DNA of 57,290 bases from Candidatus Binatia bacterium (GTDB lineage Bacteria; Desulfobacterota; Binatia; UBA12015), in assembly GCA_019749875.1 (NCBI GenBank), contig JAIEPK010000087.1, positions 1 to 57,290 of the forward strand, in the 5' to 3' direction. The position numbers and the translations under genes were made by a program. Positions 1 to 57,290 of the stretch are shown here, piece by piece. Under the pieces are notes generated by a model. The model did no database searches and was not told where the DNA came from. It was given only the letters and a program-made list of their open reading frames with translations. Positions within the stretch are counted from its first letter, which is position 1. Every line of letters starts with the position of its first letter.

Positions 1-2
1 GC

Positions 3-1166
3 CCCGCGGCGGCCTGGCTGGCGCGGGCGCTGGCGCGGCGTCGCGTGCGGCGAATCGGCGTCCTCGTCCCGGACGATCAAGCTGCCGGTACGCGCTCGGC
101 GATCGCTGACCACGGCGCGCGCGACCTGCGCTCCGAGGTGCGCACGATCGACGACGTCGCGCCCGAGAGCTGGACGCAGGGGCTGCGGGGGCTGTCGGAT
201 GCGCTCGAGCGACGCCCCGCGGTGCTCTTCTGGCTGCCGCAGCCCGCCGGCGTAGGCTCTGGCGTGCTGCTCCAGCAGGAGACGGCGCGCTTCGTCGCGC
301 GCTTTCGCGAGCTGGTTGCGCCCGCGAGCGCGCTGCTCGCTGCCGCGCGGGCGCAGGCGATCGAGCGCGTCGTCCTGCTGTCGTGCGACGGTGCGGTCCC
401 CGGCAGCCCGGGCCGCGGCGCGGAGACCGCCGCGGCGGCATTCGTCGAGGGGCTCGCGCGTGGCGCGCCGGAGGTCGGACGTGTCGCGGTGGTGAGCGCG
501 GCGCTCGAGGTCGATGACGGTGCGCGGGCAAGCGCGCACGCCGACGTGGCCGTGTGGCGCCGCCTCGGAATCGCCGCGCCGGCGCCCGCGGACGTGCTGC
601 ACGCGCTGCAGGAGGCGGCGACGAGCGACCCTGCGTTCGTGTCGCTGCTGGCGATCGACTGGCCGCGTCACGCTCGCGCCGTGTACGGCGGCGTCGTGCC
701 GGCGCTGCTCTCGTGCGTGATCGCCGGCGCCCCTACCGCCGCCGCAGCACAGGCGGGTCACCTCGCGGCGCGCCTCGCGCAGGCGGCTCCGAGCCAACGG
801 ATGGACGTCGCTCTCGGCTACCTGCAGGAGCTCCTCGCCGATGTGCTCGAGGACATGCCGCTCGAGGTCGATGCCGACCGCGGACTGTTCGAGCTCGGCC
901 TAGACTCACTCGGCCTGCTGCAGCTGAAGACCCGCCTTCAGCTCGCGCTCGACCGCGCGATCCCGGTGACCGCGGCTTTCAATCACCCGACGCCGCGCGC
1001 GCTCGCGCGTCACCTGATCGAGGACGTGTGCGGCCACGGCGTCTGCGGGCGCTCGCCGGGGGAGCGCACGCGTGCTGCCGAGCCCGCCCTGCCGTCGATG
1101 CTCGACGAGATCGAAGCGCTGTCCGACGAGGAGGCGGCATCGCTGCTGCGGGAAGCGCTCGCCTGA
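3..1166 (+). CDS. Type I polyketide synthase, C-terminal part (degenerate KR-like region + ACP), 5' end outside window
   Basis: The frame is open from the left edge, so this is the end of a longer modular enzyme; a GTG at 45 is only an internal codon. Before the carrier domain there is a ketoreductase-like stretch (about codons 15-240). It looks like a KR fold ending in the usual tryptophan strand (LLAIDWPRHARAVYG), but where active KRs carry the Tyr-x-x-x-Asn helix it reads GRGAETAAAAF, so the catalytic Tyr is missing. An acyl carrier domain follows, with LGLDSLGLLQLK; its serine codon at 906-908 is the phosphopantetheine site. The tail ends in EALSDEEAASLLREALA, a common end of PKS chains without a thioesterase, so release must happen elsewhere. 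A phosphopantetheinyl transferase gene lies just downstream on the other strand. The ACP call is firm; the substrate is unknown. Confidence 0.85.
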   Translation, partial: PAAAWLARALARRRVRRIGVLVPDDQAAGTRSAIADHGARDLRSEVRTIDDVAPESWTQGLRGLSDALERRPAVLFWLPQPAGVGSGVLLQQETARFVARFRELVAPASALLAAARAQAIERVVLLSCDGAVPGSPGRGAETAAAAFVEGLARGAPEVGRVAVVSAALEVDDGARASAHADVAVWRRLGIAAPAPADVLHALQEAATSDPAFVSLLAIDWPRHARAVYGGVVPALLSCVIAGAPTAAAAQAGHLAARLAQAAPSQRMDVALGYLQELLADVLEDMPLEVDADRGLFELGLDSLGLLQLKTRLQLALDRAIPVTAAFNHPTPRALARHLIEDVCGHGVCGRSPGERTRAAEPALPSMLDEIEALSDEEAASLLREALA

Positions 1167-1175
1167 GCGGTGGCG

Positions 1176-1868
1176 CTACGCCGGCAGCTCGGCCCAGCGG
1201 CTGTCCAGCCGCCAGTTCCGTCCCTCGACGACGATCGCGCCGAGGTAGTCCGCGGCGGGACGCAGCTCGCGCATCGACCAGCGCGACGTCTCGTGCGGCT
1301 CGTCGCAGCACCATGCGACGGCCGGCGCCGCGGCGCGCCCGAGCGTCACCTCGAAGCGGTCGAGCGGATAGGTGAGGCCATGCCCGCGGGCCTTCAGGTA
1401 GGCCTCCTTCCGCGTCCAGCACGCGAAGAAGGTCTCGCGCCGGTCGGCGTCCGATGCGCCCAGCACCGCCGCACGCTCGCCCGGTGCGAAGAACCGGCAC
1501 GCGATCGCGTCGACGTCGACCGGGCGGCGCATCCACTCGATGTCGACGCCGACCTGGCGGCCGGTCGCGACCGCGACCACGACGAGCTCGTGCGCGTGCG
1601 ACACGTTGAAGGCCAGGGGAGGTACCGCATCCACCGCTGCGAGCAGCGGCTTGCCGTGCGGGCCCTCGCCGAAGCAGAAGCCGTCCGGGGAGCGGTCGAG
1701 GGCTTGGCCGAGCACGCGGCGCAGCAGGCCGCGCCCGGCAACGAAACGCGTGCGGTCGCGCGCGAAGTGGAAGCGGTCGGCGCGGGCACGCTCGTCGGGC
1801 GACAGGAGCGCGCGCAGCGCTTGCTCGTGCGCGGCACAGCGTGCGAGCGATGCGTGCCACAGGTGCAC
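1176..1868 (-). CDS. Sfp/Gsp-type 4'-phosphopantetheinyl transferase
   Basis: A protein of 230 residues, the usual size of Sfp-like enzymes that load CoA-derived phosphopantetheine onto carrier-protein serines. All family motifs are visible: FNVSHAHE (about 87-94), VGVDIE (106-111, Mg-binding Asp109 and Glu111) and WTRKEAYLKA (151-160, Glu155). The chosen start is GTG at 1868. The frame stays open upstream, and a CTG at 1913 would overlap the stop of the ABC ATPase gene, so a slightly longer N-terminus is possible. It is the last gene of a minus-strand operon (permease, ATPase, this gene) and faces the PKS/ACP gene tail to tail with 9 bp between stops. Its obvious client is that ACP. Confidence 0.93.
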   Translation of the reverse strand: MHLWHASLARCAAHEQALRALLSPDERARADRFHFARDRTRFVAGRGLLRRVLGQALDRSPDGFCFGEGPHGKPLLAAVDAVPPLAFNVSHAHELVVVAVATGRQVGVDIEWMRRPVDVDAIACRFFAPGERAAVLGASDADRRETFFACWTRKEAYLKARGHGLTYPLDRFEVTLGRAAAPAVAWCCDEPHETSRWSMRELRPAADYLGAIVVEGRNWRLDSRWAELPA

Positions 1869-1909
1869 GACGTCCGGCGCCGCGCCAGCGCACGACGGCA
1901 GTGCGGCGC

Positions 1910-2614
1910 TCAGCTGGCGGCCTCGGCCAGCGTGCGGCCGGTGCGGCGCTCGTTCGCGATCCGTCCGTCCACCAGGGTGATGATGCGATCGCCGTACTCC
2001 GCGGCGGACGCATCGTGGGTCACCATGAGGACGGTCTGCCGCTCGCGCGAGGCGGTCGTGCGCAGCAGCTCGAGGATCTCGTGGCCGGTGCGCGAGTCGA
2101 GGTTTCCCGTCGGCTCGTCTGCCAGCAGCACGGCAGGCTCGATGACGAGAGCGCGCGCGATCGCCACGCGCTGCATCTCGCCGCCCGACATCGCGTCGGG
2201 CGTATGGTGGCGCCGGTCCCAGATCAGGACCTTGCGCAGCGCGCGCTCGACGCGCTCGCGTCGCTCCGACGCGGGCGTTCCGTCGAGCAGCAGCGGCAGG
2301 CCGACGTTCTCCTCGGCGGTCATCGTCGGCAGCAGGTTGAAGAACTGGAAGACCAGCCCCACGCGGCGGCGGCGCAGCAGCGTGAGCTCGTCGTCGGACA
2401 TTTCGGCGAGCGAGCGGCCGCCGACCAGCACCTCGCCCGAGTCCGGGGCATCGAGGCCGCCGACGAGGTGCAGCAAGGTTGACTTGCCGGACCCGCTCGG
2501 CCCGACGATCGACAGGAACTCGCCCGCGGCGATGTCGAGCGTCACGCCGTCGAGGGCGTGCAGGTCCGTGCGCCCGCTGCGATAGGTCTTCACCACGCGG
2601 TCGAGTCGCACCAT
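1910..2614 (-). CDS. ABC transporter ATP-binding subunit (LolD/MacB type)
   Basis: A 234-residue ATPase with a complete nucleotide-binding domain: Walker A GPSGSGKST (38-46), Q-loop VFQFFN (88-93), signature MSGGEMQ (142-148), Walker [12 protein letters not shown] (163-173) and switch His200. This is the LolD/MacB/FtsE class that energises FtsX-type permeases, which usually extrude lipids, lipoproteins or peptides from the outer leaflet of the inner membrane. It starts 4 nt after the stop of the 859-residue permease and is surely translated with it. The phosphopantetheinyl transferase follows, tying the exporter to the neighbouring PKS. Confidence 0.95.
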   Translation of the reverse strand: MVRLDRVVKTYRSGRTDLHALDGVTLDIAAGEFLSIVGPSGSGKSTLLHLVGGLDAPDSGEVLVGGRSLAEMSDDELTLLRRRRVGLVFQFFNLLPTMTAEENVGLPLLLDGTPASERRERVERALRKVLIWDRRHHTPDAMSGGEMQRVAIARALVIEPAVLLADEPTGNLDSRTGHEILELLRTTASRERQTVLMVTHDASAAEYGDRIITLVDGRIANERRTGRTLAEAAS

Positions 2615-2618
2615 CGCA

Positions 2619-5198
2619 CTACTCGTAGGCTAGCGCCGAGCGCACGTTCAGGTTTCCCGCCGCGCGGCCCGGGATCCAGCCGGCGGCTGCCGCCAGCACC
2701 ACCGTCGCGATGCCGCCGACCAGCATGGCGCCGAGCGGATAGCGGTGCGTGAACGACATGCCGAAGAGCTCGGGGATCTCGCCCACCCAGACGTAGCCCA
2801 CGAGCGCGCCGGTCAGCACGCCGGCGACGCCGCCGACGGCGCCGATCAGGGCGGCCTCGACCATGAACGACAGAGCGAGCTGGCGGCGCGTGGCGCCGAT
2901 GGCGCGCAGGATGCCCATCTGACGTACTCCTTCCAGGACGGCTGCGAGCAGCGCGTTGACGAGGCCGAGGAGCGCGATCGCGATGACGATCAGGATCACC
3001 GGGTAGATGGCGAACAGCGCCTGGGCGGCGATGCGCTCGTACTCGCGCACCAGAGTCGCGACCGGCACGACGAACAGCCCGTACGACTCGCCCCAGCGGG
3101 AGCGGATGGTGTTCATCACGGCGTCGCGCGACGCCCCGGTGGCGATGCTCAGCTCGATGAACGTCACCTTGTCGTCGCGCCAGAGCCGCCGGTACGCGGC
3201 GCGATCGACGTAGATCGCGCCGAGGTCGGTCAGATCGGAGTGCACCGCGACGATCTCCAGCGCGACCGGGCCGCTCGGGGTCGGGAGCTCCAGAACGTCG
3301 CCGCGCCCCTTGTGGAAGCGCCGCGCGAAGACCTCGCTCACGATCGCGCCGCGGCCAGCCTCGAGAGCGTCGAGCGCCGCGTCGCGGTCGCCGTCGACCA
3401 GGTTGAGGCCGCGGTATCCCACGCGATAGACGCGTGTGTCGCGCGCGACGACGTACGTCAGGAGCCCGCCGTAGGGAACCTTCACCCAGCGCGACGGGTC
3501 GACGTTTTGCACCTCCGGCAGCGCGGCGATGAGGTCGACGAGGCTGTCCGGGAGCGGCTTGGCGGATGCCGGTCCGACCTGGGTCCCAGAGCTCACGCCG
3601 ACGTCGGTGCGGCCGAACTCGGCGGCGAGGACGCGGCGGAACGTCGCCTCGAAGCTGCTTGCCACGGTCGCGACGCCGATCGCTCCGGCGATGCTCACCA
3701 GCAGCGCAGACGAGGTCGTCGAGACGCGCCGGAAATGGCTCAGGACGTTGCGACTCGCGATCGTCGTGACGCCCCCGAGGCGGTCGTCGTGGCGCACGAG
3801 CAAGCGCAGCACGCGGCGCAGCAACGCCGGGGCGCCGAGCGAGACGACGACCAGCAGCCCGAGATCGAGCACCTGGCGCGCCGTCGCGAACGGCCCGTCG
3901 GGACGTCGCGCCTGCAGCAGGCCGGCGGTCGTCCGCGCTGCGAGCAGCGCCAGCGCCGCCAGTGTCAGGCGCGTGGCGATCGGCTTGACGGCGTCGATGG
4001 CGACGGTGTTGCGAAGCGCTTCGATGGGCCGCACGCGGATCGCCTGCCGCGTCGGCACGAGCGCGCCGACCAGCGAGGTGAGCAGCGCGAACGCGACGCC
4101 CCACAGGACCGCTGACGCGGTGAGCGTGACGTCGATCTGCTCGATGGGAAGGAAGCGATCGCTCACGCTCGTGCGGTACGAGCTCCACAGGGTGCGTGCG
4201 AACAGGTTGCCGAGCGGGATGCCGAGAGCGCAGCCCGCCGCCCCCAGCAGGAGCGCTTCCAACATGACGAGCCGGATCACCTCGCGCCCGCGCATCCCGG
4301 TCGAGCGCAGGATGGCGATCTCGCGGCGGCGCTGCGTCACGGCGACCATCATCGCGTTGAACACGATGTAGAGCCCGAGCACGTTCGCGAGTGCCGCGCC
4401 GAGGGTGAAGGCTGACCGGTTGCCGGCGAGCAGGCGCTCGAGCGTCTCGCCACGGCGCTGCGGTCGCTCGACGATGGCGCGTCCGGCGGTGAGGGCCGTG
4501 AGCTCCTGCTGCAGCTCCTCGGTCGACCGGGTCGGCGACTGCGCGACGTCGATCTGCGTGAAGCGCCCGCGCTGCGCGAACAGGCGTTGCGCCGCGAACA
4601 CGTCCATCACCGCGACGCGACCGCCGAACAGCCGGCTCGGACCGGTGCGCCCGTCGATCGTGGCGCGGATGACCAGCTCCTGCACGCCGCTGCCGCTCTG
4701 CACGCGCATCGTCTGTCCCTCGGACAGCGCGTGCGCCGCCATCAGCTCGCGCGTGAGGGCGATCGAGTTCGCCTTGGCGAGGAAGACCAGCGGATCGTCG
4801 ACGCGCACCGCATCCGGATCGGGCTGGTACTCGCGCACGTCGCGGTCGGCGAGGAGATCGACGCCGAGCAGGTAGACGCGCTCGCCGGGCAGGTCGGGCA
4901 GGGTGACGAAGCCTTGCACCGTCGGTGCGACGGTGCCGATGCCGCGAACGGCCTTGACCTCGTCGACGAGCTCCTCCGGGACACCGGCGTCGCCGTTGGT
5001 GATCTGCAGCGCGGTGGCTCCCGCAACCGCGGCCACCGATTGCTCGAACGACCGTGCGGCGATCTCGTTGACCAGCCGGATCGCGACGATGGCCGACACG
5101 CCGAGGGCGATGCCGAGGACGGTGAGGACCGTGCGTAGCTTGTGGTGTCGGAGATGCCGCAAGCTGATCTGACGGAGCGCCGAGATCATCGCGAACAT
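2619..5198 (-). CDS. FtsX-like ABC transporter permease (two FtsX/MacB-type domains)
   Basis: An 859-residue membrane protein of the DUF214/YbbP-like permease class. An N-terminal TM helix (about 20-42, LRTVLTVLGIALGVSAIVAI) is followed by a large periplasmic domain, then a first FtsX core with three helices (about 270-400). A central TM pair comes next, then a second periplasmic domain and a second FtsX core near the C-terminus (about 735-850). The duplicated layout means one chain can form the whole transmembrane part. The ATG at 5198 has GGGAG eight bases upstream. The gene follows a sigma-54-type promoter at 5451-5465 and heads the operon with the ATPase and PPTase. Substrate inferred: a hydrophobic product of the nearby PKS genes. 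Confidence 0.92.
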   Translation of the reverse strand: MFAMISALRQISLRHLRHHKLRTVLTVLGIALGVSAIVAIRLVNEIAARSFEQSVAAVAGATALQITNGDAGVPEELVDEVKAVRGIGTVAPTVQGFVTLPDLPGERVYLLGVDLLADRDVREYQPDPDAVRVDDPLVFLAKANSIALTRELMAAHALSEGQTMRVQSGSGVQELVIRATIDGRTGPSRLFGGRVAVMDVFAAQRLFAQRGRFTQIDVAQSPTRSTEELQQELTALTAGRAIVERPQRRGETLERLLAGNRSAFTLGAALANVLGLYIVFNAMMVAVTQRRREIAILRSTGMRGREVIRLVMLEALLLGAAGCALGIPLGNLFARTLWSSYRTSVSDRFLPIEQIDVTLTASAVLWGVAFALLTSLVGALVPTRQAIRVRPIEALRNTVAIDAVKPIATRLTLAALALLAARTTAGLLQARRPDGPFATARQVLDLGLLVVVSLGAPALLRRVLRLLVRHDDRLGGVTTIASRNVLSHFRRVSTTSSALLVSIAGAIGVATVASSFEATFRRVLAAEFGRTDVGVSSGTQVGPASAKPLPDSLVDLIAALPEVQNVDPSRWVKVPYGGLLTYVVARDTRVYRVGYRGLNLVDGDRDAALDALEAGRGAIVSEVFARRFHKGRGDVLELPTPSGPVALEIVAVHSDLTDLGAIYVDRAAYRRLWRDDKVTFIELSIATGASRDAVMNTIRSRWGESYGLFVVPVATLVREYERIAAQALFAIYPVILIVIAIALLGLVNALLAAVLEGVRQMGILRAIGATRRQLALSFMVEAALIGAVGGVAGVLTGALVGYVWVGEIPELFGMSFTHRYPLGAMLVGGIATVVLAAAAGWIPGRAAGNLNVRSALAYE

Positions 5199-5450
5199 GT
5201 CAGCGACTCCCGGCTACCACGGTGCTGCGGCCCAACAAAGGTGGCTTCGCGCCGGGCGCTGCGTGCCGCGTTCTCGATCGTCGCGATGCGCGGCGGCCAA
5301 AGCTGACCAGAGCGGCCAGCGATGGCCACCGCAGCACGGTGCCGCGGGACATGCCTCGGCTCGGCGCGGAGCGCGCGATCCGCGGGCATAGGCGGCAGGG
5401 CGGTTTCGCAGCTCGTGAGGACATGGCACGTCGGTCGTGGCCGGCGCCAC

Positions 5451-5465
5451 GCAAGCGACGTTCCA
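5451..5465 (-). promoter_or_regulatory. Sigma-54 (-24/-12) promoter for the permease-ATPase-PPTase operon
   Basis: On the minus strand the sequence reads TGGAACG-TCGC-TTGC. It matches the sigma-54 consensus TGGCACR-N4-TTGC at all but the fourth base and has the exact GG-to-GC spacing. It lies just after the stop of the sigma-54 activator gene (5472) and about 250 nt before the permease start, on the right strand. The adjacent activator makes this a credible functional promoter. The long leader (about 5440 to 5199) has no gene. Confidence 0.6.
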
Positions 5466-5471
5466 GCGCCG

Positions 5472-6434
5472 CTAGCGGAGTCCATGCTGTCGGACCTTGC
5501 GGTACAGCGTGCGCTGCGGCAGGCCGGCCACCGCTGCTTGCTGCGCGACCGAGTCGTGACGGTCGAGGAGCCATCGCAAGTACTCGCGCTCGCGATCGCG
5601 GATCCACTCGCGGAGGCCTTCGCCGGAATGGTCCGCGGTGATCGCCGCGGCGTCGGGCAGCTGCAGCAGCGGCGTCTCCTCCTCGGGCAATCGTACGAGC
5701 ACGCCGCGCTCGCAGCCGAGGACGGACGCCCGCCGGAGGAAGTTCAGGAGCTGGCGAACGTTGCCGGGCCAGTCGCGTGTCTGAAGCTCGTGCAGGACGT
5801 CGCTCGCCACCGCGACGACGCCGAGGCTTCGCGCCAGCGCATCGACCGTCAAGAACTGCTCGACGAGCAGCGGGACGTCCTCGAGTCGCTCGCGCAGCGG
5901 TGGCAGGTCGATGCGCAAGACGTTGAGGCGGTAGAAGAAGTCCGAACGCATCTGGCCCGCCGAGACGAGTGTCTCGAGCGGCACGTTGGTTGCGCAGATC
6001 AGGCGCGCGTCCACCGCCACCGGTCGCTGGCTGCCGACGCGAGCGAACTGCCCGGTCTCGACGAAGCGAAGGAGCTTGCCCTGCACCAGCGACGAGATCG
6101 AGTTCGCCTCGTCGAGCACCAGGGTGCCGTTGGCCGCTGCGAGGATCCGCCCGGCATAGGAGCGGTCGGCGCCCGTGAACGATCCCCGCTCGTGACCGAA
6201 GAGCTCCGACTCGACGATGCTCTCGGGCAGCGCGCCGCAGTCGATGACGATCAGCGGTCCCTGCGCACGCGCACTCCGCCGGTGCAGCGCCTGCGCGACG
6301 ACCTCCTTGCCGGTTCCGGTCTCGCCTTGGATCAGCACCGGAGCCTCGAGAGCGGCGAAGCGCTCGATCAAGTCGAGCACGCGCTGCATTCGAGGCGACC
6401 GCGTTCGAATCCCGTGCAGCTCGCGAACGGTCAT
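5472..6434 (-). CDS. Sigma-54-interacting transcriptional activator lacking a sensory domain (AAA+ + Fis HTH)
   Basis: A 320-residue enhancer-binding protein made only of the AAA+ core and a C-terminal DNA-binding helix-turn-helix. Visible are Walker A GETGTGKE (37-44), the sigma-54 contact loop as GSFTGAD (84-90; the usual form is GAFTGA), Walker B TLVLDEA (104-110; the common GTLFLDEIGEL is altered after the Glu), the WPGNVR motif (222-227) and a Fis-like HTH at about 295-316. There is no receiver, GAF or PAS domain, as in PspF or HrpR/S, so activity must be set by expression or a partner protein. The start ATG 6434 has GAGGAAG at good spacing; a longer frame to 6572 exists but has no such site. 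It lies directly upstream of the sigma-54-type promoter of the ABC operon. Confidence 0.93.
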   Translation of the reverse strand: MTVRELHGIRTRSPRMQRVLDLIERFAALEAPVLIQGETGTGKEVVAQALHRRSARAQGPLIVIDCGALPESIVESELFGHERGSFTGADRSYAGRILAAANGTLVLDEANSISSLVQGKLLRFVETGQFARVGSQRPVAVDARLICATNVPLETLVSAGQMRSDFFYRLNVLRIDLPPLRERLEDVPLLVEQFLTVDALARSLGVVAVASDVLHELQTRDWPGNVRQLLNFLRRASVLGCERGVLVRLPEEETPLLQLPDAAAITADHSGEGLREWIRDREREYLRWLLDRHDSVAQQAAVAGLPQRTLYRKVRQHGLR

Positions 6435-6513
6435 GTCGCACTTCCTCTCGTCGAGTCGTGGGTGTGCCGCCGCTGTATCGTACGATGCTGCGTGCGTGGT
6501 CAATCGCAGCAAT

Positions 6514-6550
6514 GATTCCATTACTGCTGCATGGCAGTGAATCTGGAATC
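6514..6550. promoter_or_regulatory. Imperfect inverted repeat in the spacer between activator and barrel genes
   Basis: GATTCCA-TTACTGC (6514-6527) and GCAGTGAATCTGGAATC (6534-6550) form a dyad around TGCATG, with a 3-nt bulge. The stretch is much richer in A/T than its surroundings and lies about 80 bp upstream of the activator start and 150 bp upstream of the barrel start. It is a candidate upstream activating site for the neighbouring sigma-54 activator; binding is not shown. Confidence 0.35.
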
Positions 6551-6700
6551 GTCGCATCGCTCCGTCCGACACGGCGAATCCAGTATCGAGACGAAGCTGT
6601 CATTGACTTCGAGCGGCACGGAGCCCGAAAGAATGCTCGTGCAGCCGCTCGAGAAAACCTCGTCAACGGCTGGCTGGGATCTGTCGGTGCGGAGGACAAT

Positions 6701-8278
6701 GTGCAGGAAGAGCCCGTCGGACACCGAAGCCGCGTGGGGCGTCTTCGTGCGCGGCGAAGCAGGGCTACCCCTGCATGTGCCGCGGCACCGGGTCCTCGCG
6801 TGCGCGCGTGGCTCGGCGGGATCGCGTGCTGGCTGGTGCTGCACGCGGCGCTCGACGTCGGCGTGGCGGCGGCCATCGAGCCGCCGCGCATCTCGGGCAC
6901 CCTCGAGACCTACGGCATCCTGCGCTTCGACTGGCAGAGCCCGCGGCAGCGGCCGCTCGGACGCGTCGATCTCGCCATCGAGCAGAAGATCGCGGATCGT
7001 ACTCGCGTCAAGCTGTCCGCGATCGGCTCGTGGGGAGGAACGATCGAGAACTCGAGCGGTGCTGGGCTGATCGACTTCGGACATGCCTTCCAGAATCCCG
7101 ATCCGTCTCTGCAGCTCGGCCAAGCCTACGTCGATCACAGCACGGACACCATCGACGTTCGGGTCGGAACGCAGGTCTTCACCTGGGGCAGGCTCGACGG
7201 CAGCCGCCCGAACGACCAGCTCAATCCCAGAATCTATCTGGACCCGTTCCTGACCGACGAGGTCGCCGCCAAAGTCCCGGTGCCGGCGGTCAGCGTGGCG
7301 TACGCGCCCGAGGGGGCGTGGACGGAGGCTCTCCCCGAGGAGTCGCGCCTGACGTTCGTCTGGGTGCCGTTCATGGTTCCGTGGCGCTTTCCGCTCGAGG
7401 ACGAGCGCTGGTTCGCACCTGCGGCACGCGTAAATCAAAGTATCAACGTGGGACCTGAGGTGGACACGCGGTGTCCCTGCTCCTTTCTGGTCGACCAGAC
7501 GCTGGGCAACGTGGGCGCACCCGCCCGCACGTTCGACAACGGCAGCTTCGGGATCCGCTACACCGCGCGGTCGTATGGCGTGGATTGGGCGATCACCTAC
7601 TACGACGGCTTCGACTCGACGCCGTCCTTCGATTTGAAGCTGCAGATCGACCCGGTCGTGCGCGACGACGTGCCGGACGTCCTCGAGACAAACCTCGACG
7701 TGCGCCTGCGGCCAGCATTCGAGCGCTACCGGTCGATCGGTGCGGACTTCGAGACGGCGATCGGTGCAGTGACGGTGCGCGGCGAGGGCGCGTTCCGGTT
7801 CCGCCGGCCGTACTCGTTCGACCTGCGCGCGCTGCAAAGTCTGATCGAGCAGAACCAGGCGGCGGTCGATCAGCTCGCGGCGCTCCAGCAGGTGGACGTG
7901 CCGGCTTTCGTCAAACGAGACGCGATCGACTGGGGGCTCGGCGCTGACTACACGACGCACGGTCTGCTGACGCTCCTCGAGCTGCAGCAGCTCGTCCTGC
8001 TGCACAACGACCAGCGGCTCCTCGTGCGCGATGTCGACACGCGCATCGCCCTGGTCCTGCAGAAGAGCTTCCTGGAGGAGCGGTTGCGCGCCCGGGTGAC
8101 CGCGCTCTGGGGGATCGAGAGCGGCTACGAGCTGGTGCGCGGCGAGCTGACGTACGACTTCAGCGACCACGTCAGCGGGCGCGTCGGGATCCTGGGCATC
8201 TGGGGAAGCGCGAATTCGCTGATCGGCCAGTACGAGGCGAACAGCGAGGCGTACGCGGCGATGCGCTACTCGTTCTGA
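6701..8278 (+). CDS. Outer-membrane beta-barrel protein, DUF1302/alginate-export-like
   Basis: The predicted mature protein is rich in alternating beta strands and ends in AAMRYSF, the terminal aromatic residue of outer-membrane barrels. The segment VGTQVFTWGRLDGSRPNDQLNP resembles the GRQ..WG....NP motif of DUF1302 barrels. A hydrophobic signal (WLGGIACWLVLHAAL) ends near VAA-AIEPP. The GTG at 6701 is preferred because GGAGG lies five bases before it, though it gives a long Arg-rich n-region; GTG 6800 would give a conventional signal peptide. The gene is convergent with a LolA-like gene, a pairing often seen for DUF1302 barrels. An RND/MMPL partner, commonly present in such sets, is absent here. 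A role in moving a lipid or polyketide to the outer membrane is inferred. Confidence 0.8.
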   Translation: MQEEPVGHRSRVGRLRARRSRATPACAAAPGPRVRAWLGGIACWLVLHAALDVGVAAAIEPPRISGTLETYGILRFDWQSPRQRPLGRVDLAIEQKIADRTRVKLSAIGSWGGTIENSSGAGLIDFGHAFQNPDPSLQLGQAYVDHSTDTIDVRVGTQVFTWGRLDGSRPNDQLNPRIYLDPFLTDEVAAKVPVPAVSVAYAPEGAWTEALPEESRLTFVWVPFMVPWRFPLEDERWFAPAARVNQSINVGPEVDTRCPCSFLVDQTLGNVGAPARTFDNGSFGIRYTARSYGVDWAITYYDGFDSTPSFDLKLQIDPVVRDDVPDVLETNLDVRLRPAFERYRSIGADFETAIGAVTVRGEGAFRFRRPYSFDLRALQSLIEQNQAAVDQLAALQQVDVPAFVKRDAIDWGLGADYTTHGLLTLLELQQLVLLHNDQRLLVRDVDTRIALVLQKSFLEERLRARVTALWGIESGYELVRGELTYDFSDHVSGRVGILGIWGSANSLIGQYEANSEAYAAMRYSF

Positions 8279-8294
8279 GCGACTGCGCTTGCGG

Positions 8295-9173
8295 TCATTG
8301 CACCGTTTCGAGGGCGCGCTCGAGGGTGCGCTTGGTGAACACGTTGGCGTCGATGTTCTGGTTGTAATGCACGTCGGACACGTCGACGACGGTGTAGCCG
8401 CCCGACGGGGTCTTCATCTCCAGGTGGAGCGGGGTCGGGATGCCGTCGATGGTCTCGATCTTGGTGAGCCGCAGGACCTTCTTCGGCTCGCGCTCGTCGG
8501 TGTAGAACTCGATGCCACGCTGCACGTGATCGGGTGTCGACAGCAGGAGGACGAACCGCTTGTAGCCCACGTCCTCCTTGTGCGGCACGAGCTCGATCGA
8601 ATGGACCTGCAGTCCGTCCTGATCGGTCACCGCGAGGACCTTCGCGTCGGCGTCAGCGGCGGTCCAGTCGACGAGCTCCGTCATGAGCTCGAGATCGCGG
8701 TAGCTGAAGTTGCTGCCCATGAAGCTGTCGTCCTTGGAGGCCCCCCCGATCTGCCGGACGCGCTGGCCCTCGGGAAAGTAGATCCACTGCTCGGCGTCGC
8801 GCCCGTCGTGCGTGACCTGCAGGAACGCTGTGCCGCGCACCTCCGGTGGCTCGAGGAACACGGAGAGCGACTTGTCCCCGGAGTCGTGATCCCGCCGCGT
8901 CTTGATGACCATCTCGCGTTTGCGCTCACGGCCGTCGGCGTCGTGGATGACGATGGCCAGCCGCTGGCTCGAGTCGTTCCAGGCACGGGACGTGTCGTTC
9001 AACCGCTTGGCCTCGTCCAGCAGCTCGCGGCCCGACGGCGCCGCGAGCGCCGCCGAGCCGGTGGCGAGCCCGACCAGCATCGTGGCGATGGCGAGTGCGC
9101 CCAGCAGCATTGCTGCTCTGGCGTGAGGCGCGGACGAGCACGAGCCGCGAATGACGGTGACCTCGATGCGCAT
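8295..9173 (-). CDS. Periplasmic LolA-like (outer-membrane lipoprotein-sorting family) protein
   Basis: A protein of about 292 residues with an N-terminal hydrophobic signal (MLLGALAIATMLVGLATGSAALA, about residues 21-43) and a mature beta-rich body. It has the spacing of the LolA-like sorting family: KSLSVFLEPPEVRGTAFLQ, QWIYFPEGQRVRQIGG and DSFMGSNFSYRDLEL. These proteins have a LolA-type hydrophobic cup and usually travel with DUF1302 barrels and RND/MMPL lipid exporters; the mycobacterial polyketide-lipid carrier LppX shares this fold. Start ATG 9173 is favoured over ATG 9197, because it leaves a shorter n-region and is preceded by a G-rich stretch. It is convergent with the barrel gene (16 nt between stops). 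Confidence 0.85.
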   Translation of the reverse strand: MRIEVTVIRGSCSSAPHARAAMLLGALAIATMLVGLATGSAALAAPSGRELLDEAKRLNDTSRAWNDSSQRLAIVIHDADGRERKREMVIKTRRDHDSGDKSLSVFLEPPEVRGTAFLQVTHDGRDAEQWIYFPEGQRVRQIGGASKDDSFMGSNFSYRDLELMTELVDWTAADADAKVLAVTDQDGLQVHSIELVPHKEDVGYKRFVLLLSTPDHVQRGIEFYTDEREPKKVLRLTKIETIDGIPTPLHLEMKTPSGGYTVVDVSDVHYNQNIDANVFTKRTLERALETVQ

Positions 9174-9525
9174 TCTCCAACCCCCGAGCGCGCGCACGCC
9201 GCGCTGTCACGGAATGTGGACGACGGTGTCGCGAACCGCTCGCGTCGGCACGCGCCGACGCGGCGTGACGAAGCTACTCGCTGGGCCGGCGTGCTGTCAA
9301 CCGATGAAATCGCCGACATCGCAGGCAGCCTGCCATCGGAGCATTGCATCCATTCGTCGTCGAGAGTCCGGCGTCGCCGCGGCTCCCTGCGCGCTCGCTG
9401 TGCTGGCGCGGCGGCGACAGGATCGCACCGGCGCCTCTGGCCGTGGCCTCAGGGTGATTCTTGCATTGCGACGATGGACGCCCCGTGATAGCGCGGGGCA
9501 TCCCGACTGACGGACACGGGGTCGA
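9174..9525. other. Divergent spacer between LolA-like and PadR genes; no gene seen
   Basis: About 350 nt without a credible reading frame: the frames here show no family features and no ribosome site. It should hold the two divergent promoters. The only clear element is the near-palindrome at 9480-9499. A TTGCAT hexamer at 9461-9466 is a possible -35 but has no good -10 partner. Confidence 0.5.
9480..9499. promoter_or_regulatory. Near-palindrome just upstream of padR-type gene (candidate autoregulatory operator)
   Basis: GCCCCGTG-ATAG-CGCGGGGC is an 8-bp inverted repeat with one mismatch, ending 26 bp before the start of the PadR-family gene. PadR proteins normally bind dyads in their own promoter, so this is a natural candidate operator. 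In DNA this GC-rich it could also be chance. Confidence 0.35.
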
Positions 9526-10194
9526 ATGATCCGTTACCTCGTTCTCGGCTTCCTCCTCGATGGAGAGCCGCGCCACGGCTATGCGCTGATGAAGGACGCG
9601 CACGCGAAGATGCGTGTGCTCGCCAATTCGGGCAGCTTCTATCGCGAGCTGAGGATGCTCGAGCGCGCCGGCCAGATCGCCGTCCATCGGGGCGGCGTAC
9701 GCGAAGGCGCGCGCCGCGCCTCGTACGTCATCACGCCGGCAGGGCGCCATGAGTTCCTGTCGTGGCTGCACTCGTCGCCGCTCGACCTGCGCACTGCGGA
9801 GGATGATCTGTCGGCGCGCGCGCTGTTCATCGGTGAGCCGCCGCGACCCGAGGATCGAGCTCTGGTGCAGAAGTGGCAGGACCGCCTTTGGATCGAGTGC
9901 AAGATCCTCGAGCGCGAGCGCGACGAGCTGCTCGAAAGCCGGGAGGATCGGGCGTCGTCGTGGCGCCTCGAGCTACTGCTGACGCGCCGGATCGCACGCG
10001 CGGCGGCCGATCTGGAGCTCCTCGGTGCTCTACGCCAAGGCCTCGAATGCATGGTTGCTGCTGTCGAGGACAAGGTGGACGGAGCAGATGGTGCGCGGCC
10101 CCGTGAGAGCGGCGCGAAGCTGCCTGCCACGCGGCGGGAGACGCTGCGCGCGGTCCCCAGCGCGCCCGGTAAGGCACGAAGGAGCCTCTCGTGA
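9526..10194 (+). CDS. PadR-family transcriptional regulator
   Basis: The N-terminus (MIRYLVLGFLLDGEPRHGYALM, then FYRELRMLERAGQI) is the PadR winged-helix domain, with the typical recognition helix and the wing VREGARRASYVITPAGR. Residues about 85-185 form the long C-terminal dimerisation helices of PadR subfamily-2 proteins. The last 35 residues are low-complexity and basic. Total 222 residues. It starts the four-gene operon, and its stop overlaps the permease start by 4 nt (GTGA). PadR repressors commonly sense phenolic or drug-like compounds and control adjacent efflux genes. That fits a ligand made by the type III PKS two genes downstream, which is inference. Confidence 0.93.
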   Translation: MIRYLVLGFLLDGEPRHGYALMKDAHAKMRVLANSGSFYRELRMLERAGQIAVHRGGVREGARRASYVITPAGRHEFLSWLHSSPLDLRTAEDDLSARALFIGEPPRPEDRALVQKWQDRLWIECKILERERDELLESREDRASSWRLELLLTRRIARAAADLELLGALRQGLECMVAAVEDKVDGADGARPRESGAKLPATRRETLRAVPSAPGKARRSLS

Positions 10195-12761
10195 TCCTGC
10201 CGAGCTTCCGGCTGCCGTTGCGCTTCATGCGCGGGCAGTACGGCCGGACGGCGCTCACGGTGATCGCGCTGGCGGTCGGTATCGCGCTGGTTTTCGCGAT
10301 CGACATGGTCGCGCGGTCGATGCAGGTCGCCTTCGAGGAGGTGATCGACACGATGGCGGGGCGGGCGGCGCTCGAGATCACCGCCGGACGCGACGGTTTC
10401 GTGCCCGAAGAGATCGTCGAGACCGTGCGCGCGGTGCCGGGTGTGGAGATCGCCGTACCGATCGTCAGTGCGCCGGCCTTCCTCACCGACGGCAGCGGCG
10501 AGTCGGTCACGGTGCACGGGGTGGACCTGCTCAACGAGGCGGAGCTGCGAGTGTATCGTGCCCGGGGCGAGGACGCGCGCCCGATCGATGATCCGGTCCG
10601 CTTTCTTGCCGACCCGCGCTCCGTCGTCCTGACGCGGAGCTTCGCCGCGAGGCACCAGCTCCGCGTCGGCGATACGATCGAGCTCGCGACCCCGCGCGGC
10701 AAGCGCGCCTTCTCGATCCTGAGCCTGCTCGAGCCGGAGGGTGTCGCGCGTGTCTACGGTGGCAACCTGGTGGTCATGGACGTCGCGGCGGCGCAGGAGG
10801 TGTTCGCGGCGCGCGGGCTGGTGAGCCGGATCGACGTCGTCGTGCGCCGCGATGTGTCCGCAGCGGAGGTGCGCGACGCGATCGCGCGGACGCTGCCGCC
10901 CGGCCTCGGCGTGAGCGCACCGGCGCAGCGCAAGCTCGACCTCCAGGCGCTGATGCAATCGTTCCAGCTCCTGCTGCGTGCGATCGGCGGCAGCGCGCTG
11001 ATCGTCGCCTTCCTGATCGCGTTCAACGCCCTGTCGTGGGAGTTCGAGCAGCGTGCGTGGCAGCTGGGAATCCTCGCCGCGATCGGTGCTCCCGCGCGCG
11101 TGATCTGGCGCTCGCAGATGAAGGAGGCGCTGCTGCTGGGCGTTGCCGGGCTCACCCTCGGCACCGTTCTCGGCGTCGCGCTCGCGCGCCTGTTGCTGCC
11201 GGTAATGACCGTGGCCACCGCGCTCAACTTCAACGTAATCGCGCCGCAAGCGGAGCTGCACCCGAGTGCCGCATCGTTCGCCCTGGCCGTCGTGCTCGGG
11301 CTCGGGGTAGCGCTGCTCGCCGCCTGGATCCCGGCGGCGCGCGCGGTGCGCCTCGGAAGCGCTACGACGATCCGCGGCCGCGACGTCGAGGTGGAGGAGT
11401 TCGGCGTGCGCGCGCGCCTGGTCGGCATCGTCCTGCTCGCCGGCGCGGGGCTCGCTGCGGCAGTCCTGCAAGTGCGCACCGGCTCCGTTGCCTTTGGGCT
11501 CATCGCGACCGTGCTCGTGTTCGCGGCGATCGCCGCCGCGGCGACGCCGCTCGTCTGGGGCGTATCGCGTGTCGTGCTGCCAGGCATCGCGCGGCTGGCC
11601 GGCGCGAGCGGCCATCTCGCCGCCGCGGCGCTGCGCGATCACGCGCGTCGTACGGGCATGGCCGTCGCCACGATCGGTGTGGGCGTGGCGGCCGTCACGT
11701 GGCTGTGGATCCTGGCACGGAGCTTCGAAGGCTCGGTCGTCGACGCGCTCGGGCGCGCGATCCGCGCCGACCTCGTCGTGACCTCGGCGAACGTCAGCGG
11801 GGGCTTTCTCGAGGCACCCATGGGCGGGGAGGTGCTCGACGCGGTTCGCGGAGTCGGCGGTGTCGCAGTTGCTGCCGGCTGGCGTGCCCTCGAGTGGCCC
11901 TTCGCGGGCGGCCCGATCGGGATCAGCGCCTATGACGGCGCGTACTTCCTCGATCGGCGCTTCGGCGAGTGGCCGCTCAAAGGCGGCGCGCCGTCGGCCT
12001 GGGACCTGGTTGCGCGTGGTGAGGGGGTCGTGGTCTCGACGAGCTTCGTGATGACCACCGGCAGGAACGTCGGCGACCGGATCGTGCTCGAATCGCCGAC
12101 CGGGCCGCTCGAGCTGCCGATCGTCGGCACGACGGTCGACTTCGTGTCGCCACGCGGCACGATCGAGATGAGCCGGGCGCTGTTCGCCGAGCGCTGGCGC
12201 GACGGCAGCCTGACCAGGATCTTCGTCCTGAAGGAGCCATCGATCGATGCCGGCGAGCTCCGTCGGAGCATCGCGTCCGCCGTGGGCGAGCGCTTCGCGC
12301 TGCGCATTCTGTCGGCGCGCGAGCTGCTCGACTACTTCGTCACGCAGGTACGGCGCGCGTTCAGCCTGATCCCGATCCTCGGGTTGCTGGTCTTCCTGGT
12401 GATCCTGATCGGGCTCGCCAGCGCGCTCGCGACGTCGGTGCTCGACCGCAAGCGCCAGCTCGCGACCGCGCATGCGATCGGGCTGCGTGCGCGACGGGTC
12501 CGGCGCAGTGTGACGCTCGAGAGCGGCATCATCGGGTGCATCGGCCTTGTCCTGGCGGGGCTCGGTGGCTGCGTTCTCGCCTGGATCTGGGTGGGGAGCA
12601 CGTTCCAGCTGCTGCTCGGATGGGCGCTCGACGTCCACCTACCGCGCATCGAGCTGGTCTCGATCGCGGCAGTCACGCTGCTGGTCGCGGCGCTGTCGGC
12701 CTGGCTTCCCGCGAGACGCGCCGAGCGTCTATCGGTGATCGAAGTGCTGCGTTCTGAATGA
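10191..12761 (+). CDS. FtsX-like ABC transporter permease (two FtsX domains), PadR operon
   Basis: An 856-residue permease of the same architecture as the one at 2619-5198: TM helix at about 19-40 (TALTVIALAVGIALVFAI), periplasmic domain, FtsX core (about 255-400), central TM segments (410-480), second periplasmic domain and a final FtsX core (about 720-845). It ends in the family-typical LSVIEVLRSE. GTG 10191 overlaps the PadR stop, and the stop overlaps an ATG of the next frame, so translation is coupled on both sides. Its ATPase is separated from it by the type III PKS gene, which is unusual. Likely role: export of that enzyme's product from the inner membrane. Confidence 0.92.
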   Translation: MILPSFRLPLRFMRGQYGRTALTVIALAVGIALVFAIDMVARSMQVAFEEVIDTMAGRAALEITAGRDGFVPEEIVETVRAVPGVEIAVPIVSAPAFLTDGSGESVTVHGVDLLNEAELRVYRARGEDARPIDDPVRFLADPRSVVLTRSFAARHQLRVGDTIELATPRGKRAFSILSLLEPEGVARVYGGNLVVMDVAAAQEVFAARGLVSRIDVVVRRDVSAAEVRDAIARTLPPGLGVSAPAQRKLDLQALMQSFQLLLRAIGGSALIVAFLIAFNALSWEFEQRAWQLGILAAIGAPARVIWRSQMKEALLLGVAGLTLGTVLGVALARLLLPVMTVATALNFNVIAPQAELHPSAASFALAVVLGLGVALLAAWIPAARAVRLGSATTIRGRDVEVEEFGVRARLVGIVLLAGAGLAAAVLQVRTGSVAFGLIATVLVFAAIAAAATPLVWGVSRVVLPGIARLAGASGHLAAAALRDHARRTGMAVATIGVGVAAVTWLWILARSFEGSVVDALGRAIRADLVVTSANVSGGFLEAPMGGEVLDAVRGVGGVAVAAGWRALEWPFAGGPIGISAYDGAYFLDRRFGEWPLKGGAPSAWDLVARGEGVVVSTSFVMTTGRNVGDRIVLESPTGPLELPIVGTTVDFVSPRGTIEMSRALFAERWRDGSLTRIFVLKEPSIDAGELRRSIASAVGERFALRILSARELLDYFVTQVRRAFSLIPILGLLVFLVILIGLASALATSVLDRKRQLATAHAIGLRARRVRRSVTLESGIIGCIGLVLAGLGGCVLAWIWVGSTFQLLLGWALDVHLPRIELVSIAAVTLLVAALSAWLPARRAERLSVIEVLRSE

Positions 12762-12808
12762 CGATCGCACGAGTCCTGGGCCCGGGCAGGGTCCGAGAGG
12801 GAATGTTC

Positions 12809-13885
12809 ATGGCACGTCTCCGAGCAATCTCCTGCGTTTCCGCCCCGAACGTCGTCAGCATGGACGAGGTGACGGATTTCCTCGTCGGGCTGGCGCGACC
12901 GAGCGCGCGAGCGCGGCTCGCCGAAACGCTCGCCGGGGCAAGAAATCGGACCCGGCACTCGGTGCTGCCGCTCGCGTCTCTCGCGCGGCTCGGCGGCATT
13001 GGCGAACGTAGCGAGCTCTATCGCCAGCACGCCACCACGCTCGCCACGCAAGCGGTCGCTCGGCTGGCCGAGCGCGGCCAGCTCGACACGCGCGCGATCT
13101 CCAAGGTGATCTACGTGTCGGCCACCGGTCAGGCGACGCCGTCCATCGAGACCGAGATCATCCGCCGGTACGGGCTCGACCCGCGCTGCCGGCGCATTCC
13201 GCTGTCCCAGCTGGGCTGCTCCGGTGGCGTCGCGGCGCTCGCGCTGGCGGCAGAGACGGTTCGGGAGCCGGGTGGTGCGACGCTCGTGGTGAGCGCCGAA
13301 GTCCCGTCGCTGCAGCTGCAGCTCGCCGAGCCGTCGTTCGCCGAGCTCATCGCGGCGGCGCACTTCGGTGACGGTGCTGCAGCCGCCGTCATCGCCGCCG
13401 ATGGCCCCGGCGTGGAGATCTGCGCGACCTCGAGCACGCTCCTGCCCGAGGTCGCGGAAGGTGGGCAGGTCCTCGTCCATGAGACGGGTTTGCGTCTGCG
13501 CTCCTCGGGTGACCTGCCCGGGCTCATTCGTCGACGTGTCGAGCCGTTGCTGCGCGCGCTGACCACCGAGCATGGGCTCGAGCCGCGTGAGCTCGCCTTC
13601 GTCGCGGCGCACCCGCGCAGCGCTCGGGTGCTCGAGTCCGTCGCCGACGGGCTGCGGCTCGACGACCAGCAGCTCGCCGGCTCGTGGGCGACGTGGGAGA
13701 CGCGGGCCAACATGATCTCGTCGAGCGTGTTCTGTGCGTTCGACGAGAGCGCGCGTGGCGCCGCGCCGGAAGGTGCGCGAGCGGCAGCAATGCTCGCGTT
13801 CGGCGCCGGGACCTCGTGTGAGATCGCGCTGCTCCGCTGGGCGGAGGCAGGCGACCTGACGGGCATTGCGGAGCGGGCGGCGTGA
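12809..13885 (+). CDS. Type III polyketide synthase (chalcone/stilbene/alkylresorcinol synthase-like)
   Basis: A thiolase-fold condensing enzyme of 358 residues with the complete type III PKS triad: Cys137 in QLGCSGG, His268 in AAHPRSARVL and Asn301 in WETRANMISSSVF. The C-terminal GAGTS near the end is the usual glycine-rich substrate-tunnel motif. Such enzymes extend acyl-CoA or ACP-bound acyl starters with malonyl-CoA and cyclise to pyrones or resorcinols. The ATG at 12809 has GAGAGG eight bases upstream and gives the family-typical N-terminus; ATG 12758 overlaps the permease stop and would add 17 residues. It sits between ABC permease and ATPase genes, with a 4-nt overlap into the latter. 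The adjacent type I PKS/PPTase recall the Azotobacter ArsABCD phenolic-lipid arrangement. Confidence 0.93.
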   Translation: MARLRAISCVSAPNVVSMDEVTDFLVGLARPSARARLAETLAGARNRTRHSVLPLASLARLGGIGERSELYRQHATTLATQAVARLAERGQLDTRAISKVIYVSATGQATPSIETEIIRRYGLDPRCRRIPLSQLGCSGGVAALALAAETVREPGGATLVVSAEVPSLQLQLAEPSFAELIAAAHFGDGAAAAVIAADGPGVEICATSSTLLPEVAEGGQVLVHETGLRLRSSGDLPGLIRRRVEPLLRALTTEHGLEPRELAFVAAHPRSARVLESVADGLRLDDQQLAGSWATWETRANMISSSVFCAFDESARGAAPEGARAAAMLAFGAGTSCEIALLRWAEAGDLTGIAERAA

Positions 13886-14601
13886 TCGTCATCGAGCAAG
13901 TCGGCAAGCGCTACGGGCAGGGCGCTGCCGCGGTCGAGGCGCTGCGCGAGGTCACGCTCGCCATCCCGGCCGGACAGTTCGTCTCGGTCATGGGGCCGAG
14001 TGGCTGCGGCAAGAGCACGCTGCTCAACCTCATCGCCGGGCTCGATCAGCCTACACGTGGCCGCGTGCTGATCGACGGACAGGATCTCGCGCAGCTGTCG
14101 AGCGACGAGCGCAGCGACCTGCGGCTGCACCGCATCGGCCTCGTGTTCCAGAGCTTCAACCTCTTTCCGACCTTCACCGTCGAGGAGAACGTCGCGACGC
14201 CGCTGGAGTTCCTCGGCGTCGGCTGGAACGACGCTCGGGAACGCGCGCGGCGGGTCCTGTCGCGCGTCGGCATCCCGACCTCGACACACGGTCGCCGGCC
14301 GTCGGAGCTGTCGGGCGGCGAGCAGCAGCGTACCGCGATTGCGCGCGCTCTGGTGACCGAGCCCGCGATCCTGCTCGCCGACGAGCCGACCGGGAACCTC
14401 GACACGCGGACCGGTCAGAGCGTGCTCGATCTGATCCGCGAGCTGAACCGCACCGAGAAGCTGACCGTCGTCCTTGCGACGCACAGTACCGTGGCGGCGA
14501 CGTACGGCCACCGCACGATCGAGATCTCCGATGGCACGGTGGTCCACGACGTCGAGGCGCCGCCACGCCCGATCCTGCGGCTGGCCGCCGACTACGAGTA
14601 G
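13882..14601 (+). CDS. ABC transporter ATP-binding subunit (LolD/MacB type), PadR operon
   Basis: A 239-residue ATPase with Walker [10 protein letters not shown] (38-46), [11 protein letters not shown]-loop (88-97), signature LSGGEQQ (143-149), Walker [13 protein letters not shown] (163-174) and switch His201. It should energise the permease encoded two genes earlier. GTG 13882 overlaps the type III PKS stop (GTGA). Its stop overlaps that of the convergent carboxylase gene by 10 bp (14592-14601), so there is no room for a separate terminator. Confidence 0.95.
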
Positions 14602-17600
14602 AGCGGCGAGCGCGCCGACGATGGCGCGGCGCGCTCGCCGTCTGCACCGGCGAGCGCCTCCTCGAGTGCACCGATCAGGTACGGGCGCATCTGCGCGGAC
14701 GGGACGACGTCGTGCAGCGAGCCGACCTGCCGCGCCCGCTCTACGGTATGGATGGCCTCGAACTCGGCGGCGACGTCGATCTCGGCGCGCTCGATCGCAC
14801 GCTGCAAGGCTCCCTCGAACACTGCGCGGCCCTCGTTGCCGCCGTGCTGCTCGAGCGCCCTGGCGGCGCTAACGACTTCGGGATCGCGTGCGGCGCGCTG
14901 CCTGGTCTCGCGCGTGAACACGACCTTGGCGGCGGCGCTGCCGCCGATCACCGACGCGTACGAGCCCGCGAGTGCGCCGACGCGCACCCGGTCGCTCAGG
15001 CGACGCGAGAACACGACGTACGCCCCGCCGTGATAGCGCGACACGACGAGGAAGAGCAGCGGGCTCGCGACGTTGACGACCGCACGCGCGATCTCCGCGC
15101 CGTTCTCGAGCTGTAGCGAACGAAGGGACTCCGGCGACCCGTCGAAGCCCGACAAGTTGGCGAGCACCACCACGGGCCGATTGCCGCTGGCCGAGTTGAT
15201 CGCGCGAGCGATCTTGCGCGACGACAGCGAGAACAGCGTACCGCCGGTCCAGCTGCTCGGTCCGTCGACCGGCAGGTCGCCGCTGCGGGCGAGGCTGCGG
15301 CTCTCGATGCCGATCAGACAGACGGCGATGCCGCCGAGCCGCGCATCCCACACGATCGCCGTCTCCGCACCGCGCCAGGTGTGCCAGCGCTCGAGGTTGC
15401 CGCCGTCCTGGTCGACGACGGCCGCCATCACGGCGCGCATCGAGAACGGACGCCGCCGCCCCGGATTCTTCGCGTCGTCGAACAGATCGCCGATCTCTGC
15501 GAAGCCGTCGCTTGAATCCCCGCGGTACGGGAAGCGGGTGACGTCGCGATCGACCGGATCGGTCGTGGCTCTCCGCCGCGGCCAGCGCTCGCCGGGCACC
15601 ACGTAGGTGTACGAGTAGTGTCGCGCGAGGACGTCGAACGCGTCGCGGAGGCTCGCGGCGCAGTACTGCGCCGCGCCGTTGGGCGCGGCGATGCGCTCGA
15701 GGCCGCCGATCGCGACCTCGTCCTCTGCGGCAACCGCGCCGGATGCCTCGAGCGCCGCGCGGCCCGTCAAGACCATGGATCCCGCAGTAGTCATGACGAG
15801 CGCGCCCTTGGTGTGGAGGAGCATCGTCGACAGCGCGTTCCAGTAGCTCTGTGCGCCGACGTTGACCCCGCTCACGATGACGTGCACCACGCCGCCGCCT
15901 TGCGTGAAGCGGATGATCCGGCGCGCGACCGCGGCGGTGGCATCGAGGTTCTCGGTGCCGCTGTCCATCGCGATCCGGGCGCCGCTCGAGATCGGCAGCC
16001 ACTCGACCGGGACGCGTCGCCGCTCGGCGAGATCGATCGCGGCGACGATCCGGCGGCACTCGGGGACGGCGAGGGCGCCCATCGATCGGGCGGGGTCGGA
16101 GATCACCAGGACACGCTCGAGCCCCTCGGGAACCTCCGCGGTCGGAGTGCGCAGCAGCCCGACGACGACCGAGCTCGGATGGCCCCCGGGCGGCCGCTCG
16201 ACGGCGCGCAGCACGTCGCCACGCCGCGCGCGCGGATCGAGCTCCAGCTCTTGAAAGGAGCCGCCGCGTGCCAGCGCGATGGCGTGCGGGTCGAAGACGT
16301 CGCGCTGCCGGGCGGCGGCGACGCGGCGCTCGTGCTCGCCGATCGGGCGCACGCGCGCCCAGGTCGAAGGCCGGAAGTGTGCCTCGATGCCGAGTCCCGC
16401 GGGGTCGCGCGCGACGAGATCGACGCGCGTGCATCGTCCCGTGCGGCGATCGACGGCACGGAGTCGCAGCACCACGCGCTCGATGCCGAGACGTGCGGTG
16501 AGCGGGCCGACCACGCGCACCAGCCGGTCGCACGTCGCCCGATCGAGCTCGATCGCAGGCAGGACGTCGACCGTGATCGTGTTCCACTGCGGCGCCGCGT
16601 CTGCGCCGGTTTCCTCGATTGCGCGGCGCAGCGCGCGCGTCGCACGGTTGAGCGCGAGCTTGAGCGCGGCCAGCGGCTGTCTCGCCGGCGGCTTGGCGGC
16701 CGATCCGCCGTCGGCACGGGCGAAGACCACGATGCGCTGGTCGAACGTCACGGTGCGGTGGCGGGCGCGGTAGCAATGGACCGAGGCGAGCGTCGGTAGC
16801 TTCTCCAGCGTGAAGTCGGCGAGCCGGCGCAGCTCGCGTGTCAGCCAGCGGTCGTCGACGGTGACGAAGCGTTTCGGCCCGACGCGGCGCCGCAACGCCG
16901 GTTCCTCGAAGATCGCCTGCAGGAGCCCGACCGCGGCCTCGGCGACCGCCGATCCGACCGCCGAGCGCAGCTCGCCGAGCGTCGCCAAGGCGCGCCGCAC
17001 CTCGGGATCGCGGCGCAGGAGACGCTGCGCGCACGGCAGGCGGATCAGCCGTCGGAGCAGGGCCGCGACGAGCCGCTGCCGGCTGTCGCGCTCGTGCCGC
17101 GTGGACAGCAGGCGCAGCAGCGCGCGCTCGAGCTGCGCTCCCGGCGCGAGATCCGCGGCGTCGTCGTGCCGCAGGGCTGCGCGCAGGAGCGGCAGCAGCG
17201 ATGGATCGTCGGCGCCGCCGTGGCGCAGCGCCGCGATCCAGGCGCGCAAGCGCTCGAACGGCGAAGCCAGGAGAGCGCCGTCGTCCGACCAACCCGGCTC
17301 GCGTGACAATGCTCGCTCCTGGTCGGCGAACAAGACGACCAGCGAGCCGAGCGCGGCGTGCTCCCGTGCCGCCGTGGCGGAGCGTCGTCGCGGCTGTGGC
17401 GCGTCGAGCCAGGCGAGCAGCTCGGCGAGGCGGTGGGCATCGCTCGCGAAACCGAGCAGCACGTGGCGCAGCTGGTCGCACTGCCGAAACGTCGCCGACG
17501 GCGCGTCCATCCTGGCGCGCGATTGAGGAGCCGTCGGGCGATTCGCTGCCGCCGCGTCGCCGGCGCCGACCTCGAGCCGCACCACCAGGTCTCCCTTGCG

Positions 17601-19592
17601 CAGCTGCTGCCCGACGCGCACGTCGACGCGAGCAACGACTCCGGCCGTCGGCGCGCGCAACGTCGTCTCCACCTTCATCGCCTCGATCACCACCAGCGCG
17701 TCGCCGCCGCCGACACGCTGGCCGGGCTCGACCTGCACCGCGACGACTCGCGCCGGGAACTCCGCACGCACCTCCCCGTCCGCGGTGCAGAGGAAGCGGT
17801 GAGCCACGTCGTCGATCTCGAGGCGGAGGGTGGTCTCGCTGAGGTCGAACAGCAGGCGCTGCGAGCCACGGTCATCGACGAGCCGTCCCACGTGCGCGTC
17901 GCAGCGCTCCCAGCGTACGATCGTCGCGGTCGCGCCGAGCTCGACGCGGTACTGGCCGGGGCCCACGTTGGCGACCTCGGCACGGTGCGACTGCCCGCGG
18001 TACACCAGCTCGACGGGCTCGGCAATCGCGCGCGGGATACCGCTCGCGGCGAAGCGCCCGGTCGCGAAAAACGCCTCGCGCGCGCGTTCGCGCTGCGCGT
18101 CGTGCAGGATCGCACAGGCCGCGACGAGCGCGTTGCCGGCGTCGTCTGCCGCGACCGGCGCGCGCGGCGTGCGCTCGAGCCAGCCGGTGTCGACCGCACC
18201 GGCGACCAGCGCCGGCGAGCGTAGCAGCCCGAGCAGGTAGGACTTGTTCGTCGTCCCCCCGGCGACGACGATCTCGCTGCTCTCGAGAACGGCGCACATC
18301 CGGGCGTGCGCCTCGGCGCGCGTGTGGCCGGTAGTGATGATCTTGGCGATCAGCGAGTCGAAGTCTGCGGAGATGGTCGTCCCCACCGCGACGCCGCTGT
18401 CGACGCGCACTCCGGGGCCCTGTGCGGGATCGAAGCGCGCGACACGGCCGGGCGCCGGGACGAAGTCGTCCTCGGGATCCTCGGCGCAGATGCGAACCTC
18501 GAGCGCGGCACCACGCTCGGCGACCGGCAAGGCGCTCAGGTCTTCTCCGCGAGCAACGCGGATCTGCAGCTCGACCAGATCGATCCCCGTCAACGCTTCG
18601 GTGATTCCGTGCTCGACCTGCAGACGCGGGTTCATCTCCAGGAAGTACAGCTCATCGCCGCGGACCAGGAACTCCGCCGTGCCGACACCCGAGTAGCGCG
18701 CGGCGGTCGCGATGCGAACCGCAGCGTCCTCGATGCACGCGCGCTGGTCGGCGGCGAGGTCGGGCGGTGGGGCTTCTTCGACGATCTTCTGGTGGTGACG
18801 CTGCACCGAGCAGTCGCGGCAGCCGAGCGCGCGCACGTTGCCGTGCAGGTCGCCGACGATCTGGACCTCGATGTGCCGTCCGCCGACCACGCAGCGCTCG
18901 AGCAGCACACGGGCGTCACCGCAGGTGAGCTTTGCCTCGCTGCGCGCCGAGCGCAGGCTCGCAGCGAGATCGCCGTAACAGCCGACCTTGCGGATGCCGC
19001 GGCCGCCACCGCCGGCCGCGGCCTTGATCATGATCGGCATGCCGAGCTCGGCGGCGACGCGCCGCGCGCTCGCCGCGTCGCCGATCGCCCTGCCGGACCA
19101 TGGCGTGACGGGAACGCCGACGCTCTTGGCAAGGAGCTTGGCGGCGATCTTGTCGCCGAGCAGCCGCATGGCATCTCCGGTGGGGCCGAGGAAGGTGAAT
19201 CCTTCGCGACGCGCGCGGTCCGCGAAGCGTGGGTCCTCGGAGAGGAAACCCCAACCTGGCCAGATGGTGTCCGCGTCAGCCGCTCGCAGGGCGTCGAAGA
19301 CCGCGTCGTGGTCGAGATACGACGCGACCGGTGTGCTCCGCGCGGCGAGCTGGATCGCGTCGTCGGCCTGGCGCACGAACGGGGCATCGCGATCGGGCGC
19401 CGTGTACAGGGCGATCGCGCGCAGGTCGGATCGGCCATGGTTGCGCAGCACGCGCACCGTGCGCATGCAGCGCAGCGCTGCTTCGCCACGGTTGACGATC
19501 GCGATGCGACGGACGAGCGCCGGCGTCACGTCGGCGCGCGCCGAAGGGGGAAGGGCGCGGATGCCCTGCTGTCCGTGCAAGCCGCTGTGCAT
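14592..19592 (-). CDS. Single-chain acyl-CoA carboxylase: biotin carboxylase - BCCP - central region - carboxyltransferase
   Basis: About 1,666 residues in the order seen in eukaryotic acetyl-CoA carboxylase. Residues about 28-500 are the ATP-grasp biotin carboxylase (IAIVNRGEAALRC, GGGGRGIRKV, EMNPRLQVEHGITEAL near 320). Residues about 600-675 are the biotin carrier, with EAMKVE and the biotinyl Lys at about 640 (codon 17673-17675). A roughly 480-residue middle follows; it contains FTLEKLP..SVHCYRARHR and a segment like the eukaryotic central domain. Two crotonase-like carboxyltransferase halves follow from about 1160 (SSGARIAMDSG; TKGALVMTTAGSMVLTG; ANLSGFDGSPESLRSLQLENGA; YHGGAYVVFSRR). 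The start 19592 has GGAG five bases upstream; ATG 19637 is the longer alternative. It could make malonyl-CoA or a related extender for the PKS enzymes nearby; acyl-CoA preference cannot be read. Confidence 0.9.
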   Translation of the reverse strand: MHSGLHGQQGIRALPPSARADVTPALVRRIAIVNRGEAALRCMRTVRVLRNHGRSDLRAIALYTAPDRDAPFVRQADDAIQLAARSTPVASYLDHDAVFDALRAADADTIWPGWGFLSEDPRFADRARREGFTFLGPTGDAMRLLGDKIAAKLLAKSVGVPVTPWSGRAIGDAASARRVAAELGMPIMIKAAAGGGGRGIRKVGCYGDLAASLRSARSEAKLTCGDARVLLERCVVGGRHIEVQIVGDLHGNVRALGCRDCSVQRHHQKIVEEAPPPDLAADQRACIEDAAVRIATAARYSGVGTAEFLVRGDELYFLEMNPRLQVEHGITEALTGIDLVELQIRVARGEDLSALPVAERGAALEVRICAEDPEDDFVPAPGRVARFDPAQGPGVRVDSGVAVGTTISADFDSLIAKIITTGHTRAEAHARMCAVLESSEIVVAGGTTNKSYLLGLLRSPALVAGAVDTGWLERTPRAPVAADDAGNALVAACAILHDAQRERAREAFFATGRFAASGIPRAIAEPVELVYRGQSHRAEVANVGPGQYRVELGATATIVRWERCDAHVGRLVDDRGSQRLLFDLSETTLRLEIDDVAHRFLCTADGEVRAEFPARVVAVQVEPGQRVGGGDALVVIEAMKVETTLRAPTAGVVARVDVRVGQQLRKGDLVVRLEVGAGDAAAANRPTAPQSRARMDAPSATFRQCDQLRHVLLGFASDAHRLAELLAWLDAPQPRRRSATAAREHAALGSLVVLFADQERALSREPGWSDDGALLASPFERLRAWIAALRHGGADDPSLLPLLRAALRHDDAADLAPGAQLERALLRLLSTRHERDSRQRLVAALLRRLIRLPCAQRLLRRDPEVRRALATLGELRSAVGSAVAEAAVGLLQAIFEEPALRRRVGPKRFVTVDDRWLTRELRRLADFTLEKLPTLASVHCYRARHRTVTFDQRIVVFARADGGSAAKPPARQPLAALKLALNRATRALRRAIEETGADAAPQWNTITVDVLPAIELDRATCDRLVRVVGPLTARLGIERVVLRLRAVDRRTGRCTRVDLVARDPAGLGIEAHFRPSTWARVRPIGEHERRVAAARQRDVFDPHAIALARGGSFQELELDPRARRGDVLRAVERPPGGHPSSVVVGLLRTPTAEVPEGLERVLVISDPARSMGALAVPECRRIVAAIDLAERRRVPVEWLPISSGARIAMDSGTENLDATAAVARRIIRFTQGGGVVHVIVSGVNVGAQSYWNALSTMLLHTKGALVMTTAGSMVLTGRAALEASGAVAAEDEVAIGGLERIAAPNGAAQYCAASLRDAFDVLARHYSYTYVVPGERWPRRRATTDPVDRDVTRFPYRGDSSDGFAEIGDLFDDAKNPGRRRPFSMRAVMAAVVDQDGGNLERWHTWRGAETAIVWDARLGGIAVCLIGIESRSLARSGDLPVDGPSSWTGGTLFSLSSRKIARAINSASGNRPVVVLANLSGFDGSPESLRSLQLENGAEIARAVVNVASPLLFLVVSRYHGGAYVVFSRRLSDRVRVGALAGSYASVIGGSAAAKVVFTRETRQRAARDPEVVSAARALEQHGGNEGRAVFEGALQRAIERAEIDVAAEFEAIHTVERARQVGSLHDVVPSAQMRPYLIGALEEALAGADGERAAPSSARSPLYS

Positions 19593-19687
19593 CGTCGCTC
19601 CGCAGCGCTCGGTAGTCGGCCGAGCGCCGCCCGTCATGCGAGATGCGTGCCGTCACGATCGCTCGCTGCCGCGTGCGGATGCCTTGC

Positions 19688-19712
19688 GATCGCGCCGAAT
19701 TCGGCCGCGATC
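19688..19712. promoter_or_regulatory. Palindrome in the divergent carboxylase/amidohydrolase promoter region
   Basis: A dyad centred on CCGAATTCGG, with outer arms GATCGCG and CGCGATC and a single-base bulge. It lies in the 319-nt spacer between the divergent carboxylase and amidohydrolase genes, close to the carboxylase start. It is a candidate operator; no cognate regulator is identified. Confidence 0.3.
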
Positions 19713-19911
19713 TCTGCCAACTCCGGCAGCGCCGTCCAGCCGTCGACGGAGCAGCGATCTCGGGGCGCGGTCGTGTCACCGTCTCGTCGCGACGCGCGAC
19801 TTGCGACGTCGTATCGAGACGCGGCAGCGAGCGGGTCGCTGGTGGTGCTCCTCCGTCGCGTGGTACCCCGTGTGCTACCCGCGCGACCAGCTCCTGCGCA
19901 GGAAGGCGTTC

Positions 19912-21357
19912 ATGCGAACCCGGTGCTGCGCGATCCTGGTAACCTGCTGCGGACTGATCGCGACCGTCGCGCTCGCAGCGTCGCAGGCGCGCGCGGCAGC
20001 GCTGCTGATCCAGAACGCGCGCCTGATCGACGGAACGGGTGCGGCGCCGCACCCCGGCACCAGCATCCTGGTGCGCGATGGTCGGATCGCTGCGATCGGC
20101 GACGACCTCGCGGCGCAAGACGTGCCGGTGCTCGATGTGCAGGGTGCCACCGTGCTGCCCGGATTGATCGACTCGCACATCCATCTCGGCGTCGTTCCGG
20201 GCTCGGCGCTGCGTCGCGACACGCCGGAGGTGGAGCGCACGCTGCGCCGCCGGCATCTGCGCGCCTACCTCGCGTGCGGCGTCACCACCGTCCTCGACAC
20301 CCACGTCGACCTCGCGGTTGCGCGCGAGATCAAGGCGTGGCTCGCGGCCGGCGAGCCGGGCCCGCGCTACTTGACCCTGGGCCCGGGCTTCGTCCCGCCC
20401 GACGGCTATCCCGCCGACGGCACGCCGTCGATGGCCACCCCGGAGGACGTTGCCGCACACTTCGCGCAGCTCGCCGAGCTCGGTGTGGTCGGCGTCAAGG
20501 TCTTCCTCGAGCCTGGCTTCGGCATGCGCCGTGTGTGGCCGACGCTCTCTGCGGAGGTGCGTGCGGCGATCGCGCGCGAAGCCGCGGACCGCCGACTGCC
20601 GATCTACGTGCACGCCCAGCGTGAGGAAGAGATGAACCTGGCTCTGGCCATGGGCGTGCACGCATTCGTCCACGGCGGATTCTATGACGGGTCGCCATCG
20701 GATGGCTTCGTTCAGCGTGTGGCCGCGAGCGGAGCGTACCTCGGCTCGACCTTCGCCGTGGTCGATGCGCAGTCCATCGAGTTCCATCCAGAGCGCCTCG
20801 AGGACGCTCTCGTTCGTCGCACAGTGCCCGCGGTGGAGATCGCGACGGCGCGTGATCCGGCAGCTGGACGCGCCCTCGCCGCGGCCCAGATCGGGATGGT
20901 CGAGCCGTGGCTGCCGAACGTGCTGCATGGCCTGCTCGCCCGGTGGTTCGTGAGTGACGCCAGCCTCGAAGCGCGGCTCGCGAGCTCCCAGCGGGCGGTG
21001 CGCCGCTTCTGGGAGGCAGGCGTACCGATCGTGGTGGGCTCGGACTCTGGCAACTGGCCGATCGATCCCTACCACTTCCATGGCGTGACGACGCTTCGCG
21101 AGCTCGAGCTCCTCCGCGACGCTGGCATGCCGCCGATGGAGGTGCTCGACGCGGCGACACGCGTCCCGGCGAGGATGCTCGACCTCTCGGATGAGATCGG
21201 CACCGTCGAGCTCGGGAAGCGAGCGGACCTGATCGTCGTGCGAGGTGATCCGCTGAGCGACCTGCGCGCGCTTCGGACGATCGCGTGGACCATCCAGGGG
21301 GGCGTGGCGCGGACTCCGGAGGAGTGGATGGACGGCGAGCCGGTGACGCGACCGTAG
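19912..21357 (+). CDS. Secreted amidohydrolase-family protein (imidazolonepropionase-like)
   Basis: 481 residues with a signal peptide (MRTRCCAILVTCCGLIATVALAASQARA) and the composite-domain TIM-barrel of metal-dependent amidohydrolases. LLIQNARLIDGTGA opens the beta-sandwich, and PGLIDSHIHLG carries the HxH metal pair. VGVKVFLE offers the bridging lysine, VHAQREEEM and HAFVHGG supply further His, and VGSDSGNWP carries the catalytic Asp. RADLIVVRGDPLSDL closes the sandwich. ATG 19912 follows AGGAAGG by six bases. Related proteins hydrolyse cyclic amides, dipeptides or N-acyl compounds; the substrate here is unknown. A hairpin 13 nt after the stop should end the transcript. Confidence 0.88.
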   Translation: MRTRCCAILVTCCGLIATVALAASQARAAALLIQNARLIDGTGAAPHPGTSILVRDGRIAAIGDDLAAQDVPVLDVQGATVLPGLIDSHIHLGVVPGSALRRDTPEVERTLRRRHLRAYLACGVTTVLDTHVDLAVAREIKAWLAAGEPGPRYLTLGPGFVPPDGYPADGTPSMATPEDVAAHFAQLAELGVVGVKVFLEPGFGMRRVWPTLSAEVRAAIAREAADRRLPIYVHAQREEEMNLALAMGVHAFVHGGFYDGSPSDGFVQRVAASGAYLGSTFAVVDAQSIEFHPERLEDALVRRTVPAVEIATARDPAAGRALAAAQIGMVEPWLPNVLHGLLARWFVSDASLEARLASSQRAVRRFWEAGVPIVVGSDSGNWPIDPYHFHGVTTLRELELLRDAGMPPMEVLDAATRVPARMLDLSDEIGTVELGKRADLIVVRGDPLSDLRALRTIAWTIQGGVARTPEEWMDGEPVTRP

Positions 21358-21369
21358 TCCTCTCTCAAC

Positions 21370-21389
21370 GAGGGGCCACGATGCCCCTC
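21370..21389 (+). terminator. Hairpin after the amidohydrolase gene
   Basis: GAGGGGC-cacgat-GCCCCTC is a perfect 7-bp stem 12 nt after the stop. The right arm can pair instead with AGGGGC at 21396-21401, giving two mutually exclusive stems. There is no T-tract, so termination may need Rho. Confidence 0.5.
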
Positions 21390-21535
21390 TCTCCTAGGGG
21401 CAAGCCGCGCGGGCCCCACTCGCCGCGCTCGCTTTGCTCGACCGCGCGCTACGCGCGGGGTGACAGACTCTCGAGTCGACGCAAGGTTGTGAGGCACCGG
21501 TCGCGGGATCGTCGGGCGTCGGAGCGTGGAGCCCG

Positions 21536-21562
21536 CTCAGCGATCTCGGCGAGATCGCTGAG
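21536..21562. repeat. Perfect 12-bp hairpin in the convergent spacer
   Basis: CTCAGCGATCTC-ggc-GAGATCGCTGAG is a perfect 12-bp stem with a 3-base loop. It lies mid-way in the gene-free 21358-21995 spacer, between a smaller stem (CCGCGCG-cta-CGCGCGG, 21442-21458) and the dispersed palindrome at 21840. The spacer otherwise holds no gene I can support. Confidence 0.55.
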
Positions 21563-21839
21563 ATGAGCGGCGTTCCGGTTCGTTTCGTACCGGACTGGAT
21601 CTCCTTGGCCACATCGGCTTGAGCACTACCCCTTGCACATGCCTGGGCAGGGCTGCGCCCCAAATGCGCGCACCCCTGCGAAACTGACTGCCGAGTCCTG
21701 GTCGAGGGCGAGCTTCTCGCGCTCTTGTTCCAGACCGCGAACGAGCTGCCCAGTCACGCCGCCTTGACCGCAGCGACAACTACGCGAATCGGCTCAGGTA
21801 ATACCGTCCATGTCCCGTCGGGGACGCGCCTTGCCGGCA

Positions 21840-21871
21840 GCCGTCGGGCCGACCACGGTCGGCCCGACGGC
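21840..21871. repeat. 32-bp dispersed palindrome, copy 1
   Basis: GCCGTCGGGCCGACC (21840-21854) is a perfect 15-base inverted repeat of GGTCGGCCCGACGGC (21857-21871) around AC. It lies between convergent genes (amidohydrolase and P450). A second copy with three base changes is at 47693-47724, also between convergent genes. It could act as a bidirectional terminator or a REP-like element. Confidence 0.6.
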
Positions 21872-21995
21872 GATCCCGCCTCTCAGGCAGCAGCTCCCCC
21901 GATCTTCGACCGTCGTCCCGAGTGCCATCGGCCCGAGTCGAATCGTCGAACAACCGGCAACGCAACTGGATGGAAGGTCGCCGCGGAAGCTTCGC

Positions 21996-23222
21996 TCAGC
22001 GGCTCGTCGCCGTCAGGTGCAAGCTTCTGAAGCGTCGCACCATGAGGCTGTTCTCGCGGACCGGCGCACGGCCGGGATCGAGCGCAAAGTGCTCGGTTCG
22101 CGCGAGCAGCTCGCCGAGGACGACTCGAGCCTCGAGGCGCGCGAGTGGCGCACCGACGCAGAAGTGGATGCCGCGTCCGAACGCCACGTGGTGCTTCGGC
22201 GTGGGACGATCGAGCACGATCTCGTCCGGGCAGTCGTACTCTGCCGGATCGCGGTTGGCGGCGCCCCACAGGAGCAGCATGGTCGCTTCCGCGTCGATCG
22301 GAACTCCGCGCAGCTCGGTCGCGCGCGGCACGTGGCGCAGGTGATGCCGGAACGGCGACTCGAGCCGCAGTGCTTCCTCGATGAACGGCTCGACGAGGGC
22401 AGGCTGCGCACGCAGCCGTGCCTGCAGATCCTGATCGAGCGCGAGCAGGTGGATCGCGTTGCCGAGGAGACTCGTCGTCGACTCCCCACCCGCGCTGAGC
22501 AGCGTGTGCAGGATGACGAGACCGTCCCCGAAGGCGAGGCTACCGTCCGCGACCGCGCTACCCATCGCGCCCAGGATTCCGTCTGCTCCGTGGTCGGCCG
22601 CGTGCTGCAGCTGATCGCTGATCCAGCCCATGACGTCGGCGGTGCGCGCCATCGCCGCATGGACCTCCTCGAGCGTTCGCGTCGCGGCGATCATGTCGGT
22701 CGAATCGAACGCGGCCGCGAGCAGCCGATCGGGGTCTGCGGACGAGAAGCCGATCAGCCTGCTGACGACCCGGATCGGGATCGCGTTGGCGAGGTCGCCC
22801 ATGACCTCGAACCCGGGCTTCGCGAGCGCGCGGGCGAGGTGCTCGCGCGCGAGCGCTTCCACGTCCGGCCGCAGGGTCGCCATGCGTCGTGCGACGAGCT
22901 CCGGGAACACGGCGCGCCGATGCGTCGTGTGCGTCGGGGGGTCGGCAGTGGCCAGGGCCTGCATGCCGACGTCGAAGGGCAGCAGCTCGGGCGCGTCGTG
23001 CGGCCCGCGGTAGAGCAGGGCGCGCAGATTCGACGAGAAGTCGTCGGTGCGCGTCACGACCTCGCTGACGGCCGCGAAGGAGCTCACCACGACGATCGGG
23101 CTGCCCGGGATGCGCCAGACCGGAGCCTCCGCAAGCAGGCGGTGATAGAAGGCGGCCGGCTCGTCGATGATGGCGGGATCGAGCAGGAGCGTCCCTGCGA
23201 GCGCTCCGTCGTGCGTCGTCAT
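21996..23222 (-). CDS. Cytochrome P450
   Basis: 408 residues with the P450 signatures. The I-helix is LLSAGGEST (oxygen-activating acid-Ser/Thr pair), the K-helix is EEALRLESPF (ExxR) and the Cys-ligand loop is FGRGIHFCVGAPLARLE. It is a soluble bacterial class I type with no membrane anchor or fused reductase, and no ferredoxin or ferredoxin reductase gene lies nearby. ATG 23222 is preceded by GGAGGAG; an upstream in-frame ATG at 23303 lacks a site and adds an atypical stretch. It may hydroxylate a fatty-acyl or polyketide intermediate, but nothing in the sequence fixes the substrate. It is monocistronic, with a 290-nt gene-free leader up to the next gene. Confidence 0.95.
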   Translation of the reverse strand: MTTHDGALAGTLLLDPAIIDEPAAFYHRLLAEAPVWRIPGSPIVVVSSFAAVSEVVTRTDDFSSNLRALLYRGPHDAPELLPFDVGMQALATADPPTHTTHRRAVFPELVARRMATLRPDVEALAREHLARALAKPGFEVMGDLANAIPIRVVSRLIGFSSADPDRLLAAAFDSTDMIAATRTLEEVHAAMARTADVMGWISDQLQHAADHGADGILGAMGSAVADGSLAFGDGLVILHTLLSAGGESTTSLLGNAIHLLALDQDLQARLRAQPALVEPFIEEALRLESPFRHHLRHVPRATELRGVPIDAEATMLLLWGAANRDPAEYDCPDEIVLDRPTPKHHVAFGRGIHFCVGAPLARLEARVVLGELLARTEHFALDPGRAPVRENSLMVRRFRSLHLTATSR

Positions 23223-23513
23223 CGTCTCCTCCGTGAGGTGGGCGGCTGCGCCACCGCGACGATCTGTGTGCGCGCATGCACCGTCACCGCGGAAGCGCGC
23301 CATCGCGGTCGAGAGCCATTCCGTTCCTCGTAGAACAGAGTCGGGACGCTGCAGTCAAAGATCGGAAGGCGGTGCGCCCTGGGTTCCCCCGGGTCGGCAC
23401 CGTCCGCTGGAACGGATGACGCCGGGCGGAGCTGACGTCGTCCCGAGCACGAGTGCGCGGCGACGGTCGAACGTGGCGCGGACAAGCCCGAGGCAAGCAC
23501 GTCGTACGACTCG

Positions 23514-26381
23514 TCAAGCCAGAAACTCTCGAACCTCGCGGAGGACGGGGATGTCGGTGCCATCGTCGATCGCTTCGCGTAGGTGACGGAGGCGTGCAAT
23601 CTCGTCCGCTCTCGGTTCCAGCTTCGCGAGGTCGAACGATGCGCGTAGCTCCCACCAGCGGGCGCCCTGCTGCTGCGACACCTCGATCGCGCGACGGAGG
23701 TAGGCGCGCGCCTCGCGCGTGGCGCTTGATGAACCACGGTTGCGCGACGACGCGACGGTGATCTCGGCCTGCACACGATGGAGCTCCGCCTCGCACCAGC
23801 GGGCGTTCGTCGCCTCGAGCACGTCGAAGGCCTCCGCCAGCACGGTGCGCGCCTCCTCGTAGCGATTCAGCCGCGAAAGCCCGAAGGCGATCTGACACGA
23901 CGAGAACGGCGCATACACCAGGTGACTGTCGGCGGTCATCATTCGGACCCCCTCCCGGAACGTATCGACGCCGTCCGGCTGTCCCGATTCCATGCCGAGC
24001 CAACCCGCGCACAGCAGCCGATAGGCGGCGAACCGGGGCTGCGCCAGGCGATCGGCGAGCTCACCCATCGCGCCGGCGACGCGTTCGACCAAGGTGCGAT
24101 CGCCGATCATCTGGCCGATGCGCATCATGTTCGACAGGGACTGGGCGATCGTCGGTGGATGCTTCGTCGCCGCCGCGCGCGCATCGGCGTGCTGCAGCAG
24201 CTCGAGCCCGCGACGCAGCTCACCGGTCACGAACAGCGCGAGTCCGAGGTCGCTCTCGAAGCCGGTCGATGGCTCCATCATTCCGCTGGCGCCGATCAGC
24301 AGCAGGGCCGCTCCCGCCGTGAGGTTGGGAATAGCCTCGGCGAGGCGACCGCTTCGAAATTGCGTGAAGCCGAGCAGCCCACGCGCGACGTCTGCCTGAA
24401 ACGACCAGGTCTTCGCGACAGAGCGTTCCAGCACGAGCTGGCAGAGCGGTTCGGCGCGGGCGAGGTCGCCGCGCGTGATGTACAGCGCGATCAAGCCGAA
24501 CAGGGCGTTCAGGAGCGCCGGCGTGGTCTCGCTCGCGCAGGTCAGGACCTCGATGCGGGCTGCGATGTCCTCGATCTCCGCCGAGCCGGGGCCTGTCGTC
24601 GAGAAGATCGTCGTCACGAGCTCCGATTGGAGGCCGATCTCGCGCGCATCGCGCTCGACACCAGGCGGCAAGCGACGCAGCAGATCGAGCGCGTGACGGT
24701 ACTGCGCCAACGCCTGATCGAAGCCGTAGCGCGAGCGGGCGAGACTCGCCGCTCGCGCGTAATGGTCCACGGCGCGTTCCAGGTCGCCGCCGCGCTCCCA
24801 GTGCGCGGCGACCAGCGCGGCGACCTCGTCGGTGTCGCCAAAGGCGCGGTCGAGGCGCGCCGCGATCGCGCGCTCCAAGGTCTGCTGACGTGCAGCCGTG
24901 ACGCGGTCATGGAGGACTTGACGGTAGAGCGCGTGCCGGAAGGCGTAATGCGCACCGCTGCTGCCATCGGGCCAGTGCGCGGGCGCAAGCTCGCGCAAGA
25001 ATCGGCCCTCGCGCGCCATCGCGGTACACTCGATCTCGATCTCGCAGGCATCGCGGTCGGTTGCCGCGGCGAGCACCTGGCTGGCGAAGCTGACGCCGAT
25101 CACGCTCGCCGCCTCCAGCATCGCCAGCACGGACGGTGGCAGGCGTGCGAGCCGCGCGTCGATCATCGCGCGCGTGCTCTCTGGAACGGCGTGGTCGAGG
25201 CGTTCGGCGTCGACCGTACAGCGCCACACGCCGTCCCCGCGGCTCAACCAGTTCCGCTGCTCGAGCTCCTCGACCGCGTTCAGCAGGAACAGCGGATTGC
25301 CGCCGGTCTGTGCGTACAGACGCTGCGCGAGCTCGGACGAGAACGCGTTGTCTTCGAAACGCGCGGCGAGGTAGGCGCTCACTGCACCCACCTCGAATCC
25401 TTCCAGCGCGATCTCGGTGCAGCGTCGCCGGGCGACCAGCTCGTGCTTCAGCCGAACGATCGGATGGAGCTCCGCGATCGCGTCGACCGGTCGATACGTC
25501 GCGACGACGAGCAGTCTCGCGGGCTCGCGTCGCAAGGCGATCCCGCCCAGCGCCGAGACGGTCGCCGCATCGCCCCAGTGCAGGTCCTCGAGGACGAGGA
25601 CGACCGGCCGGTCGGATGACAGCGTTTCGAGAACCTTGTGCAGCTCGCGCACCATGCGCGCCCCGGTCGAAGAGGCGAGCGACCGAAGGAGCTCGTCGTG
25701 CTCGCCGGGCGAGAGCAGGCCCGGGAGCTGCAGCAGCCAGGTCGGCGCACATCTGCGCAGAACGTCGATCGCATCGTCGCATGCCTCGACGATCTGCTGG
25801 AGCGCTTCGAGGATCGGCAGGTACGCTTCGCTCGTGCCGTAGCCGTCGACGCACTGCCCGCGTGCAACGAGAGCACGCTGCGCGGTCGACGACGAAACGA
25901 AGTGGTCGACGAGCGCCGTCTTGCCGATGCCCGGCTCACCGGTGACGAAGACGAGCTGGCGGCGGCCGGAAGCGGCGAGCGTTGCCGCCGCATCGAGCGT
26001 GGCGAGCTCGGCACTGCGGCCGACCAGCGTCGGAGCCACTGCAGCGACGGCCGCTTCCGCAGGCGCGGCGTCCAGCGCCAGTGTGCCGATCCACCGATAG
26101 CCGCGGCGATGCACCGTTTCGATGAACCGCGGATTGCGCGCGTCATCTCCGAGCGCGTCGCGGAGCTGGCTGACCGCGACGCTCACGACGGCGTCGACGA
26201 CGTAGGCCTCGGGCCACACCTCCTCGAGCAGCACTTCCTTGGTCACGAGCTGCTTCGGGTGTTCGAGCAGAAACTCGAGCATCCGGAAGGCTTTTGTCGA
26301 CAAGTCAAACCGCCGATCGTCTCGCCATAGACATTGGTTGACCCGATCGAGACGGGGCGCGGGCACGGACTTCGGGGACAC
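23514..26381 (-). CDS. Large regulator: OmpR-type winged helix - AAA/NACHT-like ATPase - TPR-like repeats
   Basis: 955 residues. Residues 1-105 are a Trans_reg_C (OmpR/CadC-type) winged helix ending in the diagnostic FIETVHRRGYRWIG. Next comes a signalling ATPase with Walker A GEPGIGKT (148-155) and Walker B VVLVLEDLHWGD (260-271). From about 500 to the end there are helical repeats (RALDLLRRLPPGVERDARE, ARAYLRRAIEVSQQQGARWWELRASFDLAKLE) of the TPR/MalT type. This is a single-chain 'predictor' activator expected to bind a ligand or partner on the repeats and ATP in the middle. The start is GTG 26381, which directly begins the wing domain. It is divergent from the small-ORF/DUF1566/protease operon, with three 11-bp repeats between; it may control itself and that operon. 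Confidence 0.9.
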   Translation of the reverse strand: MSPKSVPAPRLDRVNQCLWRDDRRFDLSTKAFRMLEFLLEHPKQLVTKEVLLEEVWPEAYVVDAVVSVAVSQLRDALGDDARNPRFIETVHRRGYRWIGTLALDAAPAEAAVAAVAPTLVGRSAELATLDAAATLAASGRRQLVFVTGEPGIGKTALVDHFVSSSTAQRALVARGQCVDGYGTSEAYLPILEALQQIVEACDDAIDVLRRCAPTWLLQLPGLLSPGEHDELLRSLASSTGARMVRELHKVLETLSSDRPVVLVLEDLHWGDAATVSALGGIALRREPARLLVVATYRPVDAIAELHPIVRLKHELVARRRCTEIALEGFEVGAVSAYLAARFEDNAFSSELAQRLYAQTGGNPLFLLNAVEELEQRNWLSRGDGVWRCTVDAERLDHAVPESTRAMIDARLARLPPSVLAMLEAASVIGVSFASQVLAAATDRDACEIEIECTAMAREGRFLRELAPAHWPDGSSGAHYAFRHALYRQVLHDRVTAARQQTLERAIAARLDRAFGDTDEVAALVAAHWERGGDLERAVDHYARAASLARSRYGFDQALAQYRHALDLLRRLPPGVERDAREIGLQSELVTTIFSTTGPGSAEIEDIAARIEVLTCASETTPALLNALFGLIALYITRGDLARAEPLCQLVLERSVAKTWSFQADVARGLLGFTQFRSGRLAEAIPNLTAGAALLLIGASGMMEPSTGFESDLGLALFVTGELRRGLELLQHADARAAATKHPPTIAQSLSNMMRIGQMIGDRTLVERVAGAMGELADRLAQPRFAAYRLLCAGWLGMESGQPDGVDTFREGVRMMTADSHLVYAPFSSCQIAFGLSRLNRYEEARTVLAEAFDVLEATNARWCEAELHRVQAEITVASSRNRGSSSATREARAYLRRAIEVSQQQGARWWELRASFDLAKLEPRADEIARLRHLREAIDDGTDIPVLREVREFLA

Positions 26382-26442
26382 TGGCGACGCAGTATCGCGG
26401 GCGGCAGCGCCCCAGTCGAACGCCGCGACGCATCGAGGCGAA

Positions 26443-26475
26443 ATTGGAGTTCCATTGGAACTCCATTGGGACTTC
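26443..26475. promoter_or_regulatory. Three tandem 11-bp direct repeats (candidate operator of the winged-helix regulator)
   Basis: ATTGGAGTTCC, ATTGGAACTCC and ATTGGGACTTC follow one another without gaps, one helical turn each. The first two also create a perfect dyad, GGAGTTCC-att-GGAACTCC. OmpR/PhoB-type winged helices typically bind tandem 11-bp half-sites, and such a protein is encoded divergently 60 bp away. The block lies 18 bp before the small ORF at 26494. Confidence 0.6.
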
Positions 26476-26493
26476 GCCGGGCCGCGCTTCTAG

Positions 26494-26724
26494 ATGACGG
26501 GCATGACGAACGCGTCCCGAATCGTTCCGACGACGCCCAACCCGTCCACGCGCGACACTGCCTTCGTCGTTCACCTGATGGCTGCGGGCGCCGATCTTGC
26601 CGGTGCAGCGACTGGCAGGGTGGAGCACGTGGCAACGGGCCGCACCGGCCGCTTCCAGTCGGCCGACGATCTCGTGCGCTTCATGCGGGACACCGTGGCG
26701 GCGCTCGCTGCCGACCGCCGTTGA
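26494..26724 (+). CDS. Small conserved-type hypothetical protein (76 aa)
   Basis: A compact 76-residue reading frame whose core runs FVVHLMAAGADLAGAATGRV, then EHVATGRTGRFQSADDLVRF. It resembles a small family often seen in deltaproteobacteria (FVVQFR...GRVEHV.SGR..RF.S...LL.FL), with no known function. The alternative start is ATG 26503, since no ribosome site is evident for either. It is the first gene of the plus-strand unit, 21 nt before the DUF1566 gene, and directly follows the triple 11-bp repeat. It is probably cytoplasmic. Confidence 0.65.
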   Translation: MTGMTNASRIVPTTPNPSTRDTAFVVHLMAAGADLAGAATGRVEHVATGRTGRFQSADDLVRFMRDTVAALAADRR

Positions 26725-26745
26725 GCGGCCTCACCGAGGACACAG

Positions 26746-29547
26746 ATGATCCTGCGAATCCTATCGGCCGCCCTCTCCGTCACCGTCACGCTGCACGCGC
26801 CGCGCGCGTTCGGGCAGCCGAGCCCGACTCTCGTCGGCTGTCAGAAGACGATCGCCAAGGAGAGTGCAGGCTATGCCCGTGCGGTGGTCTCGATGGTCGA
26901 CCGCTGCCTCTCGAAGATCTCCGCCGACGTCGTACGAATGGGCCTGACGGTGAACGCCGCCGCGTCGCGTGAGGCGGCGTCCTGTGCAGCGGCATTCGCC
27001 CGGCTTGCGACGACCGGCAGCGCAACAGAGCTCGGCGCGAGGTTCGACCGGAAGATCGGGCTCGCATGCGATGCCGTCGCGGCCGGCCCGCTCCTCGGCG
27101 CGGACACGCTCGGCGACTACTGCAAGGCGTTCGGTGGCGACGGAGCCGTCGACGACCTCACCGAATGGAAGTCGTGCATGCGCGCCGCGGCGGACGCGGG
27201 CGCACGCGAGGCGATCGCGACGCGCTGGCCGCGCGCCCTCGAGTACTTCGCGGTGCTGGCTCCGGCGTTCGCGGCGCTCCCCCAGACTGGCGATACGGTT
27301 GCAGCGCGGAGCGCGCTCGTCGCACTCGACTCGGCGATCGAGGGACCGCGTGACGACGATCAGCCCGATCCTCGTCGCGCAGCTCCGGGGTTGCTCGCAA
27401 CCGGCGACGAGCAGACGTACGTGCGCGCCGATCGCTGCACGCCGGGCAGGTGCCCCGGCGTGCCCGACCAGGACGGCCGGGTACGAGCCGGCTACGCGGC
27501 GCGACTGCGGGACAATGGCGACGGTACGATCACCGACGAGATCTCGGGCCTCACGTGGGAGAAGCTGAGCAACGACGGATCGATCCACGAGCGCTCGGCC
27601 ACGTTCTCGTTCGGCGACGCGATCAACGTCAAGATCGCGGCCTTGAACGCCGGCGGCGGGTTCGCCGGTCACACGGACTGGCGGCTGCCGAACCGCCGCG
27701 AGCTCGAGAGCCTGGTCGATGCCGGGCGCCGCGAGCCCGCGATCCGTCCGATCTTCGACGACGCCTGTCCGTCGGGATGCTCCGTCTTCGAGTGCAGCTG
27801 CACGTTCCCCGACGTGCACTGGACGTCGACCAGTTACCAGCCCGATGCGGCGCAGCGGTGGGTGGTCGACTTCGGCAACGGCGAGGTGTCGCCGGCCGCG
27901 AGCGAGCCGGCACGGGTTCGGGCGGTGCGCGGCGGCCCGCGCGTCACCACATCGCCCGCGCCCGGCACGGGCAGCGGCCTGGGCAGCGCAAGCCTCGCGA
28001 CGTGCCAGAAGACGGTCGCCAAGGAAAGTGCGAAGTACGTGCGCGCGGTCAGCGGGAACGTGAGCAAGTGCCTCGATCGAATGGCGATCGAGGTCGTCGC
28101 GCACGGTGCGACCTTGCCCGATGCCGCCCGGACCGCGGGAGCGAGCTGCGTGCGCGCGTTCCGGAAGATCGAGAACGCAGAGCATCGCGACCAGGAGCTG
28201 GGTGTGCGCTTCGTGACCAGGATCGCGGACAGGTGCGACCCGGCGACGAATCCGAAGCTGTCGCATCTCGAGGCGGACACCTGGACGATCGGCGCGCGGA
28301 CGCTCAGCGCCGCCCGCCTCGGTGCGTACTGCGCCCAGCTCGGCGGGGCCGGGAGCATCGAGCACTTCGCCGACTGGAGCGCGTGCGTGCGTCTCGCGGC
28401 GGATGCGGAAGCGCGTCAGGCGATCACGTTCCGGTGGCCGCGCGCGCTCGAGTACTTCGCCGCACTCGCCGCCCAGATGGCGACGCCGCCGGTGAGCGCT
28501 GCAACGACCGACGCGCGAGTGGCGCTGGTCGCGCTCGACGCGCGGATCGAGGGCACGGTCGACGACGACCGCCCCGATCCGCTGCCCGATCCGCCGGTGG
28601 GCCTGCTCGAGACCGGCCAGACGCAGTGCGCGCAGCCCGACCTCACCATGGGTGCCTGCCCGGGCGGCGTCGGCGGCCAGGACGGTGCGATCCGCGCCGG
28701 CGTCGCTCGTCGCTATACCGACAACGGCGACACGATTACCGACGACGTCACCGGCCTCACCTGGGAGAAGCTCACCGACGACGACTCGATCAACGACAAG
28801 GACCACACCTACGGCATCCCGGCCTACTCCTTGAACAAGGTCGCGCGCCTCCGGCGGCACAGCTTCGGTGGCTACGACGACTGGCGCGTGCCGAACCGTC
28901 GCGAGCTCGAGAGCCTGGTCGATGCGGGACGCGCTTTTCCCGCGATCGATCCGATCTTCGACCACGACTGCACACCCGGCTGCACGGCGGCGCAGTGCAG
29001 CTGCACGAAGCACGGCGACGTCGACTTCGGCTCCGGTGCGTACATCTCGTCGACGACGGGCTGGTCGGTCGACTTCGCCGACGGACGGGTCGTCAATCAT
29101 AGCGACACACTGGTGCGGGCGGTGCGCGGCGGCCATGCGCCCTTCGCCCCGTTCGTCAACCAGCCGCCGACGGCGCTCGACATCCATCCCGTGGGAGCGT
29201 GGAAGCAGGACTGCATCCTCGTCACGATGCTCGGCACCGATCCCGATTCCTTCTATCTGTTCGCGAGGCTCGACAGCCTGCCGCAGAACGGGTTCTTGAC
29301 GCAGTTCGCCGCTGCGATCCCGCCGGCCTTCCCGGCGCAGATCTTCGTGGGGCCGACCGACTTCTACGAGGAGATCATGGGCAGCAGCGGTCTCGGCTTC
29401 GAGGTCGACGCGACCACGCTCTGCTACGTGCCGTTCTCGCCGGCGTTCACCGGGACCGATTCGTTCACGTATCACGTCGTGGACAACGAGGGCCTGGAGA
29501 GCAACGTCGCGTTCGCCACGATCACGGTCGCCGAGATCGAGCCGTGA
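26746..29547 (+). CDS. Secreted tandem-module DUF1566 (Lcl C-terminal domain) protein with C-terminal Ig/cadherin-like domain
   Basis: 933 residues with a signal peptide (MILRILSAALSVTVTLHAPRAFG). The body is duplicated. Each unit has a Cys-containing helical segment starting CQKT(I/V)AKES..Y.RAV (about 30-200 and 425-600), then a DUF1566/Lcl fold (about 240-395 and 640-805). The DUF1566 folds are marked by (D)NGD.TITD(E/D).(S/T)GLTWEKL, DWR.PNRRELESLVDAGR and a Cys pair in the SC(T/F) loop. The end (about 808-933: NQPPTALDI, PDSFYLFARLDSLPQNG, TDSFTYHVVDNEG) looks like a cadherin/Big-type domain. DUF1566 is known in adhesins and fimbria-like surface proteins. GAGG lies seven bases before ATG 26746. 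The protease gene overlaps its stop. Confidence 0.85.
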   Translation: MILRILSAALSVTVTLHAPRAFGQPSPTLVGCQKTIAKESAGYARAVVSMVDRCLSKISADVVRMGLTVNAAASREAASCAAAFARLATTGSATELGARFDRKIGLACDAVAAGPLLGADTLGDYCKAFGGDGAVDDLTEWKSCMRAAADAGAREAIATRWPRALEYFAVLAPAFAALPQTGDTVAARSALVALDSAIEGPRDDDQPDPRRAAPGLLATGDEQTYVRADRCTPGRCPGVPDQDGRVRAGYAARLRDNGDGTITDEISGLTWEKLSNDGSIHERSATFSFGDAINVKIAALNAGGGFAGHTDWRLPNRRELESLVDAGRREPAIRPIFDDACPSGCSVFECSCTFPDVHWTSTSYQPDAAQRWVVDFGNGEVSPAASEPARVRAVRGGPRVTTSPAPGTGSGLGSASLATCQKTVAKESAKYVRAVSGNVSKCLDRMAIEVVAHGATLPDAARTAGASCVRAFRKIENAEHRDQELGVRFVTRIADRCDPATNPKLSHLEADTWTIGARTLSAARLGAYCAQLGGAGSIEHFADWSACVRLAADAEARQAITFRWPRALEYFAALAAQMATPPVSAATTDARVALVALDARIEGTVDDDRPDPLPDPPVGLLETGQTQCAQPDLTMGACPGGVGGQDGAIRAGVARRYTDNGDTITDDVTGLTWEKLTDDDSINDKDHTYGIPAYSLNKVARLRRHSFGGYDDWRVPNRRELESLVDAGRAFPAIDPIFDHDCTPGCTAAQCSCTKHGDVDFGSGAYISSTTGWSVDFADGRVVNHSDTLVRAVRGGHAPFAPFVNQPPTALDIHPVGAWKQDCILVTMLGTDPDSFYLFARLDSLPQNGFLTQFAAAIPPAFPAQIFVGPTDFYEEIMGSSGLGFEVDATTLCYVPFSPAFTGTDSFTYHVVDNEGLESNVAFATITVAEIEP

Positions 29548-30329
29548 GGGCGCGCCGCTGCGGCGCTGCCGTCGCGATCGTCGCAGCGCTGCTCGCGTCC
29601 ACGGGCACGACCGCGATCACGGCACAGCCGCTGCGGTCGAGTACGGATCCCGGTGCTCCCGCAGCGCCCGACACGGTCGCACGCGCGCTCCGCGCCAACG
29701 TCGTGATCGAGGCGGTCCTGCCGGACGGCCGGCGAAGCGTGGCCGCCGGCGTGATCCTCGAGCTCGAGCGTGGCGTCGCATCGATCGCCACCGCCCGGCA
29801 CGCCGTGGACGGGGGCTTCCCCGGCCTCGCGACGTCGGAGGCGGACGCGCCGATCGAGCTCGCCGTCGTCGGCCGAGACGACGCGCGCCTTCCTCTAGCG
29901 GTGGAGTGGCGTGCGCCGCACGGCATCGATCTGGCGATCGTGTCGGCCCCACTGACCGACGGCGCGCTGCGCGCCGCTCCGTGCGATCGGAACGTGGCTC
30001 CCCACGCCGGTGACGAGGTCTTTGCGGTCGGCAATCCGGGTAGCGTGGCCTCGCGACACGTTGCCGGGATCCTCACGCACGTCCGTGACCAGCAGAAGGG
30101 CGGCTACGAGTTCCAGATGCTGCAGTCGAACGCGGCGCTCACCCCGGGCTACAGCGGAGGCGGCCTCTACGACGCCCACGGCAGGCTCATCGGCATCAAT
30201 GCGATGGGTGGCCTGCCGCTCGGCGACCAACGTTTTCCGAATGGCGTCGGTCTGGCCATCACACTGAGGACGTTGCTCGAACTCGCACCAAGCAGAATTC
30301 GTTGTGACTTCGGAAACGCGAACGGATGA
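29544..30329 (+). CDS. Secreted trypsin-like (S1) serine protease
   Basis: 261 residues with an Ala-rich signal peptide (about 1-28) and the chymotrypsin-fold triad: His86 in IATARHAVDG, Asp129 in HGIDLAIV and Ser204 in TPGYSGGGLYD. The motif GYSGGG departs slightly from the usual GNSGGP. It is short, with no PDZ domain, so it is not a DegP-type chaperone-protease. GTG 29544 overlaps the DUF1566 stop by 4 nt, so the two are translated together. A role in processing the neighbouring surface protein is an attractive guess. Confidence 0.88.
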   Translation: MRARRCGAAVAIVAALLASTGTTAITAQPLRSSTDPGAPAAPDTVARALRANVVIEAVLPDGRRSVAAGVILELERGVASIATARHAVDGGFPGLATSEADAPIELAVVGRDDARLPLAVEWRAPHGIDLAIVSAPLTDGALRAAPCDRNVAPHAGDEVFAVGNPGSVASRHVAGILTHVRDQQKGGYEFQMLQSNAALTPGYSGGGLYDAHGRLIGINAMGGLPLGDQRFPNGVGLAITLRTLLELAPSRIRCDFGNANG

Positions 30330-30364
30330 GACATCGATCTCCCCGTCGAGCGGCCGCCAACTCG

Positions 30365-30637
30365 CTCGATGTCGCACCGCGCGCGGGTTGTCGCGAACCC
30401 GACGGCACGGGCTCCTGGCGTTGGACCGGTACCGCATCGACATCATGCTGCGCGAGCGCATCGGCATCGTTCCGACGATCGGAGGATCGTGGCCTTGGAG
30501 ATCGTGATCGGCCTCGCGGCGTCACCGGAGGACCAGCACTACCTCGCCCGGGTGACGACGATGGGTGCACGCTCTCCATGACCGGTCTGATCGGCGTCTA
30601 CCGGATCCCGAGCAGGGGCCCTGGTGTGCGCCTCTGA
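30365..30637 (+). pseudogene. Decayed SMP-30/gluconolactonase paralogue with internal deletion and frameshifts
   Basis: The piece matches two separated parts of the intact gene at 50230-51867. First, LDVAPRAG..EPDG and LALDRYRIDIMLRERIG correspond to LDVAPHAG..EDDG and LAFGWYRIDVTLPERLG. After GAGATCGTG the match jumps to IGLAASPEDQHYLA (intact: LGILAASPEEQHNLA), and in a shifted frame it ends GVYRIPSRGPGVRL (intact: GVYRIRTRVPGVRP). About 1 kb of the middle is gone and at least two frame changes are needed. The last 45 bases align with 37 identities by hand. It begins 35 nt after the protease gene. It cannot make a propeller. Confidence 0.8.
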
Positions 30638-30743
30638 CCTCTGCCCGAGGATCGGGTGCTCCGCGACCATGCGACGGCGCCGGCATCGTCTGGCTCAGCC
30701 GCGGGTGCTTCGGCGGGAACCGGTCCACGACGGGGACTCTGCG

Positions 30744-31934
30744 TCAGCCCGCACGCGGGGCCACCGTGACGCCCTCGCCGATCGCATCGGTCGGATAGAG
30801 AATCACGGTCTCGCCTTCGCTCACCCCGCGATCGATCATCGCCTCGCTCGCATTCCGCCGCGGCGAGGTGATCGAGCGCTTCCGCGCACGTCCCCCATCG
30901 ATCACGAATGCGGCCCACTCGTCACCGTCACGGAACAGCGCGCTCGCGGGCACCTTCAAGGCCTCGTCGGTGTGGAAGACGACGATGCGGGCATCGACGC
31001 GGAAGCCGTCGCCGAGCGCCTGCCATTCGGCCGGTGGCGACGTGATGTCGATGACCACGTTGGTCCGCTGCTCCTCGACGCCGAGCGCGGAGAGCTTCGT
31101 GAAGCCGGCGGGCTCGACGAGCCGCACGCGCGCCTGCAGCGGCGTCTCGCCGCCCCAGCGATCGAGACGCACCGCCGCGCCCGGCGCGATCCGGACGGCG
31201 TCCGACGTGAGCACGTCGACGACGACCTCGAGATTCGCGGGATCGGCGATCTCGAGAAGCGGCGTGCCCTGCGAGACCGTGGCGGCGCTCTCCTGGAGGA
31301 CGCGGAGGATGCGACCGGTCACCGGGGACGTCACCGAGAACGGCGCGTCGCCGCCTTCCTGCACGCGCGCGAGCGCGGCGCGCGCGCTCTCGAGATCGTG
31401 CTCGGAGGTGTGCACCGCGGACGCCGCGGCGGCGAGGTCCTTCTCCGCGAGCTCGAACGTCAGCCGGGCGCGGTCGAGCTCGCTCGCCGCGACGATGCCG
31501 TCGGCCGCGAGCTTCCTCTCCCGCTCGTGGTCGATGCGGCTCTGCTCCCTCGCGGCCTGCGCCCGTCCGAGAGCGGCGCGCGCCTGCTCGAGCGCTGCCT
31601 CGGCGGCACCGACACGCTCCGTCAGCTCCCGGGTCGTGCGCGCGTCGAGCAGCGGCGGCGCGGTCGGCTGGATGATCGCCACGACGGCGCCGTCCTCCAC
31701 CCGATCGCCGGCCCGGAGAGCGATCCGCTCGAGGCGCCCGGAGAGCGGTGCCGACACGACGTACCGGTCGTGCACCCGCGTTCGTCCGTCCTCCTCGACC
31801 ACCTCCTCGAACGGCCCGCGAGACACCGGTGCCACGTCGACGGCGATCGGCGGTGGCAGGAGCACGCGCACGACGAGCCAGACACCCGCCGCGCCCAGCA
31901 GCACGATCAGTGCGCGCATCGACCAGGACCGCAC
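30744..31934 (-). CDS. HlyD/MacA-like periplasmic adaptor subunit
   Basis: 396 residues: one N-terminal TM/signal anchor (ALIVLLGAAGVWLVVRVLL, about 8-26), then a barrel-sandwich half (EEDGRTRVHDRYVVSAPLSG). A long coiled coil at about 100-190 is rich in Glu, Ala and Arg (EAALEQARAALGRAQAAREQ...). The second half-motif is SPVTGRILRVLQESAATV, and a beta-barrel and C-terminal domain follow. This is the membrane-fusion protein of an ABC-type tripartite exporter. Start GTG 31934 lies 4 nt after the permease stop; ATG 31919 is the alternative. No TolC-like outer-membrane channel gene is present in the window. Confidence 0.92.
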   Translation of the reverse strand: MRSWSMRALIVLLGAAGVWLVVRVLLPPPIAVDVAPVSRGPFEEVVEEDGRTRVHDRYVVSAPLSGRLERIALRAGDRVEDGAVVAIIQPTAPPLLDARTTRELTERVGAAEAALEQARAALGRAQAAREQSRIDHERERKLAADGIVAASELDRARLTFELAEKDLAAAASAVHTSEHDLESARAALARVQEGGDAPFSVTSPVTGRILRVLQESAATVSQGTPLLEIADPANLEVVVDVLTSDAVRIAPGAAVRLDRWGGETPLQARVRLVEPAGFTKLSALGVEEQRTNVVIDITSPPAEWQALGDGFRVDARIVVFHTDEALKVPASALFRDGDEWAAFVIDGGRARKRSITSPRRNASEAMIDRGVSEGETVILYPTDAIGEGVTVAPRAG

Positions 31935-31938
31935 CGTC

Positions 31939-35015
<3,077 letters not shown>

Positions 35016-35215
35016 CGCGGCGCAGTGTAGCGGAACTCTCGGGGCCGCGCGCCCGGACTCCGGCTCGACCTGCAGCGCAGCTACCGGCTCGACCATCTTC
35101 GCGAGCGGTGCGTGCAGGCCGACCCGACCGAACTTCGACTCTCGCACCGCCCCCGTCACGTCCGGAGCGTTCTGCGCTTCCCTGCGTGACGATGCATTCA
35201 CGGACGTCGCGACAG

Positions 35216-35259
35216 CGGTCGTCGATGATCACGCGTGATTCGATCGACGGTCGTCGATG
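35216..35259. promoter_or_regulatory. 12-bp direct repeats flanking a 12-bp palindrome upstream of the exporter
   Basis: CGGTCGTCGATG occurs twice (35216-35227 and 35248-35259), 32 bp apart, or three helical turns. Between them lies the perfect palindrome ATCACGCGTGAT (35228-35239). The block is about 200 bp upstream of the exporter ATPase start and 15 bp before a possible small gene on the plus strand, so it may serve either direction. Confidence 0.35.
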
Positions 35260-35273
35260 CCGGAGGTGAGGAG

Positions 35274-35531
35274 ATGCATCGATCGGCCTCCGTCTTGCTC
35301 CCTTCGCGCAGGCAGGAGGGCGCGCAACGCAACGCCGCGCTCGACGACGCTTCGTCGCGGAAGAGGTTGCGGGCTCATGGAAGGAGACCGCCCGTGGAAA
35401 GACGCTTCGGATCCTGTCCCTCGCGATCGCCGCGCTCACCCTCGCGGTGCAGCCGGCACGCGCAACGACCGGGCCTCGCTTCGCTGACGTTCACGGGCGT
35501 GAACGGTTCGTCGACGCTCGAGATTCAGTAG
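35274..35531 (+). pseudogene. Possible frameshifted small secreted-protein gene
   Basis: ATG 35274 has a very strong ribosome site (GGAGGTGAGGAG), and its 85-codon frame ends LTFTGVNGSSTLEIQ at 35531, but the middle is basic nonsense. A different frame around 35395-35470 reads like a signal peptide (TLRILSLAIAALTLAVQPAR) with no start codon of its own. A transcript-end hairpin follows 17 nt after the stop. One reading is a small secreted protein broken by frameshift; another is chance. The rest of 35016-35612 shows no gene. Confidence 0.3.
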
Positions 35532-35547
35532 GCGCCGACGTCCGCGC

Positions 35548-35577
35548 GAGAGGGCCGGCGCGATGCGCGGCCCTCTC
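35548..35577 (+). terminator. Hairpin terminator upstream of the 131-aa secreted protein gene
   Basis: GAGAGGGCCG and CGGCCCTCTC form a perfect 10-bp stem around a 10-base loop. It lies between the possible small gene ending at 35531 and the ribosome site of the gene at 35613. There is no T-run. Confidence 0.5.
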
Positions 35578-35612
35578 CGCGAGTTTCGTGTGTGCAAGGA
35601 AAGGAGAATTCG

Positions 35613-36008
35613 ATGAGATCGTCATGGAAGGCCGTCGCGATGGTTGCAGCGTTCGCCGCACTCGTCCTGGCAACGCCCGCTCATGCGGGCTTCTACTGTC
35701 GGACGGTGCGCTCGGTCGCGCTGAAGCCCGTCGACCCCACCGCCGTCGTGCTGCGCCGGGGCTTCGCGGAGATCGACGAGTGCTTCGGGCTGTCGTTTCT
35801 TCGCGTGCGCGTCTTCGGATCGGTCCCGGACGGCACCGCGTTCGCGGTCGCGCTGCCGGCCTTGGAGCCGATCCTCGGCGACTTCTTCTCGATCGTCGGC
35901 GGCAGGGCGGACTCCCTGATCGAAGGACTCACGAGCGCCGGCGTGACCGGGCGCGAGATCGACGTCGTCGACGAGAGCTTCACGCCCGTCCTCTCCGGCC
36001 AGTTCTGA
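35613..36008 (+). CDS. Small secreted protein of unknown function (131 aa)
   Basis: A clear signal peptide (MRSSWKAVAMVAAFAALVLATPAHA) is followed by a mature part of about 106 residues with a Cys pair (FYCRTVRS ... EIDECFGLS) and otherwise mixed alpha/beta character. I do not recognise the family. ATG 35613 has AAGGAG six bases upstream. It is flanked by hairpins on both sides and so appears monocistronic. The likely location is the periplasm or outside. Confidence 0.75.
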   Translation: MRSSWKAVAMVAAFAALVLATPAHAGFYCRTVRSVALKPVDPTAVVLRRGFAEIDECFGLSFLRVRVFGSVPDGTAFAVALPALEPILGDFFSIVGGRADSLIEGLTSAGVTGREIDVVDESFTPVLSGQF

Positions 36009-36013
36009 CGGTG

Positions 36014-36044
36014 TGCCTGCGGCCGTCTCGCACGGCCGCAGGCA
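36014..36044 (+). terminator. Strong hairpin terminator after the 131-aa secreted protein
   Basis: TGCCTGCGGCCGT-ctcgc-ACGGCCGCAGGCA is a perfect 13-bp stem with a 5-base loop, 6 nt after the stop. No T-run follows. Confidence 0.75.
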
Positions 36045-36450
36045 GCTCTGGATTCTCGGTCCGGAGCGCTCGCCGCTCCCGCCGAGCTCTCGACGAGGCG
36101 ACGTCGCGGGGGCCGTGCGCACGTGGCCGCTCGGGCCTGCAGGCTCGTGCAGGGTGATTCGACCGCGCCCGCAATCGATTGCATGGTCGGCCGCCGTGGA
36201 ATTCGCCGAACGGCGTCGGGCAGCGTCACGTTCGCGTCGCTCGTGTCTGGATTGACGAGCGAGCGACGGGGCAGATCACCCGGTCGCGGCGCCGGCCCCG
36301 TATTCTTGACGCACATCGAGGGTGATCTCCCCCCGGATCCGCTGCAAGTGCCCGAGATCCGATGATCACGGCCGTTGGCAGAGGCGTTGCACCGGCCGCA
36401 CGAGGAATGCGCGCGGCCGGTGCCGCCGCCGAAGACGGAGGTCGAATCAG
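36045..36450. other. Gene-free spacer before the TSP3-repeat gene
   Basis: About 400 nt in which I see no supported gene. Two TTGACG hexamers (36252-36257, 36306-36311) could be -35 boxes for the downstream gene, but neither has a convincing -10. Confidence 0.4.
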
Positions 36451-36963
36451 ATGAGACGAAAGCTCTGTGTATGGACGTTCGGTGCCATGTTCTTGTCCGC
36501 GTGGATCGGCATGCTGGGAGTCGACCCGAGCTACGCGAGCAAGGTGACCAAGCACGACCTCGACGGCGACGGCCTCAGCAACCGCAAGGAAGCGAAGCTC
36601 GGAACCGACCCTCTCGATCCGGACTCGGACGGCGACGGCGTCAACGACGGACGTGAGGTCAAGAAGCTCAAGACGGATCCGACCAACCCCGACACCGACG
36701 CGGATGGCCTCGACGACGGAGACGAGGTCGCGGTCGGTACCGATCCGAGCAACCCCGACAGCGACGAGGATGGATTGACCGACGGCGAGGAGCAGGCCGA
36801 CGGCACGGATCCGCTCGATGCCGACAGCGATGGCGACGGCATCGAGGACGGCGAGGATGACGCGCCCGAGTGCGACCAGCAGGCGAACCCGAGCTGCGAT
36901 GACGACTCGAACGACCAGAGCGCGGACGAGGGATCTGGCGACGACGACAGCACCGTCGGGTGA
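36451..36963 (+). CDS. Secreted thrombospondin-type-3-repeat calcium-binding protein
   Basis: 170 residues: a signal peptide (MRRKLCVWTFGAMFLSAWIGMLG..SYA), then about five TSP3/dockerin-like calcium loops (HDLDGDGLSNRKE, DSDGDGVNDGREV, DTDADGLDDGDEV, DSDEDGLTDGEEQ, DSDGDGIEDGEDD). They are spaced about 25 residues apart and joined by GTDP(S/L)(N/D)P turns. A very acidic Asp/Ser tail with two Cys ends the chain. Each loop offers Asp side chains for Ca2+, so the protein should stiffen on calcium. It has no catalytic domain and may be a stand-alone spacer or surface binder. GGAGG lies nine bases before ATG 36451. Confidence 0.85.
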   Translation: MRRKLCVWTFGAMFLSAWIGMLGVDPSYASKVTKHDLDGDGLSNRKEAKLGTDPLDPDSDGDGVNDGREVKKLKTDPTNPDTDADGLDDGDEVAVGTDPSNPDSDEDGLTDGEEQADGTDPLDADSDGDGIEDGEDDAPECDQQANPSCDDDSNDQSADEGSGDDDSTVG

Positions 36964-36976
36964 GGATCAGCCGACA

Positions 36977-37023
36977 CGACGACGGGGGCAGGGCGTCGAG
37001 CAGCGCCGTGCCGCCCGTCGTCG
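36977..37023. terminator. Long bidirectional hairpin between convergent genes
   Basis: CGACGACGGG (36977-36986) pairs perfectly with CCCGTCGTCG (37014-37023). Nested pairs GGCA/TGCC and GGCG/CGCC continue the stem inward. It lies between the TSP3 gene and the convergent LuxR-type gene and can serve both. Confidence 0.6.
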
Positions 37024-37116
37024 CGTAGTGGACCGGCTTCTCACGCAGCCCCGCTTCGATGAGCGCCGCTCGCCGGCGCCTGGCGGCGGCGCTCGCTCTG
37101 CCCGCACCTCGCGAGG

Positions 37117-37689
37117 TCAGGAGCTTTGCGGACTGAGCAGGTCCTCGAGGAAGAACGCCGCCAGGTCGTGGCGACCGGACAGTCCCGCCTTGCGGTAGAT
37201 CGCGGTCGCTTGCTGGCGCACGGTCGCCTCTCCGACGTTGCGGAGCTGAGCGATCTCCTTGTGGCTGAAGCCTTTCAGCAGGAGAAGCGCGACCTCGCTC
37301 TCTGCTGCCGACAGGTGCCAGCGCTTGAGCTGCTGATCGATCGCGGCCGCGAGCCCAGAGATGAGGTCGGCGGCTTGCAGACGCCACCGCGCTGCCTCCG
37401 CGTCGCTCTCGCGCAGGCGCCGGCCCAGGCCGTCCGCCTCGGCGCGTAACCTCGCGGTCTCTGCCGCGAGCCCGCGGATCCGCAGCGACGCCCACACCAG
37501 TCCCACCAGTCCGACGAGTGCGATCGTGCCCTCGAACAGGCCGTGCGCGAGCGTCGTCCCCTGTCGGGAGTCGCTGATCAGATCCATCGTCGCGAGCGCG
37601 AGGATCAGCCCGAAGGCGGTAGCTGCTCCCTTCGTCGCACGTCCGCTGCGTACGCCATCTGCTGGATCCGATCGCGAAAAGCCTTGCAT
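37117..37689 (-). CDS. Membrane-anchored LuxR-type HTH transcriptional regulator
   Basis: 190 residues: two predicted TM helices (about 25-40 AFGLILALATMDLI and 50-70 LFEGTIALVGLVGLVWASL), a heptad-like linker (AAETARLRAEADGLGRRLRESDAEAARW, about 75-105), and a C-terminal GerE/LuxR helix-turn-helix (about 125-190: LSAAESEVALLLLKGFSHKEIA). There is no ligand or receiver domain. The DNA-binding part is thus tethered to the inner membrane, with a short periplasmic loop as a possible sensor. It is divergent from the ApbE/ferric-reductase operon, with two dyads between, so control of that operon is likely. Confidence 0.85.
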   Translation of the reverse strand: MQGFSRSDPADGVRSGRATKGAATAFGLILALATMDLISDSRQGTTLAHGLFEGTIALVGLVGLVWASLRIRGLAAETARLRAEADGLGRRLRESDAEAARWRLQAADLISGLAAAIDQQLKRWHLSAAESEVALLLLKGFSHKEIAQLRNVGEATVRQQATAIYRKAGLSGRHDLAAFFLEDLLSPQSS

Positions 37690-37721
37690 CGGCGGGGCGT
37701 ATCACATCCGTGGCATGGACC

Positions 37722-37776
37722 GGAGTCGACTCCAGCGGCAGACAGCGAGCGGGGCCGGAGCTTTCCGTCTCCGGCC
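37722..37776. promoter_or_regulatory. Two dyads between the LuxR-type gene and the redox operon
   Basis: The perfect 12-bp palindrome GGAGTCGACTCC (37722-37733) is followed by the 8-8-8 inverted repeat GGCCGGAG-ctttccgt-CTCCGGCC (37753-37776). Both sit in the 104-bp divergent spacer, ending 17 bp before ATG 37794. Dimeric LuxR-type HTH proteins bind such dyads; the second could also be an mRNA hairpin over the ribosome site. Confidence 0.45.
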
Positions 37777-37793
37777 GAACTGGAGGAGCTGCG

Positions 37794-38144
37794 ATGAAGG
37801 AGAATTCGTCCGCGACACGCACGGCGGTGGCCGCCGCAGTCGCCGCGTGCAGCTTGACGCTGTCCGTGGGGATCACCACCGCCGCGCTGCTTGGCTATCT
37901 CGGGCGCGGCACGCACGAGAGGCCGACCGGTGCGCCGTCTGCGGGTGCGCTGACCGGTTCAGTCCCGGCCGGATCGCCTGGCGTGGTGCTGGTGCCCGTC
38001 CGTCCCGCCCTGGAGGCGCCACGCGCCGGGTTCCGTGAAGGCGTGCCGGAGGGTGTCCGCCGTGCGTCGCTGCGCGAGCACGATCGTGACGATGTCCACG
38101 AGCAGGAGGCCGAGCCCCGTGACGATCATGAAGACGACGATTGA
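37794..38144 (+). CDS. Small membrane or secreted protein of unknown function (116 aa), first gene of the redox operon
   Basis: One hydrophobic segment at about 12-38 (VAAAVAACSLTLSVGITTAALLGYL) acts as TM anchor or uncleaved signal. A Gly/Pro-rich linker and a charged C-terminus ending EDDD follow. I do not recognise a family. ATG 37794 has GGAGGAG five bases upstream. The gene overlaps the next start by 17 nt. Its place at the head of an ApbE/ferric-reductase/haem operon suggests a membrane redox accessory. Confidence 0.6.
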   Translation: MKENSSATRTAVAAAVAACSLTLSVGITTAALLGYLGRGTHERPTGAPSAGALTGSVPAGSPGVVLVPVRPALEAPRAGFREGVPEGVRRASLREHDRDDVHEQEAEPRDDHEDDD

Positions 38145-38559
38145 CGTCCGCACCGGCTCCGCCGGCCACGAAGGATGGAACCCGCAGGGCGTTTCATCTG
38201 ACGGCGCCGGAGCGTCCCGCACGGTCCCGAAGATCCGGCTGTCGGCGCTCGAGTGGCGGCTGTACCTGTCGTCGCTCCTGGCCGGTGCGTACGTTCTCGC
38301 CTGGGTGGCGTTCGCCGCGCGCACGCCGCGGACGGCGACCGAGAGTGTCGCCGAAGCGGCGGCGCCGCGTGGCGTGCGCATGACGGCTGCGGCACCGAAC
38401 GCGGGGTTCGTCTGGATCGACGACGTGCCGATCGCCGAGCGTCCCGCGGTTTCGCTGCCGCCGGGGTGGGCGATCGCCGAGCGGCCGGGGACGCCTTCCA
38501 CGGACCCGGTGCGGCGGGCAGCCGACGTGCGGCCACGCATCCGCACGAGGAGCTCGTGA
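38128..38559 (+). CDS. Single-TM protein of unknown function (143 aa) preceding apbE-type gene
   Basis: A hydrophilic N-terminus, one TM helix at about 43-62 (WRLYLSSLLAGAYVLAWVAF), then a periplasmic tail of about 80 residues ending IRTRSS. There is no Cys or haem motif. Comparable small single-TM proteins precede ApbE/ferric-reductase genes in other high-GC bacteria. It may be a scaffold or a flavin-acceptor candidate, although the classical (S/T)GA(S/T) flavinylation motif is not seen. ATG 38128 lies inside the end of the previous gene; its stop overlaps the ApbE-type start. Confidence 0.6.
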   Translation: MKTTIDVRTGSAGHEGWNPQGVSSDGAGASRTVPKIRLSALEWRLYLSSLLAGAYVLAWVAFAARTPRTATESVAEAAAPRGVRMTAAAPNAGFVWIDDVPIAERPAVSLPPGWAIAERPGTPSTDPVRRAADVRPRIRTRSS

Positions 38560-39455
38560 TGCCGACCTTCGGAGCGATGGGGACAGAGGTCGCTGTGCAT
38601 GCGCCGGGGCTCGCCCGTGCGGACGAGGAACGGCTGGCGGCCGGCGTGGCAGAGATCTTCGCGCGCAGCGAAGCCCGCTTCAGCCGCTTTCGTCCCGACA
38701 GCGAGCTGTCGCGGTTGAACGCGGCCGATCGACCGACCGTCGTGTCGCGCGCGCTCTTCGACGTGCTGCAGAGCGCCCGGCGCTGCTTCGCGCTGACCGA
38801 CGGCATCTTCGACCCAACCGTCGCGGCGGCGCTCGCCGGCCACGGATACGATCGGCCGTTCACGGCAGGCGCGCTCGACCGTCCGCACGTCGAGCGCGCG
38901 CCGGCGTGCTCCTTCGCCGACGTCGTGCTCGACGAGGCGACGTGCACGGTCGACAAGCCGTTGCACGTCCGCCTGGACCTGGGAGGGATCGTCAAGGGCA
39001 GGACCGCCGATCATGCGGCCGGGCTCCTGCCCCGTCCGGGCGTCGTCGATGCCGGCGGCGATGCGGTGCTGCGCGACGTCGAGCACGAAGGCCCTCGGTG
39101 GATCGTCGACGTGGAGGACCCCCGCGACGCGCGCCGCGCGCTTCTCGCGCTCGCCATCGGTGACCGGGCGGTCGCGACGAGCGGCACGAACCGCCGGCGC
39201 TGGGCGGCCGGTGGTGGCATGGCACATCACCTGATCGATCCTCGCACCGGGAAGCCCGCGGCCTCGGACCTGGTCCAGGTGACGATCGTCGCCGCGAGTG
39301 CAGAGCTCGCCGAGGTCCTCGCCAAGACGGTCCTGGTGCTCGGTGCCCGCGACGGCGGCGCCTTCCTGTCGCGGTTCGACGACGTTGCAGCGATCCTCGT
39401 CGGAACGGACGGCGACGTGCGCCGGATCGGCGACCTCGAGGTGATCGATGGGTAA
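38559..39455 (+). CDS. apbE: FAD:protein FMN transferase (ApbE family)
   Basis: 298 residues of the ApbE fold, which moves FMN from FAD onto a Thr/Ser of extracytoplasmic proteins. Visible motifs are MGTEVAV at the N-terminus, RFSRFRPDSELSRLN (about 40-54), DGIFDPTV, LDLGGIVKGRTAD, VDAGGDA (the GGD signature) and HHLIDPRTGKPA near 225. The N-terminus lacks a signal peptide or lipobox, so this copy looks cytoplasmic or non-classically exported. GAGGAG lies six bases before ATG 38559. The ferric-reductase-like gene overlaps its 3' end by 8 nt. The target is probably membrane-bound and may lie outside the window. Confidence 0.93.
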   Translation: MPTFGAMGTEVAVHAPGLARADEERLAAGVAEIFARSEARFSRFRPDSELSRLNAADRPTVVSRALFDVLQSARRCFALTDGIFDPTVAAALAGHGYDRPFTAGALDRPHVERAPACSFADVVLDEATCTVDKPLHVRLDLGGIVKGRTADHAAGLLPRPGVVDAGGDAVLRDVEHEGPRWIVDVEDPRDARRALLALAIGDRAVATSGTNRRRWAAGGGMAHHLIDPRTGKPAASDLVQVTIVAASAELAEVLAKTVLVLGARDGGAFLSRFDDVAAILVGTDGDVRRIGDLEVIDG

Positions 39456-40116
39456 GTCTTTCTCGTACGGCATCCTCGGTGGCGTGATCCTGCTCGGGAT
39501 CGCCGATGCGCTCGGCACGCGGATGGGTCTGGTGGACGGTGCGTTGCCGCGCGACCCGGGCACCGCCGCGTGGACGTCGTCGCGCGCCGCCGGTGTCGCG
39601 GCGTATTTCGCGCTGAGCCTCGACGTGATCTTCGGCCTGTTCATCTCCACCGGTCGCGCCGACCGCTTCATCCCGCGTGCGCAGACGGTCGAGGTGCACC
39701 GGTGGCTCTCGTCGACGACGCTCGCGCTCATCGGTGGACACGTCCTGCTGCTTCTCGGTGACGGCTACGCTCGCTTCGACCTGCTCGATGCGATGGTGCC
39801 GTTCGTCCATCCGTATCGTCCGCTCGCCGTCGGCCTCGGCATCCTCGCCGGCGATCTCGCTCTGGTGCTCCACGGCAGCTTCTCCCTGCGGCGCAAGATC
39901 GGCATCGCCCTGTGGCGGAGACTTCATCGATTGACCTTCGCGCTCTTCGTCCTGGCCGCGACGCACGGGCTTGTCGCCGGTACCGATGCGGCGGCTCCGT
40001 TCATGATCGTCACGTACGCGACGACCGCCGGCGTCGTCGCGATCTTGCTCGTCGCCCGCCTCTTGCCTTTCTCAGACGGAGGCAGCGCAAGGCGGACGGC
40101 GGAGGAGTCGGCATGA
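39448..40116 (+). CDS. Ferric-reductase-like transmembrane haem b protein
   Basis: 222 residues with about six hydrophobic segments (YGILGGVILLGIADAL; AAYFALSLDVIFGLFI; TTLALIGGHVLLLLG; LAVGLGILAGDLALVL; LTFALFVLAATHGLV; VTYATTAGVVAILLVARLL). Two His pairs on facing helices, VHRWLSSTTLALIGGH and LHRLTFALFVLAATH, have the spacing of bis-His b-haem sites in the FRD/cytochrome b561-like domain. No flavin/NADPH domain follows. It probably passes electrons across the inner membrane, with its partners from the same operon. Confidence 0.88.
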   Translation: MGKSFSYGILGGVILLGIADALGTRMGLVDGALPRDPGTAAWTSSRAAGVAAYFALSLDVIFGLFISTGRADRFIPRAQTVEVHRWLSSTTLALIGGHVLLLLGDGYARFDLLDAMVPFVHPYRPLAVGLGILAGDLALVLHGSFSLRRKIGIALWRRLHRLTFALFVLAATHGLVAGTDAAAPFMIVTYATTAGVVAILLVARLLPFSDGGSARRTAEESA

Positions 40117-40550
40117 GGCGTGTGCTGAGGATCGTCATCGTGGCGCTGGCCGGGTTGCTCGTGCTCGCGCAATTCGTTCCCGTCGACCGCACCAATCCGC
40201 CGGTCGAGGGCGACGTCGCAGCGCCGCCGGAAGTGGAGTCCGCTCTGCGTACCGCGTGCTACGACTGTCACTCGAACGAGACGACGTGGCCGTGGTACGG
40301 CCACGTCGCACCGGTCTCCTGGCTGCTCGCGTACGACGTGAGCGCCGGACGCGAGGAGCTGAACTTCTCGAGCTGGCAGAACGACGACGCGCGCCGGCGA
40401 CAGAAGAAGCAGAAGGAGATCGTCGAGACGCTGGGCGAGGGAGAGATGCCACCGTGGTACTACCTCGCGATGCATCCCGACGCGCGCCGTGCCGACCTGC
40501 AGCTCATCCGCCGCTGGGCGGAGGCGAGCGCCGACAGCGCGCAGCCGTAG
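40113..40550 (+). CDS. Membrane-anchored haem-binding protein with one CXXCH
   Basis: 145 residues: an N-terminal TM/signal (VLRIVIVALAGLLVLAQFVPV), then ACYDCHSNETTWPWYGHVAPVSWLL. The CYDCH site binds a c-type haem; the W-P-WY and MPPWYY (about residue 112) motifs are typical of the 'haem_bd' domain family. ATGA overlap with the preceding gene and GGAGGAG before the start fix the boundary. It would receive or donate electrons in the periplasm next to the b-haem protein. A strong hairpin follows the stop immediately. Confidence 0.9.
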   Translation: MRRVLRIVIVALAGLLVLAQFVPVDRTNPPVEGDVAAPPEVESALRTACYDCHSNETTWPWYGHVAPVSWLLAYDVSAGREELNFSSWQNDDARRRQKKQKEIVETLGEGEMPPWYYLAMHPDARRADLQLIRRWAEASADSAQP

Positions 40551-40574
40551 CCGCGGTGGCTCGAGCCACCGTGG
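40551..40574. terminator. Bidirectional hairpin terminator between redox operon and P-type ATPase
   Basis: CCGCGGTGGC-tcga-GCCACCGTGG is a 10-bp stem (one G-T pair) starting right after the stop at 40550. Its core CGGTGGCTCGAGCCACCG is a perfect 18-bp palindrome. It separates convergent genes. Confidence 0.7.
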
Positions 40575-40604
40575 CGATGGGCGAGGCGGACGGCGCTCCG
40601 GCGC

Positions 40605-43076
40605 TCAGCGCCCGCGTGGCGCCGGAGTGACGATCGCCGTCGCGACGGCGATGAGCGCCGCGAGCATCCAGTCGTCCCAGTGCAGCGGCTGCAGTGCGAG
40701 CCTCGCACCGAGCGGGCTCTCGATCACGAGCACCGTGGACAGCGCCGTTGCGAGCACGATCACGCGTGCGGGCATCGTGGCGAGTCGGCTGAGTCGAGCC
40801 GCCGCTGCGGCGCTGGCGAACGTCAGCATCGCCAGCGCCATGGCACGACCGTGTCCCACGTCGTTGCGCTCGCTGACGCTGCGCATGAAGCCCACCGTCA
40901 CCGCGACCGTGAGCAGGGCACCGCCGCCGAGGATGCCGAGCCACTGCCTTCGGTCGAAGAAGCGCAGGCGGCGCCCGCGCCGCGGTGGGCGCGGGTCGCC
41001 GGCGGGTGCCGGATCCTGAAAGGCGAGCAGGGCGGTCGGATGGATCACGAGCTCGAGCCACACGATGTGGATCGGCAGGTACAGCAGCGGGTAGCCGGCG
41101 AGCGGGATCAGCGCTGCGGTGATCACCAGGGGGAGATGGACCATGAGCAGGTAGGCGAAGCTGCTCTGCAGATTGCGGAACAGCTGCTGTGCCTCGGCGA
41201 CCGCGCGCACGATGGTGCGGAAGTTGTCGTCGAGCAGCACGATCGCGGCGACGTCGCGTGCGCTGCGCGTCGCACGGGCGCCCATCGCCACGCCGACGTC
41301 CGCGGCCTGCAAGGCCGGCACGTCGTTCACGCCGTCCCCCGTCACGGCAACGATGTCACCGCCGCGCTGCAGGGCCTGCACGAGCGCCAGCTTCTGCATC
41401 GGCACGGCCCGCGCGATGACGTCGACTCCGGCCAGCGCGTCGGGCGTGATCTCGCGATCCACGGTGAGCACGTCGTCCGCGATCACCACGCGCGGCGTTC
41501 CGTCCGCGAGCCCGATCTCGCGTGCGACCGCGCTTCCGGTCGCCGGGTGGTCGCCGGTCACGATGACGGTGCGGATTCCGGCGCGGCGGCATGCGGCCAC
41601 CGCCGCCTCGACCCCTTCGCGCACCGGATCCTCGAAGGCCAGCAATCCGGCCATCTCGAAGCCGCGATCGGGCTCGCCGCCCGGCCAGCTCGCCTCGTCG
41701 ATCGTGCGGGTGGCACAGCCGATCACCTTGTGACCGTCCGCGGCCAGACGCTCCGCCGTGTCGCTCCAGGTCCGTCGGGCGTCGGCAGACAGTGGGCAGA
41801 GCGCGAGGATGCTCTCCGGTGAGCCCTTGGTCACCGCGGTCGTGTCGCCCGCGTCGCGCCGCAGCACGATGGTGCCGCGGCGGCGCTCCTCGTCGAAGGG
41901 AAAGGCCGCGCGCACGTCCGGGTCGTCGCCGACGACACCGTGCACGAGGGCCGCGCCACGGATCGCCGTATCGAGCGCGTCGGTGGACGATGCCGCCGAC
42001 GTGCAGGCCGCGAGCGCGAGCAGGTCCGCATCGGTCCGTCCCGGTGCGGGGTGCAGGTGGGTCAGGGCGAGCCGTCCCTCGGTGATGGTCCCGGTCTTGT
42101 CGGAGCAGATGCAGGTGACCCGGCCGATGTTCTCGACCGAGACGCCGCGTCGTACCAGCGCCTGCACGCGGGCGAGGCGGTACACGCCCACGCCGAGGAA
42201 GAAGGTGAACACCACGGGGAACTCTTCCGGCATCGCCGCGATCGCGAGCGTCAAGGCGCTCACGATCGCGTCCACGACGCCGTGCCCCTGCACGAGGCGC
42301 ACGACCGCGAGGACCACGCACAGGAGCAGCGCTCCACCCACCAGCACGGAGACCAGCGCCGCGATCGCGGCTTGCAGGGGCGTGCGCGCCTGCGCGCCGC
42401 TCATGGCGGAGCGTGCGATCTCTCCGTAGAGCGTCTCGCCCCCGGTATAGACCACGCGCACGGTCGCCGATCCCGTGAGGACGTGCGTGCCCGCTCGCCC
42501 CCAGTGCTCCTCGCCGACGTCCGGGGGAAGCGTCCCGTCGGTCACGAGGAGTGCCCGCTTGCGTGCCGGAAAGGACTCGCCGGTGAGCGACGACTCGTCG
42601 ACCTTCAGGCCGTCGCCGGCGAGGATGATGCCATCGGCCGGGAACGGTGCACCGGCCTCGACGTGGACCAGATCCCCCGGCACGAGCGCGACCGCGGGCA
42701 GGTCCGCCGCGACGCCATCGCGCTCGACCACCGCCCTGCTGGCGAGGCGGCTCTCCAGCCCGCTGGTCGAGACGCGCGTCCGGCGGTGGAGGAACGCATC
42801 CATGCCGACCAGGGGGACGATCGCGACCAGCAGCGGCAGCGCCTCGGATGCTTGACCGATGGCGACGTACAGTGCCGCCACCCCGATCAGGAACCACAGC
42901 ATCGGGTCACGCGCGGTGTCGCGTGCGAGCTCGAGCCAGCCGTGCCGGGCGTCGGGGACGATCTCGTTGGTCCCGTAGCGCCGTCGCCGTGCGTCAGCCT
43001 CCGCCGTGCTGAGCGCCGCGAGCCCGACCGGGAGCTCGCCGAGACGGTGGGCAGCGATGGGACCTGTCGAGATCAT
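40605..43076 (-). CDS. P-type cation-transporting ATPase (P2-like)
   Basis: 823 residues with the full P-ATPase plan: N-terminal cation_ATPase_N-like region (ALSTAEADARRRRYGTNEI), actuator TGES (165-168), M4 motif PEEFP (283-287), phosphorylation site DKTGT (326-330), VTKGSPES nucleotide loop, TGDHP, and the hinge TGDGVNDVPAL; six C-terminal TM helices follow. There is no heavy-metal-binding domain or CPC motif, so it is not a P1B copper/zinc pump. PEEFP replaces the PEGLP of calcium pumps and is common in bacterial P2-like ATPases with uncertain ion. It is divergent from the universal stress protein gene. Confidence 0.92.
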   Translation of the reverse strand: MISTGPIAAHRLGELPVGLAALSTAEADARRRRYGTNEIVPDARHGWLELARDTARDPMLWFLIGVAALYVAIGQASEALPLLVAIVPLVGMDAFLHRRTRVSTSGLESRLASRAVVERDGVAADLPAVALVPGDLVHVEAGAPFPADGIILAGDGLKVDESSLTGESFPARKRALLVTDGTLPPDVGEEHWGRAGTHVLTGSATVRVVYTGGETLYGEIARSAMSGAQARTPLQAAIAALVSVLVGGALLLCVVLAVVRLVQGHGVVDAIVSALTLAIAAMPEEFPVVFTFFLGVGVYRLARVQALVRRGVSVENIGRVTCICSDKTGTITEGRLALTHLHPAPGRTDADLLALAACTSAASSTDALDTAIRGAALVHGVVGDDPDVRAAFPFDEERRRGTIVLRRDAGDTTAVTKGSPESILALCPLSADARRTWSDTAERLAADGHKVIGCATRTIDEASWPGGEPDRGFEMAGLLAFEDPVREGVEAAVAACRRAGIRTVIVTGDHPATGSAVAREIGLADGTPRVVIADDVLTVDREITPDALAGVDVIARAVPMQKLALVQALQRGGDIVAVTGDGVNDVPALQAADVGVAMGARATRSARDVAAIVLLDDNFRTIVRAVAEAQQLFRNLQSSFAYLLMVHLPLVITAALIPLAGYPLLYLPIHIVWLELVIHPTALLAFQDPAPAGDPRPPRRGRRLRFFDRRQWLGILGGGALLTVAVTVGFMRSVSERNDVGHGRAMALAMLTFASAAAAARLSRLATMPARVIVLATALSTVLVIESPLGARLALQPLHWDDWMLAALIAVATAIVTPAPRGR

Positions 43077-43127
43077 CGTTCAGATGAGCACGCCCGTGTC
43101 ACTTCAGATTCCAGGGCACGCCGACGC

Positions 43128-43198
43128 ACGATCAGCGCATAGTCGACCGTCGCGAGGACGTCGAACGACTCTCACGGCCGATCGAACGATCAGCGAAT
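43128..43198. repeat. Two 13-bp direct repeats in the P-ATPase/USP divergent spacer
   Basis: ACGATCAGCGCAT (43128-43140) and ACGATCAGCGAAT (43186-43198) differ at one base and lie 58 bp apart in the 198-bp divergent region. They are possible operator half-sites; the evidence is weak. Confidence 0.3.
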
Positions 43199-43274
43199 GG
43201 ATCACACCCCTCGGACCGGCTACTTTCCGAGGTCACCAGCACTGAAGCGCCGGCGGACGAGGAAGAGGTCGATG

Positions 43275-44174
43275 ATGACCGATGCGAAGAAGATTCAGAC
43301 CATCGTCGTGGCGACGGACTTCTCCGAGGACGCGAGGGCCGCGCTCGACTGGGCGCTCGACGTCGCGCGCGACCATGGAGCGCGCATCGTCCTGACACAC
43401 GCGGCGGCGCTGGCCGCATCTGCCGCGCCGGATGTCGTTCCGGTCGACGACCGCTGGTATCGCGCGCTCGAGGAGAGCGCGCGCGACGAGCTGGAGGCTT
43501 GGGCCCGGTCGGTGCGATCGCGGAACGTCGCGGTCGAGACGCTCCTCACGTACGAGCCGGCTGCGGCGAGCATCGTCGAGGTGGCCGAGCGTCATCATGC
43601 CGACCTGCTGGTCGTCGGCACGCGCGGCTCGACCGGCTTGACGCGGCTGTTTCTCGGCAGCGTCGCCAGTCGCATCGTGCGGCGCGCGAAGTGCCCCGTG
43701 GTGACGACTCATTCGCCGTCGGCGCGCCATTGGCCGGTGCGGACGCTGCTCGTGCCGACGGACCTGTCCGCGGCCTCGGCGTGTGCAGCCGCAGCGGCGG
43801 CGGACCTCATGGCGCACGGGGCCGATCGGAGGGTCGTCGTCCTGCACGCCTACCGCCTGCCGATCGGGTTCTCCGCCAAGCCTGCCCTGACGCTGCGGCG
43901 TGAGATGGAGGAGTACGTTGCCGAGACGCGCGCGAAGCTCGACGTGTTCGCGGAGCGGTTCCGGAAGATCGGTGTCGCCGTGGAGATCGTGGTCGAGGAA
44001 GGAGTTCCGTGGCAGCGAATCTCTCATCACGCAGAGCGGCGGAACGTCGATCTCATCGCCATGGGCACGCACGGCCGTTCGGGGGTCGATCGACTTCTTC
44101 TCGGGAGCACCGTCGAGCGCGTGCTCCCGGTGGCGTCCTGTCCGCTGCTGACGAGAGCTCCGGACGACGTGTAA
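43275..44174 (+). CDS. Universal stress protein, tandem UspA domains
   Basis: 299 residues with two UspA domains (about 6-150 and 158-297). Each begins with a VVATDFS/LVPTDLS strand-loop and carries the ATP-binding G-x2-G-x9-G(S/T) motif: GTRGSTGLTRLFLGS and GTHGRSGVDRLLLGS. Both sites therefore look nucleotide-binding. The start ATG 43275 has AGAGG six bases upstream; ATG 43272 is equally in frame. It lies next to cation-pump and chromate genes, consistent with a general stress role. Confidence 0.93.
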   Translation: MTDAKKIQTIVVATDFSEDARAALDWALDVARDHGARIVLTHAAALAASAAPDVVPVDDRWYRALEESARDELEAWARSVRSRNVAVETLLTYEPAAASIVEVAERHHADLLVVGTRGSTGLTRLFLGSVASRIVRRAKCPVVTTHSPSARHWPVRTLLVPTDLSAASACAAAAAADLMAHGADRRVVVLHAYRLPIGFSAKPALTLRREMEEYVAETRAKLDVFAERFRKIGVAVEIVVEEGVPWQRISHHAERRNVDLIAMGTHGRSGVDRLLLGSTVERVLPVASCPLLTRAPDDV

Positions 44175-44211
44175 CAGGTGTTGCGACCCTGATGCGTTCG
44201 TTCTATCCACG

Positions 44212-45204
44212 GTGGCGATGGCCGCGGAGATCCCATCGAATCCGTGGATCGTCCTGATCCATCAGCTGCCGCCGAAGCCGCCGTATCTGCGCGTCAAGGT
44301 GTGGCGGCGCCTCCAGGCGGTCGGCTCGGTGCCGATCAAGAACTCGGTCTACGTGCTGCCGAACACCGAGTCGGCCCGCGAGGACTTCGAGTGGATCCTG
44401 CGCGAGATCCAGCAGGAAGGCGGAGAGGCCTCGCTGTGCGAGGCCCGGCTCGTCGACGGGCTCAGCGACGACGAGGTGCGCCGCTCGTTCCTCGCGGCCC
44501 GGGAGAACGACTACCGCGAGCTCGGTGTCGAGGTTCGCGCCTTCGCGCGCGACACCCTGCCGCGACGCGGCGCCGTCATCTCGCCCGAGCGCCGCAAGCA
44601 GATCGAGGGCGGCGTCGGCCGCTTCCGCAAGCGGCTCGCTGAGATCGGTGCGATCGACTTCTTCGCGGCCCCCGGACGGGAGGCCGTCGAAGGCTTGCTC
44701 GACGACCTGGAGAAGCGGCTCGCGCCGGATCGAGGCTCGAGCACCCCGGCGAAGCCGGAGCGCCGTCTCGAGGACGTGCAGGGGGGCGTCTGGGTGACGC
44801 GCAGCGGTGTGCACGTCGACCGCATGGCCTGCGCCTGGCTGATCCGACGCTTCATCGACCCGCAGGCGCAGTTCAAGTTCGTGCCGAGTCGCGGCTACCA
44901 GCCGGCGGCCGCGGAGCTCCGTTTCGACATGTTCGACGCCGAGTTCACGCACCGTGGCGAGCTCTGCACCTTCGAGGTGCTGCTGCACGACTTCGGTGTG
45001 CGTGACGCGGCGCTCGCCGCGATCGCCGAGGTCGTGCACGACATCGACCTGAAGGAGGAGACGTTCCGCCGCCCGGAGACGCCGGGGATCGAGCACCTCG
45101 TCGCCGGCATCGCATGGAGCAATGCCGACGACGGCGATCGCATCGCGCAGGCGACGGCCGTCCTCGATGCCCTCTACGCGTACTTCAAGAAGAGGAGGTC
45201 ATGA
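44212..45204 (+). CDS. chrB: Chromate resistance regulator/protein ChrB
   Basis: 330 residues. The N-terminal ChrB_N domain (WIVLIHQLPPKPPYLRVKVWRRLQAVGSVPIKNSVYVLP, here read in pieces) is followed by a helical linker (about 130-185). The C-terminal ChrB_C domain carries VWVTRSGVHVDRMACAWLIRRFIDP, with a conserved His/Asp/Cys set, and FRRPETPGIEHLVAGI. ChrB is the chromate-responsive regulator or accessory of chrBA operons. GTG 44212 and ATG 44218 are both possible starts. The stop overlaps the chrA start (ATGA). Confidence 0.92.
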   Translation: MAMAAEIPSNPWIVLIHQLPPKPPYLRVKVWRRLQAVGSVPIKNSVYVLPNTESAREDFEWILREIQQEGGEASLCEARLVDGLSDDEVRRSFLAARENDYRELGVEVRAFARDTLPRRGAVISPERRKQIEGGVGRFRKRLAEIGAIDFFAAPGREAVEGLLDDLEKRLAPDRGSSTPAKPERRLEDVQGGVWVTRSGVHVDRMACAWLIRRFIDPQAQFKFVPSRGYQPAAAELRFDMFDAEFTHRGELCTFEVLLHDFGVRDAALAAIAEVVHDIDLKEETFRRPETPGIEHLVAGIAWSNADDGDRIAQATAVLDALYAYFKKRRS

Positions 45205-46400
45205 CGGCTTCACCCGACGACGTTGCGACCGCCACACCCGAAGCGGCGGTCGCGGTTCCCATCTACTCCCTGGCCGATCTCGTGCGCTACTTCCTGCTGC
45301 TCGGGACCTTCGGCTTCGGCGGCCCCGTGGCACTGGTCGGCTACATGCAGCGGGATCTGGTCGAGCGACGGCGCTGGTTCTCGAAGGCGGAGTTCCTCGA
45401 GGGGCTCGCGATGGCGCAGCTCGCCCCGGGACCGCTCGCAGCCCAGCTGGCGATCTATCTCGGCTGGCTGAAGCGCGGTACGTTTGGAGCGACCCTCGTC
45501 GCGGCGGCGTTCATCCTGCCGTCGTTCGTGATGGTGCTGGTGCTGTCCGCGGTCTACCTGCGCTACGGCGGGCTCGCGTGGATGCAGGGCGCGTTCTACG
45601 GCGTCGGTGCCGCCGTCATCGCGATCATTGGTCGAAGCGCGTGGAAGCTCACGCGAACGTCGCTCGGCAAGGACGTGCTCGCGTGGACGATCTTCGTCGT
45701 GAGCGGGCTCATCACGGCGTGGACCGAGTCGGAGATCGTGTGGGTGTTCCTGCTCGCCGGCGTCGTGGCGATGGTCTGGCGCGGTGTCGGCCCCGCGGCG
45801 GGATCGGCGACCGCACTGCTGCCGTGGGCGTGGCTGTCGAGCGGACTGAACGGTCAGGCGCCCGACGGTCTGCTGTGGAAGATCGGCCTCTACTTCGCCG
45901 AGGCGGGCGCGTTCGTCTTCGGCAGCGGGCTCGCGATCGTGCCCTTCCTGCACGGCGGCGTGGTCAACGACTTCCAGTGGTTGACCGAGCGGCAGTTCCT
46001 CGATGCGGTCGCGGTCGCGATGATCACGCCCGGGCCGGTCGTGATCACGGTCGCGTTCATCGGCTACCTCGTCGCGGGTCCACTCGGTGCGGTCGCGGCG
46101 GCGATCGGTGTGTTCCTGCCCTGCTACCTGTTCGTGATCATCCCGGCGACGTACTTCCGGCGCTCCGTCAATCACCCGCAGGTTCGCGCGTTCGTCGACG
46201 GCGTGACGGCGGCCGCGACGGGAGCCATCGCGGGTGCCGCGTTCGTTCTCGGCAAGCGCGCGATCATCGACGTGCCGACCGCACTGATCGGCATCGTGAC
46301 CTGCCTCGTGCTGATCTACGTGAGGTCGATTCCCGAGCCGCTGGTGATCGTCGCGGCGGGGCTGATCGGGCTGCTGCTCACGGCGCTCGGCGTGGCTTGA
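45201..46400 (+). CDS. chrA: Chromate ion transporter ChrA (CHR family)
   Basis: 399 residues of the long, two-repeat CHR type. Repeat 1 has FGGPVALVGYMQRDLVERRRW, then FLEGLAMAQLAPGPLAAQLA; repeat 2 has FGSGLAIVPFLHGGVVN, then FLDAVAVAMITPGPVVITVAF. The FGGP/FGSG and PGP motifs are the family fingerprints, and ten or so TM helices are evident. It exports chromate driven by the membrane potential. AGGAGG lies just before ATG 45201, and the gene overlaps chrB. A DUF1259 gene follows 36 nt later. Confidence 0.95.
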   Translation: MTASPDDVATATPEAAVAVPIYSLADLVRYFLLLGTFGFGGPVALVGYMQRDLVERRRWFSKAEFLEGLAMAQLAPGPLAAQLAIYLGWLKRGTFGATLVAAAFILPSFVMVLVLSAVYLRYGGLAWMQGAFYGVGAAVIAIIGRSAWKLTRTSLGKDVLAWTIFVVSGLITAWTESEIVWVFLLAGVVAMVWRGVGPAAGSATALLPWAWLSSGLNGQAPDGLLWKIGLYFAEAGAFVFGSGLAIVPFLHGGVVNDFQWLTERQFLDAVAVAMITPGPVVITVAFIGYLVAGPLGAVAAAIGVFLPCYLFVIIPATYFRRSVNHPQVRAFVDGVTAAATGAIAGAAFVLGKRAIIDVPTALIGIVTCLVLIYVRSIPEPLVIVAAGLIGLLLTALGVA

Positions 46401-46436
46401 GCGGCCCGCGCCGAACGACCGGCAACGGAGGACATC

Positions 46437-47336
46437 ATGACGAGAACGGTTCTGGTCGTCGCAGTGTTGCTCGTGGTCGCGATCGTTCGGTCGGCGGCGG
46501 CGACCGAGCCCGATGGCGACGCGATCGCGCGGATCACGGGTCGCAAGCCGGAGGTGACCGGCGGCGTGACGAAGATCAGCGTGCCGCGCGCCGACCTCGC
46601 CGTGCGCGTGGACGGGATCGCGCTGGCTCCGTTCCAGGGGCTCACGAGCTGGGCTGCATTCGAGGCGGCAGGGTCGGAGTCGATGCTGATGGGAGACATC
46701 GTGCTGACCGAGGACGAGGTGAACCCGGCGCTGTCCGCGGCCCTCGAAAACGGGCTCGAGGTCACGGCGCTGCACAACCACTTCGCCTTCGACGAGCCGC
46801 GCATGATGTTCATGCACATCGGCGGGCACGGGCCGTCGGAGCGTCTCGCGACCGGCGTGAAGGCGACGCTCGACGCCGTCGAGCGGGTCTCCACGGAGCG
46901 CGCCGCGAACGGCGGCAAGCCGGTCGCGTTGAACGCCGGACGCTCGCTTCCTGCAACCAGCTCGATCGATCCGAAGGCGCTGGAGCAGATCCTGGGCGGG
47001 ACGGCGCAGGCGAAGGACGGCATGGCGAAGTTCGTCTTCGCGCGGAAGACCAGCATGCACGGCGCCGACGCGGAGGCCGCGATGGGCGTCAACACGTGGG
47101 CGGTCTTCGCCGGCAGTCCCGACGACGCCGTCGTCGATGGCGACGTAGCGATGCTCGACGGCGAGGTGCAGGCCGTTCTCAAGGCATTGCGACACGGCGG
47201 GATCAACGTCGTGGCGATGCACAACCACATGATCGGCGAGCAGCCGCAGATCGTGTTCCTGCACTTCTGGGGACGCGGCCGCGCGAGCGACCTCGCGACG
47301 ACGCTCGCGGCGGCCCGCTCGGTACAGGCTCCGTGA
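46437..47336 (+). CDS. Secreted DUF1259 protein of the chromate operon
   Basis: 299 residues with a signal peptide (MTRTVLVVAVLLVVAIVRSAAA) and two DUF1259 (LppY/LpqO-like) halves. Each ends in a His cluster: ALHNHF...MFMHIGGHG (about 103-125) and AMHNHM...IVFLHFWGRG (about 260-282). The paired H-N-H and F-x-H motifs suggest metal binding. The gene is regularly found after chrA in other bacteria, where its biochemical role is undefined. It is likely periplasmic. GGAGG lies eight bases before ATG 46437. Its stop overlaps a decayed response-regulator remnant. Confidence 0.88.
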   Translation: MTRTVLVVAVLLVVAIVRSAAATEPDGDAIARITGRKPEVTGGVTKISVPRADLAVRVDGIALAPFQGLTSWAAFEAAGSESMLMGDIVLTEDEVNPALSAALENGLEVTALHNHFAFDEPRMMFMHIGGHGPSERLATGVKATLDAVERVSTERAANGGKPVALNAGRSLPATSSIDPKALEQILGGTAQAKDGMAKFVFARKTSMHGADAEAAMGVNTWAVFAGSPDDAVVDGDVAMLDGEVQAVLKALRHGGINVVAMHNHMIGEQPQIVFLHFWGRGRASDLATTLAAARSVQAP

Positions 47337-47503
47337 TCAGAGAGAGGTCAGCCGCGGCGGCGTCGCCGTCGATCGTGGAGGACGACGACGAGACGGCACG
47401 CGATCTCGTGCGCGGTGTCCGAGGCGAGGGCTGCGAGGTCGAGATCGCAGCCACGGGCGAGGACGGCTTCTCTCGCGCAACGCAGGATCCGGCGGCGCTC
47501 TTC
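47333..47503 (+). pseudogene. Truncated response-regulator receiver domain remnant
   Basis: Starting at a GTG overlapping the DUF1259 stop, the frame reads SIVEDDDETARDLVRGVRGE, then GCEVEIAATGEDGFSRATQD. This is the first beta-alpha-beta of an OmpR-type receiver, including the acidic EDDD pocket. It stops resembling one before the phospho-acceptor Asp, and the frame then runs on as non-coding sequence. No C-terminal DNA-binding part or histidine kinase follows. It probably was a metal-responsive regulator once attached to the chromate or a copper-type operon. Confidence 0.65.
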
Positions 47504-47601
47504 GGGCGCGGGTGCGGCAGACCCTTCCGGCGCCAACGTCGAAATGACGGGACCGACGGCTCACGCGTCGACCATGGTCCGTCGCCCGACTCCCTTCCAT
47601 C

Positions 47602-47623
47602 GGACCGGAGTGGGAACCGGTCC
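47602..47623. repeat. Inverted repeat in the convergent spacer
   Basis: GGACCGG and CCGGTCC form a perfect 7-bp stem with an 8-base loop. It lies in the 47504-47802 region, which holds no gene that I can support. Confidence 0.35.
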
Positions 47624-47692
47624 ACCGCCTGGCCGCGGACTCCCGCCGTCGCCGCCTGCCACGAGCACGGCACCCACCGGCACTTGGGGGGA

Positions 47693-47724
47693 GCCGTCGG
47701 ACGCACCACGGTCGGCCCGACGGC
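47693..47724. repeat. 32-bp dispersed palindrome, copy 2
   Basis: GCCGTCGGACGCACC-ac-GGTCGGCCCGACGGC shares its last 20 bases and first 8 with copy 1 at 21840-21871; three internal changes spoil the left arm. It lies just before the end of the convergent beta-helix gene and about 360 bp after the DUF1259 gene. Confidence 0.6.
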
Positions 47725-47802
47725 CAACCGCGCTCCGCGGACGGGAGATCGTGCGCGCGGCCTCATCGTCCCGAGCCCGGCGTCACCCGTGCGGGCGTCG
47801 TG

Positions 47803-48831
47803 TCACCGCAGGGAGGCGTCGGGGCCGCCGGTGAAGCCGAGGTCGTTGCGGGTCCCATCGAGGTCCGCGAAGGACGGGTCCGGGTTGCCGGCGTCGAGTG
47901 CGCGCCGCCGTCTCGCGTCGGCGCTGGGAATGAGGTCCCGGACCAGCTTCGTCACCGGCGTTCGCCGGTGCAGCGGGCCGTCCAGCAGCGGCTGCCGGCC
48001 CACGAGCTCCGGGTTGCCGTCGACGTTGCCCAACAGCCGCGGCGCGCCGATGCGCTGCTCGGCGCCGGCCACGCGGCGGAAGTCGGTTTGGTCGGTGAGC
48101 AGCGCTGCGACGCGATTGCGCCAGAACAGGTTGTACGCGATCACCGCGCTGCCGCCGGAGCTGAAGTCGCAGATGCCGCGACCGCGGCCGCTCGAGCCGT
48201 TCTCCGCGATCACGTTGTTCATCACCAATGCCGGCGAGTCGCCGCGGAGGAGGATGCCGTTGCTGTCGCCGCGGACGATCGTGTTGTTGACGATCGCGGG
48301 CGCCGCACCGACGATCTCGATCGAATGCGGATCCCCCGGGGCGGATGCATGGTTGTACAGAACGACGTTGTTCCGGATCTCGGCGTGCGAGTCGGTGACG
48401 TAGATTCCCGAGCCGCGGAGCCGCGCGGCATTGCGATAGATCACGTTGCGCAGGATGCGCGGACTGCTGTGCGCGATGTGCAGTCCACCGCCCAGGTCGG
48501 CGAGACCACCGGTGATCGTGAGCGAATCGAGGACGCTGTCCGTGCCTTCGCCCGAGGAGAAGGTGACGACAGGCCCCCTGCCGGTTCCCTGAACGACCGA
48601 GTCGAGGCCGGCGCCGACCACCGTCACGGCCTTGCCGAGGAAGTCGATGTCCTCGGCATAGATCCCCGGAGCGACCGTGATGACGTCGCCGCTGGTCGCC
48701 GCGACGATGGCGGCCTGAATCGACTCGCCGGCATGCACCGGGATCGTGCCCGCGGTGCCCGCTACGGACGTGGTCAGCAGGACGCTCGCGACCGCAAGCG
48801 CGTTCCATCCCGCCCGAGTCCTTCTCTGCAT
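47803..48831 (-). CDS. Secreted right-handed parallel beta-helix protein
   Basis: 342 residues with a signal peptide (RAGWNALAVASVLLTTSVAGTAG). Successive short strands are typical of PbH1/DUF1565 repeats: IPVHAGESIQAAIVAATSGD, VITVAPGIYAEDIDF, LDSLTITGG, GGLHIAHSSPRILRNVI, GIYVTDSHAEIRNNVV, PAIVNNTIVRGDSNGILL and PALVMNNVIAENG. The Asn ladders and the opening 'IQAAI..A..GD.I.V.PG.Y' are diagnostic. No catalytic set of a pectate lyase is obvious, so the role may be structural or glycan-binding. ATG 48831 has GAGGAG upstream. It lies 29 nt after the HbpS-like gene, likely the same transcript. Confidence 0.85.
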   Translation of the reverse strand: MQRRTRAGWNALAVASVLLTTSVAGTAGTIPVHAGESIQAAIVAATSGDVITVAPGIYAEDIDFLGKAVTVVGAGLDSVVQGTGRGPVVTFSSGEGTDSVLDSLTITGGLADLGGGLHIAHSSPRILRNVIYRNAARLRGSGIYVTDSHAEIRNNVVLYNHASAPGDPHSIEIVGAAPAIVNNTIVRGDSNGILLRGDSPALVMNNVIAENGSSGRGRGICDFSSGGSAVIAYNLFWRNRVAALLTDQTDFRRVAGAEQRIGAPRLLGNVDGNPELVGRQPLLDGPLHRRTPVTKLVRDLIPSADARRRRALDAGNPDPSFADLDGTRNDLGFTGGPDASLR

Positions 48832-48860
48832 GGGGTGTCTCCTCGCTTCGCTCGGACGCG

Positions 48861-49340
48861 TCACTGGAGCGCTGCGGCTCCGGCCTGCGCGACGGCCTCG
48901 TCGCGCGCCTGACTCGCGGCCCCGCTGACGCCGACCGCTCCGATCACCTTGCCGTCGACGACGATCGGCACGCCGCCTTGCAACGGCGTGAAGTCGGCGA
49001 GTGCGATCATCGGCGTGCGACCACCCTTGATGATGTCCTCGAAAGCGGCGGTCGGTTTCTGAAAGAGCGCGGCCGTACGCGCCTTGCCGATCGACACGTT
49101 CGCGCTCGCCGGAAACGTCCCTTCGAGGCGCTCGAGGTAGATCAGGTTGCCGCCTTCGTCGACGACCGCGATCGAACCGCCGTCCTGGTGTGCGTTCGCT
49201 TCCGCGGCGGCTGCCGACGCGACCTTCTTGGCGCCGTCGATGGTCAGCACCGTGCGTTCGGCGGTGGACGAGTTCGCGCCGGCGCGTGTGGCGAGCAACG
49301 CGGTCAGCAGGCTCGTGGCGAGTGTCACGGTCGTTCTCAT
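48861..49340 (-). CDS. Secreted GlcG/HbpS-like (DUF336) haem-binding-type protein
   Basis: 159 residues: a signal peptide (MRTTVTLATSLLTALLATRAGA) and a GlcG/HbpS domain with the family string LTIDGAKKVASAAAAEA, then IAVVDEGGNLIYLERLEG, ARTAALFQKPTAAFE, LQGGVPIVVDGKVIGAVGVSGA and DEAVAQAGAAAL. HbpS of Streptomyces binds haem and signals redox state; many homologues have no assigned role. AAGGAG precedes ATG 49340. It is divergent from the YHS lipoprotein gene, in a block rich in haem and redox proteins. Confidence 0.9.
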   Translation of the reverse strand: MRTTVTLATSLLTALLATRAGANSSTAERTVLTIDGAKKVASAAAAEANAHQDGGSIAVVDEGGNLIYLERLEGTFPASANVSIGKARTAALFQKPTAAFEDIIKGGRTPMIALADFTPLQGGVPIVVDGKVIGAVGVSGAASQARDEAVAQAGAAALQ

Positions 49341-49718
49341 CGGATCGGGCTCCTTGGTCGCGCGCGGGCGACTTCACCTGAAGGGAGGACGTTCTGATTC
49401 GGTGTGCTGGTCGAGCGGCCGACACGACGCACGTTCGACGCCAGACGGGAAGACTCGTGCGTCCACCGGCGGGGCACGACGTTCTGCTTCGTGCGGAGGC
49501 TCGTCTCGGATGCCGGCGCTCGGCCGCGGTTTCGCAACCGGCTCGACGGCGGGCCCGACCGTGCGCGGCTTCGCGCGCTGTGGTGAAGACTGGCTTGACG
49601 CTCCTCGCCGCCGTGCTCGGCGTCGGCGAACGCGTGCCCGGGCAGCTGCGTGCCCGCACGACGGCACCGAAACCGGAGCCGGCGAGGCGCATCGAAAGCG
49701 AGCGAAAGGAGTCGCGCA
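49341..49718. other. Divergent spacer between HbpS-like and YHS genes; no gene seen
   Basis: About 380 nt with no reading frame that I can support. A TTGACG at 49595-49600 is a possible -35 box for the YHS gene, without a clear -10. Confidence 0.4.
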
Positions 49719-50225
49719 ATGAATCGATTGACAGCGGTGTCCCGCTCGGTGGTGTGCTTGCTGCTGCTCGCCGGTTGCTCGGAGGTCGCGCACCGGCCGG
49801 TCCCGAGCACCGTCGCGGGTGCGCCGATGCAGGGCAAGTTCCTGGTGAACGTCGATGCGAACGGCGTCGCGTTGCAAGGCTACGATCCGGTCGCCTTCTT
49901 CCGCGCCAACCAGCCGGTGAAGGGCGACCCGAGCCGTCCGTCTGCCTATCGCGGCGCGATCTACTGGTTCAGCTCGGCCGAGAACCAGGCGGAGTTCGAG
50001 CGCGATCCAGCCCGGTACGAGCCGCAGTTCGGCGGCTTCTGCGGCTATGCCGCCTCGATCGACACGATCTCGCCGATCGACGTCAAGTACTTCCAGATCC
50101 TCGACGGCAGGCTGGTGCTGCAGCACAACGCGAAGGCGTGGAAGCTGTGGAACGAGGACGTCGCGACCAACCTGCGCAAGGCCGACGCCAACTGGCCCGG
50201 TCTGGTCGCCGAGAACGGAATCTAG
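49719..50225 (+). CDS. YHS-domain lipoprotein
   Basis: 168 residues. A lipoprotein signal with lipobox LLAGC (Cys20) is followed by a YHS domain: VALQGYDPVAFF (about 51-62) and YRGAIYWFSSAENQAEFERD, then PARYEPQFGGFCGYA (about 78-112), with the conserved Cys/His-poor metal-type pocket. YHS proteins bind or sense metals, and secreted forms are linked to copper and haem environments. AAAGGAG lies seven bases before ATG 49719. The SMP-30 gene starts 4 nt after its stop, so the two form a unit. Confidence 0.9.
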   Translation: MNRLTAVSRSVVCLLLLAGCSEVAHRPVPSTVAGAPMQGKFLVNVDANGVALQGYDPVAFFRANQPVKGDPSRPSAYRGAIYWFSSAENQAEFERDPARYEPQFGGFCGYAASIDTISPIDVKYFQILDGRLVLQHNAKAWKLWNEDVATNLRKADANWPGLVAENGI

Positions 50226-50229
50226 GCCG

Positions 50230-51867
50230 ATGCGCCGCGGATCCAGCATCCTGTTCTCGCTGGCGGCCGTCACCGCGCTGGGCACGGTTGCGGGCGCGAG
50301 CCCGGCGAAGGTCGCGCTCGCGCCGCGCGACGTTCTGTTCGGCACGCCGGACGCCATCGTCGATCTCCGCACGAGGGACGGCGTTTCCCTGGTCGGCGGG
50401 ACCTGGCGCTGGCACGAGGCGACCGTCGTGCCAGCGGACTTCCGTGGGCCCGGGAACGACCTGAAGCCGTCCGGGGCGCCCGTCGAGGCGCTCGACGTCG
50501 CACCGCACGCCGGTCGTTCCGAGGACGACGGGCCGGGCTGGCAGCCGGTTGCCGCGGACGACCTCGAAGCGCGCCGCAGCAGCGGGCTGCTCGCGTTCGG
50601 CTGGTACCGCATCGACGTCACGCTGCCCGAGCGCCTGGGCAGCGTCGCGACCAGCGGGGCAGCCGTGGTGTTCGAGATCGTGGTCGACGACTACTCCGAG
50701 GTCTGGGTGGACGGACGCCTTCCCGAGCTGCTCGGTCAGACCGGCGGCGGTCCGGTCGGCGGCTGGAACGCGCCCAACCGCGTCCTCTTGACGCGCGACG
50801 GACACCCCGGCCAGACCTTCCGGATCGCGGTGTTCGCGATGAACGCCCCGCTGTCCGATCCGCCGCGCAACTTCGTCTGGGTGCGCTCGGCGACGCTCGA
50901 CGTCTACGGACCGGAGCGTGCACGCGTCGCGGAGCCGTTCGCTGCGCAGATCCTGCGGCGAGCCCCCGCCCTCGACGAGGTCCTCGCCGGCGATACGCTC
51001 GTGGAGCGTGTCGCCGCAGGGTTCGTCTTCACCGAGGGCCCGGTCTGGGATCGTTCGGGCGGCTTCCTCCTGTTCAGCGCGCCGAACGAGAACGTGATCT
51101 ACCGGTGGACGCCGAGCGGGGTCGTGTACGTGCATCGCGCGAAGAGCGGATACACCGGGATCGACATCGGTGCGTACACGCAACCGGGCTCGAACGGTCT
51201 GACGTACGACCGCGAGGGTCGTCTCACGATCGCCGAGATGGGCAACCGGCGCATCACGCGGATCGAGCCGAACGGCGTGCTGACGGTCCTCGCCGACCGC
51301 TATCAGGGCAAGCGCTTCAACTCGCCGAACGACCTCGTCTATCGTTCCGACGGCGCCATCTACTTCACCGATCCGAATTTTGGCCTGCCGCGGCTCGGCG
51401 ACGACCCGAAGAAGGAGCTCCCGTTCGCGGGCGTGTTCCGCGCGAAGGACGGTGAGGTGCGGCTGCTCACCAGCGAGCTCAGCGGACCGAACGGCATCGC
51501 CTTCTCGCCGGACGAGAGATTCCTCTACGTCGGCAACTGGGATCCGGCGCGCAAGGTCGTCATGCGCTATCCGGTGGACGGCGACGGCAGCCTCGGCAAG
51601 GGCGAGGTGTTCCACGACATGACCGACGCGCCCGGCGACGCGGCGATCGACGGCATCAAGGTCGATCAGGCGGGGCACCTCTTCGTGACCGGGCCGGGCG
51701 GCGTCTGGATTCTGTCGGCCGAGGGGAAGCTGCTCGGCATCCTCGCCGCATCACCCGAGGAGCAGCACAACCTGGCATGGGGTGACGAGGACGGCCGGAC
51801 GCTCTACATGACGGCGCTGACCGGCGTGTACCGGATCCGGACCAGAGTCCCGGGTGTGCGCCCGTGA
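50230..51867 (+). CDS. Secreted SMP-30/gluconolactonase-like protein with N-terminal jelly-roll-like domain
   Basis: 545 residues with a signal peptide (about 1-23). Residues about 25-235 look like a galactose-binding-like beta-sandwich (LLAFGWYRIDVTLPERLG, then AVVFEIVVDDYSEVWVDGRL, RIAVFAMNAP). Residues about 255-545 form the six-bladed SMP-30 propeller: FTEGPVWDRSGGFLLFS (metal Glu), GSNGLTYDREGRLTIAEMGNR, FNSPNDLVYRSDGAIYFTDP (Asn/Asp ligands), SGPNGIAFSPDERFLYV and DGIKVDQAGHLFVTGPGG. The metal-binding Glu, Asn and Asp are all present, so a calcium-dependent lactonase activity is plausible. A ruined paralogue lies at 30365-30637. Confidence 0.9.
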   Translation: MRRGSSILFSLAAVTALGTVAGASPAKVALAPRDVLFGTPDAIVDLRTRDGVSLVGGTWRWHEATVVPADFRGPGNDLKPSGAPVEALDVAPHAGRSEDDGPGWQPVAADDLEARRSSGLLAFGWYRIDVTLPERLGSVATSGAAVVFEIVVDDYSEVWVDGRLPELLGQTGGGPVGGWNAPNRVLLTRDGHPGQTFRIAVFAMNAPLSDPPRNFVWVRSATLDVYGPERARVAEPFAAQILRRAPALDEVLAGDTLVERVAAGFVFTEGPVWDRSGGFLLFSAPNENVIYRWTPSGVVYVHRAKSGYTGIDIGAYTQPGSNGLTYDREGRLTIAEMGNRRITRIEPNGVLTVLADRYQGKRFNSPNDLVYRSDGAIYFTDPNFGLPRLGDDPKKELPFAGVFRAKDGEVRLLTSELSGPNGIAFSPDERFLYVGNWDPARKVVMRYPVDGDGSLGKGEVFHDMTDAPGDAAIDGIKVDQAGHLFVTGPGGVWILSAEGKLLGILAASPEEQHNLAWGDEDGRTLYMTALTGVYRIRTRVPGVRP

Positions 51868-52094
51868 CCCTCGATCGAACGTTCGGCGTCTGGATCACGC
51901 CGTCTCGACGGCCCGGACGGCGACGCGGATCGGCGTGCGTGTGCCGCGCAGCGGCGAGGGCACGCCCGGCGAATCGAACCAGCGCCACCGTCACGCAAGG
52001 CATGACCCGCCCGCGGGCGCGCGACCGGCGACGTCAACCGTTGTAACAGGACCGCGTGCGCGGACCCTGCGTGAAGAATCGACAGGACGAAAGA

Positions 52095-52122
52095 TTGACC
52101 GTGGCTTCGCGAACGGGCTAGT
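52095..52122 (+). promoter_or_regulatory. Possible sigma-70 promoter for the cytochrome gene
   Basis: TTGACC and GCTAGT are separated by 16 bp and end 43 bp before the ATG at 52166. The -35 is good and the -10 weak. This is the only promoter-like pair in the 51868-52165 spacer, which holds no gene. Confidence 0.3.
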
Positions 52123-52165
52123 GCCACGCGCACCGGAACCGTCCCAACCTGTTCGGAGGCCACCG

Positions 52166-55100
52166 ATGCGATCCGTCGCGAACCTTCCCTCCCAACCTCG
52201 CGCCGTCCTCGTCGGGTTGCTCGTCTGCCTCGCCGCTGCCAGCGGTGCGCGCGAGGCGAGCGCGACCGCCGAGGTCAACTTCGGGAGCGGGCACGTCCGG
52301 CCGCTCGCGTTCCTCGCGTCGGTCGATCTGTTGTTCGCGGTCAGCACGCCGCGCGACACGCTCGTCGTGTTCGATGCAAGCACGGGCACGCTCACGCGGC
52401 TCGCCGAGGTGCCGGTCGGATTCGAGCCCATCGCCGTCGCTGCCCGCGTTCGCAGTGACGGCCGCGTCGAGGCGTGGGTGGTGAATCACGTCTCCGACAG
52501 CGTGAGCATCGTCGAGATCGACCCGTCGAACCCCGGCGCGGCGCACGTGATCCGGACCTTGCTCGTGGGCGACGAGCCGCGTGACGTCGTGTTCGCCGGT
52601 CCGAGCGCAAAGCGCGCATTCATCACCGCGGCGCACCGCGGGCAGAATCGACCGGGCGATCCGCAGTCGAGCACGCCCGGCGTGGGCCGCGCCGATGTCT
52701 GGGTCTTCGACACCGATGCGCTCGGCTCCAGCTTTCGCGGTTCCCCGGTGACCATCCTGACGCTGTTCGGCGACACGCCGCGCGGGCTCGCCGTGACGCC
52801 GGACGGGGCGACCGTCTATGCGGCGGTGTTCAACTCGGGAAGCCGTACGGCCACCGTGAACAGGGAGGCCGTCCGCACCGGTCCGGGCCTGCCGCCGTTG
52901 CCGCCCGGCGCGCAACCCGATGCACCGATCACCGGCCTCATCGTCAAGTACGACGCGTCGACCGATCGCTGGCAGGACGAGCTGGGGCGCGACTGGGCCG
53001 ACCGGGTGCCGTTCGACGTGCCCGACCTGGACGTCTTCGCCATCGACGCATCCGCGCCCGTGCCGGTGCAATCGGCATCGTTCTCGGGCGTGGGCACGAC
53101 GCTCTTCAACCTCGCCGTTCGACCCGGCACGGGCGCCGTGTACGTGAGCAACACGGAAGCGCGGAACCACGTGCGCTTCGAGCCCAACATCCAGGGGCAC
53201 GTGACCGAGAGCCGGATCACCGTGATCGACGGGACGACGGTGACGCCCGTGCACCTCAATCCGCACATCGATTACGACGTCGTTCCCGGACCGCCCGCCG
53301 AGGTCGCGGAGAGCCTCGCGTTTCCCATGGACATGGCGTTCTCGCCCGACGGCGCGACGCTCTACTTGACGGCGTTCGGCTCAGGGGCGATCGCCGCGCT
53401 CGCGACCGACGACCTCGAGGTTGGGGTGGTCGTGCCGCGCAGCCAGGTGGCCGTCGGGGGCGGGCCGAGCGGCGTCGTCGTGGATCCCGCGCGCGACCGG
53501 CTCTACGTGATGCTCGCCTTCGACCACGCGATCGCGACGGTGGAGCACGCATCCCTCGCGACGCGGTCGCTCGCCGGCCTGACGTCGCTCGGCGTCGATC
53601 CCCGGCCGGCGGCCGTGCGTTTCGGCGAGCGCTTCCTCTTCGACGCGCGGGCTTCGTCGGCGCACGGCGACGCGGCGTGCGCGAGCTGCCACCCGTTCGG
53701 CGACGCCGACCAGCTCGCCTGGGATCTCGGCGATCCGTACGGAGACGTGCTGACGATCGCGAACCCGACCATCACGGTGTTCGGCGCTCGCGGCATCGGT
53801 GCGTCTTACCACCCGGTCAAGGGGCCGTTCTTGACGCAGAGCCTGCGCGGAATGATCGGGACCGGCCCGATGCACTGGCGCGGCGATCGCAGCGCCGCGT
53901 CGTCGGGCGGCAGCGTCGACGATGCCGCCGGGAACTTCCTGACGTTCAACGTCGCGTTCCCGTCCCTGCTCGGTCGCGCGAGCCCGCTGCCGGCTGCCGA
54001 CATGCAGGCATTCGCCGACTACGTGCTGACCCTCGCGTATCCTCCGAATCCGCACCGCCCGCTCGACGACGTTCCGACGGAAGCGATGGCGCGTGGCGAA
54101 CACCTGTTTCGCACCGGCATCACTTCGGGTGCCGGCCCTTGCGACACCTGCCACACCCTGCCCTTGACGACGAGTGGCCGCATCGGTCTCCTGGAGCCGT
54201 CCGAGCAGCCGACGAAGATCCCTCATCTGCGCAACGCGTACCAGAAGGTCGGATTGTTCGGTGCCTTCCGCAACAACGACCATCGGGTGCCGGGCTACTT
54301 CGGTGGCGACGTCGTGCGCGGATTCGGGCTGGAGTTCGATGGCAGCCTCGGATCGCTCCGAGACTTCCACAACGCCTTCGCTCTCGACGCGGGCTCGCGC
54401 GCCGATCTCAGCGACTTCATCCTCGCGATCGATCCCGGCCTGAAGCCCGCAGTGGGGCAGCAGGTGAGCTTGACGGCGGACACGATCGACGACCCCGAGC
54501 TGCCGGCGTACCTGGCCTCCCTCGACCGCGCCGATCGCGCGGGACACTGTCGCTTCGTCGTGTTCGGCGGCGCGGCCGCGAGCCCCGTCCCCTGGTGGTA
54601 CGCCTTTGGCGCAGCCTTCAGCACCGGCCGTCAAGCCGACGAGCTGCTGCGCGGCGAGGCCCTGCGAGCGGTCGTGTCGCTTCCCGGAGGCGAGCGCACG
54701 GGGACCTGCATGCTGGCGCAGATGGGGGCGCCGTACGCTCTCGACGGCGATGGCGACACGGTCAGCGACCTCGACGAGCTCGCCGCCGGCTCGGACCCCG
54801 GGGATCCCGCGAGCCTGCCCGCGGGCCTGGACGTGGTGCGGATCGGGACCAGGAGCTTCGTCCTGCAGGACGGCAGCAAGAGAGGTCGTCCGAGCGCACG
54901 CAAGCTCTCGTTCGTCTCGAGCACGAAGGATGCGCCTGCGGACGCGCGCGTGATCGCTCCGGCGCGCGGCAGCGCGGGCGATCCGCGTGTCGGAGGGGCT
55001 ACGCTCCTCGTCTACAACGCGAATGGCAGCGGCGAGGCCGTCCGGATTCCTCTGCCACCGTCGGGATGGTCCGCGAAGGGCACGGACAGCCGGCCCGACG

Positions 55101-55357
55101 GCTACGTCTTCCGGGCTGCCGGCAAGAACGATCCGGTGAAGACGGTCACGGTCGAGGACGACAAGCTGGTCGTGAAGGGCGGTCGCGAGCTCTTCGAGTA
55201 TACGCTCGAGGAACCAACGCAGGGTCGTATGGCGATGCGCTTGACGCTCGGTACCGACGTGCAGTGGTGCGCCGCGGCGAGCGGGCGGCAGGACGCGGTC
55301 GACGAGTTCGTCGCGAATCCGAACACACCGGCGCCCGGGGTCTGCCCCGCGATGTGA
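52166..55357 (+). CDS. Secreted beta-propeller di-haem c-type cytochrome with TSP3-like loop and C-terminal beta domain
   Basis: 1,063 residues with a signal peptide (AVLVGLLVCLAAASGAREASA). Residues about 40-480 form a YVTN-type propeller (VWVFDTDALG, FGDTPRGLAVTPDGATVYAAVF, AFSPDGATLYLTAFGSGAIA). Residues about 490-820 carry two c-haem sites, CASCH (505-509) and CDTCH (659-663), with a MauG/peroxidase-like layout (KGPFLTQSLRGM, GPMHWRGDR, IPHLRNAYQKVGLFG). A calcium loop (LDGDGDTVSDLDELAAGSDP) lies near 860. The C-terminal 160 residues (RKLSFVSST, VGGATLLVYNANGSGE, WSAKGTD, EYTLEEPTQGRMAMRLTLG) match a domain I associate with Binatota-like secreted proteins. GGAGG lies before ATG 52166. Likely a periplasmic or surface oxidoreductase. 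Confidence 0.85.
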   Translation: MRSVANLPSQPRAVLVGLLVCLAAASGAREASATAEVNFGSGHVRPLAFLASVDLLFAVSTPRDTLVVFDASTGTLTRLAEVPVGFEPIAVAARVRSDGRVEAWVVNHVSDSVSIVEIDPSNPGAAHVIRTLLVGDEPRDVVFAGPSAKRAFITAAHRGQNRPGDPQSSTPGVGRADVWVFDTDALGSSFRGSPVTILTLFGDTPRGLAVTPDGATVYAAVFNSGSRTATVNREAVRTGPGLPPLPPGAQPDAPITGLIVKYDASTDRWQDELGRDWADRVPFDVPDLDVFAIDASAPVPVQSASFSGVGTTLFNLAVRPGTGAVYVSNTEARNHVRFEPNIQGHVTESRITVIDGTTVTPVHLNPHIDYDVVPGPPAEVAESLAFPMDMAFSPDGATLYLTAFGSGAIAALATDDLEVGVVVPRSQVAVGGGPSGVVVDPARDRLYVMLAFDHAIATVEHASLATRSLAGLTSLGVDPRPAAVRFGERFLFDARASSAHGDAACASCHPFGDADQLAWDLGDPYGDVLTIANPTITVFGARGIGASYHPVKGPFLTQSLRGMIGTGPMHWRGDRSAASSGGSVDDAAGNFLTFNVAFPSLLGRASPLPAADMQAFADYVLTLAYPPNPHRPLDDVPTEAMARGEHLFRTGITSGAGPCDTCHTLPLTTSGRIGLLEPSEQPTKIPHLRNAYQKVGLFGAFRNNDHRVPGYFGGDVVRGFGLEFDGSLGSLRDFHNAFALDAGSRADLSDFILAIDPGLKPAVGQQVSLTADTIDDPELPAYLASLDRADRAGHCRFVVFGGAAASPVPWWYAFGAAFSTGRQADELLRGEALRAVVSLPGGERTGTCMLAQMGAPYALDGDGDTVSDLDELAAGSDPGDPASLPAGLDVVRIGTRSFVLQDGSKRGRPSARKLSFVSSTKDAPADARVIAPARGSAGDPRVGGATLLVYNANGSGEAVRIPLPPSGWSAKGTDSRPDGYVFRAAGKNDPVKTVTVEDDKLVVKGGRELFEYTLEEPTQGRMAMRLTLGTDVQWCAAASGRQDAVDEFVANPNTPAPGVCPAM

Positions 55358-55673
55358 GCCGGACGGCGTCGTTGGCCGGCGACCGGCTTCGCGTGGTCGG
55401 TGCCAGACCGATGCCATCCGCGGGGGGGGGGCGCGGCGGACGGGAGCAGGGGCCTGTGCGTGCCGTCGACGCCGACGACGTCGAGGAGCAGCTTTCGCCG
55501 TGTGCGGATTGCAAAGTCGCGCCGCAGTTGCCGGAACATTCCACCAGCGTGGCGCGGCACCGACGGACGTGAGTGAGGGCGGCACCGATGCCGTCGCGCG
55601 CTTCGAGCGCGGGACCGCGAATCGCGACCTTTTGGGCACCGACCCGCATGTGTAGAGTCCCGGCCGGACGCCG
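55358..55673. other. Gene-free spacer with a G10 run
   Basis: About 316 nt without a supported gene. It contains a run of ten G at 55422-55431, unusual even here and prone to slippage or sequencing error. The promoter of the histidine kinase gene should lie here, but no clear boxes are visible. Confidence 0.4.
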
Positions 55674-57212
<1,539 letters not shown>

Positions 57213-57290
57213 GGGCCGCGAGGCCCTGTCGACGAGGCGTTCCTGGCGGTGCGCTGGCTGATCGACGGAACGCTCGAGCGCTGGTCGCGT

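Follow-up and report, generated by a model that had tools for sequence, protein, structure and literature searches.

A candidate sigma-54 promoter between a sensor-less activator gene and an exporter–phosphopantetheinyl transferase operon in a Binatia polyketide locus

Introduction

Some activators of sigma-54-dependent transcription do without a regulatory domain. PspF, HrpR and HrpS are the examples given in an excerpt of PMC7057263. Another body of work concerns natural products. In M. xanthus, passages of PMC7910581 state, sigma-54 promoters directly drive natural-product genes, mostly from inside genes. The enhancer half-sites of Nla28 and other activators of this organism often lie within coding sequence and have variable spacers; in Table 1 of PMC9765219, as excerpted, those of Nla28 range from N3 to N54 among adjacent pairs, and longer ones such as N67 are included. 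Nla28 has a partner kinase, many targets and tandem-repeat sites (passages of PMC7910581 and PMC9765219). In E. coli, aryl polyene clusters combine a LolA-like chaperone with an inner-membrane transporter in a fatty-acid/polyketide-like setting (excerpt of PMC8253772).

The locus described here lies in a window of 57,290 bases, by which we mean the whole stretch of DNA that was analysed. Like PspF, HrpR and HrpS, its activator has the sigma-54 AAA+ domain and no N-terminal sensor, and all of these proteins carry a C-terminal helix-turn-helix. Solved PspF structures match it by sequence (E about 1e-52) and by fold; the closest solved sequence, however, is ZraR, not PspF. Unlike PspF and HrpRS, the window's activator has GSFTGA instead of GAFTGA and is linked to an exporter/phosphopantetheinyl transferase (PPTase) operon of a polyketide locus. 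With Nla28 and other M. xanthus activators (passages of PMC7910581 and PMC9765219) it shares a sigma-54 promoter, here a candidate, in a natural-product locus and half-sites, likewise putative, within coding sequence. In contrast to Nla28, it is sensor-less, and the putative enhancer, an inverted repeat, lies within the activator's own gene. The likeness to the aryl polyene clusters lies in the LolA-like protein and the transporter, but the transporter here has an ABC-type FtsX/MacB permease in place of the RND type, and the operon has a dedicated PPTase, which the E. coli cluster lacks according to the excerpt of PMC8253772. The papers found on sigma-54 activators and PPTase or polyketide genes do not describe this arrangement in their titles or the beginnings of their abstracts, nor do the passages of PMC7910581. 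Neither sigma-54 control of natural-product genes nor a sensor-less activator is new in itself; a credible reading of the sequence is that the window case joins the two.

The activator

The central gene is the following:
5472..6434, minus strand: sensor-less sigma-54 activator (bEBP) of 320 aa, based on Pfam, a fold model and support for its start from G001

G001 is a genome of the same genus, in which the locus is syntenic with 92.3% DNA identity. The Pfam domain Sigma54_activat (PF00158) matches with an E value of 1e-59 from residue 11 of the protein that starts at the ATG at 6434, and the model contains no extra domain; an N-terminal sensor is thus absent. Identity with G001 covers the start codon and the 27 bp before it, and the DNA farther upstream diverges. 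The domain match and this alignment together bear out the earlier note, which had seen no input domain. A longer protein from a GTG at 6572, which would have had room for an N-terminal domain, was rejected because the divergence from G001 upstream of 6434 resembles that of non-coding DNA.

The AAA+ domain is followed by a flexible linker (around residues 250-260) and a C-terminal, Fis-like helix-turn-helix. The Pfam models HTH_50 and HTH_8 match below their cut-off. In the fold model, which has a mean pLDDT of 91.3 and the AAA+ fold, helices 271-292, 296-303 and 307-316 are confident, and as modelled the protein does have the C-terminal helix-turn-helix. The AAA+ part of the model matches solved LuxO, NtrC1, FleQ, ZraR and PspF.

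The earlier note had also attached weight to the GSFTGA loop and an altered Walker B context. Both are present, and the second is unusual indeed: LVLDE is followed by AN, and a DEAN context was found in none of the 99 activator domains that could be read by pattern out of 137 loci. The position of the glutamate switch, whose role in sigma-54 activators is treated in the excerpt of PMC7057263, holds D in place of N, as in 3 of the 99. GSFTGA, however, is common (12/99), and the catalytic D-E pair is intact, for which reason we do not see in these motifs a special mechanism. The activator of G052, a more distant genome to which we return below, has GAFTGA, DEVN and N at the switch position.

Of course, DEAN and the exchanged switch residue might also betray a degenerate activator with a promoter site that is a mere relic. 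This we regard as very improbable. All 37 invariant columns in an alignment of 40 activators, the window's included, are kept (K43, D108, E109, R163, R169 and R227 among them). Compared with G001, the protein is 98% identical and the three codon positions are identical at 0.978, 0.994 and 0.906, which indicates purifying selection. Judged from these comparisons, the protein shows no sign of being broken.

The divergent region between the activator and the neighbouring DUF1302 gene contains an inverted repeat, GCAGCAATGATTCCATTACTGCTGC (6506-6530), that is unique in the window and was seen in 0 of 100 shuffles. Lying roughly 72-96 bp before the start of the activator gene, it may serve as its operator.

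The operon and its neighbourhood

Behind the activator gene lie three genes on its strand, and on its other side two that recur elsewhere:
2619..5198, minus strand: FtsX/MacB-type ABC permease (perm1), two Pfam FtsX and two MacB_PCD matches
1910..2614, minus strand: ABC ATPase (ABC1), Pfam ABC_tran, 4 bp after perm1
1176..1868, minus strand: Sfp-type 4'-phosphopantetheinyl transferase, ACPS PF01648 E 3.6e-20 and AASDHPPT_N PF22624 E 4.2e-13
6458..8278, plus strand: DUF1302 protein by Pfam, divergent from the activator; also beside the activator in G052
8295..9197, minus strand: LolA-like outer-membrane lipoprotein-sorting protein, Pfam LolA_like E 3e-44; also beside the activator in G052

The PPTase gene starts 41 bp after ABC1. 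With its FtsX/MacB permease and ABC ATPase the exporter is MacB/LolCDE-like; in place of a MacA-type adaptor and an outer-membrane channel, LolA-like and DUF1302 genes are linked to it. The true start of the DUF1302 gene is probably near 6812, the called reading frame being longer. Beyond the LolA-like gene follow PadR, a second FtsX permease, a type III PKS, a second ABC ATPase and a carboxylase; the opposite window edge holds the plus-strand end of a PKS with its ACP, the carrier protein being encoded at 45-1166. The carboxylase (14592-19637, minus strand) is a single reading frame, beside PKS genes, that fuses biotin carboxylase, biotin carrier and carboxyltransferase and is a likely source of extender units. 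The sequence CGGCACGCATCTCGCA (19652-19637, minus strand) ends exactly at the ATG of this 1681-aa biotin carboxylase/carboxyltransferase frame, outside the G001 contig. The divergent region between the LolA-like gene and PadR, 84.5% identical to G001 overall, contains blocks of 34 and 36 bp (9323-9356 and 9482-9517) that are identical there. They are likely regulatory sites, perhaps for PadR.

The exporter also occurs alone. In genome G015 (L203, 5658-11872) DUF1302, PadR, permease (45%), ABC ATPase (66%) and LolA-like (42%) genes adjoin on one strand without this activator, and the permease family is found in 29 and the PPTase in 43 of 145 genomes of the class. The exporter thus exists independently, and by this comparison of sequences the activator looks like an addition in the window's genus. 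A general link between such activators and PPTase or exporter genes was considered and dropped: the activators found near a PPTase in G085 and near a permease in G014 have longer reading frames, of 517 and 501 aa, and at 44% and 42% they are not close relatives of the window's.

The distant orthologue

An activator this close is found in 3 of 148 genomes of the class, namely the window's own, G001 and G052, which means that the comparison rests on two independent loci. The G052 protein is the reciprocal best orthologue (53% identical), and the reverse search returns the same three genomes. Drawing 395 genomes from the phylum yielded one such activator, the window itself, and among the 80 best contig loci listed in a wider search none exceeded 51% segment identity.

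In G052 the activator is again accompanied by LolA-like and DUF1302 genes (29-44% identity). Downstream of it, however, are a FAD-binding oxidase, an Fe-S protein, HMG-CoA reductase and polyprenyl synthase, and a search of the 19 kb extracted at this locus revealed no permease or PPTase of the window's type. On the contig (L143, 4129-9785 and 1627-2586), HMG-CoA reductase, polyprenyl synthase, a FAD-dependent oxidoreductase and a DeoC-family aldolase lie downstream of the activator; this is an isoprenoid-type set.

The candidate promoter

The gap between activator and permease holds the following features:
5465..5451, minus strand: candidate sigma-54 -24/-12 promoter TGGAACG-N4-TTGC, from a motif search; identical in G001
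5199..5450, minus strand: non-coding leader from promoter to permease start, with two length differences from G001, of 4 and 7 bases
5435..5466, minus strand: 32 bp unchanged in G001, the longest such run of the leader, spanning the promoter and the expected start region

The 15-mer TGGAACGTCGCTTGC at 5465..5451 (minus strand) has the exact sigma-54 spacing, GG-N10-GC, in the context TGGCAYR-N4-TTGC, with 10 of 11 consensus positions matched. It begins 6 bp beyond the activator's TAG (5472) and lies 252 bp ahead of the permease ATG (5198), and so is found just where the earlier note had placed it, between activator stop and permease start. The sigma factor is there as well: rpoN, the absence of which would have spoken against the proposal, is encoded in the genome (PF04552, E 2.3e-64, 218 bits). 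Nor did a motif scan of 5150-6900 reveal any sigma-70-type site that could offer the competing explanation. Site scoring showed no prominent sigma-54 site ahead of the activator, DUF1302 or PadR genes.

The significance of the match depends on where one looks. TGGNAYRNNNNTTGC occurs once in the 57,290-base window, but shuffled windows contain it 0.12 times on average and at least once in 10 of 100 cases, so over the whole window it is unremarkable. With up to two mismatches to a looser consensus, 13 sites were counted in the window against 8.94 expected, which is not a clear excess. Within the 273-bp leader and on the correct strand, the best site score was equalled in 1 of 400 simulations, the site-scoring weights of which, as of the spacing and score scan, are our own; a site that matches 10 or more of the 11 positions is expected there 0.0052 times. 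One other sigma-54-like site in the window scores equally high, TGGCAGAGGCGTTGCA at 36376-36391 on the plus strand.

Scanning the genome for further copies gave a divided answer. Of the matches to TGGCACN{2,9}TTGC, 30 of 78 have the correct length of 15 nt, 10 and 13 have the in-phase lengths 12 and 18, and the other five lengths have 2-8 each. Together with rpoN, this excess at the right spacing indicates that the organism uses such promoters. The TGGAAC variant, in contrast, is not enriched at the correct spacing (5/67), and no strict site occurs in the 99 kb that make up 30 further activator loci of this genome (30 of its 38 strong activator matches, the window's own excluded). Both results argue against reading the site from its sequence alone.

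Conservation helps to some extent. The leader is 85.3% identical to that of G001, and the promoter site is fully identical and falls inside the leader's longest identical run. G001 is so close, however, that at the identity of the leader 16 bases would agree by chance in about 8% of cases, and we take the identity as mild support for a promoter. The length differences of 4 and 7 bases show that the leader is not coding, and for this reason a 99-aa reading frame at 5186-5485 was discarded as a gene. A search for known leader RNAs found no Rfam match in the window.

In the distant locus, TGGCATGGTCGGTGC stands immediately behind the G052 activator gene, again with 10 of 11 matches, where 0.0037 such sites are expected in the gap. 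A similar sequence, TGGCATG-N4-GTGCT, is given for M. xanthus pilA in Table 1 of PMC9765219, as excerpted. The start predicted from the G052 site lies only about 7 nt before the assumed ATG, which means that one of the two, the site or the start codon, may be incorrect.

The main target of the activator might of course be DUF1302 and the LolA-like gene, or lie elsewhere; the 5451 site would then be fortuitous or a minor internal promoter, and the operon would be transcribed by read-through or from an unrecognised promoter. The constancy of activator, LolA-like and DUF1302 genes in G052, where the 19 kb stretch has no such permease or PPTase, fits this, as do the common strand of activator and permease with a gap of 273 bp and the lack of enrichment of TGGAAC. 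Yet the divergent region 6435-6811 has no convincing sigma-54 site (best p 0.27 and 0.76), and the best before the LolA-like gene (p 0.045) has the G of its GC beyond the stretch that is unchanged in G001. Of the regions compared, the leader has the strongest site, and in the window as in G052 site and dyad immediately follow the activator gene or fall at its end. On balance we consider this alternative unlikely, though it is the one to be taken most seriously.

The candidate enhancer

Upstream of the promoter a dyad search revealed:
5546..5565, minus strand: candidate enhancer, inverted repeat CGACCG-N8-CGGTCG; identical in G001

Its centre is 90 bp upstream of the promoter site, in the last part of the activator's coding sequence. 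Neither the window nor G001 has another perfect 6-bp dyad with a spacer of 0-12 in the 160 bp ahead of the site. G052 has CGACCG-N2-CGGTCG, with the same half-site, centred 91 bp upstream of its own site; further dyads there are one overlapping this repeat and two at 140.5 bp. The spacers differ, 8 in the window and 2 in G052. The two repeats do not occupy homologous codons; that of G052 lies at the extreme 3' end of its gene. When 200,000 pairs of places were drawn at random, 0.35% had a half-site in common in the 50-150 bp zone and 0.0265% had one in common with centres that agreed within 3 bp, frequencies that are post hoc because the dyad was seen by eye before the null was defined. In the window's own genome the dyad is followed by TGG-N9-TGC at 60-90 bp seven times, the control giving 0; the six other places match the consensus at 7-8 of 11 positions, the window site at 10. 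From its sequence and position we regard the repeat as a candidate enhancer.

How the operon may be controlled

Taken together, the data make it rather probable, in our judgement, that the sensor-less activator drives the permease–ABC–PPTase operon through the promoter at 5465..5451 from an enhancer in its own gene. The activator would bind CGACCG...CGGTCG (5565..5546) in the 3' end of its gene, loop onto RpoN-RNA polymerase at TGGAACG-N4-TTGC (5465..5451) and open this promoter by ATP hydrolysis. A transcript from near 5440 would have a leader of about 240 nt, followed by permease, ABC ATPase and Sfp-type PPTase, and its expression would raise the capacity for export and for ACP priming of the neighbouring polyketide pathway. 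The anatomy of the site, the presence of rpoN, the conservation in G001 and the recurrence in G052 are read directly from the DNA; binding, start site and control by the activator we infer. Since the activator lacks a sensor, its input would be its own amount or a partner protein.

A partner acting in trans, in the manner of PspA on PspF or HrpV on HrpS, and maybe tied to the envelope genes, would couple the envelope or export state to the operon. PspF, HrpR and HrpS, which lack a cis-regulatory domain, are inhibited in trans (excerpt of PMC7057263), and the LolA-like and DUF1302 neighbours are conserved. These two proteins, however, are expected to be extracytoplasmic, which makes direct contact with the activator unlikely, and regulation by a partner would be compatible with control from the 5465..5451 promoter rather than exclusive of it. 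As an explanation in its own right we consider it improbable.

A bolder idea is that of a mobile, self-contained cassette: an activator with its own enhancer in the 3' end and a promoter behind its stop codon would capture any downstream operon. On this view exporter and PPTase would have come under its control here, and in G052 a set of FAD oxidase, Fe-S protein, HMG-CoA reductase and polyprenyl synthase, while the LolA-like and DUF1302 envelope genes would be its constant partners. We give it slightly less credit than an activator aimed mainly at other genes.

The earlier note had gone further and expected sigma-54 control of the PPTase to switch the whole PKS on or off. Here its proposal has to be divided. 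A sigma-54 promoter driving the exporter–PPTase operon agrees with the anatomy of the site, rpoN, the conservation in G001 and the recurrence in G052, as far as sequences can tell; the switch of the whole PKS does not follow. PF01648 matches three loci in the genome: the window PPTase, a 172-aa reading frame, which we take to be of AcpS type from its AcpS-like start IGTGVDLAEIDRIEQAL, and a Sfp-type reading frame of 250 aa. With an AcpS-type and a second Sfp-type enzyme encoded, the formation of holo-PKS need not depend on the window PPTase, and the case for the latter as master switch is weak.

Meaning

If the proposed control is true, an exporter and a carrier-arming enzyme would answer together to one activator, with its own abundance or a partner as sole input. 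Expressing one small gene would then offer a way to awaken a silent polyketide locus. The window locus is, in addition, a compact case for asking whether sensor-less activators keep their enhancer in their own coding sequence.
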